A model generated the notes under the pieces. That model saw only the letters and a list, made by a program, of their open reading frames with translations. It was not told the origin of the DNA and ran no database searches. From Candidatus Gastranaerophilales bacterium (GTDB taxonomy: Bacteria > Cyanobacteriota > Vampirovibrionia > Gastranaerophilales > Gastranaerophilaceae), in contig CALUTO010000003.1 of assembly GCA_944323735.1 (NCBI GenBank), positions 1-64,000 of the forward strand: DNA of 64,000 bases, read 5' to 3'. Each line of letters opens with the position of its first letter. Positions within the stretch are counted from its first letter, which is position 1. This document shows positions 1 through 64,000 of this stretch, in pieces. A program made the position numbers and the translations under genes.

Positions 1-93
1 AAGGGCCTGTGGCACTCTGCCGACGAAGATGTGACTAAATGTCACATCAGAGGAGAGGTTGGTAGACGCAGGAGAAATAAACAAAAAGTCTGT
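1..93 (+). pseudogene. degenerate tRNA-Leu copy
   Basis: Three blocks of the intact tRNA-Leu that follows recur here in the same order: the acceptor start AAGGGCCTGTGGC (1-13), the D-arm TTGGTAGACGCA (59-70, one mismatch) and the variable-arm piece GGAGAAAT (71-78). Between the first two lies extra DNA with a perfect 8-bp hairpin (28-48, GATGTGAC/GTCACATC). The whole anticodon arm and the T-arm are missing, so this cannot be a functional tRNA. It looks like a broken tandem duplicate; the window edge hides what lies upstream. Confidence 0.45.
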
Positions 94-130
94 AAGAAAT
101 AGTGCAGATTGAAAAATGAAAACAGAATAA

Positions 131-212
131 GGGCCTGTGGCGAAACTGGTAGACGCACTAGACTTAGGATCTAGCGGAGAAATCTGTGAGAGTTCGAGTC
201 TCTCCGGGCCCA
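131..212 (+). tRNA. tRNA-Leu (anticodon UAG)
   Basis: The acceptor GGGCCTG pairs with CGGGCCC at 205-211, followed by discriminator A212. The anticodon stem CTAGA/TCTAG closes the loop CTTAGGA, giving anticodon TAG, which reads CUA leucine codons. A long variable arm (class II tRNA) precedes the T-arm GAGAG-TTCGAGT-CTCTC at 188-204. CCA is not encoded. Confidence 0.95.
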
Positions 213-286
213 TTTTTTCTAAACCGGCATGTGATTTAAAAAATTATTATGGCTCAAATACTTTATTGTTTTAATTGAGAAAACTG

Positions 287-1198
287 TTAGGTTTCTATAT
301 AATTAAGCAATTCTTTTTCTTCCGGTGAGAGTTCACTAATAAGTTTTTTTGCAACCAGCTCTGCATGTATTTCGCTGATGTTATTGCCCTGAGCGTAAAT
401 CGAAAGGTTTTCAACGGTATTTTTAAATTTTGCCGGTATTTTTTTTATGTTAAATGCAAGCAATTCCGGTTGGCTACAGTGCACACTTTCATGTATAAAG
501 GCATGCAGCGGACTGTCTGTAGAGCATTCCCACCATGTTTCATCAGCCTTTTGGGTTTTTGTCAGTATGTATGATTGTCCGTTTATTTTAAAACTCACTC
601 CGGCTGCTGGGAAATATCTGCTTGTTATAATGTTATCAGGTATTGGAAAATTCTTTTCTTTTAATAATTTTACTGCATCAAGATATAAATTTGCACATTC
701 TGCATCATTGTCAAGAAAAACATTTTTAATCCCGTACTTTTGGGTGAGAAGTTTGTTTATTTTGACAACTTCCGGATTTGTGTCTTTTTCTGATAAACAT
801 TTGAAAATTTGAACAAGTTCTTTGTTTTTTTTATCGAAATTTTTGCGAAAGAACTGTTCACCTGCGAGGGTTGTTTTTCTGAGTTTTTGTGAAATCAACC
901 ACAGAGTGCTTTCGTATTCTGTTGAGGGCGAATCAAGATTATGAAAAGCAACACGTATAATATCTCCGAGCACAAGATTGTATTCATTTTCGTTTTTGCA
1001 TTCTCCAAGCTGTTTTAGCAGCTTTTTGTCAATCAGTTCAAAATTTTTCAGGTTGTTTATTATTTTCTTTTTCTTTTTATTAAATTCTGATTCAAATGTA
1101 TCCTGATTTACAGAAACGTTTGTTTTTTGTATTGAATTGTTTGTTTTTCTGTGACCGGACGGTGCTGCAGCGGATAAACCCGTTTTGTTTATGTGCAT
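287..1198 (-). CDS. hypothetical protein with HExxH zinc-peptidase-like motif
   Basis: This 303-aa protein is not recognised as a whole. The C-terminal third carries HESVH at residues 236-240, and about 35 residues later an acidic stretch SEIHAE (275-280) that could supply the third zinc ligand, as in gluzincin metallopeptidases. The N-terminal half is lysine-rich and predicted helical; there is no signal peptide or membrane segment. The start is supported by AAGGAG eight bases upstream. The first residues (MHINKTG) resemble those of the 917-aa tagged protein at 7064 (MMINKITG), but the Phe-Lys tag itself is absent. Peptidase activity is inference from the motif only. Confidence 0.6.
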   Translation of the reverse strand: MHINKTGLSAAAPSGHRKTNNSIQKTNVSVNQDTFESEFNKKKKKIINNLKNFELIDKKLLKQLGECKNENEYNLVLGDIIRVAFHNLDSPSTEYESTLWLISQKLRKTTLAGEQFFRKNFDKKNKELVQIFKCLSEKDTNPEVVKINKLLTQKYGIKNVFLDNDAECANLYLDAVKLLKEKNFPIPDNIITSRYFPAAGVSFKINGQSYILTKTQKADETWWECSTDSPLHAFIHESVHCSQPELLAFNIKKIPAKFKNTVENLSIYAQGNNISEIHAELVAKKLISELSPEEKELLNYIET

Positions 1199-1280
1199 TA
1201 TTTACTCCTTACTTATTTAATAAAAACAAAAACTGATGAAAAATTTCCCCGCAGCGTCAGATTTATATGTTCATTAATAT

Positions 1281-1312
1281 AAAAAAGCTGCACATTGAAA
1301 TGCGCAGCTTTC
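1281..1312 (-). terminator. intrinsic terminator after rubrerythrin
   Basis: Read on the minus strand, the stem AAAGCTGC/GCAGCTTT is followed by a run of T. It lies just downstream of the rubrerythrin stop codon at 1335 and closes the perR-rubredoxin-rubrerythrin operon. Confidence 0.75.
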
Positions 1313-1334
1313 TTGTGCTTTTTATTGTGTCCAG

Positions 1335-1874
1335 TTAATAGTTTTCTGCTTTTATAAAGAAATATGCTCTAGGGTGTTTGCAAACCGGGCAGATTTCAAC
1401 CGAACGGTCTCCTTCGTGAGTGAAACCGCAGTTTGCACATTCCCAGACTACTTTTTCTTCTTTTTCAAAAACTTTTCCTGTTTTAACGTTTTCAAGAAGC
1501 TTTTTGTATCTGTCCTCATGATGTTTTTCAATCATTGCAACTTTTTCAAAAAGGAATGCAATATCATTAAAGCCTTCTTCTTTTGCTTCCTGTGCAAATT
1601 TTGCATACATCTGAGTCCATTCATAGTTTTCACCGTTTGCGGCATCTTCCAGATTATGCATTGTATCGCCTATATTACCGCCATTGAGAAGTTTGTACCA
1701 GATTTTTGCGTGTTCTTTTTCATTGTTTGCTGTTTCTTCAAAGATTTTAGAAATCTGGACATAACCTTCTTTTTTTGCCTGAGAAGCAAAGTAGGTATAT
1801 TTATTTCTGGCCTGCGATTCACCGGCGAATGCTTCCATAAGGTTCTTTTCTGTTTTAGAGCCTTTTAATTCCAT
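1335..1874 (-). CDS. rbr: rubrerythrin
   Basis: A 179-aa rubrerythrin: non-haem diiron peroxidase that reduces H2O2 in the anaerobe cytoplasm. The N-terminal ferritin-like four-helix domain shows the [13 protein letters not shown] helix and the later EKEHA and EKHHEDRY iron-ligand helices. The C-terminal rubredoxin domain has CANCG and CPVCK for the Fe(Cys)4 centre. The open frame runs 20 codons further upstream, but AAGGAG sits seven bases before the ATG at 1874 and the extension overlaps the rubredoxin gene, so 1874 is chosen. It is the last gene of an operon with rubredoxin and a PerR-like regulator, the classic peroxide-defence set of anaerobes. Confidence 0.95.
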
Positions 1875-1894
1875 TGTTCTTCTCCTTGTGTTAA

Positions 1895-2035
1895 TTAGTC
1901 CTCGGGTGAAAATTCGTCTTTGCCTACGCCGCAAAGAGGGCAGGCATAATCATCAGGCAGTTCATCAAATGGGATATTTCCGTTTTCTGCAGGATCATAC
2001 ACAAAACCGCAAACATTACATACAAATTTTTTCAT
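1895..2035 (-). CDS. rubredoxin (short form, 46 aa)
   Basis: A small 46-aa rubredoxin between perR and rubrerythrin, the electron donor expected for rubrerythrin. The iron site is made by CNVCG (Cys6, Cys9) and CPLCG (Cys32, Cys35). The usual FVYDPAENG and LPDDYACP signatures flank the site. It is about seven residues shorter than the usual 52-54 aa because the loop between the two Cys pairs is trimmed. The ATG at 2035 follows AAGGAGAAAGAACT, a good ribosome site. It begins 13 bases after the perR stop, so the two are very likely co-transcribed. Confidence 0.93.
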
Positions 2036-2048
2036 AGTTCTTTCTCCT

Positions 2049-2492
2049 TTAGTGTCTACATTTGTTGCAGATGCCGCGCACCTGCAGATTTATATCTTTT
2101 ATTTCTCCGAAATCTTTGCTGTTATCCGGTATTTTGATTTCGTATCCGTCTTTTGGAAATATATCATAAACTTCTCCGCATTTTATGCATAAAAAGTGGA
2201 TATGCGTGCGTCTGTCCGCATCGAAGCGGGCTTTGGGAAGCAGACTGTCAACACGGAAAATCATATTCATCTCTTCAAGCGATGAGAGCGTTCTGTAAAC
2301 CGTGTCAAATGAAATGTTGGGCAGTCTCTTTTTTACTCTTTCATACACTGTCTCTGCATCAGGGTGTTCGCATGATGATGCGACTTCTTTGAAAATTTCA
2401 ATACGCTGTGTTGTTATTCTCATTCCGAGTTCCTGACAGCGTTGTTTTAAATTTTCTATTTTTTCTTCTATGCTTTGATTGCTTTTTGTCAT
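2049..2492 (-). CDS. perR: Fur-family peroxide-type regulator (PerR-like)
   Basis: A 147-aa Fur-family repressor. The winged-helix N-terminal half contains the recognition region [14 protein letters not shown] (61-74). The dimer domain carries HIHF (97-100) and two CxxC pairs (Cys102/105, Cys142/145) for structural zinc. Asp110 in VYDIFP sits where PerR has its distinguishing Asp and Fur has Glu, favouring peroxide sensing over iron sensing (family knowledge). Gene context, upstream of rubredoxin and rubrerythrin, says the same. A perfect 7-1-7 palindrome lies just upstream and suggests autoregulation of the operon. Confidence 0.88.
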
Positions 2493-2505
2493 TGTATTTT
2501 CTTAT

Positions 2506-2520
2506 TAAGAATTATTCTTA
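2506..2520. promoter_or_regulatory. PerR/Fur box (7-1-7 palindrome)
   Basis: TAAGAAT-T-ATTCTTA is a perfect 15-bp palindrome of the 7-1-7 form used by Fur-family proteins. It is 13 bp upstream of the perR start codon, overlapping its likely promoter, and about 90 bp from the divergent ogt gene, so it could affect both. Confidence 0.75.
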
Positions 2521-2607
2521 TTAAATATGATTTGAGTATATCAATATTTTCTGTTTTATGCAAGTCCCAAAATATTTAATCTTAATAATTTGTGATAAGA
2601 TAATTGA

Positions 2608-3081
2608 ATGAGTGTTAAAGGAAATCAGTTTTCTTATGAAACGGCAGCAGGTCCTGTTACGATATGCGAAGAGGGCGGAGAAATAACGCATATTCGTTTT
2701 GGAAAGTATATCAGTGATATGGATTGCGAGACAGCGGCAATAAAGGATTGTAAAAAGCAGCTGGATGAATATTTCAGCGGGAAGAGAAAAATATTTGATT
2801 TGAGATTGAAACCTGAAGGAACTGCATTTCAGAAAAAGGTCTGGTGTGTTCTTCTTGATATTCCCTACGGACACACTGCGTCATATAAGGAAATTGCGCA
2901 AAAATGCGGATGTCCAAAGGGCTTTCGTGCTGTCGGAATGGCAAATAATAAAAACCCGATACCTGTAATTATTCCATGCCACAGGGTTGTCGGAATAAAC
3001 GGCAAACTGGTAGGATATGCAGGCGGATTGGATATCAAACAGTTGCTCCTTGATTTAGAAAAGCGGTATTCAGAGAGATAG
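2608..3081 (+). CDS. ogt: methylated-DNA-[protein]-cysteine S-methyltransferase
   Basis: A 157-aa single-turnover DNA repair protein that moves O6-alkyl groups from guanine to its own cysteine. The active site IIPCHRVV puts the acceptor Cys at residue 124; the DNA-binding helix-turn-helix region precedes it (ASYKEIAQKCG, RAVGMANNKNP). Length matches the Ogt/MGMT family without an Ada domain. There is no clear ribosome site: a TAAGATAAT-like -10 sits only a few bases before the ATG, so the mRNA may be leaderless. Divergent from perR. Confidence 0.93.
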   Translation: MSVKGNQFSYETAAGPVTICEEGGEITHIRFGKYISDMDCETAAIKDCKKQLDEYFSGKRKIFDLRLKPEGTAFQKKVWCVLLDIPYGHTASYKEIAQKCGCPKGFRAVGMANNKNPIPVIIPCHRVVGINGKLVGYAGGLDIKQLLLDLEKRYSER

Positions 3082-3128
3082 TGCAAAATTTCAATAACCA
3101 TTTCAGGTGAAAAATATTGTATCAAGAA

Positions 3129-4178
3129 TTAGACAATCCAGCCGCCGCCTATTAAATGTCCGTCTCCGGTATCATAAAAAACGCAAGCCTGTCCCGGCGT
3201 CACTGCATAAACCGGCTCTTCAAAAACAACCTCCGCACAGCCATCTTTGCATAGTGAAACCCGCGCTTTCTGTGCATTCATGTTGTATCTGATTTTGACC
3301 ATTGCAAAAAAATCTTTTTTTTCAAGAGGATACTGGGTTTTTGCGTGTTCAAGATGAACGGAGGTTTTTCTTAAATCCTCTAAAACTGCGCAGTATACGA
3401 TGTTGTTTTTTGCGTCAATACCGGACACATAAAGCGGTTCTTTGTATGCAATGCCTATACCTTTTCTCTGACCGGTTGTATACTGGTAAAAACCATCGTG
3501 TTCTCCGAGTTTTTCGCCTGTTTTTTCAAGAATAAAATCGCCTTTTTTCGTTCCGAATTTTTCAAGCAGGTATTTTTTTGTCGTCATTGGCTTTTTAATA
3601 AAACATATATCCTGGCTTTCTTTTGATGATTTTGACGGCAGGTCGTTTTCCTGTGCAATTTGTTTTATATCTTCTTTTAAATAATTGCAAAGAGGAAATT
3701 TCGTTTTAGAAAGCTGGTGCTGGGAAAGTTCAAAAAGATAATAAAGCTGGTCTTTTTTCTCGTCTTTTGCCGGAAAAAGCTTGAAAACGCCATTTTCTTC
3801 TTTTATATCAGCATAATGACCTGTTGCAATAAAATCACAGCCGAGTTCGTTAATCGCAAAATCAAACAGTCTGCCCCATTTTATGGTTTTGTTGCAGATA
3901 ATACAGGGGTTTGGTGTTTTTCCGTTTTTGTAAGAATTTTCAAAATAGTCTGTTATATTATTTTTAAAATCTTTGCTCAAATCCAGTGTATAATGTTTTA
4001 TTCCGAGCTTTTTTGCAACCGCCTGTGCGTTTTGTTCAATTTGTGAAAAATTTTCATCATCTGCCATTTTTGCGGTGACAGAAACCACTTCATAACCCTG
4101 TGACTGTAAAATATGGCAGGTTACACTGCTGTCAAGCCCGCCGCTCAGAGCCACGGCTATTTTTTTTCTACTGGACAA
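3129..4178 (-). CDS. mnmA: tRNA-specific 2-thiouridylase MnmA
   Basis: This 349-aa enzyme thiolates U34 of tRNA-Lys, -Glu and -Gln. The PP-loop ATP site SGGLDSS is at residues 12-18. The catalytic cysteines are in NPCIICN (Cys92/95) and in SQDICFI (Cys192). The C-terminal PUA-like barrel is present and the length is normal. It starts with TTG at 4178, preceded by GAGAGGGG five bases away, and overlaps the 3' end of the upstream gene by 11 bp, which implies translational coupling. Confidence 0.95.
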   Translation of the reverse strand: MSSRKKIAVALSGGLDSSVTCHILQSQGYEVVSVTAKMADDENFSQIEQNAQAVAKKLGIKHYTLDLSKDFKNNITDYFENSYKNGKTPNPCIICNKTIKWGRLFDFAINELGCDFIATGHYADIKEENGVFKLFPAKDEKKDQLYYLFELSQHQLSKTKFPLCNYLKEDIKQIAQENDLPSKSSKESQDICFIKKPMTTKKYLLEKFGTKKGDFILEKTGEKLGEHDGFYQYTTGQRKGIGIAYKEPLYVSGIDAKNNIVYCAVLEDLRKTSVHLEHAKTQYPLEKKDFFAMVKIRYNMNAQKARVSLCKDGCAEVVFEEPVYAVTPGQACVFYDTGDGHLIGGGWIV

Positions 4179-4761
4179 AATACCCCTCTCCCTGCTCTGT
4201 CAGAGTGTATTCTGTTACATCGCTCATCCCTGTCAAATCAGGGATAATTCGTATTAAGCCTTCTTCAATAGCCTGATTTATAATATTATGGTCAACAGGC
4301 GTGCCGGTCAGCGGGAGGAGTTTTGAATTGAGCTGCTTAATGGAAAAACGTTCAGTGTTTTCAATATCCAGAATATATTTTGCTGTAATCATAAGATAGT
4401 CCATCTGTTCAACAGGATTAAAAGACTGTACATAATCTGCAAAGCTGGATGCATTTCCTGTTTTTTCTATGACTTCTGTTTTCGGTTTTTCCATTGTTTC
4501 TTCAAGAAGAGTGTCAAAATTTTCAGCACAGTTCATTGTGTCAGGTGTCTGTATTTCTTTTATTTTGACCATATTTCTTATATCATCAATAAAACCGCTT
4601 CTTTTTGCAGAGATATCAGGGCGTGTGACATTTTCTCGCTGAATGTCGGGAGTAAAGCCTTTGACCCAGTTATACATTTCTTCTTCGTATGCCTGTTTAT
4701 CGTTTGTTGAAAATTCAAACTCTATATCATTTTTTCTTATTTTAAAATAATATTCATGCAT
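4168..4761 (-). CDS. hypothetical protein upstream of mnmA
   Basis: A 197-aa soluble protein without a recognised family. The first 50 residues form a compact acidic/aromatic segment, followed by a low-complexity linker (about 50-105). A C-terminal helical part ends in DVTEYTLTEQGEGYF, which looks like the wing of a winged-helix domain (the LTxxG pattern is common there). It shares an operon with mnmA and overlaps it by 11 bp. A DNA- or RNA-binding role is only a guess. Confidence 0.7.
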   Translation of the reverse strand: MHEYYFKIRKNDIEFEFSTNDKQAYEEEMYNWVKGFTPDIQRENVTRPDISAKRSGFIDDIRNMVKIKEIQTPDTMNCAENFDTLLEETMEKPKTEVIEKTGNASSFADYVQSFNPVEQMDYLMITAKYILDIENTERFSIKQLNSKLLPLTGTPVDHNIINQAIEEGLIRIIPDLTGMSDVTEYTLTEQGEGYFVQ

Positions 4762-4899
4762 ATTTTACAATCCTTCTGCCCCTTGCCTTTTTCTCCTTTT
4801 CCCTGTTTTATATTAATATTAAGATTTTATTTCTCCTGTGTCAATTACCTTAACCGGAAAAAATTTTTAGTGTAAAATTGAAGCAAAAAGGGAAATACA

Positions 4900-5787
4900 A
4901 TGACGGAATATAAATCTGGATTTGCTGCTGTTGTAGGGCGTCCGAATGTCGGCAAGTCCACACTGATGAACAAAGTGCTGGGGCAAAAAATTGCTATAGC
5001 AACGGACAAAGCCCAGACAACAAGAAAGAGAATAAAAGGTATTTTCACAAATGAGGACGGGCAGATTGTTTTTATTGATACACCCGGAATTCATAAACCG
5101 CTGGACAAACTCGGAGAATTTCTGCTGGATGAGGCAAAATTTTCAATTCCGGACGCTGATGTAATACTCTTTATCGTAGACGGTTCAGAGCCTGCAGGTG
5201 CGGGTGACAAATGGATTGTGAATAACATACTTGCCGGTACCGGAACGCCGGTAATTATAGTGATGAATAAAGTCGATAAAATTAAAGATATTCTGAAAAG
5301 GGAGCAGAATTTGCTTTCTTACAAAACTCTGTTTGCGGAAAATCTGCCTGTTGTTAAAATTTCTGCGCAGACAGGAAGAAATATAGACACGCTGATTTCC
5401 GCAATAATGAAAAAACTTCCGGAGGGTGAGCCTGTTTATCCGGAGGATGAACTGACCGATGAGACAATGCGTTCTATTTCCCGTGAAGTTATAAGAGAAA
5501 AAATTCTTTTAAACACAAAAGATGAAATCCCTCACAGTGTTGCTGTTGTTATTGAAAAATATGAAGAAAAAGAGAATGTAGACCGTATATTTGCAGTTAT
5601 TCATGTGGAGCATGAGAGCCAGAAGGGAATAATGATAGGCAGAGGCGGGAATATGCTTAAAACAATCGGAACACAGGCACGTCAGGAGCTTGAAAAAATG
5701 CTGGATAAAAAAGTTTATCTCGAGTTGAATGTAAAAGTTTCAAAAGACTGGCGGAAAAAATCGAAAAACCTTGAGGATATGGTGTAG
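4900..5787 (+). CDS. era: GTPase Era
   Basis: Era (295 aa) is the GTPase that matures the 30S subunit by binding the 3' end of 16S rRNA. The G1 loop VGRPNVGKST is at 12-21, then the switch region (DKAQTTRKRIKG), G3 DTPGIHK, and G4 NKVDKI. A C-terminal KH domain carries the GRGGNMLKTIG loop (about 247-257). Length is typical. AAAGGG lies nine bases before the ATG. It is a single-gene unit closed by a terminator shared with the convergent YtxH operon. Confidence 0.97.
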   Translation: MTEYKSGFAAVVGRPNVGKSTLMNKVLGQKIAIATDKAQTTRKRIKGIFTNEDGQIVFIDTPGIHKPLDKLGEFLLDEAKFSIPDADVILFIVDGSEPAGAGDKWIVNNILAGTGTPVIIVMNKVDKIKDILKREQNLLSYKTLFAENLPVVKISAQTGRNIDTLISAIMKKLPEGEPVYPEDELTDETMRSISREVIREKILLNTKDEIPHSVAVVIEKYEEKENVDRIFAVIHVEHESQKGIMIGRGGNMLKTIGTQARQELEKMLDKKVYLELNVKVSKDWRKKSKNLEDMV

Positions 5788-5816
5788 GCAAAGAATTTTT
5801 TATTTATTTTTAAAAT

Positions 5817-5852
5817 AAAAAACCGGCATATTGAAAAATAATGCCGGTTTTT
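5817..5852. terminator. bidirectional intrinsic terminator
   Basis: AAAACCGGCAT/ATGCCGGTTTT with A- and T-runs on both sides, between era (plus) and the YtxH operon (minus). Confidence 0.85.
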
Positions 5853-5871
5853 AGTGTTTATAACAGGATTA

Positions 5872-6132
5872 TTACACCTGTTTTTGCTGGTTTATGATTC
5901 CCTGAATTTTTTCCATGATTTCATCGCCTTTAGCCTGCATATCGCTTACGATATCTTCGGCTTTTGACTGGATTTCTTTCACTGTTTTTTCTGCTTTGTC
6001 ATAGACGTCTTTTGAGTTTTTTGCTATAAGCTGTCTTGTCTCTTCACCGGACTGGGGTGCAAGAAGTATGCCGATGATGCTTCCGACTACTCCGCCTACT
6101 ACAAAGCCTGCTAAAAATTTTCCTGCTGACAT
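5872..6132 (-). CDS. YtxH domain protein
   Basis: An 86-aa protein of the YtxH family. Residues 5-26 form a single glycine-zipper membrane segment (GFVVGGVVGSIIGILLAP) followed by the family hallmark QSGEETR. The rest is a charged amphipathic coiled coil (30-80). It is anchored in the membrane with the helix in the cytoplasm. Third gene of a YtxH-DUF948-YtxH operon; homologues are linked to general stress, with no known biochemical activity. Confidence 0.85.
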   Translation of the reverse strand: MSAGKFLAGFVVGGVVGSIIGILLAPQSGEETRQLIAKNSKDVYDKAEKTVKEIQSKAEDIVSDMQAKGDEIMEKIQGIINQQKQV

Positions 6133-6160
6133 AATTTTTTCTCCTTAATTTATCTATCTT

Positions 6161-6520
6161 TTATTTTTTGCTGAACATTTTAAAACCGGACATCAGCCCT
6201 TTGAAAAAACTGCCTGAAATATTTTTCATTCCGCCTATAGTCAGTGTGGAAAATCCGACTATGGTTGCTATGATTTTTTTCAGCGTGGACATTTGATTGT
6301 CCGCAGCCTGTGCAAGTTCATTGAGTTTGTTTAAAGTTATCTGAACGTCTTTTATTATCGGTTCTACATCTCTTTTTACCATAATTGCTACATCGTTTAA
6401 ATTGTTAGTGAGTTTATTCATATCGATTATTAATCTGACGATATAAACCGTAAGTACAATTACAGCTATAATCACTACAATAATTAAAAGCAGCAATGCC
6501 AGTGCTATCGCTTGTGTCAT
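6161..6520 (-). CDS. DUF948-type membrane protein
   Basis: A 119-aa protein with one strong N-terminal membrane helix (about 4-33) followed by a coiled-coil helix (KLTNNLNDVAIMVKRD, then NKLNELAQAADNQM). This is the layout of DUF948 proteins, which usually sit next to YtxH genes, as here. The C-terminus is basic (GLMSGFKMFSKK). Function unknown; likely a membrane scaffold acting with its two YtxH neighbours. Confidence 0.75.
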   Translation of the reverse strand: MTQAIALALLLLIIVVIIAVIVLTVYIVRLIIDMNKLTNNLNDVAIMVKRDVEPIIKDVQITLNKLNELAQAADNQMSTLKKIIATIVGFSTLTIGGMKNISGSFFKGLMSGFKMFSKK

Positions 6521-6551
6521 AAAAATCTCCTAAATTCTGCAATTTTAGTAT

Positions 6552-6863
6552 CTAGTTAAAGTCGTAAGACATACTTTCTTTTTCTTTTGCTTTAGCCAGC
6601 TGTTTTGCTTTCAGGTGGTTATTGAGCTTGTTATACTGGCGTTCGAGCTTGTATTTCATCATATCAAGAGACTCGAGAGCCTGTTTTTTTGCTTCTCTGA
6701 TTTCCGGTGCGTGTTTTTCAGCAAAATCATTTACAAATTCTTTCAGCTCTTCTCTTGTTTCTTTTCCCGGTTTCGGGGCAAAAAGTATACCGGCTATGAC
6801 TCCGCCGATTATGCCTCCGAGAAGCCCCATTCCAAAGCTTATTGAATTATCCTCTTTTGACAT
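6552..6863 (-). CDS. YtxH domain protein (first gene of operon)
   Basis: A 103-aa YtxH protein: N-terminal glycine-zipper helix (11-28) ending in FAPKPGKETREEL, then a long charged helix with many Lys and Glu. It is the first gene of the three-gene operon, preceded by AAGGAG before the ATG. It is a paralogue of the last gene of the operon (5872-6132); the two may pair through their glycine zippers (inference). Confidence 0.85.
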   Translation of the reverse strand: MSKEDNSISFGMGLLGGIIGGVIAGILFAPKPGKETREELKEFVNDFAEKHAPEIREAKKQALESLDMMKYKLERQYNKLNNHLKAKQLAKAKEKESMSYDFN

Positions 6864-7063
6864 AATAGTCTCCTTACTCTTTCTACATTGTTTTAGAACA
6901 GTATATCATTTTTTGCAAAAATTTACACTAGTACTTTTGTATAAAATTGTGCGCATATTGTTTTTTTGAAATTTCTTAACTTTTCTATAAATTTTAATTT
7001 TTTCCGGCAAATTCTTACAAAGATTTAACTTTATATAAATATGTAAAAACAGGTGAAGGTGAA

Positions 7064-9817
7064 GTGATGATAAATAAAATTACCGGCAGTGTGCATATAA
7101 GCAACAGTTATGAAAAGAATGTACAACAGGCGGCAATGCCGGAAAAAATAAACGAGAACACCGCAGCGGACGTTGTAAAAGTTCCTGCTGAGGCCTATAG
7201 AGCATACAGCTGTGTGAATTTTAAAGGAAGAGAAACGGGTTTTGTTGAAAGAAATGTTTATAATGATGCAAAATCCGCTCTGTCAACAACTGCTCCCGAT
7301 GAAACAGTCACGCTAAAACAAGCTGTAGAAATATTGAAACCGCTGGAGTTAAACGAAAAAAAGCTGCTTGAATATCTTCTCGCCTGTTCATATGACTCTC
7401 ATGATGAGACTGTCACGGTAAACAAGCAGGCTTTGTATTATTCAATACTTCTAAACGGCGGTTTTCTTGATGTGCCTTCTACGAAGATTCCTAATGTTAT
7501 AGCCAGCAGCCTTGATAATGAAAACAGATGCTTTTCTAAAAACAAGTTCGATAGTTTGTTCAATGCTGCAGGACAGATTCGAATGACAAAAAGAAAATCC
7601 CTGAAACGTCCGAGAGAAGACAACTATACTGATGCAAGAAAACTTGCGCTGCTGCATAAAACCATTATTACAAAAGAAATTTCAAAAATTTTAAAATCCG
7701 AACCTCCGAAAAGTGCTGAGATAATTGATGCTGAAGATATTTTTTCCATAGATTTAGAGCGGGAAAAACTGGAAATGCAGACTGAACTCGGGAATTTAAA
7801 AAATGATGGGAAAATTTCTGACGGGTTGTATAAAGAGCTTTGCGCAGGTTTGAAAAACAATGATTTTGATTTGAAAAATCAGGTAACGGATTATTATTCA
7901 CTCCTTGCAGACTGTAAAACTCTTGAGGAGGCAAAAGAAATCTATCCGGAAATAAAAATTCCCGAACTGCCTTTAGATAATAACGGATATAAAAGACTGT
8001 TAAGATGCCGGCTTGCAAAAGAGGATATAGACAAAATAGGTCTTTATATTCTCAAAAAACTTTATATTGAACAGAAAAAACCAGATATGATTTTTGTTGA
8101 GCTGGATAACAGCTATCCGACAACGTATCAGTCAATGATAAAAGCCGGCTTTGATTTTGGCAGACTGCCGGCAGAACTTTCTTCCATGATGGACAAAACA
8201 TCAAAAATGCTTGAAAATTTTAGAGCCATTGACTCGCTGGATAGCAGAACGCTTGAGTTCTTAATCAGGCGTAATGCCTCAAAAGAAAGCCGTATCTGGG
8301 CAGAATACACCGGTATTACTAACAAATACTGGCACCCTGTGAGAGCTATTGCACACAAACAGAAACATCCTGTCACATCTTACTATCAGACAGACAAACT
8401 CGTAAACGGATACCTTTTCTATCTTTACAGGTTCCAAAACGGTGCAATTCCGTCAAAAAATCCTATCGAGCAGTATGCAGACGGAAAACCTTTTAACAAA
8501 GAAAAGAAAGCATTTCTTGAAAATATCTACTATATGTACAAAAACAACTATAATCCGCTTACAAAAGGGGAAAAATTCCTTGATTTCAAGAAAAATTTTG
8601 ACACGGAGGAAATGGAAAAATCGCTGACAAAACTTGAACGTCATTATAAAAACACGTTCGCTAACTGGTTTATGACTCCTGAACGCCGCAGCAGATACGA
8701 ACAGGCACTGGACAATTCATACAGACTGCTCTTTGAAAAAATGGATGCCTGCAAAACTTCAAACAAAACAAAAACTGTTAATGTTGCAGAAATTCCGGCG
8801 GATAAACTTTCAAATGAAGAACTTGTTGATTATATTGCAGAAACAGAGAACGATGAAACACAGAATATTGAAACTGATTTCAAAAAGCTCAAGAATATAG
8901 TCTTTGCAACGAACAATAGTGAGCTGATGACTCTGTTTATGCAGTATATAGGCGTAAGTGCAGATAATGTTGATTATGAAAACTTTACACAGTATAAACA
9001 ACTTCTGGATAGATGTATTGAGAACAATGAAATTACAAACCCCGACCATGCCGTTGTTATGTTTAAGCTTTATAACTCCTATCTGACTTATTTATTCAAT
9101 GAAAATGCACAGCAGGTAAGTTTTGAAGATTATGAAAAATTGGCGGCAGAAAAATATATACAGCCTGACGGCAGTATTAATTACAAAAAAATGAGTTCTG
9201 ACTTGTCTGCAGAAAACGAGTTTTTAGAAATTTATGCACAGTCGGATGATGATGAAAAAACAGCATTTTTGAATTTGTTGGGCAAAAAATTTGTGTCAGA
9301 TGGCAAAGAGGATTACAAAACAGCTATTGATGTGATAAAAATGTATGAAAATCTTCCGCAGATTTTTAAAACAAAATTTTATTCTCTTGCTGTTTCAACC
9401 GATAAAGTAAATGATAGAATATTTGCACGGCAGTTGACAGATATGTATGAAAAAATTTCATCATGGAATCTTGACTCTGATGAAATTATAGCCTTGGACT
9501 CAGGAAAAATTCCGCAGAAAGTTGTTATTACCTCAAAAGCCAAGTATGCGATTTTGGAGGATTGCAATGAAAATATTGACCGTTTTGATGTTATATTAAA
9601 CAAATTCTTTTCGGCAGCAACAAAACGTGTGGGAGAACATCAGGGGCAGGGTATAAAAGTCCTGTCTGCAAATACAGGCTATGCAGCAGAACTTAAAATA
9701 CAGGGTTCACAGGCTATAGGCAGCAAGCGGCTCTATGCCAGAGAAGCTCAAAATGATGATATTGAAAAATACGGCAATGTTAAATATGTATTTGATACAT
9801 TTGACAAACATTTGTAA
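7064..9817 (+). CDS. 917-aa orphan protein with N-terminal FKG tag
   Basis: A large, mainly helical, soluble-looking protein that I do not recognise; no signal peptide, membrane helix or nucleotide-binding motif is visible. The N-terminus (MMINKITGSVHIS) is followed by a low-complexity stretch and the motif VNFKG at residues 51-55, which recurs in five other proteins of the window. The region around 180-240 is strongly basic, then acidic/helical. The C-terminal ~60 residues (GQGIKVLSANTGYAAELKIQ) look like a small separate domain. The stop is 12 bases before the CheR-like gene, so the two are probably one operon. Preceded by GGTGAAGGTGAAGTG, a purine-rich ribosome site. Confidence 0.8.
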   Translation: MMINKITGSVHISNSYEKNVQQAAMPEKINENTAADVVKVPAEAYRAYSCVNFKGRETGFVERNVYNDAKSALSTTAPDETVTLKQAVEILKPLELNEKKLLEYLLACSYDSHDETVTVNKQALYYSILLNGGFLDVPSTKIPNVIASSLDNENRCFSKNKFDSLFNAAGQIRMTKRKSLKRPREDNYTDARKLALLHKTIITKEISKILKSEPPKSAEIIDAEDIFSIDLEREKLEMQTELGNLKNDGKISDGLYKELCAGLKNNDFDLKNQVTDYYSLLADCKTLEEAKEIYPEIKIPELPLDNNGYKRLLRCRLAKEDIDKIGLYILKKLYIEQKKPDMIFVELDNSYPTTYQSMIKAGFDFGRLPAELSSMMDKTSKMLENFRAIDSLDSRTLEFLIRRNASKESRIWAEYTGITNKYWHPVRAIAHKQKHPVTSYYQTDKLVNGYLFYLYRFQNGAIPSKNPIEQYADGKPFNKEKKAFLENIYYMYKNNYNPLTKGEKFLDFKKNFDTEEMEKSLTKLERHYKNTFANWFMTPERRSRYEQALDNSYRLLFEKMDACKTSNKTKTVNVAEIPADKLSNEELVDYIAETENDETQNIETDFKKLKNIVFATNNSELMTLFMQYIGVSADNVDYENFTQYKQLLDRCIENNEITNPDHAVVMFKLYNSYLTYLFNENAQQVSFEDYEKLAAEKYIQPDGSINYKKMSSDLSAENEFLEIYAQSDDDEKTAFLNLLGKKFVSDGKEDYKTAIDVIKMYENLPQIFKTKFYSLAVSTDKVNDRIFARQLTDMYEKISSWNLDSDEIIALDSGKIPQKVVITSKAKYAILEDCNENIDRFDVILNKFFSAATKRVGEHQGQGIKVLSANTGYAAELKIQGSQAIGSKRLYAREAQNDDIEKYGNVKYVFDTFDKHL

Positions 9818-9829
9818 CAGGTGTCATTT

Positions 9830-10624
9830 ATGAACAGAATTACATATATAGATACAAATTACGGACAAATCAACAGAAACAATGTTTCATTTAAAGCAAA
9901 CAGAAGAACCTATGAACAGGACGTGAATGATGTTAGTATGGGCTGTTATACGGGTTTGTTCAGAGGCGATATAAACTGGCGGAGGTTAGGAGCGTATATA
10001 CTTTCGCATTTTAATAATAAAGATAATGTTAATCTGGTGATGTTTGCTTCATCAGACGGTTCAGAGGCTTATTCTACGATAATATCACTTCTTGAAGCAG
10101 CCGGAGACAGGAAAAATCAGATAGTAAAAAAATTCTTTCCGGTAAAAGCATATGATTATGACAGGGAGATTTTATGTGCAGCAAAAAGCGGTTTGATAAA
10201 TCTTGAGCCTGATGACAGAATGGCAATGCAGATGTACTGTGAGGATTATCAGGATTATTTTACGGAAACAGACAAATCACTTTTTATAAAAAATGAAGAA
10301 AAATCTCCTTCCGCACGTAATGTTAAAACAATGAAGGCAAAAAAAGTTTTGACGGACAATGTGAGATTTGTCCGTGCCGATATGTTTTTAAAAGTCAGAG
10401 AGCTTGATGATGAAGACGGAAATACAATTCTGATGTGCAGAAATGCGCTGGGATATTTTGAAAATGACAAAATAGAAAAATTTATAAAAGATGTTTCAAA
10501 CAGATTAAAAACAGGCAGTCTTTTTATTGTGGGTGTTCATGACAGTGTTTTGTTTGATGTGGATTCTTGTTTAAAAGAAAACGGTTTTGAAAAAGTTATG
10601 GATAAAGTTTATAAAAAAACTTGA
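9830..10624 (+). CDS. CheR-like SAM-dependent methyltransferase with FKA tag
   Basis: A 264-aa protein whose core matches CheR-type methyltransferases: SAM loop NLVMFASSDGSEAYS (68-82, compare the CheR AGCSTGEEPYS pattern), the acidic ribose contact KAYDYDREILCAAKSG (106-121), RADMF (182-186) and the MCRNALGYF strand (202-210). The CheR N-terminal helical domain is replaced by a short tail carrying VSFKA at 19-23. A GTG start nine bases earlier is possible, but CAGGTG then serves as the ribosome site for the ATG at 9830. No chemoreceptor or CheB is in the window, so the substrate is probably not a chemotaxis receptor. Confidence 0.75.
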   Translation: MNRITYIDTNYGQINRNNVSFKANRRTYEQDVNDVSMGCYTGLFRGDINWRRLGAYILSHFNNKDNVNLVMFASSDGSEAYSTIISLLEAAGDRKNQIVKKFFPVKAYDYDREILCAAKSGLINLEPDDRMAMQMYCEDYQDYFTETDKSLFIKNEEKSPSARNVKTMKAKKVLTDNVRFVRADMFLKVRELDDEDGNTILMCRNALGYFENDKIEKFIKDVSNRLKTGSLFIVGVHDSVLFDVDSCLKENGFEKVMDKVYKKT

Positions 10625-10801
10625 AAAGGATTTTAATGTGACTGCAGAAAATTTTTAATAATATCTTGTGAAGGTTTCTTATGCATGATGTATATATATA
10701 AGTGTTACGATTTTAATGGTTCTTCAAAAATAGGTTGTATTTCATTGAAAAATTTCTGATTATGATATATCCTTATATAAAAATTTAAAGGAAATGTCGC
10801 T

Positions 10802-12055
10802 ATGCGTCTTAAACCTGCAGCAATAACTCCGGATAAATTATACAACAATATAAAAAACAATCAAAATAAATGCATTTCTTTCGGGGTATCGGAAAATATA
10901 AAACAAAATAAAGACGTTTTCGAAAAAAGTGATAAAATTGAAAAACCGTCCGTAAAAAATACAAATACAATAAAAGAAGAAATAAAAGACGGCGTAAAAC
11001 AGAGTTCACAGGCAGGTAAAGATGATGCACCGGTCTTCTTTGATTATGACCAGCAAAATCCGAAAGTAAGAAAAAAAATACATATAAATTTCAGCAAATA
11101 TAAAAATTTGGCTGAATTAACTCAAGATTATTTTTATAAATATATAAATGAAAGTGTAAATTCACTTGGTGAATTTGCTTACACGCTTGAATGGGAAAAA
11201 GAAGGACACGGGGTAGAAATACCGAACTGCATATTAATAGAAGATCCGGCAGATAAAATAGCAGACGATTTAATAAAAATGACAAAAGACATGTCGGATG
11301 TAGAATATGCGGCAGTTGAGGGCAAAGAAGGACTGGCAATGTTGAAAGAAGTGGATGCGCAGATGGAAACGGCAAAAGCAAAATTCAAAAAAACAGGCCG
11401 TCGTACGTTATTAAAAGTAGATAATTTTGACAAAATCTGTATGCAGGGGCTTCCTTTTGAAATAGGCGAATATATGAAGTCAGTAACAACATCTTGTGCA
11501 GATGATTATGGAACTACAATAATTTTTAAGACAAAAAGCAGCCACAAAATACTTTCAGAAATACTTGAACCCCATCGTTGCGGAATAATATGTAAAGCTC
11601 ATAATTATAGCAATGCGCAGCTTTGTAAAATTGCAGAAGAACAAATAGCAAAAGAAGCACCGGCTTTGACAAAACTGATAGAAAAAGAGCAGGAAGAAAT
11701 AAACAGACCTAAAAATGCACAGAAAACCACACCGGAAGTGGAGACAGCCGTACCGGAAAAACCGTCCGTAAAAAATACAAATACAATAAAAGAAGAAATA
11801 AAAGACGGAATAAAACAGAGTGCACAAAAATTGGAAGACGCTGCCAAAAAAGAATTACAGGAAATAAAAAGCGAAATAACAGCCAATCTGCCAGGGAAAA
11901 GAATCGGTAATAAATTTAAAAAAATATTTTTTCTGATAATTGCCCCGCTGGGTGCAATTACTGGTGCTGCAGTAAAATTTAAAGATAAAATACTCATATT
12001 TCTGAAAGGTTTAAAAAATGAGAATAACAGCAATAGCGGGACAGAACAGAAATAA
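10802..12055 (+). CDS. pseudo-AAA+ protein with C-terminal membrane helix
   Basis: This 417-aa protein shares a ~125-residue module (139-263) with the AAA+ ATPase downstream, but the P-loop position reads IEDPADKIADD (146-156) and Walker B reads LLKVDNF (203-209), so the Lys and the catalytic Glu are gone. The sensor-1 strand is TTIIFKTKSSH (238-248). ISFGV (25-29) is a diverged tag. A 24-residue segment occurs twice (47-70 and 319-342). A hydrophobic helix (374-392) near the C-terminus suggests membrane anchoring. The last 38 bp overlap the AAA+ gene in another frame, indicating tight co-expression. Confidence 0.75.
   Translation: MRLKPAAITPDKLYNNIKNNQNKCISFGVSENIKQNKDVFEKSDKIEKPSVKNTNTIKEEIKDGVKQSSQAGKDDAPVFFDYDQQNPKVRKKIHINFSKYKNLAELTQDYFYKYINESVNSLGEFAYTLEWEKEGHGVEIPNCILIEDPADKIADDLIKMTKDMSDVEYAAVEGKEGLAMLKEVDAQMETAKAKFKKTGRRTLLKVDNFDKICMQGLPFEIGEYMKSVTTSCADDYGTTIIFKTKSSHKILSEILEPHRCGIICKAHNYSNAQLCKIAEEQIAKEAPALTKLIEKEQEEINRPKNAQKTTPEVETAVPEKPSVKNTNTIKEEIKDGIKQSAQKLEDAAKKELQEIKSEITANLPGKRIGNKFKKIFFLIIAPLGAITGAAVKFKDKILIFLKGLKNENNSNSGTEQK
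10940..11004 (+). repeat. 65-bp direct repeat, copy 1
   Basis: This segment, starting GAAAAACCGTCCG, recurs at 11756-11820 with 63 of 65 bases identical. It encodes the lysine-rich segment around NTNTIKEEIKDG. Both copies are in frame within the same gene, so it is an intragenic duplication. Confidence 0.9.
11756..11820 (+). repeat. 65-bp direct repeat, copy 2
   Basis: Second copy of the repeat at 10940-11004, with two adjacent base differences (GACGGCG versus GACGGAA). It lies just before the C-terminal membrane helix of the same protein. Confidence 0.9.
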
Positions 12056-13199
12056 CACAGCTAACAAACAAATAAAACTAAACAGGCAAAATACAAATCT
12101 TTCTAACAGTCCTTCTTTTAAGGCAGTCAAGGGGCTTGGAGACAACGGGGAAAATCTTCTAAAGCTGATAAGAGATTTTATAGCAAAAACAGGCACTGAA
12201 AAGAACTATTTGAATGCAAGATATGCGGAACTGGAAGCTGCATATTCCGAAGCAATAAAATCAGGACTCGAACAAAACAAACTGGCAGTAATTGAAAAAT
12301 TAAAAGAATTGAAAATGCAGGTTCTGGATTTATACTGTAATGTAAGAACAGAAGGCAGTACATTATTAAATCAACTTTTAGACATTGAATTAAAGGTACC
12401 TATAAAAGTAGAACCGGTAAAAGGTTTCGGATTTGGAAAAATAGCCGGATATGACGATATAAAGAACATACTGAACAGAGAATTTATCAGCAGAATAAAA
12501 CAGGAAAAAGAAGGCAAGAACGTAACTATTCCCGGTGTGTTTGCCTTTTTTGGCCCCAGAGGCAGCGGCAAAACGACATCTACACTGGCTATAGCAGAAG
12601 AGACAGGATGTATTGTAGAAAAAATTGATGCGAAACCTTTTGATTTGCCTGAAACTGTTTTTGCAAAATTCAAAAGACTTTTTGAAAAAAGCCGGGATAA
12701 TTTTGCAAAAGACGGGCGCAGGATTATTTTCATGGATGAATTTACAAAATTCAATAAAGGTGAGGACAGTAAAAAACAATTTGCAGAGCTTTTAAAGGAC
12801 TGCAGTGACAGGTACAAATGTACATTTTTTGGCGCAACAAACCATATATCGCAGGCGGGTGAGGATTTTATGAACCTTAAGCCCGTTCTTGTTGCGTTTG
12901 AGCCGGCTTCAAAATATAATGCAATACAAATATTAAAACATTATCTGCAAGACAGTGCTAATAATAATATAAATTATAGTGAAATTGTTGATAAAATATT
13001 AGAGCTTTGTAAACTTAACAAAGGAGGGATAAGTAATTCCCGTTTAATTGAAATTGCTAAACAGGCAAAAAAAACTACACTTAATGTAGACACAGGTGAC
13101 GTTATCAAAGTTGCAAGTCAATATATTGGCGAAAAAACAATTATTCCGCCTCAAGAGATGAAAAGATTTGCGGATGATTATGAAAAATTTATGAAATAG
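12018..13199 (+). CDS. AAA+ ATPase with N-terminal FKA tag
   Basis: A 393-aa ATPase with a complete AAA+ core: GYDDIKN (144-150), Walker A GPRGSGKT (179-186), Walker B IIFMDE (236-241), sensor 1 FFGATN (270-275), and a sensor-2-like GGISNSRL with Arg342. Residues 1-31 are low-complexity, followed by the tag PSFKA (32-36); 45-125 is a helical, coiled-coil-like segment. It is the only member of the local trio with all ATPase residues and presumably drives a complex with its two degenerate neighbours (inference). Start MRITAI matches MRISAI of the next gene. Target unknown. Confidence 0.85.
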   Translation: MRITAIAGQNRNNTANKQIKLNRQNTNLSNSPSFKAVKGLGDNGENLLKLIRDFIAKTGTEKNYLNARYAELEAAYSEAIKSGLEQNKLAVIEKLKELKMQVLDLYCNVRTEGSTLLNQLLDIELKVPIKVEPVKGFGFGKIAGYDDIKNILNREFISRIKQEKEGKNVTIPGVFAFFGPRGSGKTTSTLAIAEETGCIVEKIDAKPFDLPETVFAKFKRLFEKSRDNFAKDGRRIIFMDEFTKFNKGEDSKKQFAELLKDCSDRYKCTFFGATNHISQAGEDFMNLKPVLVAFEPASKYNAIQILKHYLQDSANNNINYSEIVDKILELCKLNKGGISNSRLIEIAKQAKKTTLNVDTGDVIKVASQYIGEKTIIPPQEMKRFADDYEKFMK

Positions 13200-13215
13200 A
13201 AAGGAATGAAAGAAG

Positions 13216-14205
13216 ATGAGAATTTCTGCAATTACAAACACAGCACTTTTAAACAACAGAAAAAATACAGCACAGACTAAACACTCCTTCAAAGGAGAAT
13301 ATTATCCGTCCGGCTACTATGAAGATTATGAAATAAATATAGCAAAACAATTTATAAATCAGACAGGTGATGAATGGAAAACACAGCATAAAAAAAATAA
13401 ACAAACTTCGTTTTCTGATATGTACTGGGAATCGGGCGGATTGAATCATATAACATCAGTTTTGACACGTCCGTTTTGTTATGACTGGGATGAGGCGAAA
13501 ACTATGTCCAGAATATTGCTCGACAGTGCCACATGCTTATTGTGGGAAATAGCAAATGCTCCCTTTGCCGCAGCGGAGGCCGGTCTTAAAAAAGCAAAAG
13601 AAAATAAAATCCTGAACAAAGAAGTAGAAAGAATAGGAATGCTCATCTGTGATATGAAAGCAGAAAAGGAGCAGCAGCAGATTGCAGGACATATAAAGAA
13701 GATAGATGAAATACTTGACAAAACAGAAAAATCAAACAGAGTAATGTCCTATCAAAAATCTCTCAAAGATGGATTTTCTACACCCGTAGAGGATGAAAAA
13801 CTCGGGAAAAATGCAGAAATTCCTAATGTGATTATGATTGAAGAAAAAAATGAAAAACTGGGTAAAGAGCTCATAGCTTACACAAGAAAAAATTCACAGG
13901 TCTATTTTGACTTTGTACAGGAGAATGAAGATAATATAGAGATGATGAAGGACCTCGACAGCAAACTGGAAAAAGCAAAAGAAGCTTATGACAAAAACGG
14001 AACAAGAACTCTTATAGAAGTAGAAAATTTTGGAAAATTGATAGATAATAACAATCCTTTTGAACATCTGGAATGGATGAAAGGTCTGATGACTGCCTGT
14101 GCCGAGGATAATAAAGCTACGATTATTTTCAGGACAGATGATTCTTCGAACTATTTATCTGAAGCACTTGAGCCACACAGAATCGGATTAAAAGTGAACT
14201 GTTAA
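13216..14205 (+). CDS. pseudo-AAA+ protein with N-terminal FKG tag
   Basis: A 329-aa protein whose C-terminal ~130 residues (200-329) align by eye with the neighbouring AAA+ ATPase and with the 417-aa protein: P-loop position IEEKNEKLGKE (208-218), Walker B position LIEVENF (266-272), sensor-1 position IIFRTDD (303-309). The nucleotide-binding Lys/Thr and the catalytic Glu are lost. The tag HSFKG is at 23-27. It ends right after the sensor-1 region (LEPHRIGLKV), so it has no lid domain. AAAGGA precedes the start, 16 bp after the AAA+ stop; same operon. Confidence 0.75.
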   Translation: MRISAITNTALLNNRKNTAQTKHSFKGEYYPSGYYEDYEINIAKQFINQTGDEWKTQHKKNKQTSFSDMYWESGGLNHITSVLTRPFCYDWDEAKTMSRILLDSATCLLWEIANAPFAAAEAGLKKAKENKILNKEVERIGMLICDMKAEKEQQQIAGHIKKIDEILDKTEKSNRVMSYQKSLKDGFSTPVEDEKLGKNAEIPNVIMIEEKNEKLGKELIAYTRKNSQVYFDFVQENEDNIEMMKDLDSKLEKAKEAYDKNGTRTLIEVENFGKLIDNNNPFEHLEWMKGLMTACAEDNKATIIFRTDDSSNYLSEALEPHRIGLKVNC

Positions 14206-14545
14206 AATATAGATTTTTAAATTATGTATACAGGCGGCTGGAATATAACCTGCCGCCTGTGCTATGTGAAAAGTTTTTATATAGACGTTTGTATCCGAAA
14301 TATCTAAAATCGTCACCGTGAACTTACAGCAGTGCTTGTTGTTTAGCATAAGAAGTTTTACAAAGACAGATATTATTTCAGAGTCAAGCAGCGGTAAAGT
14401 TACACAGTTTAGTGCATTTGTTTGGATTTCTCGTCACCTTGAAAAAGCATTCAACAGAATATCCGGTAAAGAATTCTATATAAGTCCCGGTAAAAAAAAT
14501 GTTGAAAAACTTTTTTTTTATTGATATAGTATCAATACACAATAT
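14206..14545. other. intergenic stretch before tRNA-His
   Basis: About 340 bases with no gene I can support. It holds a GC-rich hairpin ACAGGCGGC/GCCGCCTGT (14230-14260) shortly after the last gene of the tagged operon, without an adjacent T-run, so it may be an mRNA 3' end structure rather than an efficient terminator. A 68-codon open frame at 14318 lacks a ribosome site and looks accidental. Confidence 0.5.
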
Positions 14546-14622
14546 GGCGGGCATCGTCAAGCGGTTAAGACCATGGATTGTGGTTCCATTATGCGTGGGT
14601 TCGAATCCCACTGTCCGCCCCA
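14546..14622 (+). tRNA. tRNA-His (anticodon GUG)
   Basis: G-1 at 14546 is encoded, as expected for tRNA-His. Acceptor GCGGGCA pairs with TGTCCGC (14612-14618), with C73 and an encoded CCA (14620-14622). The anticodon stem ATGGA/TCCAT closes the loop TTGTGGT, giving GTG. The T-arm is GTGGG-TTCGAAT-CCCAC. Confidence 0.96.
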
Positions 14623-14633
14623 TTTTTAACATT

Positions 14634-14666
14634 TTTCCAGTATTTCATCTTATAGAATACTGGAAA
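14634..14666 (+). terminator. stem-loop after tRNA-His
   Basis: TTTCCAGTATT pairs perfectly with AATACTGGAAA (11 bp) 12 bases after the tRNA. The T-run after it is poor, so it may be a processing or weak termination structure. Confidence 0.45.
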
Positions 14667-14779
14667 TAATTCTATTTTAAGGGTTTTTGCATCGTGGGTC
14701 AGGGTTAGGATGCATGTTTGGATAATTTCTCTTTTTTGTTGCGGGGTCGCTAATCTGAATAGCTCCGGAAAACAAAAAA

Positions 14780-14852
14780 TGCGTCACCCGCGATTCGAAC
14801 GCGGGACCTATCCCTTAAAAGGGGAGTGCTCTACCTACTGAGCTAGTGACGC
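14780..14852 (-). tRNA. tRNA-Lys (anticodon UUU)
   Basis: On the minus strand the acceptor GCGTCAC pairs with GTGACGC, discriminator A. The anticodon loop CTTTTAA gives TTT. The T-arm is CCGCG-TTCGAAT-CGCGG. One C-T mismatch tops the anticodon stem. No CCA is encoded. Confidence 0.95.
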
Positions 14853-14973
14853 ATTTTAAAATTTATTCAATTTTCAGAATTAAAAACCATTCCGACAGCA
14901 TTCTTCGTTTCGGCTTTATGTATTAAAGATATCAGGAACAAAATCGTACGTCAAATACTTTTTTAAGAAATAT

Positions 14974-15621
14974 TTAAATTAATTTATCTTTTATGGCTTT
15001 AATCGCTGCCTGCGTCCTATCCTGGACTGATAATTTTTGTAAAATATTGCAGACATGAGCTTTTGTTGTGTTTATGCTCACATCCAGTTTTTTTGCTATT
15101 TCTGTATTATTCAGACCCTGTGCAATTAGACTGAGAACCTGTTTTTCTCTTTCTGTAAGGTTTAGCTCTTCATTTTGTGCCGGCGTATTTTCTTCTGTTT
15201 TTGCGATTGCTTTGAGAACTATATCTGCGACCCTGGGGTCAAACCATGCTGCGCCGTTTAAAACCGTACGCACAATCTCCTTGAGCTTTTCGGGTTCAAT
15301 ATCTTTCGAACAGTATGCGCTTGCCCCTGCTTTTATTGAATCAATAACTTCTTCTTCCTGCTCATGTGACGTCAGAATTATTATTTTCAGTGAACTGTTT
15401 TTTGTTTTTAATGTTTTACAGGCTTCTATGCCGTTTATATTTGGAAGTCCGAGGTCAAGAAGTACTACATCAATTTTATTGCATTGCTCTGTTTTGTATG
15501 CTGTTGAAGCACATTCCGCCTCGTAAACATTTTCAATAAAGTCTGCGCTCTCAAAAGCTGTTTTAAGCGCAAATCTTGTCAGGGCGTGGTCTTCGACAAT
15601 CAAAAGATTATATTTTTTCAT
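14974..15621 (-). CDS. NarL/FixJ-type response regulator
   Basis: A 215-aa regulator. The receiver domain has the acidic pair VEDH (9-12), the phosphoacceptor Asp56 in LLDLGLP, the LTS switch residue and the conserved Lys in YCSKD. The output domain is a LuxR-type helix-turn-helix (LTEREKQVLSLIAQG, NNTEIAKKL, then TTKAHVCNIL). No histidine kinase is adjacent; it is the last gene of an operon with an exported TPR protein, whose stop it overlaps by 14 bp, and an HD-GYP protein. It probably responds to an unlinked kinase. Confidence 0.92.
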   Translation of the reverse strand: MKKYNLLIVEDHALTRFALKTAFESADFIENVYEAECASTAYKTEQCNKIDVVLLDLGLPNINGIEACKTLKTKNSSLKIIILTSHEQEEEVIDSIKAGASAYCSKDIEPEKLKEIVRTVLNGAAWFDPRVADIVLKAIAKTEENTPAQNEELNLTEREKQVLSLIAQGLNNTEIAKKLDVSINTTKAHVCNILQKLSVQDRTQAAIKAIKDKLI

Positions 15622-17155
15622 TTATTTCCTTTACATTTATTTCTTGTCCATCAGGATTTTCTACTCCTGATGGAATGCCTTTTTTCTTGATAAGTTCTGA
15701 AAAGTATGTATATCTGTAGTTTTTCGGATCAAGGCTTTTTACCGGATAAAGATATTTTTTTGCAAGGTTCAAATCGCATTCTACAAGCGCAAGCTCGGTT
15801 AAATCCAGCCACGCTTCTGAATATGTCGGGTTAGAAGAAATTGCTTTTTTTAAATACCTTTCTTTGTCTTTAGTTGAAAATTTTGAGAGAATATAGAATA
15901 CCTGCGCATTATTTTTTCCGTATAAAACGGCTTTTTCTTTATAATTTTCTGCTTTTTCAGGTTGCTCTGTGTTGTTACAGCAAATTGCAGCAAGTGCATT
16001 TAAAACCGGATTTTTTTTGTCTTTTTTTACAGCTTTCTGGTAAAAAGCCAGTGCTGTTCTGTAGTCTTTTTTGTAGTAGTTTAAATCTCCCATTCCTTTA
16101 AGGGCAGGGATGTATGATTTTTTGAGTTTGTATGATTTTTCAAAATTTTCAGCTGCTTTATCTAAGTCTTTTTGTTTAAAATATATTTCACCCAGAAGTG
16201 CTGCAGAGGCGAAGTCTTTTTTGTCCTGTGCAATATTTTGAGAGAGTTCTTTTATTGCTCTTTGTGTGTCGCCGGTGTTCAGAAAATAGTTTGCAAGATA
16301 AAATTTTGTTTCGCTGCGGTGTTTTGATGCTTTTGCCAGAGTGAAATATTTAAGCGCAAGTGCTTCTTTTCTGTAATTCATTATGTCTATATCTTTTGCA
16401 AGAAGCTGTTCTGTGACTTTTATCGCATCTGAAAATTTGTTGTTTTCGCAGAAAATTTGTGCTTTTATTTTCTGGTAATTTGAATTATCCGGATTCATAG
16501 AAATAGCTTTGTTTATTGCATTCAAAGCTTTGTTGTATTCTTTTAAATTTATATAACCCTGCGCAAGTATGTAGTTTGCATAGTCCGATTTTTTAAGTAA
16601 ATCCGGTTTTTTTGTCATTTCCCTTACTACTTCAAAAGCAAGATTGTTAAAATAAATCTCTGTAAAATTTTGTGCAAGATATATTTCCTCGTCATAAGAC
16701 AAAGCTGTTTTCGGGAAAAGATGCTGCTTTATTAATTCAATCTGGTTTTTGTAAAGCTCATTGTCCTCAATATTCAGCATTGCCTCCTGTGAAAGCGAGA
16801 AAAATCCGAGGTTTGCAAATTTATAAGCAAGACTTATGTTTACAAAATCATTATGTTTTGAAAGCTGAACCACATCTTTGAAATCTCTGTATGCGGAGGT
16901 GATGTTCCCTTGAGAGAATTTTTCTTTTGCTTCATCGTATTTTCTGATTGCATCGTTTCCGTTTGTATTCTGCTTTATATCTGATGAATATGTTATTATC
17001 TTTAAAAAGTCGTTTGCTATATTGTTGTTTTTGATTTGTTTCAGCGAGTCTCTGTTTAAAGCCGGAGCAGAATATAGGGCAGGCTTTTCTTCACTGCGTA
17101 CTGCCGTCATAGTTAAAAATAATATTGCTGTTAAAAAGATAACTTTTTTCTTCAT
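15608..17155 (-). CDS. exported TPR-repeat protein
   Basis: A 515-aa protein with a Sec signal peptide (MKKKVIFLTAILFLTMTAVR) and many tetratricopeptide repeats from about residue 60 to the end, for example YNKALNAINKAISMNPD and YRTALAFYQKAVKKDKK. The open frame extends further upstream, but the signal peptide and an AGGGAAA ribosome site support the ATG at 17155, four bases before the HD-GYP stop. It probably acts as a protein-interaction scaffold outside the inner membrane. Translationally coupled to its neighbours on both sides. Confidence 0.85.
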   Translation of the reverse strand: MKKKVIFLTAILFLTMTAVRSEEKPALYSAPALNRDSLKQIKNNNIANDFLKIITYSSDIKQNTNGNDAIRKYDEAKEKFSQGNITSAYRDFKDVVQLSKHNDFVNISLAYKFANLGFFSLSQEAMLNIEDNELYKNQIELIKQHLFPKTALSYDEEIYLAQNFTEIYFNNLAFEVVREMTKKPDLLKKSDYANYILAQGYINLKEYNKALNAINKAISMNPDNSNYQKIKAQIFCENNKFSDAIKVTEQLLAKDIDIMNYRKEALALKYFTLAKASKHRSETKFYLANYFLNTGDTQRAIKELSQNIAQDKKDFASAALLGEIYFKQKDLDKAAENFEKSYKLKKSYIPALKGMGDLNYYKKDYRTALAFYQKAVKKDKKNPVLNALAAICCNNTEQPEKAENYKEKAVLYGKNNAQVFYILSKFSTKDKERYLKKAISSNPTYSEAWLDLTELALVECDLNLAKKYLYPVKSLDPKNYRYTYFSELIKKKGIPSGVENPDGQEINVKEINEKI

Positions 17156-17159
17156 ATAT

Positions 17160-18887
17160 CTATTTCCCTGCTTTGCAGTTGTAATATTTGTTAAATATTT
17201 CAACAAAGAGTTTTTCACTGTTTTCAGTCGTTTTTTCATCGGACAGTATTTTGTATAAATCATCAACTGTATATTTTTGTAATATTTGAGCGGCATCATT
17301 ATCGAGCTGTGCATCTACTTCACTCAAAAATACCCGGACAAGTTTGTCTGTTTTTATTTTGAAAAATGCATCGACAACAACCGGATCAAAATGCGTACCC
17401 GAACTGCTTTTAATAATATCAAGAGCCTGTTTAACCGGCATTTTGTCTCTGTAATGGCGTTTGGACGTTATTGCATCAAAAACGTCAGCAACTGCCAGAA
17501 TTCGTCCGCCAAATGGAATTTCTTCCTCTTTCAGCTTTCTGAAATATCCCGAGCCGTTGTATTTTTCGTGGTGGCTTGAGGCAATTTCCGCTACATCTTT
17601 AAATTCTTCATTCAGGTAGATTTTGTTCAAAATATCATAGGTTATTTTGACGTGCTGCTGTATGTGCGCATACTCCTCATCTGTAAGTTTTCCGTCTTTT
17701 TGCAGTACGGCATCTCTTATGCCTATTTTTCCGATATCATGAAGAATTGCTGCATGCAAAACGTTTTCTTTTTCCTGAAAAGACAGTTCGAGAACGTCTG
17801 AAATGAGCTCTGCATACATTTTTACACGGCTGGAATGCCCTGCTGTTATTTTGTCACGTGCATCAATAGAAGCAGCAAGCGTGTCAATAAAACTGGCAAA
17901 GAGTCTGCGCTGTCCTTCAATCATTTTTTGCTGGGTTTCAAAGAGTTTTGCGTTCTCAAGGGCAATACCTACACTGGAGCCTATTGTGAGCAGCGTTTCT
18001 TCGTCTTTTTCGGTAAAATTTCCCTCAGCTTTGTTCAAAACCTGAAATACTCCGAGAATTTCATGTTTAAGATTCCATATAGGCATTGTTATCATATTTT
18101 TTGTTTTGTAGCCTGTCTGTCGGTCAATGTCAGGGTTAAACCGTCTGTCATTGTATGCGTCATTTATATTTATAATTTCACCGGTTTTTGCTGAATAGCC
18201 GGCAATACCTGAATCAGCCGAAAAACGGATTTCTTTGATTTCTAACCCTGGTGCAACTTTTGACCAGAGTTCGTTTTTGTCTTTATCTAGAAGAAAAACA
18301 GTACATCTGTCAGCATCGAGCACTTTTGTAATTTCTTCTGCAACGGTTTTTAGCAGTGTATCTATATTTGTTTCTGCAGCCAGAGTTCGTGCCACATTAA
18401 GGATTGCCGTATAAGGCTCTTCTGCTTCGTCAAATCGGCTATCTTCCTGAACGAGATTTTTTATAATGCGTTTTATATTTTGTTTTATGCATTCAAAAGG
18501 CAGGTCATCAGTTTTGATTTTGTTGAAATAATAATTAGCTTCACCCAATTCGCCTTCATAATATCTGATGACTCCTCTGCAATAGTCATTTACGGCAACA
18601 GCCTGTAAGTTTTTTTCATTCACTGCTAGAAATTTGGCATCATTTAACAGTTGTGAGGCAATTTTAAAATTGCCGGAAGAAAGTTTATATTGTAATACAG
18701 CACTTAATGAAAGTATAAAAGAAATGAGGCTGTAGTCCTTTTTGAGAATTAATTTTTTATGTATATCCTGAACTTTTATTAAAAGATCTTTCGGGTTTAT
18801 TGTTTCAGCATCAAGAAACAGCTTTTCTATTTCTTTCTTTTCCTGTTCGGTTGTGTTTAAAATATTATTTTTCTGCTTATTTATCAT
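17160..18887 (-). CDS. GAF and HD-GYP domain phosphodiesterase-like protein
   Basis: A 575-aa cytoplasmic signalling protein. An N-terminal helical region (1-155) is followed by a GAF sensor domain (about 160-310) and an HD-GYP domain (about 335-510). The metal site is visible as HSSRV, ILHDIGKIG and SSHHEKYNGSGY. HD-GYP enzymes cleave cyclic di-GMP. Here the GYP signature reads GYF, a deviation of unknown effect. The longer frame (start 18902) contains the AAGGGA ribosome site, so the ATG at 18887 is chosen. First gene of the operon. Confidence 0.88.
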   Translation of the reverse strand: MINKQKNNILNTTEQEKKEIEKLFLDAETINPKDLLIKVQDIHKKLILKKDYSLISFILSLSAVLQYKLSSGNFKIASQLLNDAKFLAVNEKNLQAVAVNDYCRGVIRYYEGELGEANYYFNKIKTDDLPFECIKQNIKRIIKNLVQEDSRFDEAEEPYTAILNVARTLAAETNIDTLLKTVAEEITKVLDADRCTVFLLDKDKNELWSKVAPGLEIKEIRFSADSGIAGYSAKTGEIININDAYNDRRFNPDIDRQTGYKTKNMITMPIWNLKHEILGVFQVLNKAEGNFTEKDEETLLTIGSSVGIALENAKLFETQQKMIEGQRRLFASFIDTLAASIDARDKITAGHSSRVKMYAELISDVLELSFQEKENVLHAAILHDIGKIGIRDAVLQKDGKLTDEEYAHIQQHVKITYDILNKIYLNEEFKDVAEIASSHHEKYNGSGYFRKLKEEEIPFGGRILAVADVFDAITSKRHYRDKMPVKQALDIIKSSSGTHFDPVVVDAFFKIKTDKLVRVFLSEVDAQLDNDAAQILQKYTVDDLYKILSDEKTTENSEKLFVEIFNKYYNCKAGK

Positions 18888-18961
18888 TTTTTCCCTTAAC
18901 ATATTCTCAATTTAATTATACAATATTTTTAGTAAATTATAAATTGCTAAGGATTACCTGA

Positions 18962-19654
18962 ATGAAAAAAATAAGTATTATAGTTCCTGTTTTTAATGAA
19001 ATAAAAACGCTGGAGGAGGTTATAGAAAGGCTGCAGAAGGTTCCGATGTGCGGTCTTGAAAAAGAAATAATAATTGTTGATGATTATTCGACAGACGGAA
19101 CGAGAGAACTGATAAAAGATTACGAAGGTATGTATAAAGTTTTTTATCATGATTACAATCAGGGAAAAGGTGCTGCCATAAGAACCGGTCTTTCTCATGT
19201 TACCGGCGATATAATGGTTATTCAGGATGCGGATCTGGAGTATGACCCTGCGGATTATGATGATTTAATAAAACTGATAATTGAAGGAAAAGCTGATGTT
19301 GTTTACGGCTCCAGACTTTCAGGCGGAAAACCGTCCCGATCCTTTATGTTTACGCATCTTCTCGGAAATAAACTTTTAACATTTATCACAAATCTCCTGT
19401 ATAATACGACGCTTACGGATATGGAAACATGCTACAAAGCTTTTCGTACGGATTTTATCAAGGGTATTGAGATAAAGTCTGACAGGTTCGATTTTGAACC
19501 TGAAATTACTGCAAAAGTTTTGAAACGCCGCCCGAGACTTTATGAAATGCCTATTTCATATTACGGCAGAGAGTATTCGGAGGGCAAAAAAATCACATGG
19601 AAAGACGGAATTCACGCTGTAATTGCGCTTATAAAATATAGATTTACCGACTGA
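18962..19654 (+). CDS. family 2 glycosyltransferase (DPM1-like)
   Basis: A 230-aa GT-A fold transferase without membrane helices. It has the N-terminal SIIVPVFNE strand, DDYSTDGT, the DXD-type metal site QDADLEYDP and the acceptor-side YGSRLSGG and TDMETCYKAFR segments, as in polyprenyl-phosphate mannose/glucose synthases. It probably loads a sugar onto a lipid carrier or a cell-surface glycan. Single gene, divergent from the HD-GYP operon. Confidence 0.88.
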   Translation: MKKISIIVPVFNEIKTLEEVIERLQKVPMCGLEKEIIIVDDYSTDGTRELIKDYEGMYKVFYHDYNQGKGAAIRTGLSHVTGDIMVIQDADLEYDPADYDDLIKLIIEGKADVVYGSRLSGGKPSRSFMFTHLLGNKLLTFITNLLYNTTLTDMETCYKAFRTDFIKGIEIKSDRFDFEPEITAKVLKRRPRLYEMPISYYGREYSEGKKITWKDGIHAVIALIKYRFTD

Positions 19655-19658
19655 AAAT

Positions 19659-19687
19659 AAAAAAGCGGTTGTCAGACCGCATTTTTT
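19659..19687. terminator. bidirectional intrinsic terminator
   Basis: GCGGT/ACCGC stem flanked by a run of A on the left and T on the right, between the convergent glycosyltransferase and dapL genes. Confidence 0.8.
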
Positions 19688-19694
19688 ATTTTTA

Positions 19695-20864
19695 TTATTT
19701 AAACAGTTTTTCAAATCTTTGCATTGCTTCTATTGTATTTTCTTTGGAGCCGAAAGAGGTTAATCTGAAATAGCCTTCTCCGTTTTTGCCGAAGCCTGAG
19801 CCTGGTGTGCCGACTACCTGAATATTTTCGAGCAGGTAATCAAAAAACTCCCATGACGTCATATTATTCGGGCATTTCAGCCAGATGTAGGGAGAATGTT
19901 TTCCTCCTGTATGACTGATATTGCATTTTTCAAGAGTGTCGGAGATAATTTTCGCATTTTCTTTATAATAATTGATATTTTCTTTGATTTCTTGCTGACC
20001 GCTCTCGCTGAATACAGCTTCTGCGCCTCTTTGTATAATATAGGGTACACCGTTAAATTTTGTGGTCTGGCGTCTTAGCCAGAATTTGTTGAGTTTTTCA
20101 TGAGATTTTGGCACAATTGTGTATCCGCAGCGTGTGCCTGTAAAGCCTGCAGTTTTTGAAAGAGAGCAGAATTCAATTGCACAATTTTTTGCACCTTCTA
20201 TTTCGTATATGCTGTGCGGCAGAGACTCATCTGAAATAAAGCATTCGTATGCTGCATCGAAGAGTATAACGGCTTTGTTTTTGAGTGCGTATTCTACCCA
20301 TTTTCTTAACTGTTCTTTGTTGTATACAGCTCCTGTCGGATTGTTCGGGGAGCAGATGTAAATTATGTCTGCGTTGATATTTTCATCAGGCAGCGGCAGA
20401 AATCCGTTATTTCCGTTTGCATCTGAAAAAATGACTTTTCTTCCTGCCATAACATTTGTATCTACATAAACTGGATAAACAGGATCCGGAACAAGCACCG
20501 TATTTTTCGTAGAGAAGATATCAAGAATATTGCCGATATCGCTTTTTGCGCCGTCAGAAATAAATATCTCGTCGAGTTCCAGTTCTACATTGCGTTTTTT
20601 ATAATATTTTTGAATAGCCTGTCTTAAGAATTCATATCCCTGTTCGGGACCGTATCCTCTGAATGTAGATTGAACGCCCATCTCGTCAACAGCTTTGTGC
20701 AATGCATCAATAACAGCTTTGCACAAAGGTCTTGTCACATCGCCTATTCCTAGTCTTATAACTTTTTTATCAGGATTTTTTTGTATAAATTCATTGACCT
20801 TTTTTGCTACTGTTGAGAAAAGGTAGCTTTCTTCAAGGTTTTTATAATTTTCGTTTATGTTCAT
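19695..20864 (-). CDS. dapL: LL-diaminopimelate aminotransferase
   Basis: A 389-aa class I/II PLP aminotransferase. DapL converts tetrahydrodipicolinate directly to LL-diaminopimelate for lysine and peptidoglycan. Signatures: LGIGDVTRPL near the N-terminus, FRGYGPEQGY, FISDGAKSDIGN, PNNPTG, and the PLP lysine in SLSKTAGFTGTRCGY. The pathway is typical of Cyanobacteria, plants and Chlamydiae (established knowledge). AAAGGGG lies before the ATG. Confidence 0.95.
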   Translation of the reverse strand: MNINENYKNLEESYLFSTVAKKVNEFIQKNPDKKVIRLGIGDVTRPLCKAVIDALHKAVDEMGVQSTFRGYGPEQGYEFLRQAIQKYYKKRNVELELDEIFISDGAKSDIGNILDIFSTKNTVLVPDPVYPVYVDTNVMAGRKVIFSDANGNNGFLPLPDENINADIIYICSPNNPTGAVYNKEQLRKWVEYALKNKAVILFDAAYECFISDESLPHSIYEIEGAKNCAIEFCSLSKTAGFTGTRCGYTIVPKSHEKLNKFWLRRQTTKFNGVPYIIQRGAEAVFSESGQQEIKENINYYKENAKIISDTLEKCNISHTGGKHSPYIWLKCPNNMTSWEFFDYLLENIQVVGTPGSGFGKNGEGYFRLTSFGSKENTIEAMQRFEKLFK

Positions 20865-20984
20865 ACTTTCCCCTTTTTATATGTTAAGGTATTTTGTATT
20901 TACCTCATTACTGTTAAATTATAAACAAAAATTATAAAATTATGCAAACAATAGCAATTAGGGCAGTTTTTGTTTTGTTTTTTA

Positions 20985-23090
20985 TTAAAATGTTATTCTT
21001 GTACCGATTGTGACTGACGAATTGCTGCGTGTTTTGTTCAGTGCATCGTGTTCTCTGTTGTAGCGGAGAGAAACAGATGTTTTCGGGTTTAGCTGTGCAC
21101 CAAGTCCGACTGAAAAATTCGTTTTGTTTTCTGTTTGTTCATTGAATCCGCCTATTGTGATTTTTTGCCGGTAGAGTCCGGCACCGGCATCTGTGTATAA
21201 AATTACATTCGAGTCAGCTGGTTTGAACGCTGCAGACACTCCGCCCTGTAATCCAAAATCTTTGTCAACAGGTGTTATAGCACTGCCTGCCTTTACGCCT
21301 GCATTTAGCTGCAAATTTTCATTCGGGCTGTATGAGACAGAGGAAGCGGCGTTTAATTTTACCCCCGGTTGTGCTGAAATACATAGTCCTTCTGTAGTTT
21401 GTTTTAATTCCGCAAAGACTCCGCCGCTCAGATTATTTTTCAAAACTGCATTCTTGAAATTGTTCTTAAGTTCAAAACCGTTTTCTGCAAGGATTCTTGC
21501 ATCACCATGAAAACCTGAGTTGTTCAGACTGAAAGTCATTCCGCAATATAATGAGGCTTTTGATGTGTTTGAAAGCTGCATATTTCCGGTGTCAACCAGT
21601 GTATTTTCTTTTCCTGCAGCTCCTTTAAAAAATGTTGAAAGATATTGCGCATCAGGTGCGGACTTATAGCGTTTTGAAACATTATCATATATGTTTGGAT
21701 TAACTGCAGGTGCATAACGATTTATTTCTTCTTGAGATAAACCGGCTTCTGTTAAATCTTTTCTGATGTCATTGTTCATTCTTATCTCTGCATTGAGGCT
21801 TGCGGTTGTGTCTCTGCTAAACTCACATCCTCCGATTTTTCCTTCTGTATAAGAGACAATGGCCTTTGTATCAAAAAATTTTCCGTTATTTTCGTTTATT
21901 CCTTTATGTTCTGTTTTTAAGCCGGCACTTTTGGATTTTAGAAAAATATCCGTTTCATTGTTTTGTTTGTAGCCGAGAGTGAGCGAGGTTTCTTTTGTTT
22001 TTGCATTGTTTCCATAGACAAGTGAGCCTCCGGCTTTTGCTGAGATATTTCCGTTTGTTGATATGTTAACAGTTCCTTTTATTGACGGTTCCTGATTAAT
22101 TTTTATATCAAATGGACTTTCCATGTGATAATCCCGTTTATCCATTTCGTCTCCGAATGCTGCTTCTTTTTTTAGCGCAAATTCGGTATATGCCTTTTCT
22201 CCGTCATTCTGCAGTGTGATATATCCTCCGCTTTCAATTTCACTGCTTCTTTTGTAGACTTCTTTTGCAGCGTCTTTAATATTTGAGGCATTGATTACAA
22301 TATTTGAACCGTAGTCATTAAAAGCATATTTTCCGTCCTCAATCCGGTATAAAAGAGTAAGATGATTGCCTCCATCCGGTGTAGTACCGCCCAGCATAGC
22401 TGCTTCAATTCCGCAGTCGTGCAATGTTTTCATAATAAAAGAATGAATAGGTCCGCAGATAAAACCGCTCAATTCCCCGCTTTCCGGCGTATTAATAATT
22501 TTGTTCAGAATATCGCTCTGATTTTCTCCAACTTTTTTGTGCGGTTTGTTATCATCATAGAGTGTTTCAAAATTATCAAGTAGTCTCGATATTGTTGAAT
22601 AAATCTGTTCAGGATTGTCTTTGTTTTCTTTGATGTAATTTTTCAGGTATTCATAAGTTTTTTCTGAAGAGTTTCCGTTCGCTGCATAAAAATTTTTCAG
22701 GTCTGTTAAGTCTATGCCCTTTATATCATTTCTGTCAATATAGTCAAGCGAGTGGTAAGTTTTGTCAAAATTTATATCCGGTGTTTTATCAATATTCTGA
22801 TTATCATTGTCTTGGTTTCCCAGAATTTCGTCCAGAAAATCTTTAATATCTTCGTCCTGACTGTCCTGGTTTAAATTTATATGAATTCCAAAATTTGTGA
22901 ATAAAGGAGTCATTGAAGCGCTTTCTATTGTACCGTTTTGTGTAACGGATTCGTCTGTTATTGTTACTTCAAATTGAGCTTCTGATGAAGTTTTGAGAAC
23001 AATTTTGTCTGTATTTTCCTGTTTTATTATTTGGTCCTCTTCCGGCAATGTTTTTTTGTCGATTTTTTTAACTTTCTCTTTATCCGTCAT
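20985..23090 (-). CDS. transglutaminase-like triad plus beta-barrel-like protein, no signal peptide
   Basis: A 701-aa protein. Residues 205-265 contain a possible Cys-His-Asp triad with transglutaminase-core spacing: Cys212 in GFICGPIHSF, His243 in GGNHLTLLYRI, Asp259 in YAFNDYG. From about 330 to the end it is built of alternating beta strands and turns and finishes in GTRITF, ending in Phe as outer-membrane barrels do. Yet the start is fixed by an in-frame TAA three codons upstream and there is no signal peptide; the N-terminus is charged. How it would reach an outer membrane is unclear. Not recognised as a known family. Confidence 0.7.
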   Translation of the reverse strand: MTDKEKVKKIDKKTLPEEDQIIKQENTDKIVLKTSSEAQFEVTITDESVTQNGTIESASMTPLFTNFGIHINLNQDSQDEDIKDFLDEILGNQDNDNQNIDKTPDINFDKTYHSLDYIDRNDIKGIDLTDLKNFYAANGNSSEKTYEYLKNYIKENKDNPEQIYSTISRLLDNFETLYDDNKPHKKVGENQSDILNKIINTPESGELSGFICGPIHSFIMKTLHDCGIEAAMLGGTTPDGGNHLTLLYRIEDGKYAFNDYGSNIVINASNIKDAAKEVYKRSSEIESGGYITLQNDGEKAYTEFALKKEAAFGDEMDKRDYHMESPFDIKINQEPSIKGTVNISTNGNISAKAGGSLVYGNNAKTKETSLTLGYKQNNETDIFLKSKSAGLKTEHKGINENNGKFFDTKAIVSYTEGKIGGCEFSRDTTASLNAEIRMNNDIRKDLTEAGLSQEEINRYAPAVNPNIYDNVSKRYKSAPDAQYLSTFFKGAAGKENTLVDTGNMQLSNTSKASLYCGMTFSLNNSGFHGDARILAENGFELKNNFKNAVLKNNLSGGVFAELKQTTEGLCISAQPGVKLNAASSVSYSPNENLQLNAGVKAGSAITPVDKDFGLQGGVSAAFKPADSNVILYTDAGAGLYRQKITIGGFNEQTENKTNFSVGLGAQLNPKTSVSLRYNREHDALNKTRSNSSVTIGTRITF

Positions 23091-23307
23091 AACAAATTAT
23101 TCCAATTCTGTTTTCTTCCCCGTAATATATTAAAGTATTCCTGGATAAAAAAATTGCCTTAAACCGGTAAAAAACATGCAGAAAGGATTTTTTCCGGTAG
23201 CAGCGTAATTTTGTGAAAATTCTGATATCATAAGATACTGTATGAAAAATGAATAATTTTTCCAGTTTGCGCAAAAAAAATTTTTTTGGAGTTTAAATAA
23301 AAATACT

Positions 23308-23988
23308 ATGAAAATTTCAAAAATTATAAATATGCCCCCCGGGTGTTCTGTAAAAAAAGCTGTAGGAATTGCACTTGCTGCAGGTTCTCTTTCTCTTATT
23401 GCACCGCTAACTATGAAAGCTCAGACTCTTGAGAAAGACACTCTTGAAATTCCGTCAGCAACAATTACAAAAGATTCTATACCCGCAATTGCAAGGGTGC
23501 CGGCTAAAGGTACAACAGACAGCGAGGTATTACGGGAAGCCCCGAGTCCTGTTGTATATATAGCCGGAAAACGGAAGAAAGCAGCTATTGTAGTTGATTT
23601 GTCAAACAATGTTTTGTTCTTATATCATGAAACGGGTATTCCTCTGGCTGCATATCTTGTTGCAAGCGGAAAGAAAAAATATCCGACCGATACAGGCATC
23701 AGGATAGTTACACAGATAGAAAAATATCCGTATAAAACTGCTTCTTCGAAAACAAAAAGATATAAAAATCCGGATGATTACGGTCCGAGAGTTATATGTC
23801 TTGAGACGGTTGACCCTGAAACAGGAAAAAGAGGAAAAACAGGCGAATTTATCCATGGAAACAATAATCCTTCGAGTCTTGGAAAATATGCGTCACTCGG
23901 CTGTGTCAGAATGGATAATACCGTTATTAAATATATTGCTTCAATGTTAAAACCCGGTGATATTGTTGTAATGAAGCGTGAAAAATAA
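23308..23988 (+). CDS. L,D-transpeptidase (YkuD family)
   Basis: A 226-aa exported enzyme that makes 3-3 peptidoglycan cross-links or attaches proteins to peptidoglycan. A signal-peptide-like hydrophobic helix spans about residues 17-37. The YkuD domain (90-225) has the catalytic block EFIHGNN followed by ASLGCVRMDN, with the nucleophilic Cys. A Thr/Pro-rich linker (40-80) separates the two. The ribosome site is poor: GGAG lies 17 bases before the ATG, so the start is less certain. Confidence 0.9.
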   Translation: MKISKIINMPPGCSVKKAVGIALAAGSLSLIAPLTMKAQTLEKDTLEIPSATITKDSIPAIARVPAKGTTDSEVLREAPSPVVYIAGKRKKAAIVVDLSNNVLFLYHETGIPLAAYLVASGKKKYPTDTGIRIVTQIEKYPYKTASSKTKRYKNPDDYGPRVICLETVDPETGKRGKTGEFIHGNNNPSSLGKYASLGCVRMDNTVIKYIASMLKPGDIVVMKREK

Positions 23989-24048
23989 GCCGGGCAATTT
24001 TTGGGGTTTACATGTTTTATAGTACAGTAGTTTAAAAACGGTCTTTTT

Positions 24049-24717
24049 ATGAAAACAGATAATTTAACACAACATAATACCCGAATGAATTTTAAAGCCC
24101 GAAGAATTGCGTTCACAAAACCGGCGGGACTTGATACGGCAATAGAAATCTATTCTCTGGAAAGTAAAGACCGACCTGTCGTGAAGCAAATTATTGAGGC
24201 GGTGAATATGGAAAAACTTCTGCCCGCACGTACAGAGTATAAAAATTTCAGTATATGGCAGAAGATAATAAATGCAGCTGCCGCTTTTCTCGGGGAGGGT
24301 AAAAAACAGTCAGCTTTTCTTGCTGTGCAGAATAAAAAACCGTGCGGCATTATGCTGACAAATTCAAACAGAAAAGAAGGCACAGTCGGGATTATTGCGA
24401 CATGGCCCGTGAAAAAAGATACAAAAGTACAGAAAGCGGGAAGTTCGCTTTTTACGGCATTTCTTGATATTGCACAAAGAAAAAGACTCAGGAAAATTTC
24501 GCTTGAACCTGTAATAAACGGGCCTACTGATGCAGTAGGGTTCTATCAGTCGCATGGAATGCACTTTCCTGACTCTAGGGCATCTGTTATGACATCCGCA
24601 AAACAGTCGATAAAAGACACTTTTGAGATAAAGAAAAAAGAGTTGAATTATGTTACTGAAAAAAATCCGGTTAAAACTAGTATCAAAAATGTTGTGGACT
24701 TAAATTTTACTGTGTGA
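24049..24717 (+). CDS. GNAT-like acetyltransferase with MNFKA tag
   Basis: A 222-aa protein with a GNAT-type core (about 20-180): a beta strand CGIMLTNSNRKEGTVGIIATWP, an acetyl-CoA loop-like segment (KKDTKVQKAGSSLFTAFLDIA) and the C-terminal ISLEPVINGPTDAVGFYQSHG, which matches the GNAT motif B pattern (L.V...N..A..fY...Gf). Residues 13-17 read MNFKA, the tag shared with the 7-14 kb cluster, though this gene is 10 kb away. No ribosome site is obvious. Substrate unknown. Confidence 0.7.
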   Translation: MKTDNLTQHNTRMNFKARRIAFTKPAGLDTAIEIYSLESKDRPVVKQIIEAVNMEKLLPARTEYKNFSIWQKIINAAAAFLGEGKKQSAFLAVQNKKPCGIMLTNSNRKEGTVGIIATWPVKKDTKVQKAGSSLFTAFLDIAQRKRLRKISLEPVINGPTDAVGFYQSHGMHFPDSRASVMTSAKQSIKDTFEIKKKELNYVTEKNPVKTSIKNVVDLNFTV

Positions 24718-24776
24718 GGCAGGAAAAATTCACATTTTACAAAGTCTGGATATAATCTAAACTTCCGGTGAATTTC

Positions 24777-25274
24777 TTAGTGATAAAATCTTCCGCCACC
24801 GATACCTGTCATTCTGTCACGGGTTTCTAATTCGGAATCTACTATGCTGCAAAATTCATCTCTTTTTCTGTACGGATCTTTTTCAAAATTGTCTGAAATA
24901 TTTTTTATTACTCTCGGGTTTTCGTAATTTCTGACTTTTTCTTTTATAATTTTCTTAAACAGGTTAAGTTCTGCAATGTCTACAGTCTTGCTGCACAGAG
25001 ACAGAATTGATTTTGCCAGATTTTTCTTTTCGGGTACGGTTTCTAAAAAGCAGGTTTCTTCAGGTGCCAGTTCTGATGAAATAAACAAATCCGTACCGCC
25101 GTTTTTGTTCTTTTTAGCGTGAAGCAGCGTGGTATCTTCCGTGTTCGGATAGGCTGCATACAAAAGTTTGTTATATTTGTCCATTCTTTTTGTATTATTT
25201 TTGAATTCTTCTTTTTGGATTTTTTCGTGCAATTCACTGCTTAGGCGCATCTTAAAATTTATTGTGTTATTCAT
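24777..25274 (-). CDS. hypothetical protein
   Basis: A 165-aa charged, helical, soluble protein without a recognised domain. The N-terminus MNNTINFKMRLS has an INFKM sequence that may be a further variant of the Phe-Lys tag. The C-terminal tail is Gly/Arg-rich. Start supported by AGGAG seven bases before the ATG. Monocistronic. Confidence 0.65.
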   Translation of the reverse strand: MNNTINFKMRLSSELHEKIQKEEFKNNTKRMDKYNKLLYAAYPNTEDTTLLHAKKNKNGGTDLFISSELAPEETCFLETVPEKKNLAKSILSLCSKTVDIAELNLFKKIIKEKVRNYENPRVIKNISDNFEKDPYRKRDEFCSIVDSELETRDRMTGIGGGRFYH

Positions 25275-25452
25275 ATTTTTCTCCTGATGATACGGACTGT
25301 GTCCGAAGCATTTATTATTCTTTATAATAATAAACTCAAATTTTTAAAATTTGCGAATTTTTTTTATATTTATGAAAAATATTTACATTTGTTTAAGGCA
25401 ATTTTTGAAGTAAAGAAACCTTTATATATTTAAAGGAGTTCAGGAGGATACT

Positions 25453-26247
25453 ATGCCGGACGGGGATGACGTACTGAGACTTTTTAAAAATGCTATGTCA
25501 TACAGAAATAACCGCAGGGTCTTGATAGATGCCGCAAAATCAGAGTATGCAAAAGAACTTGAGGTTCTTCAGGACAAAGGTGAGGACATTGTAGATAAGC
25601 TAAAAGTCACTGCAAAAAAAATAGTAAAAGGCAAGGATGAACAAAAACCTAAAAAGCCTGAGACTGAACAAACAGCACCTGTCCTCGCTGCAGAACGCTA
25701 TGAAAAATCTTTTATGAATATGAATATTGATGCTGCAGGTTCTGTAATGAGGCCTAATGCGCCGGTTATTCACAAAAAATCGTCATTTTTTAAAAATATT
25801 AAATATGATGTTAGTGTTTCAAATATAGTATCCTCAAATGACATCGGAAATAATATGGTTTTTGTAAGAGATCTTGATTTCTTTGACAAAACCCTGACCC
25901 TTAATCTTCAAAAAACAGGAAGCACCGGGAAAACGCAGTTTTCGGCTGGTGCCGGATACAATGCTTTTAAAAACCGTCTGAAAGTTGATGTCCGCTATGA
26001 CATGCCACAGCAGTATGTCAGGGGGCGTGTATATCTGGAGAAAAATAATCCCGGCATAAACGCTGAATATGTAAAAGAACTGCCAAAAGACGGTAAACTG
26101 AATATTAACGGCGGAGTCTTTAAAGAGGACGCTGCTTTTCAGGTGGAATATAATACAAAATTAGATAAAGATTCCAGATTGATAATCGGTGCATACGGTA
26201 CTACTAAATACAAAGAAACAGGTGTTTACGGAAGGTTGGAATTCTAG
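25453..26247 (+). CDS. small beta-barrel-like protein, no signal peptide
   Basis: A 264-aa protein: helical charged N-terminus (1-60), a Lys/Pro/Glu linker (65-85), then from about 110 a series of about eight amphipathic strands ([41 protein letters not shown] and so on) ending in YGRLEF, an outer-membrane-barrel-like last strand with terminal Phe. The start has a perfect AGGAGG five bases upstream and begins MPDGDD, so no signal peptide is possible. Same unusual design as the 701-aa protein at 20985, but without the triad. Confidence 0.65.
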
Positions 26248-26354
26248 TTTTTTGTTATTCCGTCATGTGTCAAAATGTGAATTTTTTTCTTTTTCTATCT
26301 GCTTGTAGTATATTAAATATAATTGTTTATATATACAACAAGGGGAGTAAAATA

Positions 26355-27608
26355 ATGGAATTAGATAAAATAAGAAAAGAAGACCCTGAAGTGGCTTCAT
26401 ATATTGAAAAAGAACTGGAAAGACAGCAAAATACAATAGAACTTATTGCCAGTGAAAATTTCACTTCTGAAGCGGTTATGGCTGCCTGCGGAAGTGTTTT
26501 AACCAATAAATATGCAGAAGGAAAGCCATATAAAAGATTTTACAACGGCTGTGAAAATGTTGACGCAATAGAAGAACTTGCACAGGAAAGAGCAAAAAAA
26601 CTCTTCGGAGTAGACCATGCAAACGTGCAGCCCCACAGCGGTGCGCAGGCTAATATGGCGGTTTTTATGTATGTTTTGAAACCGGGAGACACTGTGCTCG
26701 GCATGGATTTGTCTAACGGAGGACATCTTTCGCACGGGTCGCCGGTGAATTTTTCCGGTATATTCTACAATATAGTCAGCTATGGTGTAGATAAAAACGG
26801 TTGTATTGATTATGATGCAGTAGAAAAACTTGCAATGGAGCATAAACCTAAGCTGATTATCGCCGGTGCAAGCAACTACTCAAAAATCATTGACTTTAAA
26901 CGCTTCAGAGAAATTGCCGACAAATCAGGCGCATATTTGATGGCGGATATTGCACATATTGCAGCACTGGTAGCCGGCGGGGTTCATCCCTCTCCTGCCG
27001 GGTATGCGCAATTTATCACAACTACCACCCACAAAACCCTGAGAGGCCCAAGAGGCGGTATAATAATGTGTGATGCACAGCACGCACAGGGAATAGACAA
27101 GGCTGTGTTTCCGGGAATACAGGGCGGACCTCTTGAACATATAATTGCAGCAAAAGCAGTCGCATTGAAAGAAGCGTTACAGCCTGAATTCAAAGAATAT
27201 GCAAAACAGATTATAAAAAATGCAAAAGCACTTGCAGATTCTTTGATGGGTGAGGGAATGGATATAGTCGGCAACGGTACGGAAAACCATCTGATGACGC
27301 TCGATTTAAGGAAATTTGGAAAGACAGGAAAAGATATAGCAAATGTTCTTGAGAAAGTCGGAATTACTGCAAACAAAAACACTGTGCCTGATGATCCACA
27401 GAGTCCTTTTGTTACAAGCGGTGTGAGACTCGGTGCAGCAGCTGTTACAACAAGAGGTTTTAAGGAAGATGACATGGTTGAAATCGGAAAAATTATTGCC
27501 TCTGCCGTTACTGTATCGGATAATGAAACGGCTCTTCAAAACCTGAGAGAACGTTCATTAAAACTATGCAAAAAATATCCGTTGTATGCTGAAATGATAC
27601 AGGTTTAG
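26355..27608 (+). CDS. glyA: serine hydroxymethyltransferase
   Basis: A 417-aa PLP enzyme converting serine and tetrahydrofolate to glycine and methylene-THF. Signatures: [39 protein letters not shown], and the PLP lysine in [14 protein letters not shown]. The open frame begins 30 codons earlier, but AGGGGAG seven bases before the ATG at 26355 and family length fix the start. It is followed closely by a WecA-type gene. Confidence 0.97.
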
Positions 27609-27633
27609 GTAATTTGAACTAAGGAAGGAACAG

Positions 27634-28680
27634 ATGTTTGATTTTAAGCTAACCGATGCACAAATAATAGGGGCTGTGATATCCTACCTGCTGGGGGTGT
27701 TTATTGTTCCTTTTGTGATATATTTTTCAAAAGTAAACAATCTCGTTGATAAACCGAACGAAAGGAAAATACATCACACACCGATTTCCAGACTGGGCGG
27801 GATTGCAATATGGCTGAGCGCAATGCTGACATTTTTGATGCTTGTTGTTCTTAGCTATTATCCGTACGGAAAACTTTTATCCGGAATATTGCTCGGCAGC
27901 TCTCTTATGTTTTTGTTAGGGCTTGTCGATGATGTGTTCGGGCTGAAGGCCAAGTTTAAACTATTGATACAGATTTCAATTGCTACAATAGTATTTTTGC
28001 TGGGAGTTAGTGTGACAGCAATATATAATCCCTTCGGAGATCCTGTGCAGTTGAACTTTCTTGCCTCGTATATAATTACAGTTCTTTGGATTGTCGGTGT
28101 GAGCAATGCACTAAATTTTATAGACGGAGTAGACGGTCTTGCCGGTTCAATTGTGACAATTAGTGCTGTTACTCTCGGATTGATAGCGGTGACAATTGCA
28201 CCGACAAATGCAATAAGTGCACTTATTGCATTTATTCTTGCAGGTTCAATGCTTTCATTTTTGACATACAATTTTCATCCCGCAAAAATATTTATGGGTG
28301 ATTCAGGTGCACTATTTGCCGGTTTTCTTCTGGCAACACTCTCTATAACCGGTGTTATGAAAACGCCTGCTCTTACGATGATTGTGCCGGTTTTCATTCT
28401 TTCTGTTCCTATACTGGACATTACATTTTCGTCTTTACGGCGAATAGTGAAAGGAAAATCTCCTTTTACTCCTGATGCCGAGCATATTCACCACAAGCTG
28501 CTCCATGCCGGATTTTCGCAGAATCAGACTGTTCTCACTCTGGCAACGGTAGCTGTTGTATCCGGTGCTATAGCCAGTTTTATAGTCAGTTCTTCTGTCA
28601 CAAAATATTTTATTTATGCAATCGGTATTTCTGCAATAATGCTTTTCTTAAGCTTTCTTGCCAGTAAAACAAAAAAATAA
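27634..28680 (+). CDS. undecaprenyl-phosphate glycosylphosphotransferase (WecA/TagO family)
   Basis: A 348-aa polytopic membrane protein, about ten helices, of the MraY/WecA family, which starts lipid-linked glycan synthesis by moving sugar-1-phosphate to undecaprenyl phosphate. Catalytic loops: KVNNLVDKPNERKIHHTP, GLVDDVFGLKAKFKL, NALNFIDGVDGLAG, FMGDSG and the C-terminal DAEHIHHKLLHAG. The HIHH loop favours WecA/TagO over MraY. AAGGAAGGA precedes the ATG. The exact sugar is not readable. Confidence 0.9.
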   Translation: MFDFKLTDAQIIGAVISYLLGVFIVPFVIYFSKVNNLVDKPNERKIHHTPISRLGGIAIWLSAMLTFLMLVVLSYYPYGKLLSGILLGSSLMFLLGLVDDVFGLKAKFKLLIQISIATIVFLLGVSVTAIYNPFGDPVQLNFLASYIITVLWIVGVSNALNFIDGVDGLAGSIVTISAVTLGLIAVTIAPTNAISALIAFILAGSMLSFLTYNFHPAKIFMGDSGALFAGFLLATLSITGVMKTPALTMIVPVFILSVPILDITFSSLRRIVKGKSPFTPDAEHIHHKLLHAGFSQNQTVLTLATVAVVSGAIASFIVSSSVTKYFIYAIGISAIMLFLSFLASKTKK

Positions 28681-28720
28681 ATTTGAGATATATAGTTAAG
28701 AAATTAAGGAGTTTTAAAAT

Positions 28721-29803
28721 ATGAAAGAGTATAACATCGCACTGCTGGGCGGGGACGGTATCGGACCGGAGGTGGTTGCGCAGGGTGTAAAAGTTCTTGA
28801 TGCTGCAGGGGAAAAGTTCGGTATAAAATTCAATTATGAAAAAGCATTGATTGGCGGATGTGCTTATGATACGACGGGTGCACCGCTTCCTGATGAAACC
28901 GTTGCACTTGCAAAATCATCTGATGCAGTATTTCTGGGTGCAGTGGGCGACTGGAAATATGATACACTTCCGCCGGAGGTTCGTCCTGAAAAAGCACTTC
29001 TCGGTATAAGAAAGGCATTAAATCTTTTTGCTAATCTTCGTCCGGCCATAGTATATGAGGAGCTTGTACACTCTTCTCCCCTGAAGCCTGAACTGGTAAG
29101 CGGAGTCGATATAATGATTATCCGTGAATTGACTGGAGATGTGTATTTTGGCGAGCCAAAAGGTGTCGGAGTAATTGACGGCAGAAAAACCGGATATAAC
29201 AATATGATTTATACAGAGGACGAAGTCGAAAGGATTGCTCATGTTGCATTTAAAACAGCAATGAAACGTAAAAAACGGCTTTGTTCTGTTGATAAAGCGA
29301 ATGTGCTTGATGTTTCGAGATTGTGGAGAGAGGTTATTTGCAGCGTAGCAAAACAGTATCCCGATGTTGAACTTTCCCATATGTATGTTGATAATGCAGC
29401 AATGCAAATAATTAGGGCTCCAAAACAGTTTGACACAATTGTTACCGGAAATATTTTCGGTGATATTCTCTCAGACGAAGCATCAATGCTGCCAGGGTCT
29501 CTCGGTATGCTGCCCAGTGCAAGTCTGTCTGATACAAAGCTCGGAATGTATGAGCCAATACATGGTTCAGCTCCGGATTTAAAGGGCAAAGATGTTGTAA
29601 ATCCTGTTGCTACAATTCTTTCTGCTTCAATGATGCTGAAATACAGCTTTGATAACGATGAAGCAGCAAAAGCAATTGAAGATGCCGTGAAATCTGTACT
29701 TAAATCAGGTTATCGTACACCTGACATACAGTCAGATGGCACAACTCTTATCGGTACAGAAAAAATGGGAACATTGATTGCAGAGGCTGTTTTAAGAGCA
29801 TAG
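28721..29803 (+). CDS. leuB: 3-isopropylmalate dehydrogenase
   Basis: A 360-aa NAD-dependent decarboxylating dehydrogenase of leucine synthesis. Signatures: [11 protein letters not shown], the [16 protein letters not shown] substrate loop, [10 protein letters not shown], and the nucleotide loop [18 protein letters not shown]. The LRP and RELTG patterns favour LeuB over isocitrate dehydrogenase. No other leu gene is in the window. AAGGAG precedes the ATG. Confidence 0.95.
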
Positions 29804-29937
29804 ACCTTAATTATGGCTAAATTCAATCTGTTCATCTTTTAACCGGTGAGCATATTCTTTAATCTCAAAAATACTGTGTAGCGGGACAAAGTTGGGAGTG
29901 CAGGAAAATTTTTGCTATAAACAAAGTACAGTAGTAA

Positions 29938-29972
29938 TTTTGCAGCTGCCTTTTCAGAAGCGGCTGCAAAAA
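29938..29972. terminator. bidirectional intrinsic terminator
   Basis: TTTTGCAGCTGC and GCGGCTGCAAAA form a long stem with T/A flanks, between the convergent leuB and feoAB genes. Confidence 0.75.
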
Positions 29973-29974
29973 AC

Positions 29975-32356
29975 TCAGAAGCTTTCCAAAATCATTTTTC
30001 CGGCATTATACACAAGAAACGCTGCAAACCAGGCAATCGAGCATTGTACAATTATCACAAGCAGTGCGTAAAAACGCCCGAGCTCCCGTTTTACGGTTGC
30101 AATTGTAGCAACACACGGCGTATACAAAAGTGAAAACACAAGAAACACAAACGCTGTAAGGTTTGTAAAAAGCATAGGGAGCTTGTCTGTGCTGCCGCCG
30201 AGCAAAACACTGAGCGTGCTTACAACGCTCTCTTTTGCCATAAATCCGGTAATAAATGCTGTTGAAACACGCCAGTCCGTTATTCCGAGCGGCTTAAATA
30301 CAGGTACTATAAAGTTTCCGAGTATTGCAAGCAAGCTTTGAGAAGCATCTGTGACAAGATTCAGCCTTGAGTCAAACGTCTGTAAAAACCATACGAGAAT
30401 GGTTGCCCAGAATATTATGGTAAATGCTTTTGTGATAAATCCTTTTGATTTTGCATATATAAGTCTGTAAACGTTTAACGGGCTGGGCATTCTATAATTT
30501 GGCAGCTCCATTACAAAAGGTACAGGTTCTCCTTTAAATACAAAAAATTTCATAAAATAAGCAAAAATTATACCGGCGATTATCCCGATTAAATACAAAC
30601 TTAATATGACGACAACCTGATGTTTCGCAAAAAATGCGGCAGTAAAAAGGGCGTAAATTGGGAGTTTTGCCGAACAGCTCATAAAAGGAGTAAGAAAAAT
30701 CGTCATTTTCCGGTCTCTTTCAGATGGAAGTGTACGTGTTGCCATAATTGCAGGCACCGAACATCCGAAGCCTATCAGCATCGGCACAAAACTTCTGCCG
30801 GAAAGCCCTATTTTCCTCAATAATTTGTCCATAACAAAAGCGACACGTGCCATATATCCTGTATCTTCAAGGATTGATAAGAAGAAAAACAGCACAACAA
30901 TCACCGGCAAAAAGCTTAAAACACTTCCTACACCGGCAAATATACCGTCAATAATCAATGAATGAACTACTCTGTTCAAGCCGTAGGCACTCAGTGCGCT
31001 GTCTGTAACTCCCGTAAACCAGCCAATACCATACTCCATCACATCTGACAGGAATATGCCGGCATGCCCGAAGGTTATATAGAAAATAAACGCCATTATC
31101 AGGATAAATGCCGGTATTGCCGTATATTTTCCGGTTAAAATTCTGTCTATATTTTTTGACAGCTTGTAACCAGCTGACTCGGTAGGCTTTTGAACAAACT
31201 GCTGCGACAGTTTTTCAATGAAAGAAAAACGCATATCAGCTAACGCCGCTTCTCTATCCAGTCCTCGTTCTTCCTCCATTGTTTTTATTATCTGTTCACA
31301 ACTGTTTTTTTCCTGTTCATCGAGTCCGAGTGCCAGTTGTATAAGCTTGTCTCCCTCTGTGAGTTTTGTTGCCGCAAAACGGACAGGAATCCTTGCCGCT
31401 CTGGCATGGTCTTCAATAAGGTGGATAATGGAATGGATACACCTGTGCACTGCCCCTTCTTTACCGTCATCCGCTTCACAAAAGTCAAGCCTTCCGGGGT
31501 GTTCTTCATATTTTGCGACGTTTAATGCATGCTCCACAAGCTCCTGTATGCCCTGATTTTTTGAAGCACTGACAGGGATAACAGGAACCCCGAGTTCTGC
31601 CTCAAGTCCGTTTACATCAATACTCCCGCCGCTTTCATTCACTTCATCCATCATATTGAGCGCAATAACCATCGGTACATCCAGCTCTATGAGCTGCATT
31701 GTGAGAAACATGTTTCTTTCAATATTTGTTGCGTCAATAATATTAATTATGCCGTCAGGTTTTTCGTTAAGGATAAAATTTCTTGTGACTATCTCCTCGC
31801 TGCTGTAAGGAGAGAGTGAATAAATCCCTGGAAGGTCTGTTATTGTAACATCTTTAACCCCCTTTAACATTCCGTCAGTCCTGTCCACGGTTACACCGGG
31901 GAAATTTCCGACATGCTGGTGAGAGCCGGTGAGTTTGTTGAAAAGTGTTGTCTTGCCGCTATTCTGGTTCCCTGCAAGCGCAAAGAGCAGCTTTGTCTTG
32001 GGCTGTGCTTTATTTGCCTTGCGGGTTCTGTAGTGATGTTCTTCACCGATTTTTGAATGTTCCGTATCAGAAAATACTGCATTTTTTCTGGGACAATTGT
32101 GAGCGTCATGTACGTCTGTCACGGTTATTTTAGAGGCATCGTCTTTTCTGAGCGTAAGTTCATATCCCCTTAGCCTGATTTCCAGCGGGTCTCCCATCGG
32201 GGCAGTCTTAATTAATGTAACCTCAACTCCGGGCGTCAGACCCATATCGAGTATGTGGTGTCTTAGTGCTCTGTCATCGCAGTTTATTGAGTCTATAATT
32301 GCGTCTTTTCCGACTTCTATTTTGTCCAGTGTAATATTTTCCGTTGCCATTGTCAT
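29975..32356 (-). CDS. feoB: FeoA-FeoB fusion ferrous iron transporter
   Basis: A 793-aa fusion. Residues 5-82 are a FeoA SH3-like domain (DMGLTPGVEVTLIKTAPMGD). A linker rich in His and Lys follows. The FeoB G domain begins with GNQNSGKTT (129-137) and has DLPG (174-177) and NMMDE; the membrane domain follows with the two Gate segments (YMARVAFVMDKLLRKIGLSG and the later AKESVVSTLSVLL). It imports Fe2+ across the inner membrane. The fusion removes the need for a separate feoA. No Fur box is evident upstream. Confidence 0.95.
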   Translation of the reverse strand: MTMATENITLDKIEVGKDAIIDSINCDDRALRHHILDMGLTPGVEVTLIKTAPMGDPLEIRLRGYELTLRKDDASKITVTDVHDAHNCPRKNAVFSDTEHSKIGEEHHYRTRKANKAQPKTKLLFALAGNQNSGKTTLFNKLTGSHQHVGNFPGVTVDRTDGMLKGVKDVTITDLPGIYSLSPYSSEEIVTRNFILNEKPDGIINIIDATNIERNMFLTMQLIELDVPMVIALNMMDEVNESGGSIDVNGLEAELGVPVIPVSASKNQGIQELVEHALNVAKYEEHPGRLDFCEADDGKEGAVHRCIHSIIHLIEDHARAARIPVRFAATKLTEGDKLIQLALGLDEQEKNSCEQIIKTMEEERGLDREAALADMRFSFIEKLSQQFVQKPTESAGYKLSKNIDRILTGKYTAIPAFILIMAFIFYITFGHAGIFLSDVMEYGIGWFTGVTDSALSAYGLNRVVHSLIIDGIFAGVGSVLSFLPVIVVLFFFLSILEDTGYMARVAFVMDKLLRKIGLSGRSFVPMLIGFGCSVPAIMATRTLPSERDRKMTIFLTPFMSCSAKLPIYALFTAAFFAKHQVVVILSLYLIGIIAGIIFAYFMKFFVFKGEPVPFVMELPNYRMPSPLNVYRLIYAKSKGFITKAFTIIFWATILVWFLQTFDSRLNLVTDASQSLLAILGNFIVPVFKPLGITDWRVSTAFITGFMAKESVVSTLSVLLGGSTDKLPMLFTNLTAFVFLVFSLLYTPCVATIATVKRELGRFYALLVIIVQCSIAWFAAFLVYNAGKMILESF

Positions 32357-32436
32357 ATAATTTATTCCTTATCGAATACAATTATATCTCCATCTTCGGG
32401 AATTAGAACTGACTCAAACAGATTATTTTTTTAATA

Positions 32437-32466
32437 AAACGGACGGTGTTTGCTGCCGTCCGTATA
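32437..32466 (-). terminator. intrinsic terminator
   Basis: ACGGACGG/CCGTCCGT stem; on the minus strand it is followed by TTTTATT, so it ends transcription of the dxs-CMD operon before feoAB. Confidence 0.75.
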
Positions 32467-32513
32467 AAAATTAAATCGCAAGTGGCAAAGCTCAAAAAGC
32501 CTGCGATACTATG

Positions 32514-33350
32514 TTATTTTAATTCTTCTTTCAATATTTTGAGTGCATGCAGTGCATTCGGAGTGCCTGTGTATGGCATGCATTGAATGATAGCTGCTGC
32601 AACGGTTTCCGGAGTGTTTCCCGCTTTTATGCTGCCTTTTATATGGCTTCTTAGTGTACGTTCATCATCTTTTGTCACAAGAATTGCAAGAGCAAGCAGT
32701 TCTCTGGTTTTTATATCAAGCCCCTGACGGGTGTAAAAATCGCCGAAACAGACTTCTGTTAAAAACCGTGCAGCTTCATCACCGAGGTTGTCCGGCAATC
32801 CCTTCATTGCCTGTTTTATTTCATCACCGTAGAGTTTTTCCTGAATTTCTTTACCTTTTTTGTAACGTTCATTTTCAGATACAGTAGCTGCAGCGGCCGG
32901 CGGCTCAATATTGCGTTCTTTAAACACCTCGTTTAAAACGCCGAGAGCGTTGAGTGTTTTCGGAAAGCCGATAAAAGGTGCACATTGATAAATCGCTTCT
33001 CTGACCTCAAGCGGGGTATTTCCTGCGTTCAAAGCACCGTTGATATGTGCTTTCAGCTGCGGCAGGGTCTGCTGGGTTGTCAAAGAAACAACAGTTATCA
33101 ACTCTCTTGTTTTTATATCAAGTTCTCCGACCGTGAAAACTTCACCGAAAATATACTTCTGCAGAATCTGCATCATCTCAACATCTGCTCCTGACTCAGC
33201 CATAGAGCCGTTAAATAGTATTTTCATATTTTTGTTGCAAATTTCAGTTCTGGTCATATTTTTCACCTCTTTTTGTGTAGTTTTTGCCATTGCAAAAGAG
33301 CCTTGCAGCACCAATGCTGTCAAAAACAGTGCGAATAATTTTTTTATCAT
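32514..33350 (-). CDS. exported protein with two CMD-like domains
   Basis: A 278-aa protein with a signal peptide (about 1-22, ending FAMA) and two tandem carboxymuconolactone-decarboxylase-family repeats. Each repeat has LDIKTREL followed by an H[IV]xG helix, GNTP and an IIQCMPYTGTP-like segment (repeat 1 about 75-140, repeat 2 about 210-275). The CxxC redox pair of AhpD is absent, so peroxidase-type activity is unlikely. The gene abuts dxs with the stop and start adjacent, and AGAGGTG within the dxs end is its ribosome site. Confidence 0.85.
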   Translation of the reverse strand: MIKKLFALFLTALVLQGSFAMAKTTQKEVKNMTRTEICNKNMKILFNGSMAESGADVEMMQILQKYIFGEVFTVGELDIKTRELITVVSLTTQQTLPQLKAHINGALNAGNTPLEVREAIYQCAPFIGFPKTLNALGVLNEVFKERNIEPPAAAATVSENERYKKGKEIQEKLYGDEIKQAMKGLPDNLGDEAARFLTEVCFGDFYTRQGLDIKTRELLALAILVTKDDERTLRSHIKGSIKAGNTPETVAAAIIQCMPYTGTPNALHALKILKEELK

Positions 33351-35105
33351 CTACAACACCTCTTTCATATCATTAACAATAAGCTCTTTAGTCAGATGAT
33401 AGCGGTTGTAGAGTTCTTCAAGCGGCACTCTGTCCGTAAATTCCTTCTTTGCACCGAAATTCAAAACCTTCATACAGGAATTGCCGTAGAATCTTGTGAC
33501 TTTTTCGCCAAAACCACCGTCAAGCTCACCGTCTTCAAGCGTTATAACAAGAGAGTGGTCTTTTTTAAGTTCATTGAGCAATTCTTCATCAACACCGGTT
33601 AAGTAACACGGGTTAATGAGTGTTGCGTCAATGCCTGTCTGTGTTTTCAGTTCTTGTTTAACCTGCTCACCGAGTGCAAAGAATGTTCCTGCAGCAATGA
33701 TTGCGGCCTTTTCCCCTTTTTTAACAAGCTTGTATTTGTTCAGTTTTGAATAATCCGTGTTATCTTCAATACCGGTTGAAACAAGCTCTGTTGCCGGTAC
33801 TCTGATGAACACCGGATGTTCGTTTTGATTGTATGACCATTCAAGCATTGCCAGATATTCTTCTTTGCTTGTGGGAGCGAGGTATACAATGTTGGGAATA
33901 TTACTTATAAGCGGTATGTCAAACGTGCAAAGGTGTGTCATGTCTGCGCCTGAAATTCCGCCCCAGTAAATCAAAACAGTTGCAGGTGAATTGTTCAACG
34001 CCAAATCCTGAGACATCTGGTCATAAGTTCTCTGTACAAACGAACTCATAAGGCAAAGCACCGGTTTTGCGCCATTTTTTGCAAGTCCTGACGCATAAGC
34101 AATTGCATGTTCTTCTGCTATACCTACATCCGTATAGTTTTTGCCCATTTTTTCACGGAAGTCCGGATTAAATTCAAAAACCCCCGGAGTCGCCGCAGTA
34201 ATAGCGACAACAGGCTCTCCTGACTGCTTTTTCTTTAACAAAAAGTCTTTTGTAATTGAGTTGTATGATTCAGTCTCAAAGGCAATATCTCCGGTTTTTT
34301 TGTCCAAAAATCCGGGAATGTGCCAGTGATAAGTCTCCTTATCCAAAACAGCAGGCTCGTAACCTTTACCCTTCAAGGTGTGTATGTGCACAACTGTCGG
34401 GCGGTTTGTGTCTTTAACTTTTTCAAAAGCGGAAATCAGTGCTTCTACATTGTTGCCCTCTTCCACATAGTAATAATCAAAGCCGATTGCCTTAAATACG
34501 TTGTTTACAGCCTGCCCGTTTGTATTTCTAAGCTCCGCAAGATTTTTATACAACCCGCCTTCATTCGGCGCAATCGACATTTCGTTATCGTTTATAATTA
34601 TTATCATATTGCTGTCGAGTTCAGCCGCATTGTTAAACCCTTCGTAGGCTTCGCCGCCGCTTAAAGAGCCGTCGCCTATCAGAGCAATAACATTGTATTT
34701 TTCATTTTTTAAATCTCTCGCTTTTGCAAGCCCCGTCGCAAGGCTTACGGAAGTAGAAGTGTGTCCGATTACAAAATGGTCGTGTTCGCTTTCCTGCGGG
34801 TTTGAATAGCCGGATATTTCAAGAAAACGCGAGGGGTCAACAAATCCATGTTTTCTTCCTGTGAGCATTTTGTGCGGATAAACCTGATGAGACACATCAA
34901 AAACAAATTTATCCTCAGGGGAATTAAAAACATAGTGCATTGCAATAGCAGCCTCTGCAATACCTAAATCCGGTCCGAGGTGCCCGCCGATTGTGTTTAC
35001 TCTGTTAATTATTGCGCTTCTGATATCATCTGCAAGAGAGTTCATTTCTTCTATAGAAAGTTTTTTCACGTCTTGCGGGCTGTTTATTTTTTCTAATACT
35101 GTCAT
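33351..35105 (-). CDS. dxs: 1-deoxy-D-xylulose-5-phosphate synthase-like transketolase
   Basis: A 584-aa TPP enzyme. N-terminal half: GGHLGPDLGIAEAAIAMHYV, FDVSHQVYPHKMLTGR, GHTSTSVSLATGLA and the TPP motif GDGSLSGGEAYEG ending in IINDNEMSIAPNEG. The pyrimidine-binding domain has DVGIAEEHAIAYASGLA and the C-terminal domain follows. DXS makes the first intermediate of the MEP isoprenoid pathway. It is about 40 residues shorter than standard DXS and has GDGSLSGG rather than GDGA[LM]TGG, so it belongs to a divergent DXS-like group; whether it is the housekeeping enzyme cannot be told here. Confidence 0.8.
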   Translation of the reverse strand: MTVLEKINSPQDVKKLSIEEMNSLADDIRSAIINRVNTIGGHLGPDLGIAEAAIAMHYVFNSPEDKFVFDVSHQVYPHKMLTGRKHGFVDPSRFLEISGYSNPQESEHDHFVIGHTSTSVSLATGLAKARDLKNEKYNVIALIGDGSLSGGEAYEGFNNAAELDSNMIIIINDNEMSIAPNEGGLYKNLAELRNTNGQAVNNVFKAIGFDYYYVEEGNNVEALISAFEKVKDTNRPTVVHIHTLKGKGYEPAVLDKETYHWHIPGFLDKKTGDIAFETESYNSITKDFLLKKKQSGEPVVAITAATPGVFEFNPDFREKMGKNYTDVGIAEEHAIAYASGLAKNGAKPVLCLMSSFVQRTYDQMSQDLALNNSPATVLIYWGGISGADMTHLCTFDIPLISNIPNIVYLAPTSKEEYLAMLEWSYNQNEHPVFIRVPATELVSTGIEDNTDYSKLNKYKLVKKGEKAAIIAAGTFFALGEQVKQELKTQTGIDATLINPCYLTGVDEELLNELKKDHSLVITLEDGELDGGFGEKVTRFYGNSCMKVLNFGAKKEFTDRVPLEELYNRYHLTKELIVNDMKEVL

Positions 35106-35367
35106 AGTTTTTCTCCTTGTAATACTCTAATCTGAAATGCCGCTTCAGTCTTTTGCTTCTTTAAATATAGTGCGGTAATATTGATTATCAGGGATTTTCC
35201 CGTGATAAAAATATTTTATATTATTATTGTACAACCTGACAGCAGCTATCAGGCAAGTCTTTCTTCAAAAAATTAAAAAACAGGATTTATGCAGAAGTTT
35301 ACAGTGAATATTGAAATATTACTTGTAACTGATTTTAGACAATATTGGCTAATAGTAGTTCATTTTC

Positions 35368-36411
35368 TTATACCCAAAATGAATCTGAAATGCGTTCATA
35401 ATGTCTGGTTGCTAAAACATCAGGAACTGCCTCTACTGAAGGAAATTTTTGAGCGATTTCTTTGCATAAGCATTTTATTAAATTATCACCGGTTAAATCT
35501 TTGTATGTACCCCTTAATGCCTTTTCATACCAGTCATTTAAGTCATTTTCAGTAATAATACTTTGTATATGACTTTTCCAGCCGATTTGGGTTAATAATG
35601 ATAAAATAATATTTTTTTCTGCATTTTTACAAACAATTACAATACGGTCACTTGATACACTACTAACAATATTTTCAGCAAGAGAAATATCTAAGCTCAG
35701 GTGTTTTATTTGTATAGCCGGCCCCCAGTTGGAATACATATCCAGACCTCTGTCTGCAGCATTAGTAACTCCGACACGGTAAACACAAGCATCTTGGGAA
35801 AATGTAGGGTTAGAAAAATCAATACACATTACCTTTCGGGAAAAGTCTTCAAACTCACTTAATATGTCAAAATGTTCTTTATTTACAGATACTTCAACTT
35901 TCAAGTTTAGTGAATCAACAAGTGTTGAAAATAGTGAATAAACTATAATTTCGTATATTTTATCCAAACTCCTTTTTAGTCCAGGCTCACTCCAAAATGA
36001 ATCAATAAATTTTTGAACATTAAAAGAATCTTTTGTCGAATTCATGCAATATGACAAGGCTGCTGATAATTTGTTGTGTTTATTAGTGAAACAACGATAT
36101 ATATATATGCTTCAACAGCCCCGTTTGTTCGTATATTCTCCGTGTTTAGCACATTTAATATTGTTGGAGGAATTGCATTATCATTGAATAAATCGTCTTG
36201 AAACCGGGCACTGCTTGTGCAAATTCTACCGAGTAACGCTTTGCAAATATCGTCTCTCCATTTTTTACTTTTAGTTCTGTATTCCTCCAGCTCAAGAGGG
36301 TTTATATCTCCATACCTGCGTATATGATATAAAATTTCTGCAATTTGAATAGGCTTATATAAATGAATACGTGATTTTGTAATAACAGTATCCAGTGCTT
36401 TTTTGCGTCAT
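35368..36411 (-). pseudogene. frameshifted type II restriction endonuclease (HaeII-like)
   Basis: Two open pieces in different frames make one protein. The upstream piece reads KALDTVITKSRIHLYKPIQI... up to GAVEAY; the downstream piece (intact 229 codons from 36057) includes CMNSTKDSFNVQKF and the PD-(D/E)xK-like DRGLDMYSNWGPAIQIKHL. The frame changes exactly inside (AT)6 at 36097-36108: five repeats would restore EAYIYRCFTNKHNKLS. A second problem is the start: ATG at 36411 overlaps the methyltransferase stop (ATGA) but needs one fewer T in the T6 run (36399-36404) to enter the frame. The HaeII family assignment is from memory of the sequence pattern. Confidence 0.7.
36097..36108. repeat. 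(AT)6 dinucleotide tract inside broken endonuclease gene
   Basis: Six AT units within the coding frame. Loss of one unit would join the two endonuclease frames. Short tandem repeats like this slip during replication. Confidence 0.9.
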
Positions 36412-36931
36412 GTTTTGTTGGCATATATCTTGCTCCGCTCAAATGCTTTAAGTGCGTCTATCATTTCTTTTGCTATAGCCTTAATTACCGGCACTGCAAC
36501 AGAATTGCCGCATTGATGTTTTATTTTTCCATAGGGTAGTACTATTTTGTATGTGTCAGGAAACCCTTGTATTCTAAGCATGTTTCGTTTGCAAAACCTT
36601 CTTTCTTTCCGATAATTGAGAATGCCTGACACGGAAAACCTCCTAATAGAATATCAAAATCGGGTATGTCTCTTGCATTGATTTTAGTAATATCACCGGA
36701 TGGATGTTCCCCAAAATTAGCTTCGTAAGTTTTGCAGGCATCTTCATCAAATTCAGAAGAAAACACACAGCGTCCTCCGGCTGCTTCAAAGCCTAAACGT
36801 ATTCCTCCAATGCCTGCAAATAAGTCAATAAATCTGAAATTATCCCATTTTGTATGAATAACCTCTGCTGTATCATATATTGTATATTCCTGTTGGTCTA
36901 AATCGTATATGGCTTGTTGCCCCATCCGCAT
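36408..36931 (-). pseudogene. C5-cytosine DNA methyltransferase with internal deletion
   Basis: The N-terminal part has motif [17 protein letters not shown] and motif [15 protein letters not shown] with the catalytic Cys. Directly after GKKEGFA the frame runs into nonsense and stops, while the shifted frame continues with [11 protein letters not shown] and QCGNSVAVPVI (motifs IX-X). The central part, including motifs VI-VIII and the target-recognition domain, is missing, so roughly half of the gene is deleted and the junction is out of frame near 36590-36605. Upstream start candidates are ATG 36931 or 36925, with GTG at 36946. It lies just ahead of the endonuclease and shares its operon. Confidence 0.88.
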
Positions 36932-37150
36932 GTTCCTCTTGTACACTATTATATATAAAAAGGAGCTTATTGTCTAAAATATAATTAAAAACAGCTTCTG
37001 AAAAATGAAAAGTTTGAAAATATCCAGAGGTTTATCATATGAAAATTGATACTGACGCTGGTATGTGAAAAATTTAAAAACAACAAGAGGTTATTTTATA
37101 AAATATAAAATTTTGTGCTAGAATGTTTCTACAATTTGCAGGAGGTTTCA

Positions 37151-37567
37151 GTGTATACAATAAAAGAAGTTGCGCAAAAGATGGATGTGTCGGAGCATAC
37201 TCTCAGATTCTGGGCAAAAAGCGGTTTTTTCCCGTTTATAAAAAGAAATGATAACAATATCAGACTGTTTTCCGACAGCGATCTTGAATGGGTAAAAATA
37301 GTAAAATGTCTGCGTTCTGTGGGAACTGAAAACAAAGCAATAAAAAGATACATTGATTTATGTATAATAGGTGATTCTACAATAAAAGAGAGATTTGACA
37401 TCATCCACGTAACAAAACAAAAAGCACTCAAGCAGATGGAAGATTTAAAAAAACAGCTGGAGCTTCTTGATTACAAAGAAGATTTCTACAAGAATTTAAT
37501 AAAACACAACCTCAAAGACAGCTGGAACCCCATGAACAAAACTGCTCCGGAAGAAGCTGCTATTTAG
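37151..37567 (+). CDS. MerR-family transcriptional regulator
   Basis: A 138-aa regulator. The N-terminal winged helix reads YTIKEVAQKMDVSEHTLRFW and the second part NIRLFSDSDLEWVKIVKCLR, typical for MerR. The C-terminal helix (KALKQMEDLKKQLELLDYKE) is the antiparallel dimerisation coil; no metal-binding Cys pattern follows, so it belongs to the organic-signal/redox type. AGGAGG six bases upstream fixes the GTG start at 37151 rather than the ATG at 37115. The target genes are not evident. Confidence 0.9.
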   Translation: MYTIKEVAQKMDVSEHTLRFWAKSGFFPFIKRNDNNIRLFSDSDLEWVKIVKCLRSVGTENKAIKRYIDLCIIGDSTIKERFDIIHVTKQKALKQMEDLKKQLELLDYKEDFYKNLIKHNLKDSWNPMNKTAPEEAAI

Positions 37568-37603
37568 TTGTGTAAAAATTTTTAAGAAATGTAAAATTAT
37601 ACA

Positions 37604-37681
37604 GTGACTCCCTGTAAAAAATTTAAGTTTTTACTTATGCATGCCGATAAATAAAAAGTTAGCACAGCTAAATCAGGGAGT
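37604..37681 (+). promoter_or_regulatory. structured leader able to sequester the ribosome site
   Basis: ACTCCCTG (37607-37614) is the exact complement of CAGGGAGT (37674-37681), which contains the AGGGAG ribosome site of the next gene. Inside this outer stem are two perfect hairpins, GTAAAAA/TTTTTAC (37614-37634) and TTAGC/GCTAA (37659-37671), making a three-way junction. A promoter TTGTGT (37568-37573), 18-bp spacer, TAAAAT (37592-37597) would start RNA at about 37604, just at the outer stem. It could be a riboswitch or thermosensor-like element; no known class is recognised. Confidence 0.5.
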
Positions 37682-37686
37682 ATGCA

Positions 37687-38010
37687 ATGAACAGCGTGTA
37701 TAATGAAAATACCGGCATCGAGTTGGATAACTGGAATTTCGGGGCAATGCTCTGTCCTTTTTTGTGGGGATTAGGCAACAAAATAGACTTACCGCTGACG
37801 CTTATTGCACTTGTGTCTTTATGTAATCCGTTTACTGCACTGCTTGTGTGTATTTGGTTTGGTCTGAACGGAAACAAATGGGCTCTGGAAGCAAACAGAT
37901 ATGAAAGTGTAGATGCTTTTATTTCTATTCAAAAACACTGGGCTGCGGGTATTTTAGGCATGTATATTATATTTTATGCTGTATTCGCAGTAATTTATAT
38001 TCTTGGATAA
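37687..38010 (+). CDS. small two-to-three-helix membrane protein
   Basis: A 107-aa protein with hydrophobic segments at about 20-32, 36-60 and 84-106. The WNFGAMLCPFLWGLGNK segment resembles the WNWGAFLLPWLWG signature of small DUF2628-like membrane proteins; the assignment is tentative. AGGGAG lies six bases before the ATG and can be masked by the upstream leader. Ends in a strong terminator. Confidence 0.75.
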   Translation: MNSVYNENTGIELDNWNFGAMLCPFLWGLGNKIDLPLTLIALVSLCNPFTALLVCIWFGLNGNKWALEANRYESVDAFISIQKHWAAGILGMYIIFYAVFAVIYILG

Positions 38011-38026
38011 ATATCCTTTTAGATAC

Positions 38027-38052
38027 AAAACCGGCTTATAAAAGCCGGTTTT
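38027..38052. terminator. bidirectional intrinsic terminator
   Basis: AAAACCGGCTT/AAGCCGGTTTT, between the convergent small membrane protein and metal ATPase genes. Confidence 0.88.
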
Positions 38053-38070
38053 GCAAAATTATAAGAAGAA

Positions 38071-39942
38071 TTAAATATGTCTTGTATTTAACGCCCGCAT
38101 AGCATTTACTATAGCGATAAGAGCAACACCTGTGTCTGCAAAAACAGCTCCCCACATTGTTACTATCCCGATGGCACCGAGAAGAAGGAACAGAAGCTTT
38201 ATGCCCAGAGCAAAGGCTATATTCTGCTTTACAATGCGCAGCGTTTTTCTTGCAATTTTTATTGCTGTCGGGATTTTTGAGAGCCTGTCATCCATTATTA
38301 CTATGTCAGCAGCCTCTATTGCAGCATCAGAACCTAACGCACCCATTGCAATCCCCGCATCTGCAAGTGTGAGAACCGGTGCATCGTTTATTCCGTCACC
38401 GACAAATATTACGCTTCTGTTCTTTTGTTTCTTCAATAACAGCTCTTCCAGTTTTTCTACTTTTCCGTCAGGAAGAAGTTCCGGATACACTGTGTCTATG
38501 CAAAGTTCTTTTTGAACTTTTTGCGCTGCTGTTTTTGTGTCGCCTGTCAGTATAACAATGTTTTTTGCATATTTTTTTAAACTGCAAACAGCCTGTTTTG
38601 CATCATTTTTTACTTCATCAGAGATTACTATATATCCTGAATATTGACCATCTATTGCGGTATATATAATTGTGCCCGTTGTATTTGTTCCGGTAAAGTC
38701 AATATTGTACATTTCAAGAAGCTTTTTGTTTCCTGCAAGCACCTCTTTACCGTTCACTGTTGCTTTTATTCCGTTTCCGGCGATGTCTTTTATGTCTGAA
38801 ACCTTCTTTCTGTCAGGTTCTTCTCCGTATGCTTCTTTAAGCGACAGTGCAATGGGATGTGTCGATGCACTTTCCGCATGTGCTGTGTATTTCAGCAGTT
38901 CTTCTTCTGTCATATTTACAGGACAAATTTCGGTTACTTTAAACACACCTTTTGTAAGTGTACCTGTTTTGTCGAACACGACCGAATCGGGATTTGCAAG
39001 TGCCTCAAGATAACTGCTGCCTTTTATAAGAATGCCGCACTTTGATGCACCGCCTATACCGCCAAAAAAGCTTAATGGTACAGAAATTACAAGTGCACAG
39101 GGGCAGGATATTACAAGAAATGTCAGAGCTCTTTGAAACCATATTGAAAAAGCAGCCCCTTCAATAGCAAGCGGAGGTATCACAGCAAGCAGAACAGCGC
39201 AAACCACTACTGCCGGCGTATAATATCTTGCAAATCTGGTTATAAAATTTTCTGTTCTTGCTTTTTTGGTGCTTGCGTGTTCAACCATTTCAAGTATCTT
39301 AGAGACTGTCGAGTCGGTGAATTCTTTTGTGACTTTGATTTTTAAGCATCCGTTGATATTTATGCACCCGCTCAGAACACTTTCTCCGGCTGACACTTCA
39401 CGGGGAACGGATTCGCCGGTCAGCGCAGATGTGTCAAGCGATGCACACCCGTCGAGCACTATTCCGTCAAGCGGTATCTTTTCGCCTGTTTTTATTACAA
39501 TAATGTCGCCGGTTTTTACTTCATCCGGTGAACATTTAACAAGTCTGCCTTCTTTTTCCAGATTTGCATAATCAGGTCTTATGTCCATGAGTTCTGTAAT
39601 AGAATGACGTGATTTTTCAACGGCTTTGTGCTGAAAATACTCGCCTGTCTGGTACAAAACCATGACCATAACAGCCTCAGGATATTCTCCTATTGCGATG
39701 GCACCTGTTGTTGCAATGCTCATGAGAAAATTTTCATCAAAAATTCGTCCCCGGAGGATATTTTTTAAAGCTGTAAGCAAAACGTCCCCGCCTGCAAGCA
39801 GATATGAAAGAAGAAATATACTGAAACTCCACGGTTCTTGCGGTTTTAAAAATATTGCCGCAATAAAAATAACTGTTGCTGCCAGAACCCGTTTTACCGG
39901 TGATTTTTTATTGTTGTGATTGTGTTCTTTGTGGTTACACAT
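38071..39942 (-). CDS. cadA: heavy-metal-exporting P1B-type ATPase (Zn/Cd/Pb type)
   Basis: A 623-aa P-type ATPase. It lacks the ferredoxin-like metal-binding domain and instead starts with a short His-rich tail (HKEHNH). Membrane helices are followed by the actuator TGES, the CPC metal site in SCPCAL, the phosphorylation site DKTGT, HP in STHPIAL and the hinge GDGINDAP. The CPC motif, and divergence from an ArsR/SmtB regulator, point to efflux of Zn2+, Cd2+ or Pb2+ rather than copper. A promoter with an operator inside its spacer lies upstream. Confidence 0.93.
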   Translation of the reverse strand: MCNHKEHNHNNKKSPVKRVLAATVIFIAAIFLKPQEPWSFSIFLLSYLLAGGDVLLTALKNILRGRIFDENFLMSIATTGAIAIGEYPEAVMVMVLYQTGEYFQHKAVEKSRHSITELMDIRPDYANLEKEGRLVKCSPDEVKTGDIIVIKTGEKIPLDGIVLDGCASLDTSALTGESVPREVSAGESVLSGCININGCLKIKVTKEFTDSTVSKILEMVEHASTKKARTENFITRFARYYTPAVVVCAVLLAVIPPLAIEGAAFSIWFQRALTFLVISCPCALVISVPLSFFGGIGGASKCGILIKGSSYLEALANPDSVVFDKTGTLTKGVFKVTEICPVNMTEEELLKYTAHAESASTHPIALSLKEAYGEEPDRKKVSDIKDIAGNGIKATVNGKEVLAGNKKLLEMYNIDFTGTNTTGTIIYTAIDGQYSGYIVISDEVKNDAKQAVCSLKKYAKNIVILTGDTKTAAQKVQKELCIDTVYPELLPDGKVEKLEELLLKKQKNRSVIFVGDGINDAPVLTLADAGIAMGALGSDAAIEAADIVIMDDRLSKIPTAIKIARKTLRIVKQNIAFALGIKLLFLLLGAIGIVTMWGAVFADTGVALIAIVNAMRALNTRHI

Positions 39943-39954
39943 ATTTTACCTCGA

Positions 39955-39970
39955 TTGAATAGTTGTTCAA
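39955..39970. promoter_or_regulatory. ArsR/SmtB operator, site 1
   Basis: TTGAATAGTTGTTCAA, an inverted TTGAA/TTCAA repeat typical of ArsR/SmtB sites, between the cadA -10 and its start codon. Confidence 0.7.
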
Positions 39971-39980
39971 TTATAATACT

Positions 39981-40010
39981 ATTATAGTTGAACAGTTGTT
40001 CAATTGTCAA
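39981..40010 (-). promoter_or_regulatory. cadA promoter
   Basis: On the minus strand, TTGACA (40005-40010) and TATAAT (39981-39986) are separated by an 18-bp spacer that is filled by operator site 2. Both hexamers are perfect consensus. Confidence 0.8.
39988..40003. promoter_or_regulatory. ArsR/SmtB operator, site 2
   Basis: TTGAACAGTTGTTCAA, located exactly between the -35 and -10 of the cadA promoter. Confidence 0.75.
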
Positions 40011-40046
40011 TTCCTTTAAATTCTTATTTTACAAAACTTATTATAG

Positions 40047-40074
40047 TTGAATAATTGTTCAATTGTGATATAAT
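40047..40074 (+). promoter_or_regulatory. arsR promoter with operator site 3
   Basis: TTGAATAATTGTTCAA (40047-40062) contains the -35-like TTGAAT; TATAAT (40069-40074) follows after 16 bp. Repressor binding here would block its own gene. Confidence 0.75.
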
Positions 40075-40098
40075 TATGCAAGGTAAGGGGAGCGGTGA

Positions 40099-40449
40099 AT
40101 GGAAATAAAAAAGTCTGACTGTGAGGCAATAAACATTGATATAGTAAATAAAGTAAAACCCAATATGCCGGATATGAAGGTTTTGTATGAACTGTCTGAT
40201 TTTTTTAAGGTAATGGGAGACAGCACGAGAATACAGCTGCTCTGGGCACTGGAGGAAAGCGAGATGTGCGTCGGTGATCTGTCCGTGCTTCTTAATATGA
40301 CTAAATCAGCCGTATCCCATCAGCTTAAAGTCCTGAGAACAGCAAAACTTGTCCGTGCACAGAAAAAAGGGAAAAATGTTTATTATGCATTGAGTGACAG
40401 GCATGTTTATACAATATTAAAAATGGCACTGGAGCATGTCTGCGAGTAA
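40099..40449 (+). CDS. ArsR/SmtB-family metal-sensing repressor
   Basis: A 116-aa winged-helix repressor: VMGDSTRIQLLWALEESEMCVGDLS, then the recognition helix TKSAVSHQLKVLRTAKLVR. The C-terminal helix DRHVYTILKMALEHVCE has the Asp-x-His ... His pattern of the alpha-5 metal site used by zinc sensors (SmtB, CzrA). MCVGDLS keeps only one Cys of the CadC-type alpha-3 site. It is divergent from the metal ATPase and expected to be released from DNA by Zn2+ or similar ions. AAGGGGAG precedes the ATG. Confidence 0.93.
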   Translation: MEIKKSDCEAINIDIVNKVKPNMPDMKVLYELSDFFKVMGDSTRIQLLWALEESEMCVGDLSVLLNMTKSAVSHQLKVLRTAKLVRAQKKGKNVYYALSDRHVYTILKMALEHVCE

Positions 40450-40521
40450 CTGCGTTTTTTTATTAGTTATGCCCAAAATTTATGGCGTGATATAATTATT
40501 AGAGGAAAGGTTTTATTAATT

Positions 40522-41943
40522 ATGTATAATCCCAAATCGCACAAAGCCGAAGAATTTATTGACGACGGGGAAATTCTTGAGACTTTAGAATATGCACATA
40601 AAAACAGAAATAATGCAGAACTTATAGACAAAATTCTTGAAAAAGCCAGACTTAAAAAAGGACTTACACACAGAGAGGCTGCAGTGCTGCTTGACTGTGA
40701 AATAGAAGAAAAAAACAAAGAGCTTTTTGAGCTGGCTATGGAAATTAAGCAGGAATATTACGGAAACAGAATAGTACTGTTTGCGCCTCTGTATCTTTCA
40801 AATTACTGCGTAAACGGGTGTATTTACTGCCCTTATCATCATCAAAACAAACATATTCCTAGAAAGAAACTTACTCAGGAGGAAATCAGAAATGAAGTTA
40901 TTGCGCTTCAGGACATGGGGCATAAACGTCTGGCGATAGAAGCCGGCGAGGATCCTGTGAACAATCCTGTTGAGTATATTCTTGACTCCATAAATACAAT
41001 CTATTCGGTTAAACATAAAAACGGAGCAATAAGACGTGTAAATGTAAACATTGCGGCGACCTCGGTTGAAAATTACAGAAAACTTCATGAAGCCGGAATA
41101 GGCACCTATGTTCTGTTTCAGGAAACATACAATAAAGCATCATATGAAAAATTGCATCCGACAGGTCCGAAGCACAATTATGCCTATCATACAGAGGCAA
41201 TGGACAGGGCAATGGAAGCCGGCATTGATGATGTAAGTCTCGGCGTTTTGTTCGGTCTGGAATCATACAGATATGAATTTACCGGACTGATGATGCACGC
41301 CGAACATCTGGAGGCTGCTTTTGGCGTAGGCCCCCATGCTATAAGCGTCCCCCGTATTAAAAAAGCAGATGACATAGACCCGTCAGCATTTGACAACGGT
41401 ATTGACGATGATACGTTCGCAAAAATAGTAGCATGTATACGTATTGCGACTCCATATACAGGCATGATTATCTCTACCCGGGAATCTCAAGAGTGTAGAA
41501 AAAGACTTTTGAGCCTCGGTATATCACAGATGTCGGGCGGTTCAAAAACAAGTGTAGGCGGTTATTTTAAACCTATGCCTGATACAGAAAATTCGTCCCA
41601 GTTTGATATTTCTGATAAACGTCCTCTTGATGATGTAATAAAATGGCTGATGGAGCTCGGTTATCTTCCCAGCTTCTGCACGGCATGCTACAGAGCAGGA
41701 CGTACGGGCGAACGGTTCATGGAGGTTTGCAAAGACCGGCAGATACACAATTTCTGTCACCCGAATGCAATTATTACACTGAAAGAATATCTTGAGGACT
41801 ATGCCTCTGCTGAAACAAAAGCAATCGGTGAAAAATTTATAAAACATGAAATGGAAATACTGGAAAGCGGTGAAGCTATAAAAACCGCAGTTGAAAAAGA
41901 CCTTGTAAAAATTGAAGCAGGAGAAAGGGATTTCAGATTCTAA
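40522..41943 (+). CDS. hydG: [FeFe] hydrogenase H-cluster maturase HydG
   Basis: A 473-aa radical SAM enzyme that splits tyrosine into p-cresol, CO and cyanide to build the Fe(CO)2CN synthon of the H-cluster. The SAM cluster motif is CVNGCIYC (Cys96, 100, 103). The C-terminal auxiliary cluster motif CX2CX22C is exact: CTAC, then 22 residues, then Cys in HNFCHPN, which separates it from ThiH. HydE, HydF and the hydrogenase are not in the window. Confidence 0.95.
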   Translation: MYNPKSHKAEEFIDDGEILETLEYAHKNRNNAELIDKILEKARLKKGLTHREAAVLLDCEIEEKNKELFELAMEIKQEYYGNRIVLFAPLYLSNYCVNGCIYCPYHHQNKHIPRKKLTQEEIRNEVIALQDMGHKRLAIEAGEDPVNNPVEYILDSINTIYSVKHKNGAIRRVNVNIAATSVENYRKLHEAGIGTYVLFQETYNKASYEKLHPTGPKHNYAYHTEAMDRAMEAGIDDVSLGVLFGLESYRYEFTGLMMHAEHLEAAFGVGPHAISVPRIKKADDIDPSAFDNGIDDDTFAKIVACIRIATPYTGMIISTRESQECRKRLLSLGISQMSGGSKTSVGGYFKPMPDTENSSQFDISDKRPLDDVIKWLMELGYLPSFCTACYRAGRTGERFMEVCKDRQIHNFCHPNAIITLKEYLEDYASAETKAIGEKFIKHEMEILESGEAIKTAVEKDLVKIEAGERDFRF

Positions 41944-42011
41944 CCGGGTTTGGAAATTCTATTTTATGAACATGGGGCTTTAGCAGCAGGCCTTATTTCA
42001 GGCAGGTGAAT

Positions 42012-42359
42012 ATGTATGAACAGATATTAGAGAAGCTGAAAAAATCAAAATTCAGAAGCAGCTTTAAGCTCTCAAAAAAGGACAGAGTCTATATTGAAAG
42101 CAAGGGACTTGAGACAATAAGACAGCATGCAAAAGATTTTATCAAAAAAAGAATAGCTCCTGCGGTGATAGAAAATGACGGGAAGCAGACACCGCTGCGC
42201 AACCATCCGGTTTTTGTCGCACAGCATGCTACTGCCTGCTGCTGCAGAGGCTGTATAAAAAAATGGCACGGGTTTGAAACAGGCACAGAGCTTTCTTATG
42301 AACAGCAGGAATATCTTACCGGGATAATTATGGAGTGGATTAAGACACAGATTAGTTGA
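42012..42359 (+). CDS. DUF4186 family protein
   Basis: A 115-aa protein matching the DUF4186 pattern: LSKKDRVYIESKGLETIRQH, AKDFIKKRIAP, NHPVFVAQHATACCCRGCIKKWH. The four-Cys cluster with the following His (CCCRGCxxKWH) looks like a metal site. Function unknown in the family. A GTG at 42006 is possible but overlaps the AGGCAGG ribosome site, so ATG 42012 is chosen. Confidence 0.85.
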   Translation: MYEQILEKLKKSKFRSSFKLSKKDRVYIESKGLETIRQHAKDFIKKRIAPAVIENDGKQTPLRNHPVFVAQHATACCCRGCIKKWHGFETGTELSYEQQEYLTGIIMEWIKTQIS

Positions 42360-42531
42360 AATTATTTTGTGAATGTCAGGCTGGTTGACGCATACAAAAT
42401 GCGCTGCTGATTGTGTGCCTTTTTCCATTTTTAAACCGGAAATAATAGTTATTGTCTGTGTGCTGTTTAAATTTATTAAGCCGTATAACCTTCAGCTTTG
42501 ATTTACTGATTTTTTGGATTAAAATCAAATT

Positions 42532-42765
42532 ATGGGAAAGGCAAAGAAAAGGAATTTCTACAGCTGCATAAAGAACAATCCGGCTCTGAACGGTACTTTG
42601 AAGAGGGAGGATGCTGTTGTTCAGGTGATTGACAGACTTAAAAAGAATGATTTTGGTGAAGAGACAAAATCATTTATTACTCTGTTCGGAATAACAGATG
42701 AAGAGCTTTCTGAGGCCGGAGCTGCTTATGAGGATTTGCTTGCGCTGAAAACTCTTTTTTTGTAG
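42532..42765 (+). CDS. small conserved-looking hypothetical protein
   Basis: A 77-aa basic-to-acidic helical protein (MGKAKKRNFYSCIKNN at the start). No domain is recognised. There is no ribosome site; a TAAAAT-like -10 lies about seven bases before the ATG, suggesting a leaderless transcript. Confidence 0.65.
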   Translation: MGKAKKRNFYSCIKNNPALNGTLKREDAVVQVIDRLKKNDFGEETKSFITLFGITDEELSEAGAAYEDLLALKTLFL

Positions 42766-42853
42766 TTTGTCAGCCCGTAATTATTACAAATATTTATATT
42801 GTTTATTAAAACAGTAAAATATGTTAAGATTTAACAGTATTGGTGAGAACTAT

Positions 42854-44002
42854 ATGAATTTACTATCATTATTTTTTAAACAATCAAAAACAGATGATAT
42901 ACCGTTTGAGTATTATCCGGAAGCGATGATGATGATATCGACCTCCGGCGAAATTTTGCAGGCCAACCAGAAGCTGCTTGATATATTCAGGATGACACCT
43001 GAAGAATTTGATACAGCTGAACTTTTTAATATGTTTGACGGCGGGTACAAACTTATTGAAGGTCTTGCTGACACCGGAACCTGTACTGTTGTTCGCTCGA
43101 AGCTCAATCCCGATGATGAATTGTATCTTGAGATTATGGCTTCCAGAATGCCTTTTCGGGATAAAATACTGATAACGGTGCGTGATGAAACCGGCTCGCA
43201 AAAAATGCTGAGCAAGCTCATGTTTGAGCACGAATACCTGACTAAACATACGAAAAATAAAGATGTTTATCTCTCAAAAATCTCAAACGAACTTACCTCT
43301 CCGCTTCATTCTGTCGTTGGATTTTCGCAGGCGATACTGGAAGGTCTAGGCGGTGAAGTCAACGAAAAACAGGAAAAATATTTAAAAATTATAAACAAAA
43401 ATTCAGAGCAACTGCTTGATTTGATGCAAAAACTCATTGATTATACAAAACTTGAAGCAGGCATGTTCGATTATAATCTTAAAATTTTTGACTTTGTAAC
43501 ACTTATAACAAATATTTTTAATGAATATAAACTTAAAGCGGAGCAGAAAAAACTAGTTCTGACAGTTGATTTAAACGGTCTGCTTAAAAGAAGCTGCTAC
43601 AGTGATGAATCTCTGCTAAAACAGGTTATTTCCTTCCTGATAGAAAATGCAATTGACAATACTGATAAAGGTGCGGTCAGAGTCACAGTCAGCACTCCTA
43701 ATATAGAAATAGTCAAAGCTGCCGGACTGGTTGTTCTGCCTGAAACAAACGACAAAACATATTTGATGTTTCAGGTGACAGATGGCAGTGACGGACTTAG
43801 TGAAGAAGAACTGTATACAGTTTTCGATCCATATGCCAATGCAGATGAAGACATTTCTAAAAAATCATTAACAAGAGGTCTTTCTATGGGGATTGTCTAT
43901 CATTTGATACGGATTTTAAAGGGAAAGATGTGGGTTTCTTCTGAGGAGGAAGAGGGTACCACGTATTCTTTCATAATCCCGAGTGAAAAAATAGGAATTT
44001 AA
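42854..44002 (+). CDS. histidine-kinase-like protein lacking the phosphoacceptor His
   Basis: A 382-aa cytoplasmic protein: PAS-like sensor (15-115), DHp-like helices (125-205) and an HATPase-like domain (215-380). The H-box reads [11 protein letters not shown] (141-151): Asn145 stands where the phosphorylated His should be. The N-box keeps FLIENAIDN; the G1 box is DGSDG and G2 is RGLSMG, both altered. It therefore probably cannot autophosphorylate and may act as an allosteric pseudokinase. GGTGAG six bases before the ATG at 42854 fixes the start. Next to an ABC ATPase gene with a 7-bp gap. Confidence 0.85.
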
Positions 44003-44009
44003 TCAGACA

Positions 44010-45074
44010 ATGGCAAATGTTGAACTAAAAAATATAATCAAAAAGTATGATACAAAAACAATTATTGACAACATAAGCCTGTCTGTGAAAGACAAAGAAT
44101 TTCTCGTGCTTGTCGGTTCTTCAGGCTGCGGAAAATCCACTATTCTCAGAATGATAGCTGGTCTGGAGGATATTACTTCCGGCGAAATCTATATAGACGG
44201 GAAATGCGTAAACAATGTTCATCCCAAAGACAGAGATATTGCTTTTGTCTTTCAGAATTATGCACTGTACCCGCATATGACTGTTTATGAGAATATTGCT
44301 TTCCCTTTGAAAATGAGAAAATATTCAAAAAAAGAAATAGAAGAAAAAGTTCACGAGGCAGCAAAAATACTTGATTTGACTCCTTATTTGAAAAGAAAGC
44401 CCAAACAGCTTTCCGGAGGTCAAAGACAGCGTGTTGCACTCGGAAGAGCTATTGTAAGAAATCCAAAAGTTTTTCTTATGGATGAGCCTTTATCTAACCT
44501 TGATGCAAAGTTAAGAGTGCAGATGCGCTCTGAAATTAAAAAACTCCATGAAAAGTTACAAACAACTTTCATCTATGTTACACATGACCAGACAGAGGCA
44601 TTGACAATGGGTGACAGGATAGTCGTTCTGGATAAGGGTAAAATCCAGCAGGTCGATGAGCCTGAAAAAATCTACAATTATCCGGCTAACATTTTCGTGG
44701 GCGGATTTCTTGGCTCGCCGTCAATGAATTTTATACCGGTTAAAATTTATGAAGATGAAATCATTCTGAATGAGACAGAAATAAAACTCACGCCTGCGCA
44801 AAAACAGGCTTTGCAGGGACGGACGAATTTTATTCTCGGTATCAGACCCGAAAAAATGGACAAAGAGGCCTCTGACAATGTATATACAATAAATGCGGCA
44901 GTTGATATTTCAGAGATGCTGGGCAGTGAAAAAATAGCATATTTTGATATAAACGGAGCAAAGTGTTCGGCAAAGCTGGATGCTTCAAAGCTTTTTGATA
45001 AAACAATTACGCTAAAAGTTGATGTCAATGACTTTCTGCTTTTTGATTCTGATACAACCGGAATAATAGCATAG
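44010..45074 (+). CDS. MalK/UgpC/MsmX-type ABC transporter ATPase
   Basis: A 354-aa ATPase energising a carbohydrate (CUT1-type) importer. Walker [11 protein letters not shown]-loop [12 protein letters not shown], signature [14 protein letters not shown], Walker [13 protein letters not shown] and the H-loop THDQTEA are all intact. The C-terminal regulatory OB-fold (about 240-354) is of the MalK type. No permease or binding protein is nearby, so it may be a shared ATPase that serves several transporters, as MsmX does. Confidence 0.93.
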
Positions 45075-45106
45075 CACCTTTGTCCTAAATATGATAGAAT
45101 AAGTGC

Positions 45107-47545
45107 ATGGATAGGATTGAAGAAAAAAGAAAAAATTTATACACACTTCTGGAGCAAAAATCAAAGGGTAATTTCTTTCTCTCTGAAAATCTTGCGTCTG
45201 TAGAAAAAATAGTTAATTTTATCTTTGATGAAAGAACGGATTTCTGTCTGGTTAAGTCAAAATCAGGTTGTTTTAAAACAGAGATTATAAATTTTGTGCT
45301 TGACAGTATTCCTCAGGAAAAGACACTTGTTTTCAGGTTTAAATTTTTTGAAGCCTCCAGTGTTGATGATATATTTCTGAGCTTTTTCAATGATTTAAAG
45401 CGTTTTTACCGGCAGGGGCTGATTAGTGTACCAAAAATCGAGTCTCATTCGCTTGTTCAAAAAATTTCTAATTTCTTTTCACATACCAGCAAAAAGGTTA
45501 TTATATTTTTTGATTCGCTGGAGAATATTACAGACGGACAGAATATTCTCAACTTTCTGCAATATCTTTCACGGCTTAATAATATAAAAATCATTGCGGC
45601 ATCAAGCGGCGATATTACTCCTGACGTGAATTTCTCAACTATTGAAATAGAACCGTTCTCAATAGAACAAATCCAAAAAATGTTTGATTTTGAAGAAATC
45701 GGTTATACGGAAAAGGATATTGAAAGTTTGTATGAAGAAACCGGCGGTGAAATGAGTTTTGTGTTTTATATAGCAAGTATCGCAAAAACACTGAACATCT
45801 CTCTGGATAAAATTCATTCTGAATATAAGTCTAAAAATTTGGGCTTTAAAAATTTCATACTCCAGAAACTAACCTCTCTTGTGCCGGATAAATACAAAAA
45901 AACTTTGCAGATTTTAGCTCTCATAAATACAGGTCTGAGTGAAGAATTTCTTCTCGGTAATAACCTTATTACAAAAGAGCAGCTTTCTTATTTCATAGAA
46001 AAACGTATAATTTCAAAAGAAAACGGGTTTTTGTTTTTGAAACCGGAGCTCAAAAACTACGTTTATAATGTGACTCCGCATTTTGATAAAATAAAGCTGC
46101 ATAAGTTTCTGCTTGATTTTTATAATGCTGAATTGCCTAAAAAACCGGCCAAAAGAGTTCTGCCTGTATCCAGAGCTACAATGAGAAATCAGATTGCATA
46201 TCACGGTTCTTCTCTGCCTCCGGAAATGCCTAAAAACAAACAGGACATAAATGCTTCTCTTCTCACATATATGAGCGGAAATACAGACTGGAAAATAAAC
46301 AGAAGCCTCGCTGCAGATAAAAAGAGCAGACCTGTTCGTGAAAGAAAAAGACCGGAGTTACGAAAGCCTGAATCAGTCGAAAGTAAATATAAACTTACAA
46401 AAGAAGAGCTTGCACTTCTAGGGGTTCCTGTAGATTTAAACAAAGAAGGAGCAAACAGAGGAACTGCTTTTGTGGCTGCGGCTCCTGTAAGGGTAGAAAC
46501 AGCTGATATAAATAAACTTCTGCAAACCGCAAAAACTCTTGAAGAAGAGCATGATTATGTGGAAGCGTACCGGAAATACCTTGAAGCTTATGATGAAAAA
46601 AATGCTGCAGATTATGAAAAATACCAAAAAGATATTCTGAACGGACTGATTTTTAATGCACTAAAAAATGATAATTCTGATTCAGCTGTTTTATACAGTA
46701 ACAAACTTATTGAATACTACAGAGAGAAAAACGATGTTGAAAACGCAAATATTGCACTGCTTTCACTCGGAAAAATATACAAAGACTCTTACAAATACAC
46801 ACCTGCCCGCAGGATATACGAGGGATTTTTGAACAATCCCGGCGACTGTTCAAAAAGTATAGTTGGATATTCTTTGATTGCGCTGGCTGAGATAGAAGAA
46901 GATTCTGCAAATCTCGAAAAATCTGTACTGTATTATCAAAAAGCTTTTCAAATGGCTTCCACTATTGACAATCCTGCATTCCTTGCTGAAGCATATTTTA
47001 AATATGCACTCATTCTGGATGACAATGCGCAGATTGAAATGGCAAAGAAATATTACCTGAAGTGTACTGAAATAAAGGAAAAAAATCCGTATCTGTCATC
47101 AGCATATACGAATATTGCGGAAATTTTTAAAGAAACCGGACAAATAAAAGAGTGTGCACAGAATTACAATAATGCACTGAAAATTGATTTAGAAAATCAG
47201 AATTATGACGGCATATATTATATATGCACAAATCTTGCGGAAATATTCAGGAAAAGAGACCTCGAAAAATCCTTGAATTATAGCCTGAAAGCTCTGTCCG
47301 CCGCAAAAAGACTGAATGAAGATTTTTATATTATTTCTTCATATGAAAAAGCTGCAGAGTGCTATTTCGGTATGCAGAATTATGAAAAGGCACTGAAAGC
47401 TCTACTGTTTGCTGAAAAAATTATAACCGTGAAAGATATAAAATATGAGAATATTGATACTATAGAAAAAAGAATAAAAGAGCTGAAAATGCTGCTCGAG
47501 GACGATGTAGTTGAAAAAATAACGGAAAGTACAAATGCAGTTTGA
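45107..47545 (+). CDS. NTPase-like protein with C-terminal TPR repeats
   Basis: An 812-aa protein resembling STAND NTPases. The N-terminal ~250 residues look like a P-loop ATPase: Walker-A-like SKSGCFKTE (the Gly before Lys is replaced by Phe), Walker-B-like KVIIFFDSLEN, then a helical winged-helix part. A linker rich in Lys/Arg/Pro (360-445) follows, and TPR repeats fill 465-800 (YVEAYRKYLEAYDEK, NLEKSVLYYQKAFQMA, NYEKALKALLFAEKI). With a damaged P-loop it may not hydrolyse ATP. It overlaps rsmG by 11 bp. No ribosome site; GATAGAAT lies just before the ATG. Confidence 0.75.
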   Translation: MDRIEEKRKNLYTLLEQKSKGNFFLSENLASVEKIVNFIFDERTDFCLVKSKSGCFKTEIINFVLDSIPQEKTLVFRFKFFEASSVDDIFLSFFNDLKRFYRQGLISVPKIESHSLVQKISNFFSHTSKKVIIFFDSLENITDGQNILNFLQYLSRLNNIKIIAASSGDITPDVNFSTIEIEPFSIEQIQKMFDFEEIGYTEKDIESLYEETGGEMSFVFYIASIAKTLNISLDKIHSEYKSKNLGFKNFILQKLTSLVPDKYKKTLQILALINTGLSEEFLLGNNLITKEQLSYFIEKRIISKENGFLFLKPELKNYVYNVTPHFDKIKLHKFLLDFYNAELPKKPAKRVLPVSRATMRNQIAYHGSSLPPEMPKNKQDINASLLTYMSGNTDWKINRSLAADKKSRPVRERKRPELRKPESVESKYKLTKEELALLGVPVDLNKEGANRGTAFVAAAPVRVETADINKLLQTAKTLEEEHDYVEAYRKYLEAYDEKNAADYEKYQKDILNGLIFNALKNDNSDSAVLYSNKLIEYYREKNDVENANIALLSLGKIYKDSYKYTPARRIYEGFLNNPGDCSKSIVGYSLIALAEIEEDSANLEKSVLYYQKAFQMASTIDNPAFLAEAYFKYALILDDNAQIEMAKKYYLKCTEIKEKNPYLSSAYTNIAEIFKETGQIKECAQNYNNALKIDLENQNYDGIYYICTNLAEIFRKRDLEKSLNYSLKALSAAKRLNEDFYIISSYEKAAECYFGMQNYEKALKALLFAEKIITVKDIKYENIDTIEKRIKELKMLLEDDVVEKITESTNAV

Positions 47546-48248
47546 AGAAATAGAGAAAGAACTTCATCTAGAGTGCAGGGTAAAAGAATGCACGAAACTG
47601 AATGAATTTGAAAAAATTTTTAAAATATACAATGCACACACAAATCTGGTCAGCAAAAATGATGAAAAAGTCCTGTTTGAAAAACATATTTTTGATTCGC
47701 TGGCAATAAATTTATTTTTAGAAAAAAATAATCTCTCAAAATCAAAATTATCACTTCTCGATATAGGCTCAGGCGGCGGCTTTCCTGCTGTGCCTGTCTC
47801 TGTATTTTTCCGTAATTTTGAAATTTATCCCGTTGACTCCATTTCTAAAAAAATAGGGTTTATAGAACTGGTGAAAAAAGAACTTATGCTTGAGAATCTT
47901 CATCCGCTTTGTGTGCGTGTGGAAAATTTCGATGCCGGAAAACGGGAGTTTTTTGACGTGGCTGTTTCCCGTGCTGTTGCGCCGTTAAATATTTTGCTTG
48001 AGTATGCTGTGCCGTTTTTAAAAAAAGGCGGCTGGTTTGTTGCATACAAATCAAAAAATACACATGAAGAAATCGAAAATGCAAAAAATGCACTGAAAAC
48101 ACTCTGTTGTGAAGTAACAGATATTATTGATTACAAACTTCCTCTCGAGGAGGATTATACAAGAGCACTTATTGTAATAAAAAAAATAAACAGCACTCCT
48201 GCGGAATATCCGAGGAGTACACAGTCAATAAAAAAATCTCCGCTTTAA
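47535..48248 (+). CDS. rsmG: 16S rRNA (guanine527-N7)-methyltransferase
   Basis: A 237-aa SAM enzyme that methylates G527 of 16S rRNA. NAHTNLVSKND, HIFDSLAI and the SAM loop LLDIGSGGGFPAVP are present, then VSRAVAPLNILLEYA and YKSK. The length is normal; the last 25 residues are Ser/Pro-rich. The start codon lies inside the end of the NTPase-TPR gene, implying translational coupling. Confidence 0.95.
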   Translation: MQFEEIEKELHLECRVKECTKLNEFEKIFKIYNAHTNLVSKNDEKVLFEKHIFDSLAINLFLEKNNLSKSKLSLLDIGSGGGFPAVPVSVFFRNFEIYPVDSISKKIGFIELVKKELMLENLHPLCVRVENFDAGKREFFDVAVSRAVAPLNILLEYAVPFLKKGGWFVAYKSKNTHEEIENAKNALKTLCCEVTDIIDYKLPLEEDYTRALIVIKKINSTPAEYPRSTQSIKKSPL

Positions 48249-48317
48249 ATATAACATTTTTCCTTAATAGAATACTGTTTTTCTGTTTTTTTGATAAAAT
48301 TATGACGTGAGGGAAAA

Positions 48318-49370
48318 ATGACAGTAAAAGAATTTAAAACTCCAATATCCGGCAAAAGCGTATTCATAGGCCCGGATAGCAAAGAAGATATAATTATACT
48401 GGCAATTGAATCCAGCTGTGATGAAACAGCCTGCGCAATTGTAAAAAACGGAAGGGAAGTGCTTTCAAATGTTGTTGCTTCCCAGATAAAAACCCACCAA
48501 AAATTCGGCGGGGTTGTTCCTGAAGTAGCGGCAAGAGAACATCTTGAAGCAATAAATCTTGTTATAAAAGAAGCATTTGACCAATCCGGTCTCAAACCTT
48601 CTGATATAACGGCAATAGCAGCAACTGCCGGCCCCGGTCTGGTCGGTTCTCTGCTGGTCGGGCTTAATGCCGCAAAGGCTCTTGCTATTACATATGACAA
48701 GCCTTTTATCGGTGTAAATCATCTCAATGCACATGTATGTGCAAACTATATAGACACAAATCTTGAGCCTCCGATGATTGCACTTTTGATTAGCGGAGGT
48801 CATACTCAGATTATAAAGGTGAAATCCTATCTGGAGCAGGAAATAATTGGTGAAACAATAGACGATGCAACAGGTGAAGCATATGACAAAGTCGCGAGAC
48901 TGCTCGGACTGCCTTATCCGGGCGGGCTTAATCTTGACAGGATGGCTCCGTCAGGAAATCCAAAGGCATTTGCTCTGCCGCAGGCAAAAGTTCAAGGTAA
49001 ATATGATTTCAGCTTTTCCGGGCTCAAAACTGCAGTGCTTAATTTAACCCGCAAACTTGAAAAAGAACAGGGTGCAGTTCCCAAAGAAGATGTGGCGGCA
49101 AGTTTTCAGGAATGTATTACGGCTACTCTCTTCAAAAAAACGCTCAAAGCTGCAGAAGATTACGGTATAAAACAAATCGTACTGGGCGGCGGTGTTGCCG
49201 CAAATTCGGAAATCAGGAAAAAATTCTTTTCACTGCAGGATAAAGGTTATAAAATTTTTGCGCCTGCAATGAAATACTGTACGGATAATGCCGCAATGAT
49301 AGCAAGCTCTGCATATTTTCTTGCAAATACAATGGACTCTATAGATGTGGAGGTTTTTTCCCGTTGTTAG
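48318..49370 (+). CDS. tsaD: tRNA N6-adenosine threonylcarbamoyltransferase TsaD
   Basis: A 350-aa ASKHA-fold enzyme that makes t6A37 in ANN-decoding tRNAs with TsaB/E. Motifs: AIESSCDETACAI, VVPEVAAREHLE, the metal site HLNAHVCANY, ISGGHTQI, DDATGEAYDKVARLLG, and GGGVAANSEIR. There is a 25-residue N-terminal extension before the usual start; GAGGGA before the ATG at 48318 supports that start. No TsaB or TsaE gene is in the window. Confidence 0.95.
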   Translation: MTVKEFKTPISGKSVFIGPDSKEDIIILAIESSCDETACAIVKNGREVLSNVVASQIKTHQKFGGVVPEVAAREHLEAINLVIKEAFDQSGLKPSDITAIAATAGPGLVGSLLVGLNAAKALAITYDKPFIGVNHLNAHVCANYIDTNLEPPMIALLISGGHTQIIKVKSYLEQEIIGETIDDATGEAYDKVARLLGLPYPGGLNLDRMAPSGNPKAFALPQAKVQGKYDFSFSGLKTAVLNLTRKLEKEQGAVPKEDVAASFQECITATLFKKTLKAAEDYGIKQIVLGGGVAANSEIRKKFFSLQDKGYKIFAPAMKYCTDNAAMIASSAYFLANTMDSIDVEVFSRC

Positions 49371-49440
49371 ATTGTGCTATTGCTATCAATAAAAAAAAAT
49401 GATATATTGAAGTGAGTCCGGTAGTTTATGGATATGTGTT

Positions 49441-50211
49441 ATGGTACCTTTGAAAGAATTTAAACGACATAATTTATCAGCAAAAGACAGGCTGGTGCTT
49501 GCGCTGGATGTGGACACAATAGAAGAAGTTGAAAGACTGGTGTCTTTACTGAAAGACTATGTGGGTTATTTTAAAGTCGGACCCCAGCTGTTTATATCAT
49601 GTGCTTATGAGGCAATAGACACAATAAAGCGTCTCGGTGGTGAAGTATATTTTGACGGAAAGTTTCATGATATACCGAATACCGTTGCAAAAGCCGGCTC
49701 AAACCTTGTAAAACACGGTGTTACTGTGTTTAGTGCACATCTTGCGGGCGGTACAAAGATGCTCAAAAGCACAGTCAAAATTGCCCGTGAAACAGCGAAA
49801 AAATTTAATATGCCGGTACCAACCATACTTGGTGTTACTCTTCTGTCAAGTTTCGGTCAGAGGACGTTGACTGAAGAGCTGAATGTAAAAATGAATCTGG
49901 ATGAATATGTTTCGCATCTTACTTATCTGGCCAAAGAATCGCAGATAGACGGTGTTATAGCCAGTGCCTCCGAGGCAAAAAAAATCAGACAGGAGTTTTC
50001 TGATGATTTTGTTATTATGTGTCCGGCAATAAGACCTACATGGTCTGTTGTGAACGATCAGGTCAGAGTTGTTACTCCGGCTGATGCGATAAGAGCCGGC
50101 GTTGATTATATGATAGTCGGCCGTCCTGTCACATCTGCAGAAAATCCGGTTGCTGCTGTCAATATGATACTTGATGAAATTGACAATGCAGCTAAATGTG
50201 TTGAATATTAA
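49441..50211 (+). CDS. pyrF: orotidine 5'-phosphate decarboxylase
   Basis: A 256-aa TIM-barrel enzyme making UMP. The catalytic Asp-Lys-Asp array is in YFDGKFHDIPNT, and the phosphate-binding end is VDYMIVGRPVTSAENP. Also LALDVDT at the first strand and FKVGPQLF at the second. Normal length. It has no strong ribosome site. Other pyrimidine genes are not nearby. Confidence 0.95.
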   Translation: MVPLKEFKRHNLSAKDRLVLALDVDTIEEVERLVSLLKDYVGYFKVGPQLFISCAYEAIDTIKRLGGEVYFDGKFHDIPNTVAKAGSNLVKHGVTVFSAHLAGGTKMLKSTVKIARETAKKFNMPVPTILGVTLLSSFGQRTLTEELNVKMNLDEYVSHLTYLAKESQIDGVIASASEAKKIRQEFSDDFVIMCPAIRPTWSVVNDQVRVVTPADAIRAGVDYMIVGRPVTSAENPVAAVNMILDEIDNAAKCVEY

Positions 50212-50249
50212 CTATTATTTTTTATTGTTTTATTATTTTGGAGCATTGT

Positions 50250-51371
50250 ATGATAATCGGCATTCCTAAAGAAATTAAAAACGGTGAAACACGTGTTTCT
50301 CTTACTCCGGCATCTGTAGAAGCTCTCGTTGAGAGGGAGCATGTTGTTTATGTTCAGGAAAATGCAGGCATAAATGTCGGATTTGATGATGAACTGTATG
50401 AACATGCAGGTGCAAAAATAGTAAATTCAATTGAAGAAATTTATGCAAAATCAGAAATTGTTGTAAAAGTAAAAGAGCCGCAGCCGGTTGAGTTTTCAAT
50501 GTTTAAAACAGGACAAACAATACTCACATACTTTCATCTTGCAGTTGAGCCTGAGCTGACAGAGGAGCTATTGAAAAAGAAAATCACGGCTATTGCTTAT
50601 GAAACGATACAGTGTCCTGACGGAAGGCTTCCTTTGCTGCATCCTATGAGTGAGATAGCAGGAAAAATGTCTATCCAGATTGCAGCAAAACTTCTTGAAA
50701 ACTCGGAGGCCGGATACGGCACACTGATAGGCGGTGTTCCCGGGGTTGCGCCTGCAGAGGTTTTGATAATAGGTGCAGGAACAGTAGGGCTTAATGCTGC
50801 AAAAATAGCCGCAGGAATGGGTGCAAGTGTTACCGTTCTTGATATAAATCCTGAAAAGCTGAGTATTATAGACAATATTTTTGCAGGAAGAGTAAAAACA
50901 GCTGTCTCTAACCGTTACAATATTACAAAATTTCTAAGACAGGCAGATGTGCTTGTTAGTGCGGTTTTGATTCCCGGGGCAAAAGCACCTAAAATAATAA
51001 CAAAAGATCTTGAAAGAACAATGAAAAAAGGCTCTGTTATTATAGATGTTTCTATTGATCAGGGAGGAATAACCGACTCAATAAAAGTACCGACATCAAT
51101 TGAAAAACCGTATTTTACAGAGAACGGCGTTATCCATTATGCAGTACCAAATATCCCGGGACTAGTCGGCAGAAGTGCAACAATTTCTCTCAACAACTAT
51201 TCGCTGCCATACATAATGAAACTTGCAGGAAAAGGATTTATTGCTGCAGTGAAATCAACGCCGGAAATGTACAAAGGTGTAAATACATATCAGGGAAAAC
51301 TCGTAAATTCAGATGTTGCGGAAGCACTGAATATGGCTTACACGGAACTGTCCGTGCTTATTGGATTTTGA
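50250..51371 (+). CDS. ald: alanine dehydrogenase
   Basis: A 373-aa NAD-dependent enzyme interconverting alanine with pyruvate and ammonia. It begins MIIGIPKEIKNGETRVSLTP, the family's hallmark, then VKVKEPQ, HLAVEPELTE and the nucleotide loop IIGAGTVGLNAAKIAAGMGA; catalytic His is in LLHPMSEIAG. GGAG six bases before the ATG at 50250 rules out the TTG at 50238. The 3' end overlaps the convergent DUF4145-like gene by 14 bp. Confidence 0.96.
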   Translation: MIIGIPKEIKNGETRVSLTPASVEALVEREHVVYVQENAGINVGFDDELYEHAGAKIVNSIEEIYAKSEIVVKVKEPQPVEFSMFKTGQTILTYFHLAVEPELTEELLKKKITAIAYETIQCPDGRLPLLHPMSEIAGKMSIQIAAKLLENSEAGYGTLIGGVPGVAPAEVLIIGAGTVGLNAAKIAAGMGASVTVLDINPEKLSIIDNIFAGRVKTAVSNRYNITKFLRQADVLVSAVLIPGAKAPKIITKDLERTMKKGSVIIDVSIDQGGITDSIKVPTSIEKPYFTENGVIHYAVPNIPGLVGRSATISLNNYSLPYIMKLAGKGFIAAVKSTPEMYKGVNTYQGKLVNSDVAEALNMAYTELSVLIGF

Positions 51372-52167
51372 GCCCCAGTGCAGCTGTTAAAATAATTATT
51401 AACCCGAGCAGAATGGAAAAGGCTATCACCACCGGATTAAGGAACAGCGGGAGACGGGTGTCGTGTGAATGATTTGTTTTTTTTCTCCTGTTGTTCAATG
51501 ATTTTTGTTTTGCAGAGGTTTTTTGTGTTGTTTTAAGCGGTGTAATAACCGGTGCTGTATTTATATTTTTTTTAGTTTTTGATTTTTTTGTCTGCGGCGT
51601 TTTTACCGGTGTATCAGTTATTTTTTTCTTTCCTTTGTTTACATCATTTACTTTTTTTGTTTTTCTTTCTGCTTTTTCAAATTTTTCTTTTGCCGCAATA
51701 TATTTTTCTTTCAGACTTTGCTCCTGTTTCGGTCTGCCGAGCAGAAGGAGTTCTTCATCATAATTTCTTTTCAGCAGATTTGCACTGGTTTTATCTGTAT
51801 GTACTGCATAATTTATTGCAACCTCGAACATTCTTCTCAAGCACTCGAGGGCCGTGATTGCATCTTTTTTTACTGTTGCTCCGTGTACGGAAATATTGCC
51901 TGCTTTTTTGAGAAAATATAAATCATCTATAAATTCTTTTTCTATGGAGTTTCCTGTAGAACGGTCTTTCAGAGTATTAATAAGTTCATCGAAAGTCGCA
52001 TCATAAGGTGCACTCCTGCCCAGTACTTTCTTTACTGCATTTTCAGCAAACCTTCTGGTTTGCCCCATGCACTGTTCGAAATATTCATCTCTGTATAGCT
52101 TTTCTGCAATACCTGCTATCGTATATAAATCGTGGTCTAAGTCTTTTAAAAAATCAAAATTTGTCAT
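51358..52167 (-). CDS. DUF4145-like protein with C-terminal membrane anchor
   Basis: A 269-aa protein. Residues 1-130 resemble the helical DUF4145 domain found on restriction subunits and alone (FDFLKDLDHDLYTIAGIAEK, EQCMGQTRRFAENAVKKVL, FLKKAGNISVHG). A long Lys/Thr-rich linker (140-235) follows and one membrane helix (243-265) ends the protein, so the domain faces the cytoplasm as a tail-anchored protein. The DUF4145 link is by pattern only. Probably co-transcribed with the upstream TolC-like gene. Confidence 0.75.
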   Translation of the reverse strand: MTNFDFLKDLDHDLYTIAGIAEKLYRDEYFEQCMGQTRRFAENAVKKVLGRSAPYDATFDELINTLKDRSTGNSIEKEFIDDLYFLKKAGNISVHGATVKKDAITALECLRRMFEVAINYAVHTDKTSANLLKRNYDEELLLLGRPKQEQSLKEKYIAAKEKFEKAERKTKKVNDVNKGKKKITDTPVKTPQTKKSKTKKNINTAPVITPLKTTQKTSAKQKSLNNRRKKTNHSHDTRLPLFLNPVVIAFSILLGLIIILTAALGLKIQ

Positions 52168-52176
52168 AGCAATAAC

Positions 52177-53718
52177 CTATTTTTTGTTACTTTTATTATT
52201 TAAATTATTGGCCTCTTCTTCTTTCATATGTTCGCAGTGAAGTGTTTCATGCAGTTTGTTCAATATGTCTTTGTAGTGGTAATTCAGAGCGTGTTCGGTC
52301 TGGTGGTGGAGGTCGTCAAGGTGGTAGTGCATTGCGATTTCAAGCTCGGCAAGTGCAATATTATATTTGTACAGGGTATCGACATAGAGAACTTTTGCAT
52401 CATTGAAGTTTGTTCGTGCGGTCATAAGAGCAATGTAGTCATTTTCTCCTATGTCATATCTGTCATTTTCCATCTCATAGTTCTCAAGAGCTTCGTCTGC
52501 TTTGCGTTTTGCAATAGGTATCTGGTTTTCATGCTTTTTTACGTTAATATATGCTTTTTTTACTCTGAAAAACAAATTTTGCTTGAACAAAGCTATGTCA
52601 TTTGATGCAAGGTCTACCTGAGCCTGTGCTCTGTCTATTTCGTGTTTAAGCTGTTTAACATTCAATGCGGAGGTCATATTAACCGACATGTTTATGTTAT
52701 TGTTTGCGTATTCCCGTGAATTGTTGAAACCGTAGCCGACATTCCCTGTAATATCCGGATAATACTGTCTTTTTACATACAAAAGTGATTGCTTCATTGC
52801 ATCGAGAGTAGCATCCAGAACCCATATATCCGGACTGTTTTTGTTAGCCAGTTCATATGAGGCATCCAGACTGAACGGAATTTTCTTAAAACCTGATTGT
52901 TCTACGTTTTCAGGGTGAGTTTGTTGTGCTGCATTTACAAAAGTTCCTCCTGACGGGTTTTTGGGAAATTCATCAAGGTCATCGGGGATAAAAGTGTCAG
53001 CGAACCTGAAAGTGTCTGTATCCACCAGTTTAAAGTCAGGAGCATAAGCGATATAAAGCGAATTACCCAGATCTGCCATTGCATTTTCATAATCATTTTC
53101 GGCATCCAGTAAACGCATTTTTGACTCGGTAAAAAATACTTTTGCGTTAATATAGTCTATTTTGGGCTTTTTGCCTGATTCGTATAACTGTTTTGCACGC
53201 TGCAGATTGCGTTCGCAAATTCTTACGTAATTTTTCTGGATTTCAACAATAGCCTCTGCCCGTAAAGCCGCATAGTATTTCGTTTTTACATCATATATAG
53301 TAAAACAGATGCTGTCCATAAACTGGTATTCTGCAGCGATTTCATAGAATTTTTCCATTTTTATGTATGAACTGGTTTTTCCGAAATCCCATATAAGCTG
53401 TTCGAGCATAACCGCAACAGATGGGAGGTCTCTGTTTGATGAGCCGTTGTAGTTTTTATTTGAATTGTAGTCCTGATAAATTCCTGCTGTTGCGCCGAGG
53501 GTCGGGAAGAAGGCTGATTTTGCAATGCCTACGTTGCTTTTTGCTGCTTCCATGTTGTATTCATAGCTTTTAATAACCGGACTGTGGTTGATTGCAATGG
53601 CAACGCAGTCCTGTAAACTAAGATAATCGCCTTTTTTGAACGGCATATCCTGAATCGCAAAAGCCGGCAGCACCGTAAATATAAAGAATACAACAGCTAT
53701 GTATTTAAAAAGTTTCAA
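52177..53718 (-). CDS. TolC-family outer-membrane efflux protein
   Basis: A 513-aa protein with two OEP repeats. A TTG start at 53718 is chosen because AAAGGA lies seven bases upstream and translation then begins MKLFKYIAVVFFIFTVLPAFA, a good signal peptide; the longer frame would bury it. Repeats: DYLSLQDCVAIAINHSPVI, then helical pairs around QRAKQLYESGKKPKIDYINA and YEMENDRYDIGENDYIALMT. The C-terminus is His-rich (HYHLDDLHHQTEHALNYHY). It implies an outer membrane; its inner-membrane pump partners are not in the window. Confidence 0.92.
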   Translation of the reverse strand: MKLFKYIAVVFFIFTVLPAFAIQDMPFKKGDYLSLQDCVAIAINHSPVIKSYEYNMEAAKSNVGIAKSAFFPTLGATAGIYQDYNSNKNYNGSSNRDLPSVAVMLEQLIWDFGKTSSYIKMEKFYEIAAEYQFMDSICFTIYDVKTKYYAALRAEAIVEIQKNYVRICERNLQRAKQLYESGKKPKIDYINAKVFFTESKMRLLDAENDYENAMADLGNSLYIAYAPDFKLVDTDTFRFADTFIPDDLDEFPKNPSGGTFVNAAQQTHPENVEQSGFKKIPFSLDASYELANKNSPDIWVLDATLDAMKQSLLYVKRQYYPDITGNVGYGFNNSREYANNNINMSVNMTSALNVKQLKHEIDRAQAQVDLASNDIALFKQNLFFRVKKAYINVKKHENQIPIAKRKADEALENYEMENDRYDIGENDYIALMTARTNFNDAKVLYVDTLYKYNIALAELEIAMHYHLDDLHHQTEHALNYHYKDILNKLHETLHCEHMKEEEANNLNNKSNKK

Positions 53719-53875
53719 ACCTAATTCCTTTGTGACTTTATGAAAAAACAAATTTTAAAATTCTTTACTATTTACTATTCTGACTATCATTATAGTTCAA
53801 ATTATTAACTTATGTAAACCATATAGATGATATTTCTAAAGTTTTTTATACAAAATGCCGATTAATATATTGTTA

Positions 53876-53942
53876 GACCGAAAAGGTTTAACAAACCTCC
53901 TCCCCAAGTCTAGTAGCCGGCCTCTAAGGACGGCTTTTTTTT
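53876..53942 (+). ncRNA. candidate small RNA with anti-Shine-Dalgarno-like motif
   Basis: The plus strand between two minus-strand genes has a strong intrinsic terminator but no coding gene to end. Upstream of it are a hairpin AGGTTT/AAACCT (53884-53898) and the C-rich stretch CCTCCTCCCC (53896-53905), which is complementary to ribosome sites. A TATATT -10 (53866-53871) would start a ~67-nt RNA at about 53876; the -35 is weak. The design (stem-loop, unpaired CUCC motif, terminator) recalls cyanobacterial Yfr1. Confidence 0.5.
53915..53942 (+). terminator. intrinsic terminator of the candidate small RNA
   Basis: AGCCG/CGGCT outer stem with CC/GG inside and eight T directly after, on the plus strand only. 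Confidence 0.8.
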
Positions 53943-53974
53943 ATTAATATTTAAAATAAAATATTAATTTAATT

Positions 53975-55777
53975 TTAATCGTCGTTCAGGCTCAATACTG
54001 CCATAAAAGCTTCCTGCGGAACTTCTACACGTCCGACTGATTTCATGCGTTTTTTACCTTTTTTCTGCTTTTCGAGAAGCTTGCGTTTTCGTGAGATGTC
54101 ACCGCCGTAACATTTGTCGAGAACGTTTTTGCGCATTGCTTTTATATTTGTACGGGCGATAATACGTCCGCCTACAGCAGCCTGTATGGGAACTTCAAAT
54201 AGCTGTCTCGGGATAATGTCTTTAAGTTTAGACGTGAGCTTTTGTCCTATGTAGAATGCGTTATCCTTATGAACAATTGCGCTCAGTGCATCGACAACTT
54301 CACCGGCAAGCATTATATCCAGTTTTACAAGATCCGAACGTCTGTATTCCTTAAATTCATAGTCCATGCTTGCATAGCCTTTTGTTCTGGACTTAAGCTG
54401 GTCATAAAAATCTACAATAACTTCGCTGAGCGGTATTTCATATTCTAAATTAACTCTGACAGCATCAAGATAAGACATATTTATAAATATCCCTCTCTTT
54501 GTCTGGCATAAGTCCATAAGTGCACCCGTGTAGTCATTCGGTGCAATGATGTTAACCGTAACATAGGGCTCTTCTATATATTCACGGTATTGGGGCAAAG
54601 GCAGATTAGCCGGATTGTCAATCTCGACCATCTCTCCATTGGTTTTGTAAACCCTGTATACAACTGACGGAGCAGTGGTCACAAGTGACAGGTTATATTC
54701 CCTCTCCAGTCTTTCCTGCGCAATTTCCATATGGAGCATACCGAGGAAGCCGCATCTGAAACCGAACCCGAGGGCGGAAGATGTTTCAGGCTCAAAGGTA
54801 ATAGAAGAGTCATTGAGTTTTAGTTTTTCAAGTGCTTCTTTTAAATCCTGATATTCATCGTTGTCTACCGGATAGAGCCCTGAAAAAACCATGGGCAGAG
54901 CTTCTTTGTATCCGGGGAGAGGCTCTGTTGCAGGCATTTCAACATGAGTGATTGTGTCGCCGACAAAACGTGTAAGTTCTTTTATTGAACATCCCATATA
55001 TCCGACATCACCCGTTTTTAGCTCTTTAACAGGGACTCTGTTCGGATTAAGGTAGCCGAGTTCTACGACTTCATATTCTTTGCCCGTTGCCATAAATTTA
55101 ATTTTGTCCCCGAGTTTTATATTTCCGTCAACGACTTTAAAAAAGCACAGAGTTCCGAGGTACTGGTCATATGTGCTGTCAAAAACAAGTGCACGCAGCG
55201 GTTTGTCAGAGGTATCAGCCGGAGGCGGAACAAATTCAACGATTGCTTCCAGCACATCTTCTATGCCAATACCGGCTTTTGCACTGACGGGAATAGCCAT
55301 TGAGGCATCTATGCCGAGAATATCCTCGATTTCTTTTTTTACCCGTTCTACATCAGCTGAAGGCAGGTCAATTTTGTTAATTACCGGAATGATTTCCAGA
55401 TTTTGCTCAATAGCAAGATAAACATTTGCAAGTGTTTGCGCCTCGACTCCCTGTGTCGAATCTACAATCAGCAGTGCACCTTCGCAGGCAGCAAGCGAGC
55501 GGGAGACTTCGTATGAAAAATCTACGTGACCCGGAGTGTCGATAAGATTTAGAACATAATCTTTGCCGTTTTTGGCTTTATAGTTCATTCTTGCCGCATT
55601 TAATTTAATAGTGATGCCTCGTTCACGTTCAATATCCATTGTATCCAGAAGCTGATCCTGCATGTCTCTTTCTGCAATGGTATGGGTAGCTTCAAGCAGC
55701 CTGTCGGCGAGTGTGGATTTCCCGTGGTCAATATGCGCAATAATACAAAAATTTCTAACGTTATCAATGGTTTTCAT
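53975..55777 (-). CDS. lepA: elongation factor 4 (LepA)
   Basis: A 600-aa translational GTPase that acts on stalled or pre-translocation ribosomes. G1 AHIDHGKST (14-22), switch RGIT, G3 DTPGHVD, G4 NKID; then the EF-2-like domains and the LepA-specific C-terminal end ([38 protein letters not shown]). Full length. The ribosome site is poor, with a GATAAT close to the ATG. Confidence 0.97.
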
Positions 55778-55923
55778 AATTATCAGTATATCTGAAAAAC
55801 AGTTTTTGTAAAATAAAAGAGACCAAATTTATACCCCTGCAGACGGATAAAATGCAGGTATTTGTATTAAAAATTCCTGTTTTACAAATATTATGGTTAA
55901 AAATTTGTTCAGGGTTTTTAATA

Positions 55924-56337
55924 TTAGTATCTATTGAACGGACTGCCCTTTGTTCCTTTTACAATTTGTTTTAAAAATCTACCGGAGTCATCGTATATAT
56001 TCATATACCATTCGAATAAATTTTTGAGTCCGTTTCCGAGTTCTTTTATTTTTCTGTATTCTTTCCCTTTCGGGTCTTTTTTGTAGTATGTTCTCATTCT
56101 GTCATGGGACACAACCTTTTCTATACTGCCGTCCTGATTATATTTTGTATAGGTTAGTTGCTTTTTCTGGGAGTTTACAATCAGGCTGGCTATTCTTTTG
56201 GTTTCTTCTGTTATCTTATTGCCTGTTTGTTTATTTATGACGGCGTATTTTATGTACTGCTTGCTTGTTTTGCTGTTTTTTACCTGTGTTTTTAACGGAA
56301 GGACAGATAAAATTTGAGATTTTATTTTTTGTACCAC
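55924..56337 (-). CDS. hypothetical protein
   Basis: A 137-aa basic protein of unknown family, starting with GTG behind AAGGAG (six bases). It has a beta-rich central part with alternating charged residues (QLTYTKYNQDGSIEKVVSHD, DDSGRFLKQIVKG). No signal peptide or membrane helix. Monocistronic between lepA and an oppositely oriented DtxR-family gene. Confidence 0.65.
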   Translation of the reverse strand: MVQKIKSQILSVLPLKTQVKNSKTSKQYIKYAVINKQTGNKITEETKRIASLIVNSQKKQLTYTKYNQDGSIEKVVSHDRMRTYYKKDPKGKEYRKIKELGNGLKNLFEWYMNIYDDSGRFLKQIVKGTKGSPFNRY

Positions 56338-56466
56338 GGGCTGCTCCTTTTCTTTTAGAGTTTTTAAGTTTTCTGAAATTTCAATATTTATAAAAAAAAT
56401 AAAAAAATTTACAAAAATTAAAAAAATAAATATAAATTCTCGTATACAATAAATTCAGGAGTATTT

Positions 56467-56895
56467 ATGGAAAAACTTACAGAAAGCCAGGAAGATTATC
56501 TGGAAGAGATATATATACAGGTCTTGAAAAACGGTTTTGCCAAAGTTACCGATATATCAAACAATTTGAATGTAAAAAAAGCTTCTGTCAGCGGTGCTTT
56601 GAATATTTTGCAAAAACGGGGATTGATAAATTATGCTCCGTATTCGCAGATTACTCTTACTGAATACGGGCTGGCGCAGGCACAAAAAATTCTGAAGCGG
56701 CACAAAACATTAACAGGATTTTTTGTTGAGTTCCTTGGTTTGCCGGAAAAGTCTGCTGTTGAAAATGCATGCAGAATTGAACACGCAATTACGGAAGAAC
56801 TTTTTGAAAAAGCTGTGGATTTTTATGAGTTGCTTAAAAATTACGCAGAAAAGAACAGTGATTTTAGAGAATTAGTTGATATGTTAAAAAAATAG
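56467..56895 (+). CDS. DtxR/MntR-family metal-dependent regulator
   Basis: A 142-aa repressor. The winged helix reads LTESQEDYLEEIYIQ, then VTDISNNLNVKKASVSGALNILQKRGLINY. The dimer domain has ILKRHKTLTGFFVEFLGL and ENACRIEHAITEELFEK, where RIEHAI holds the conserved Glu-His metal ligands. There is no SH3-like third domain, so it resembles MntR. It could sense Mn2+ or Fe2+; no operator or target is evident. Stop codon lies inside the terminator stem. Confidence 0.92.
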   Translation: MEKLTESQEDYLEEIYIQVLKNGFAKVTDISNNLNVKKASVSGALNILQKRGLINYAPYSQITLTEYGLAQAQKILKRHKTLTGFFVEFLGLPEKSAVENACRIEHAITEELFEKAVDFYELLKNYAEKNSDFRELVDMLKK

Positions 56896-56924
56896 TGTAC
56901 TTTTATTTAAAAGTACACTATTTT
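56889..56924. terminator. bidirectional intrinsic terminator
   Basis: AAAATAGTGTACTTTT/AAAAGTACACTATTTT is a 16-bp perfect inverted repeat with a four-base loop, between convergent genes. Confidence 0.8.
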
Positions 56925-56950
56925 AAAGACTTTTTTCGATTTTGGTTTAA

Positions 56951-57700
56951 TTATTTTATAGTAAATGTTGCGTTAACTACAGCAATCACTTTTTTCTCAA
57001 TTGACTGTGTGTCATTTATTCCGTAATCGGATACGTCAGTAGAATTTACCGGCACAATCTGAAATACGCCCATTTTTGCTGAGTTCATAACACCTATGCG
57101 TCCGTTTGTGTTTTTTAGCATGCTTTCAGCTCTGTCTTTTGCATTTTTTGTTGCATCTGCAAGAACTTCTACTTTCAGTTCATCAAGATTTGATACAAAA
57201 TACTGTGTGGAGTTTGATGTGATTTCTACGTTTTTATTAACCAGTTCTGAGACTTTTTTTGATATACCGGTAATTAGATTTATATTGTTTGACATGACTT
57301 CAACATTTTGTGAAAGTCTGTAGCCTTCTACTTTATTTGTTTCATAGCCTGCAGGCGTTCTCTGATATATTGCATATGAATTTACCGGTGAAAATTTTAT
57401 GTCTTTTTCTTTTATTCCGTTTGATATAAGAAATTCTTTGATTGTTAAAGAATTTTGATTCATTGTTGCATATGCACTTTTCAGATCTGCATCTCTTGTC
57501 TCGTAATAAGCTTTCCACATGCCTTTGTCCGATGTTACATTTTTGCTTGCAGAGCCGGTTACCGTCAGTGTTTGTGTGGTTAATTTTTGGAATGTAATAA
57601 CTGCTTTTGAAAAAATAAAGGTGGATAAAATTATACCAAGCGCAATCATCAGTCCCAGCAGTGCAATCTGGTAGTCTTTGAGCCCTTCCAGTTTGTTCAT
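56951..57700 (-). CDS. SIMPL domain (DUF541) membrane-anchored protein
   Basis: A 249-aa protein with an N-terminal membrane anchor (11-36) and an extracytoplasmic SIMPL/DUF541 domain: TLTVTGSASKNVTSDKG, ISNGIKEKDIKF, YRLSQNVEVMSN, LKVEVLADATKNAKDRAESM, and the last strand KVIAVVNATFTI. Members are found in periplasmic or surface proteins of unknown role; some affect oxidative stress resistance. GGGG lies eight bases before the ATG. Confidence 0.88.
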   Translation of the reverse strand: MNKLEGLKDYQIALLGLMIALGIILSTFIFSKAVITFQKLTTQTLTVTGSASKNVTSDKGMWKAYYETRDADLKSAYATMNQNSLTIKEFLISNGIKEKDIKFSPVNSYAIYQRTPAGYETNKVEGYRLSQNVEVMSNNINLITGISKKVSELVNKNVEITSNSTQYFVSNLDELKVEVLADATKNAKDRAESMLKNTNGRIGVMNSAKMGVFQIVPVNSTDVSDYGINDTQSIEKKVIAVVNATFTIK

Positions 57701-57795
57701 TGTATAACCCCTTTCTTTTGTTTGTTTAGTTATTTTATATGTTTATTTGTTTCTTGTAAATATGAATTTTAAATTTTTTATTATATTATGTATCT

Positions 57796-58137
57796 ATGTT
57801 AAGACAAATTGCACCGATTATACTATTAACAATTTCGAATATTTTTATGACTTTTGCATGGTACGGACACCTAAAGTATAAAAATGCCGCACTGTGGCTG
57901 GTTATACTTGTCAGCTGGGGAATTGCTTTTTTTGAATATTGCTTTCAGGTGCCGGCTAATAGAATAGGGCATGGTTATTATGATGCCGCTCACTTAAAAA
58001 CGATACAGGAGGTTATTACTCTTGTTGTGTTTTGTTTTTTCTCTGTATTTTATTTAAAAGAAAATTTGAAGTGGAATTATATAGTCGGTTTTTTGTTTAT
58101 TATACTGGCTGTATTTTTTATATTTAAAAAGTGGTAA
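57796..58137 (+). CDS. DUF486 (DMT-like) membrane protein
   Basis: A 113-aa protein with four membrane helices of the DUF486 family. The signature FMTFAWYGHLK lies after helix one, and FFEYCFQVPANRIGHG is in the middle; the C-terminus is basic. Related to small multidrug-resistance/DMT transporters; substrate unknown. There is no ribosome site, only a TATATT-like -10 near the ATG, so it may be leaderless. Confidence 0.9.
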   Translation: MLRQIAPIILLTISNIFMTFAWYGHLKYKNAALWLVILVSWGIAFFEYCFQVPANRIGHGYYDAAHLKTIQEVITLVVFCFFSVFYLKENLKWNYIVGFLFIILAVFFIFKKW

Positions 58138-58156
58138 CTCAATCGAATTACCACTT
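58129..58156. terminator. stem-loop between convergent genes
   Basis: AAGTGGTAA/TTACCACTT stem that includes the DUF486 stop codon. The T-run is short. Confidence 0.55.
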
Positions 58157-58174
58157 AGTTATTGTTTGTTTTTA

Positions 58175-58894
58175 TTATTTTTCAGGAGCTTCCGGAGCAG
58201 GCTGCATCATTCCAGACCTCATTGGCGGTTCGTCTAAGTCCATACCCGGTGCCGGTTTCGGGCCGAATTCCGGGCCTCTGAATTCGTGCGGGCCTTTAAA
58301 TCCGTGAGGGCGGCCGAATTCATGTTTCATTTTTTCATGGATTTCTGCTTTCATTTTTTTTAGCTCTTCTTTTTGCTCCGGCGTTAAAACAGCTTCGAAT
58401 TTATCCATGCTTGATTTTCTTATTTCAGCTTCTGATTTCATGAGTTCTTTCATTTCTTCATGTTTCTTTTGCATTTTCTTTCTGATTGGTTCAAGCTTTT
58501 TTTGTTCTTCTGCTTTTATTGTTTCAAGTTTTGCTTTTTGTCCGGGGGTAAGATTCATTCTCTTCTCAAATTCTGCACGTCTTTCTTCCGGTGTCATTTT
58601 TTTTGGCGGCAGGGCATTGTCCTTGCAGCCGCATTTACAGTCATTTTTGCAGGCTTCATCAGGTGTATCTTTGCAGGCACAGTCGGGAGGGCAGGAGCAT
58701 GGTTTTTGAGCATCAGATGCTTCTGTATTTTGGGTTGCGGCATTGTCCTGTGAAACAGTCAGAGACTGGATGTTTGCAGACTCAGTTTCAGCTTTTTCTG
58801 CGGTCTGCACTTCTTCTGACCATACCATTGTTGAACAAAGCGACAGAGATAACAATCCGGCCATCCCTGTAGCGAATAACATTTTCTTTTTCAT
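58175..58894 (-). CDS. exported Spy/CpxP-like protein with metallothionein-like Cys cluster
   Basis: A 239-aa protein. A signal peptide (1-26) is followed by a Thr/Ala/Glu-rich segment, then eight Cys in 25 residues (66, 68, 72, 74, 82, 86, 88, 90; CSCPPDCACK and CKNDCKCGCK), a metallothionein-like pattern. Next are LTxxQ-type helices of the Spy/CpxP class: NLTPGQKAKLETI (114-126) and LTPEQKEELKKM. A Pro/Gly-rich tail (HGFKGPHEFRGPEFGPKP) ends it. It may be a periplasmic metal-sequestering chaperone; this is inference. AAAGGAG precedes the ATG. Confidence 0.82.
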   Translation of the reverse strand: MKKKMLFATGMAGLLSLSLCSTMVWSEEVQTAEKAETESANIQSLTVSQDNAATQNTEASDAQKPCSCPPDCACKDTPDEACKNDCKCGCKDNALPPKKMTPEERRAEFEKRMNLTPGQKAKLETIKAEEQKKLEPIRKKMQKKHEEMKELMKSEAEIRKSSMDKFEAVLTPEQKEELKKMKAEIHEKMKHEFGRPHGFKGPHEFRGPEFGPKPAPGMDLDEPPMRSGMMQPAPEAPEK

Positions 58895-59073
58895 ACAAAA
58901 ATCTCCTTTCGTCTACTCTAACGAGTATAGCTGTTTTTCATTCAGTGTCAATCGTCTGCATAATTTAGTGCGGTTTTGATTTGGAAAAATTTTTGAAAAA
59001 TATACCCGATTGGGCTATAGGTTTAGAAAATTAATCTATGTATCATGGTACAAAGTTTGGGATAAGGGGATAT

Positions 59074-59733
59074 ATGAATAATAGAAAAATTTCTGTTTAT
59101 ATCGTTGAGGATTACAAACTTAGTCGTATGTGTATAAGGCAGGCTCTGCATGAAGATGAGTGTTTTGATATTTACGGTGATTTTGATACAGCAGAAGAAA
59201 TGCTGGAAAAAATGAAGCATAAACAGGCTGATCTGGTATTAATGGACATTGGGCTGAAAGGAATGGATGGTATAAGTGCCACAAATATAATTTTTAAGCT
59301 TTATAAAAAATCAAAGGTAGTCATTTATACTTCGCATAAAAACAGGCGTGAAATTTATCTGGCATTCAAGGCCGGAGCACAGGGCTATTATTTAAAAGAG
59401 AATAACCCCCTTTTAATCCCCTTGATTTTAAAAAATGTGTATAATAGTATAATATGTATAGATAGGACTGTTTCTGAAAACGTGATAGGCAGGTGTACGT
59501 CGGAAATGAAAAATAGTTTAAAAAATTTTGGTTTTGATTTGAGTGAATTAACAGAAGATGAGATTGAAATTATGAAATGTATAGCAAGAGGGGAAAGTAA
59601 CGGAGCTATTGCGAAACGATTTATGATTAGTCCTAATACGGTAAAGTGCAGAGTGTCAAAATTGACTGAAAAATTAAAAGCACAGGACAGAATTCAGGTT
59701 GCTGTTATTGCTGCAAAATGCAATCTTGTGTAG
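59074..59733 (+). CDS. NarL/FixJ-type response regulator
   Basis: A 220-aa regulator. Receiver: VEDY (11-14), phosphoacceptor Asp58 in VLMDIGLKGMDG, TSH (86-88) and Lys108 in YYLKEN. LuxR-type DNA-binding domain: LTEDEIEIMKCIARGESNGA, then ISPNTVKCRVSKLTEKL. The ATG at 59074 follows AAGGGGA and replaces the longer frame start at 59038. It is directly upstream of a hybrid-free histidine kinase, clearly its partner. Confidence 0.93.
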   Translation: MNNRKISVYIVEDYKLSRMCIRQALHEDECFDIYGDFDTAEEMLEKMKHKQADLVLMDIGLKGMDGISATNIIFKLYKKSKVVIYTSHKNRREIYLAFKAGAQGYYLKENNPLLIPLILKNVYNSIICIDRTVSENVIGRCTSEMKNSLKNFGFDLSELTEDEIEIMKCIARGESNGAIAKRFMISPNTVKCRVSKLTEKLKAQDRIQVAVIAAKCNLV

Positions 59734-59749
59734 GAGAGTATTTAAAGTA

Positions 59750-61396
59750 ATGAATCGCAACTTAGTTTATGTGCCGGTATGTATATGTGTTGCAGGTGTG
59801 GTTTTATTGCAAGTTTTTAATACTGGCTTTTCCTGTCGTGTAGCAGGTATATGCTGGCTGATTAATATTCTGTTTTTTCTGTATGTATTCTGGTGTTTTG
59901 AAAAATCGGTTTTAAAAAATACCGAAAAAGAAAGAGTTCATATTTTGCATTCTATGCTTGCTGATGTGCCTGATTTGTTGTCATATAAAGATAGAGATGG
60001 TGTATATGTGGATTGTAATAGCAGTTTTGCAAAGATACACGGTTTTAGCTCCTGTAAAGATATTATCGGAAAAACAGCCTGTGATTTGTACGAGAGAGAT
60101 GTTTTTGAAGAAATAAAAAAAATTGACAAAAAGGTTATAAACTCGGGTACACCGGTAAAATACCTGAAATCCAGCCGTAAAGGAGCTGAGGACATTGCTA
60201 TTCATGAAGTTATGAAGGTTCCTGTAAAATTTAACGGCAGAGTAACCGGTATTGTTTGTATTGCCAGAGATGTGACTGACAGGCAGAAGCTGCAGGAATA
60301 TTTGATTTTGAAACAGGCACAGCTAAGTTCTTTTTTGAATAATACCTCATTGTATATTTGCATGCTTGACCAGAACGGAAAGATTTTACTCGGAAATGAC
60401 AGATTTAGCAACCTGATTGGAGAAAAGAACGGAGATTATGTAGGGAAAAAACTGAATGAGACTGCATTAAAAGATTTTGCTGAAGATATTACTGCAAATT
60501 TATATAATGTTATTGTAGAAAAGCAGGTGAACTCGAATAAGGTATTTGTGAATGTTAACGGGAGAAAAATGTGGCTGAAAATAGTTAAGTCTCCTGTTTT
60601 TGATAAAAATGAAGATGTTATAGGCGCAGCTTGTGTTATGCGCAATATAGACGAAGAAATTCAGCTGAAAATTCAAAGAGATACATTTTTTGCCAGCCTT
60701 TCGCATGATTTAAAAACACCATTAATTGCGAACATACGTGCACTTGAGCTGATTTTAAAAAATCATTTCGGATATTTAAATGACAAACAGCGGGATATTT
60801 TGGAACAGGCTTTAATCTCAAACAGGCAATTATATAATATGTTGACTAATCTATTGAGTTCTTACAAGAATGAAGAGGGTCTGCTAAATTTGCAATATTC
60901 AAAACTTCATGCCTCCGCACTTGTCAGGAGTGTATGTAAAGAGCTGTTTTTGCTGGCTAAAGACAGAAATTTAAAATTAGAAATAAAAACAATGCCCGAA
61001 AATGATGAAATAGTTGTTGATGAGCAGGAAATAAGGCGGGTTGTGGTAAATTTGCTTTCTAATGCAATATCTTATGCCGATATCGGTTCAACCGTGTCTA
61101 TTTCTATGTATAACAGCGGAAATGATTTTACAATGGAAGTGCTTAACAAAAGCCGTTATATACCAATTGAAAAACTATCAAAGCTGTTTGACAAATATGT
61201 TTCTGTTTCAAATAAGCTGCAAAAAATGGGTACAGGTCTCGGGCTTTATTCTTCAAAGCTTATCATCTCTGCGCATAATGGTTATATGCTCGCAAAAAGT
61301 ACAAAAAATGAGATGACAATGTTCGGATTTATTGTTCCTGTGACGCCGGAAAAACAGGTTGCAAGCAACAGAGCGGAAATTATTAAAAATCATTAA
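59750..61396 (+). CDS. membrane PAS-PAS histidine kinase
   Basis: A 548-aa sensor kinase with two N-terminal membrane helices (about 6-23, 31-50) and almost no periplasmic loop, so the signal is probably sensed in the membrane or cytoplasm. PAS domains lie at about 65-180 and 190-305. The H-box FFASLSHDLKTPL has His319. The N-box is NLLSNAISYA (434-443) and G2 is GTGLGLYSSKL; the G1 box is unusual (NKSRYIP). AGGAGAG stands 11 bases before the ATG. Forms a two-component pair with the preceding regulator. Confidence 0.92.
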   Translation: MNRNLVYVPVCICVAGVVLLQVFNTGFSCRVAGICWLINILFFLYVFWCFEKSVLKNTEKERVHILHSMLADVPDLLSYKDRDGVYVDCNSSFAKIHGFSSCKDIIGKTACDLYERDVFEEIKKIDKKVINSGTPVKYLKSSRKGAEDIAIHEVMKVPVKFNGRVTGIVCIARDVTDRQKLQEYLILKQAQLSSFLNNTSLYICMLDQNGKILLGNDRFSNLIGEKNGDYVGKKLNETALKDFAEDITANLYNVIVEKQVNSNKVFVNVNGRKMWLKIVKSPVFDKNEDVIGAACVMRNIDEEIQLKIQRDTFFASLSHDLKTPLIANIRALELILKNHFGYLNDKQRDILEQALISNRQLYNMLTNLLSSYKNEEGLLNLQYSKLHASALVRSVCKELFLLAKDRNLKLEIKTMPENDEIVVDEQEIRRVVVNLLSNAISYADIGSTVSISMYNSGNDFTMEVLNKSRYIPIEKLSKLFDKYVSVSNKLQKMGTGLGLYSSKLIISAHNGYMLAKSTKNEMTMFGFIVPVTPEKQVASNRAEIIKNH

Positions 61397-61469
61397 ATTT
61401 TGTAAAAAAAATGCAAAAAAAATGCCTTTTATGATTTAAAATAAGTATAGAAGTATAAAGGGTGTGTTT

Positions 61470-61973
61470 ATGTTAGATGTGAACAGATTGTATCCTCAGT
61501 ATTCAGTCTCGTCAGAACGTAGAAAACAAAATATCTCTGTGCCCTTTGAGCGTCGTTCAGGTCAGGATAGAAGAGCAGAAGAACGGATATCTATGGATTC
61601 GAATTTGACCAGAGATATTTTTGAGGTTAGAAGCAGCTTGTCTGAACTTCAGAAAACTACGAAGAAGGAGGCTGAAAAATTAGGCATTCAAAAGACTCCG
61701 GAAATTGCGGCTCCGGCTGCTCTCAAGGCGGACGAATTCTTCAAAACAGAAAAAGAGCCCCCGCAGATTTCGAAGGATTATGAGTCGCCGTCGGCATTTG
61801 CTTTAATGGGCGGTATACTTGCTATTGCAATGGGCGGAGTTATTGCGACAACACTTCTTGGTACGGCCGGTGCGGTAATTGCCGTCGGTATAGGCGCATA
61901 TTTCGGCGGTCGTATTTTGAAACAGGCTATTGTAAACCAGATTGTCGAAAACGAAAAGAATAAAAAGCTCTAG
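61470..61973 (+). CDS. hypothetical protein with glycine-rich membrane segment
   Basis: A 167-aa protein. The N-terminal part contains FERRSGQDRRAEER (about 27-40), an Arg-rich motif often seen in bacterial signalling and surface proteins. Residues about 112-148 form a glycine-rich hydrophobic segment (ALMGGILAIAMGGVIATTLL and onward), likely two short membrane helices. AAGGGTG lies before the ATG at 61470. Function unknown; may belong with the upstream kinase. Confidence 0.7.
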   Translation: MLDVNRLYPQYSVSSERRKQNISVPFERRSGQDRRAEERISMDSNLTRDIFEVRSSLSELQKTTKKEAEKLGIQKTPEIAAPAALKADEFFKTEKEPPQISKDYESPSAFALMGGILAIAMGGVIATTLLGTAGAVIAVGIGAYFGGRILKQAIVNQIVENEKNKKL

Positions 61974-62003
61974 CTTTTTTAATCGGGGAAATTATTAGTA
62001 AAT

Positions 62004-62029
62004 AAAAAATCGGCATAAGCCGATTTTTT
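62004..62029. terminator. bidirectional intrinsic terminator
   Basis: AAAATCGGC/GCCGATTTT with A/T runs, between the hypothetical gene at 61470 (plus) and tRNA-Gln (minus). Confidence 0.88.
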
Positions 62030-62038
62030 ATTTAAAAA

Positions 62039-62109
62039 CTCCCAGACATGGATTCGAACCACGATTAGATGATCCAGAGTCACCTGTCCTGCCGTTAGAC
62101 GATCTGGGA
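62039..62109 (-). tRNA. tRNA-Gln (anticodon CUG)
   Basis: Acceptor TCCCAGA pairs with TCTGGGA, discriminator G. The anticodon stem GGTGA/TCATC closes the loop CTCTGGA, giving CTG. No CCA is encoded. A CUG anticodon reads CAG only, so a UUG isoacceptor should exist elsewhere. Confidence 0.93.
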
Positions 62110-62128
62110 ATGCTTATTCGGTTTTTAC

Positions 62129-62156
62129 AAAAAAGACGCCGGTGAGCGTCTTTTAA
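62129..62156. terminator. stem-loop terminator between tRNA genes
   Basis: AAAAGACGC/GCGTCTTTT just downstream of tRNA-Asn on the minus strand, separating it from tRNA-Gln. Confidence 0.8.
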
Positions 62157-62160
62157 AAAA

Positions 62161-62235
<75 letters not shown>

Positions 62236-62239
62236 ATAA

Positions 62240-62597
62240 CCCGATCGCTGCAACACTTAGTTTCAACATAGTGTCCGCTTTGTCCATTTACGAAGAGTAG
62301 AACTGTTTCTTTTTCTGTAACTCTAATACTTCGTAATTGTCACTCTTGCGACCTTGTATATTTATTATAACAAGGAAATTTTTATTGTAAACAGTTTTTT
62401 TATATTTTTATTATTCCTTTGTTTTCAAGCTGTCGGGCGGATTTTTGGCGTGCAAAAATTTTACGTAATAATTCTTAATAAAAACGGGCATGTTTAGCAA
62501 TTATTTTGTTTATATATTTTTTATATATACAAGAGAGATAATGAGAGAGAGAAAAGAAAAATAGAACTATACCGGCGCAGAGTAAGAGAGGACGACT
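62240..62597. other. structured gene-poor stretch upstream of a 21-codon ORF
   Basis: About 360 bases without a long gene. It contains a long-range dyad TTACGAAG/CTTCGTAA (62288-62336), a TTGTTATAAT-like promoter for the minus-strand tRNAs near 62370, and an operator-like inverted repeat TTGTTTATATA/TATATATACAA (62506-62532, 10 of 11 match). A purine-only tract (GAGAGATAATGAGAGAGAG) precedes the small ORF. Confidence 0.5.
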
Positions 62598-62663
62598 ATG
62601 AAAGCATTATTAATAAAATTTGTATTAAGAAAAAAGAAATTTACGGTAAATGACCTTGTTTAA
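62598..62663 (+). CDS. putative 21-aa basic peptide
   Basis: ATG at 62598 follows GAGAGG at a six-base distance, an excellent ribosome site. The peptide begins MKALLIKFVLRKKK and ends in an acidic-neutral tail; a hydrophobic start followed by a basic cluster. No homologue is recognised. The transcript would end at the hairpin 62687-62716, 24 bases on. It could be a small protein or a leader peptide; without conservation data it stays uncertain. Confidence 0.4.
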   Translation: MKALLIKFVLRKKKFTVNDLV

Positions 62664-62686
62664 AATGCATTCGTCATGGGATAGAA

Positions 62687-62716
62687 AAACCGCCGGATAG
62701 TAATGTCCGGCGGTTT
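62687..62716. terminator. strong intrinsic terminator
   Basis: AAACCGCCGGA/TCCGGCGGTTT, an 11-bp perfect GC-rich stem. The T-run is better on the minus strand (TTTTTC), so it mainly ends mutS2, but it could also stop the small plus-strand transcript. Confidence 0.85.
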
Positions 62717-62780
62717 CGTATGCTTAAACACATTTTTAGCATCAGAGCATACCTGTGTATTCTGAGCTTTTTTGCCTAAG

Positions 62781-64000
62781 CTAGTTTATATCCACAATTG
62801 TAACCCCGTTTCCACCTTCATTTTCTTCGCCCTGACGATATTTTGCGACATAAGGTGAATCTTCAAGATAATCCCTTATAGCCTGTCTGAGCTGGCCTGT
62901 TCCGTGTCCGTGTATTATTTCAACCGGAGAAAGATTTATCATGCTGGCTTTATCTAAAAATGTTTCCAAATCCTGAAGCGCATCAGCGACTTTGTATCCC
63001 CTCAGATCTATTTTGGGCGACATGGTGATGCGCTCAACTATGTATTTTGTGGAATTAGAGAGTGTAATTTTTCTTTTTATTATATCTTTTTTCTGCTTAA
63101 GAGCTTTTGCGAGTTTTTTGACATTTACGGTTGATTTCAACTGTCCTACCATAACCTGTAAGTTTCCGTTTTTGTCAGGTAGGGAAACGATTGTGACGTC
63201 TGTATCGAGCCCTTTTATGATTGCTTTTGCTCCTGTTTTTATATCATCCTGTGTCAGCTCGGTGTATTTTACGTTTGCTGCTTCATAGTCTGCGTTTACT
63301 TTTTCAGCTGTTTTTGCTCCCTTTTGTGAGAGTTTTTTGTAGGCTTTTATTGCATTTTCTTTTGTTTTATTGTGATTTAGATTTTCAAGAATTTTTTTTA
63401 TCTGGGCTTTTGCTTCCTGCAGGTTGTCCTCGTATCTGTGTTTGAAGTCTTTTATTGTTTTCCTTTTCTGTGTATTAATCTCTTCAGATAATTTGTTGTA
63501 CAGGTTAAATTTTTCTTCCGACTGTGTTTTCAGAGTGCGGGCTTCTTCGGTAAGTTTATTAAGCTCTGTGTATTTTTTCTGTAATGCCTCGAGTATTTTA
63601 GACTCATCAGAAATTTCTTCTTTGTAATAAAGTCCTGCAGCGTTTATTATCTCCTCGGGTATGCCGAAATTTTTTGCTATAGCAAAGGCATTAGACGAAC
63701 CCGGTACTCCTATTCTTAATTTATAAGTTGGCGAAAGTGTTTCTACGTCAAAATCAACAGAGGCATTTTGAAAATGTTTATTGTTAAAAGGCATTGATTT
63801 AAGTTCGCTGAAATGTGTCGAAACAAGGGAATATGCTCCTTTTCTGTCAAGGTGTTCGAGCACAGAGCGTGCCAGACAGGCTCCTTCTTTCGGGTCTGTA
63901 CCTGCTGCAATTTCATCTATGACGATAAATGTGTCGCTGTCAGCATTGTCAATAATGTTTTTTAGATTTTTTACATGTGAAGAGAAAGTCGAAAGGCTCT
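62781..64000 (-). CDS. mutS2: endonuclease MutS2 (3' part, runs off the window)
   Basis: The frame is open to the window end; the first visible residues are STFSSHVKNLKNIIDNADSD, then the MutS-type Walker B DEIAAGTDPKEGA and the ABC-like end of the ATPase domain (STHFSELKSM). A long charged coiled coil and a KOW-like segment follow. The C-terminal Smr domain has IIHGHGTGQLRQAIRDYL, a nuclease module. MutS2 acts on recombination intermediates or collided ribosomes. The N-terminal half and P-loop lie beyond 64000. Confidence 0.95.
   Translation of the reverse strand, partial: SLSTFSSHVKNLKNIIDNADSDTFIVIDEIAAGTDPKEGACLARSVLEHLDRKGAYSLVSTHFSELKSMPFNNKHFQNASVDFDVETLSPTYKLRIGVPGSSNAFAIAKNFGIPEEIINAAGLYYKEEISDESKILEALQKKYTELNKLTEEARTLKTQSEEKFNLYNKLSEEINTQKRKTIKDFKHRYEDNLQEAKAQIKKILENLNHNKTKENAIKAYKKLSQKGAKTAEKVNADYEAANVKYTELTQDDIKTGAKAIIKGLDTDVTIVSLPDKNGNLQVMVGQLKSTVNVKKLAKALKQKKDIIKRKITLSNSTKYIVERITMSPKIDLRGYKVADALQDLETFLDKASMINLSPVEIIHGHGTGQLRQAIRDYLEDSPYVAKYRQGEENEGGNGVTIVDIN

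Follow-up and report, generated by a model that had tools for sequence, protein, structure and literature searches.

LAP1 and LULL1 are AAA+-like, have neither Walker motifs nor a small domain, and supply Torsin with a strictly conserved arginine as its finger; they also bring this ATPase to the membrane, and Torsin itself has been compared with ClpB-D2 and the HCLR clade (PMC4358337, PMC4999309). The window analyzed here, the whole stretch of 64,000 nucleotides from a 2.06-Mb assembly of Candidatus Gastranaerophilales (G000), holds three consecutive genes, all on the plus strand, with a comparable division of features. Gene B (12018..13199, 393 aa) encodes an active-type AAA ATPase without an arginine finger, and genes A (10802..12055, 417 aa) and C (13216..14205, 329 aa) encode degenerate, or dead, AAA+ modules that are putative finger donors, A with a C-terminal membrane helix and C soluble and lidless. 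Complementary loss of the P-loop and the finger among subunits occurs in RFC and the bacterial gamma complex, and magnesium chelatase BchI/BchD is a bacterial pair of an active and a degenerate AAA+ protein; unlike in BchI/BchD, a Pfam search found no VWA domain in A or C. We know of no classic AAA ATPase that has lidless dead partners encoded alongside it.

The closest working analogue of A-B-C appears to be Torsin-LAP1/LULL1 rather than the clamp loader. Like TorsinA, B is the active subunit and has no arginine finger. Like LAP1 and LULL1, A and C are AAA+-like without Walker motifs and carry a conserved arginine as the putative finger; C has no small (lid) domain, and A is predicted from its hydrophobicity to be membrane-anchored. 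Torsin has no pore loops, and here the aromatic-hydrophobic-Gly motif is absent in 67 of the 69 active members across the order. Unlike Torsin, which is not a classic AAA protein, B is bacterial and falls in the Vps4/FtsH/p97-like clade instead of the Torsin/Clp (HCLR) group, and the likeness is thus convergent. The system also differs from Torsin-LAP1 in having two dead partners in one operon. Its dead and active parts are moreover clearly homologous in sequence, which suggests an origin by duplication, with the P-loop lost in one copy and the finger in the other. The A-B-C machine is presumably cytosolic, with no signal peptide noted.

The start of B overlaps the end of A by 38 bases and only 16 bases separate the B stop codon from the C start, indicating a single operon. 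Pfam identifies B as a AAA ATPase (PF00004, E=2.9e-10, above the cut-off), and its predicted structure comprises an N-terminal helical region followed by a full AAA core and lid, with archaeal Vps4 (E=2.5e-11), Thorase, FtsH and PAN as the nearest folds. B is therefore a full classic AAA domain by its top sequence and fold matches, resembling Vps4, Msp1/ATAD1, FtsH and p97 in sequence, fold and lid. A GFGKIAGYD segment (12429..12455) directly precedes the core, which contains Walker A (GPRGSGKT, residues 179-186, 12552..12575), Walker B (IIFMDE, residues 236-241, 12723..12740) and sensor 1 (GATN, residues 272-275, 12831..12842). Unlike in the classic AAA ATPases, the pore-loop motif and the arginine finger of the second region of homology are absent from B. 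The segment in which the finger is expected (NLKPVLVAFEP, 12873..12905) contains no arginine, and there is none anywhere between sensor 1 and strand 5.

Searches of Pfam and NCBIfam gave no significant match for either A or C. The two modules are 43% identical to each other (E=4e-30), and an alignment of 54 dead sequences matches one of 62 active sequences in hhalign with a probability of 99.8 (E=1.2e-29). Searched by itself against the PDB, the dead-only profile finds p97/VCP, Cdc48, AFG2 and Vps4 (best E=1.5e-8), and a weak similarity to Pfam AAA is seen in 16 of the 54 dead members, at E of 0.1 or lower and 1.2e-5 at best. In A, the degenerate large domain spans approximately 11225..11600 by alignment, with EDPADKIADD (11240..11269) at the Walker A position and LLKVDN (11408..11425) at Walker B; the corresponding segments of C are EEKNEKLGKE (13840..13869) and LIEVEN (14011..14028), and the catalytic glutamate of Walker B is replaced by asparagine in both proteins. 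The model of C shows a five-stranded AAA core with strands at a pLDDT of about 96-98, and its top Foldseek match is p97 (E=5e-6). C has no lid, because the predicted core stops directly after strand 5. A and C thus carry AAA large domains that have lost Walker A, the glutamate of Walker B and the lid, and a few of their distant dead relatives (L077-L080) retain the lid. The initial annotation had proposed that the three neighboring proteins share one module, that the middle one has an intact set of motifs, that the flanking ones lost the P-loop lysine and the catalytic glutamate while keeping the strands of the fold, and that one partner ends in a membrane helix; all of this agrees with the present comparisons, and the predicted structure and the profile analyses place the flanking modules among AAA+-like proteins. 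The helix is IFFLIIAPLGAITGAAVKF in A (residues 375-393, 11924..11980), predicted by hydrophobicity. A hydrophobic helix is predicted for 27 of the dead proteins and 5 of the active ones, commonly for one dead subunit per cluster.

What the initial annotation missed is that both flanking modules retain an arginine at the finger position (R259 in A, 11576..11578; R322 in C, 14179..14181; both in an EPHR motif), which from the sequences appears to be the key feature of the locus. In a PDB profile alignment, the arginine of the PHR motif in the dead modules aligns with the first arginine of GRFDR in VCP-like ATPases, which is the first finger of classic AAA proteins. R322 of C lies in the loop joining the last helix to strand 5. 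The residue is near-invariant in the 54 dead homologues: only three positions, this one included, reach 90% conservation in these sequences, whose mean column identity is 16%. Across the order, 65 of 70 dead modules carry the finger, compared with 23 of 69 active modules. Of 48 active modules without a finger, 37, among them B, have no arginine at all within 22 residues after sensor 1. The Fisher value of 5e-14 for these finger counts treats related sequences as independent and is overstated, and an independent-pairs test on the tree offers only 1-3 independent contrasts, too few for significance. The conservation of the arginine in a divergent dead clade, together with its absence from most active paralogues, is the stronger argument. 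The split is not universal, since about a third of the active members have a finger of their own.

The dead modules retain the finger that B lacks, and this suggests a mechanism. The most probable reading, inferred from the homology, reciprocal losses, finger retention, co-occurrence and co-divergence seen in sequences and models, is an obligate hetero-oligomer of the three proteins, with the ATP site of B completed in trans by A and C. B would bind ATP through its intact Walker A, Walker B, sensor 1 and lid, and, being finger-less, it could not complete its own active site. A and C would bind no nucleotide and would present their fingers to the ATP held by B, confining hydrolysis to the B-A and B-C interfaces. 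The C-terminal helix of A would tether the complex to the membrane. There, ATP-driven cycles of remodelling or assembly would be more likely than substrate threading, because the conserved pore-loop motif is missing. The operon encodes two dead subunits per active one, a point against this reading in that several stoichiometries would fit.

Relatives of this set are confined to one order in our data. B relatives (E<=1e-9) were found in 97 of 383 genomes of the Gastranaerophilales order and matches to the dead profile (1e-12) in 119, some of which probably match through other AAA proteins. The 41 matches obtained from 240 genomes sampled across the class all fall in this order. No B relatives were found in viral contigs or phage records, and no C relatives in plasmids. 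The initial annotation had proposed looking for the three genes together in related genomes, and they do recur: the A-B-C set is also present in L021, with overlap and order conserved, and in L064, reordered, while L020 has B-C. Both active and dead members occur at 44 of the 50 sampled loci. A finger-bearing dead subunit is present at 43 of these two-class loci, and 40 have a finger-less active one as well; the four without a finger-less active member are L031, L032, L076 and L101. Two layouts dominate among the 50 sampled loci, one with a finger-less active and two dead members (12 loci, including the window) and the other with a finger-less active, a finger-bearing active and a dead member (14 loci). 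Across 37 loci, the active members without a finger and the dead partners that bear one show correlated divergence (Mantel r=0.78, p=1e-4). The tree contains one old dead clade (support 98), and two later dead lineages, L031/L101 and L077-L080, apparently arose with the finger again retained; each is placed beside active members from its own clusters (supports 91 and 93).

Some members of the family have unusual architectures. A 639-aa protein (L028:10114-12033) comprises three tandem degenerate AAA modules with the finger in the last only. The clusters in L077-L080 are expanded, with several ATPases and two dead members, one of which has a lid, and in L077 one of the ATPases is a tandem double AAA protein.

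The cassette is accessory. In the congeners G002 and G003, a CheR-like gene is directly followed by tRNA-His, whereas in the window a 3.9-kb segment (10634..14541), holding exactly A-B-C, lies between them and ends at tRNA-His (14547); no integrase was found inside it. Orthologous cassettes in L020 and L021 have different neighbors, and the cassette appears to move between genomes. Such behavior would suit an accessory system for defence or mobile-element conflict that uses AAA proteins, a role compatible with the split-site mechanism. The discrete insertion at tRNA-His and the patchy distribution of the family in the order are consistent with it, and some relatives adjoin a type III restriction enzyme, reverse transcriptase, resolvase or Mu-like transposases. 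Against this role, the PADLOC search gave nothing for A or C and no convincing match for B (IetA, E=0.0017; PDC-M40C, E=2.8e-5, covering the N-terminal part only), and the neighbors of the clusters are mostly housekeeping genes; most GajB matches near the clusters are probably ordinary UvrD helicase. The neighbors give only a hint of mobile-element conflict, and we hold a defence role as a possible but tentative reading; a function in such conflict, or in the envelope, is at present a guess.

Several observations on the neighborhoods stand apart from this question. An apparent set of 13 clusters beside a Mu transposase was rejected, as the shared gene encodes a lineage-specific protein of about 450 aa. 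This fourth gene of the second cluster type is fused to a Mu-like transposase only in L089 (10339-13077), where the transposase is in frame with the C-terminal part of the conserved protein, a fusion that apparently arose by insertion. Upstream of the cassette, a 917-aa ORF (7064-9817) has no significant family match and represents a separate insertion relative to G002 and G003. The CheR-like methyltransferase that adjoins tRNA-His in those genomes (9821-10624 in the window) has an N-terminal [SN]F[KGTSRQ][GA] motif. The same motif occurs within the first 60 residues of unrelated proteins in the window (7064-14205) and at many loci, often after D[TSV]F[VEI]K. With a slightly looser pattern, the N-terminal motif is found in 57 of the 150 ORFs of the AAA family and in 42 of the 406 remaining ORFs of the same loci, and in only 6 of 161 ORFs in arbitrary stretches of this genome. 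It is possibly a lineage-specific sorting or docking signal.

Alternatively, A and C could be paralogues with a regulatory or targeting function, capping or inhibiting B, in which case the arginine would be structural and B active as a homo-oligomer. Pseudo-enzymes often act as inhibitors, and more than one stoichiometry would fit the set. The arginine argues otherwise: most active paralogues (46/69) are without it, so the fold does not need it, but few residues of the dead clade are as well conserved. Moreover, a homo-oligomer of B would be finger-less throughout, since B has no arginine within 22 residues after sensor 1. We therefore consider pure regulation improbable and prefer catalysis completed in trans by A and C.

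The initial annotation had compared the one-active, two-dead AAA+ set with clamp loaders; the set itself stands, and the comparison gives way to Torsin-LAP1/LULL1. In a clamp-loader-like DNA machine, the AAA+ subunits would form an asymmetric ring that loads a protein onto DNA, the ATPase without a finger being placed at one end and the dead subunit that bears one at the opposite end. The delta-prime subunit of the gamma complex indeed has a finger without a P-loop, and in PHROG B matches phage clamp loaders best (E 1e-9 and 6e-9), probably through generic AAA similarity. A-B-C differs from clamp loaders in belonging to a different AAA clade, as the fold matches of B indicate, in the predicted membrane anchor of one dead subunit, and in having no collar. 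Neither the B model nor its fold matches show any sign of a collar domain after the lid, and there is no room for one because the core and lid occupy the C-terminal 260 residues. The NCBIfam RFC and dnaX models score far below their cut-offs against B (E 0.001 or worse). A clamp-loading function is thus very unlikely. That A and C are decaying duplicates of B on the way to becoming pseudogenes is hardly credible: their loss of Walker A, the Walker B glutamate and the lid would fit decay, but their reading frames are intact, the dead clade is ancient and order-wide, gene overlap and order are conserved in L021, and one catalytic residue has been selectively retained.

Completion of the ATP site of B by A and C remains the preferred reading of the locus. 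For the wider set, we found no description of this AAA+ family in the literature, and the evidence tilts us modestly towards an undescribed, order-specific bacterial split-site AAA+ family that is independent of Torsin-LAP1. In such a family, ATP-binding and finger-donating roles would be divided in two recurrent layouts, the P-loop would have been lost repeatedly with the finger kept, and compact cassettes would move between genomes. Activation of a AAA+ protein by the arginine finger of a dead partner is best known from one eukaryotic system, the human Torsin-LAP1 complex, which is linked to dystonia and whose oligomeric state is disputed. If the proposed mechanism is true, the dozens of natural variants of this bacterial family would make it possible to test on simpler proteins how split machines originate, come together and work, in a setting where the active and dead subunits are recognizable homologues and the losses are recurrent. 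It would also open a first mechanistic view of gene families that are unannotated in the uncultured gut relatives of cyanobacteria.
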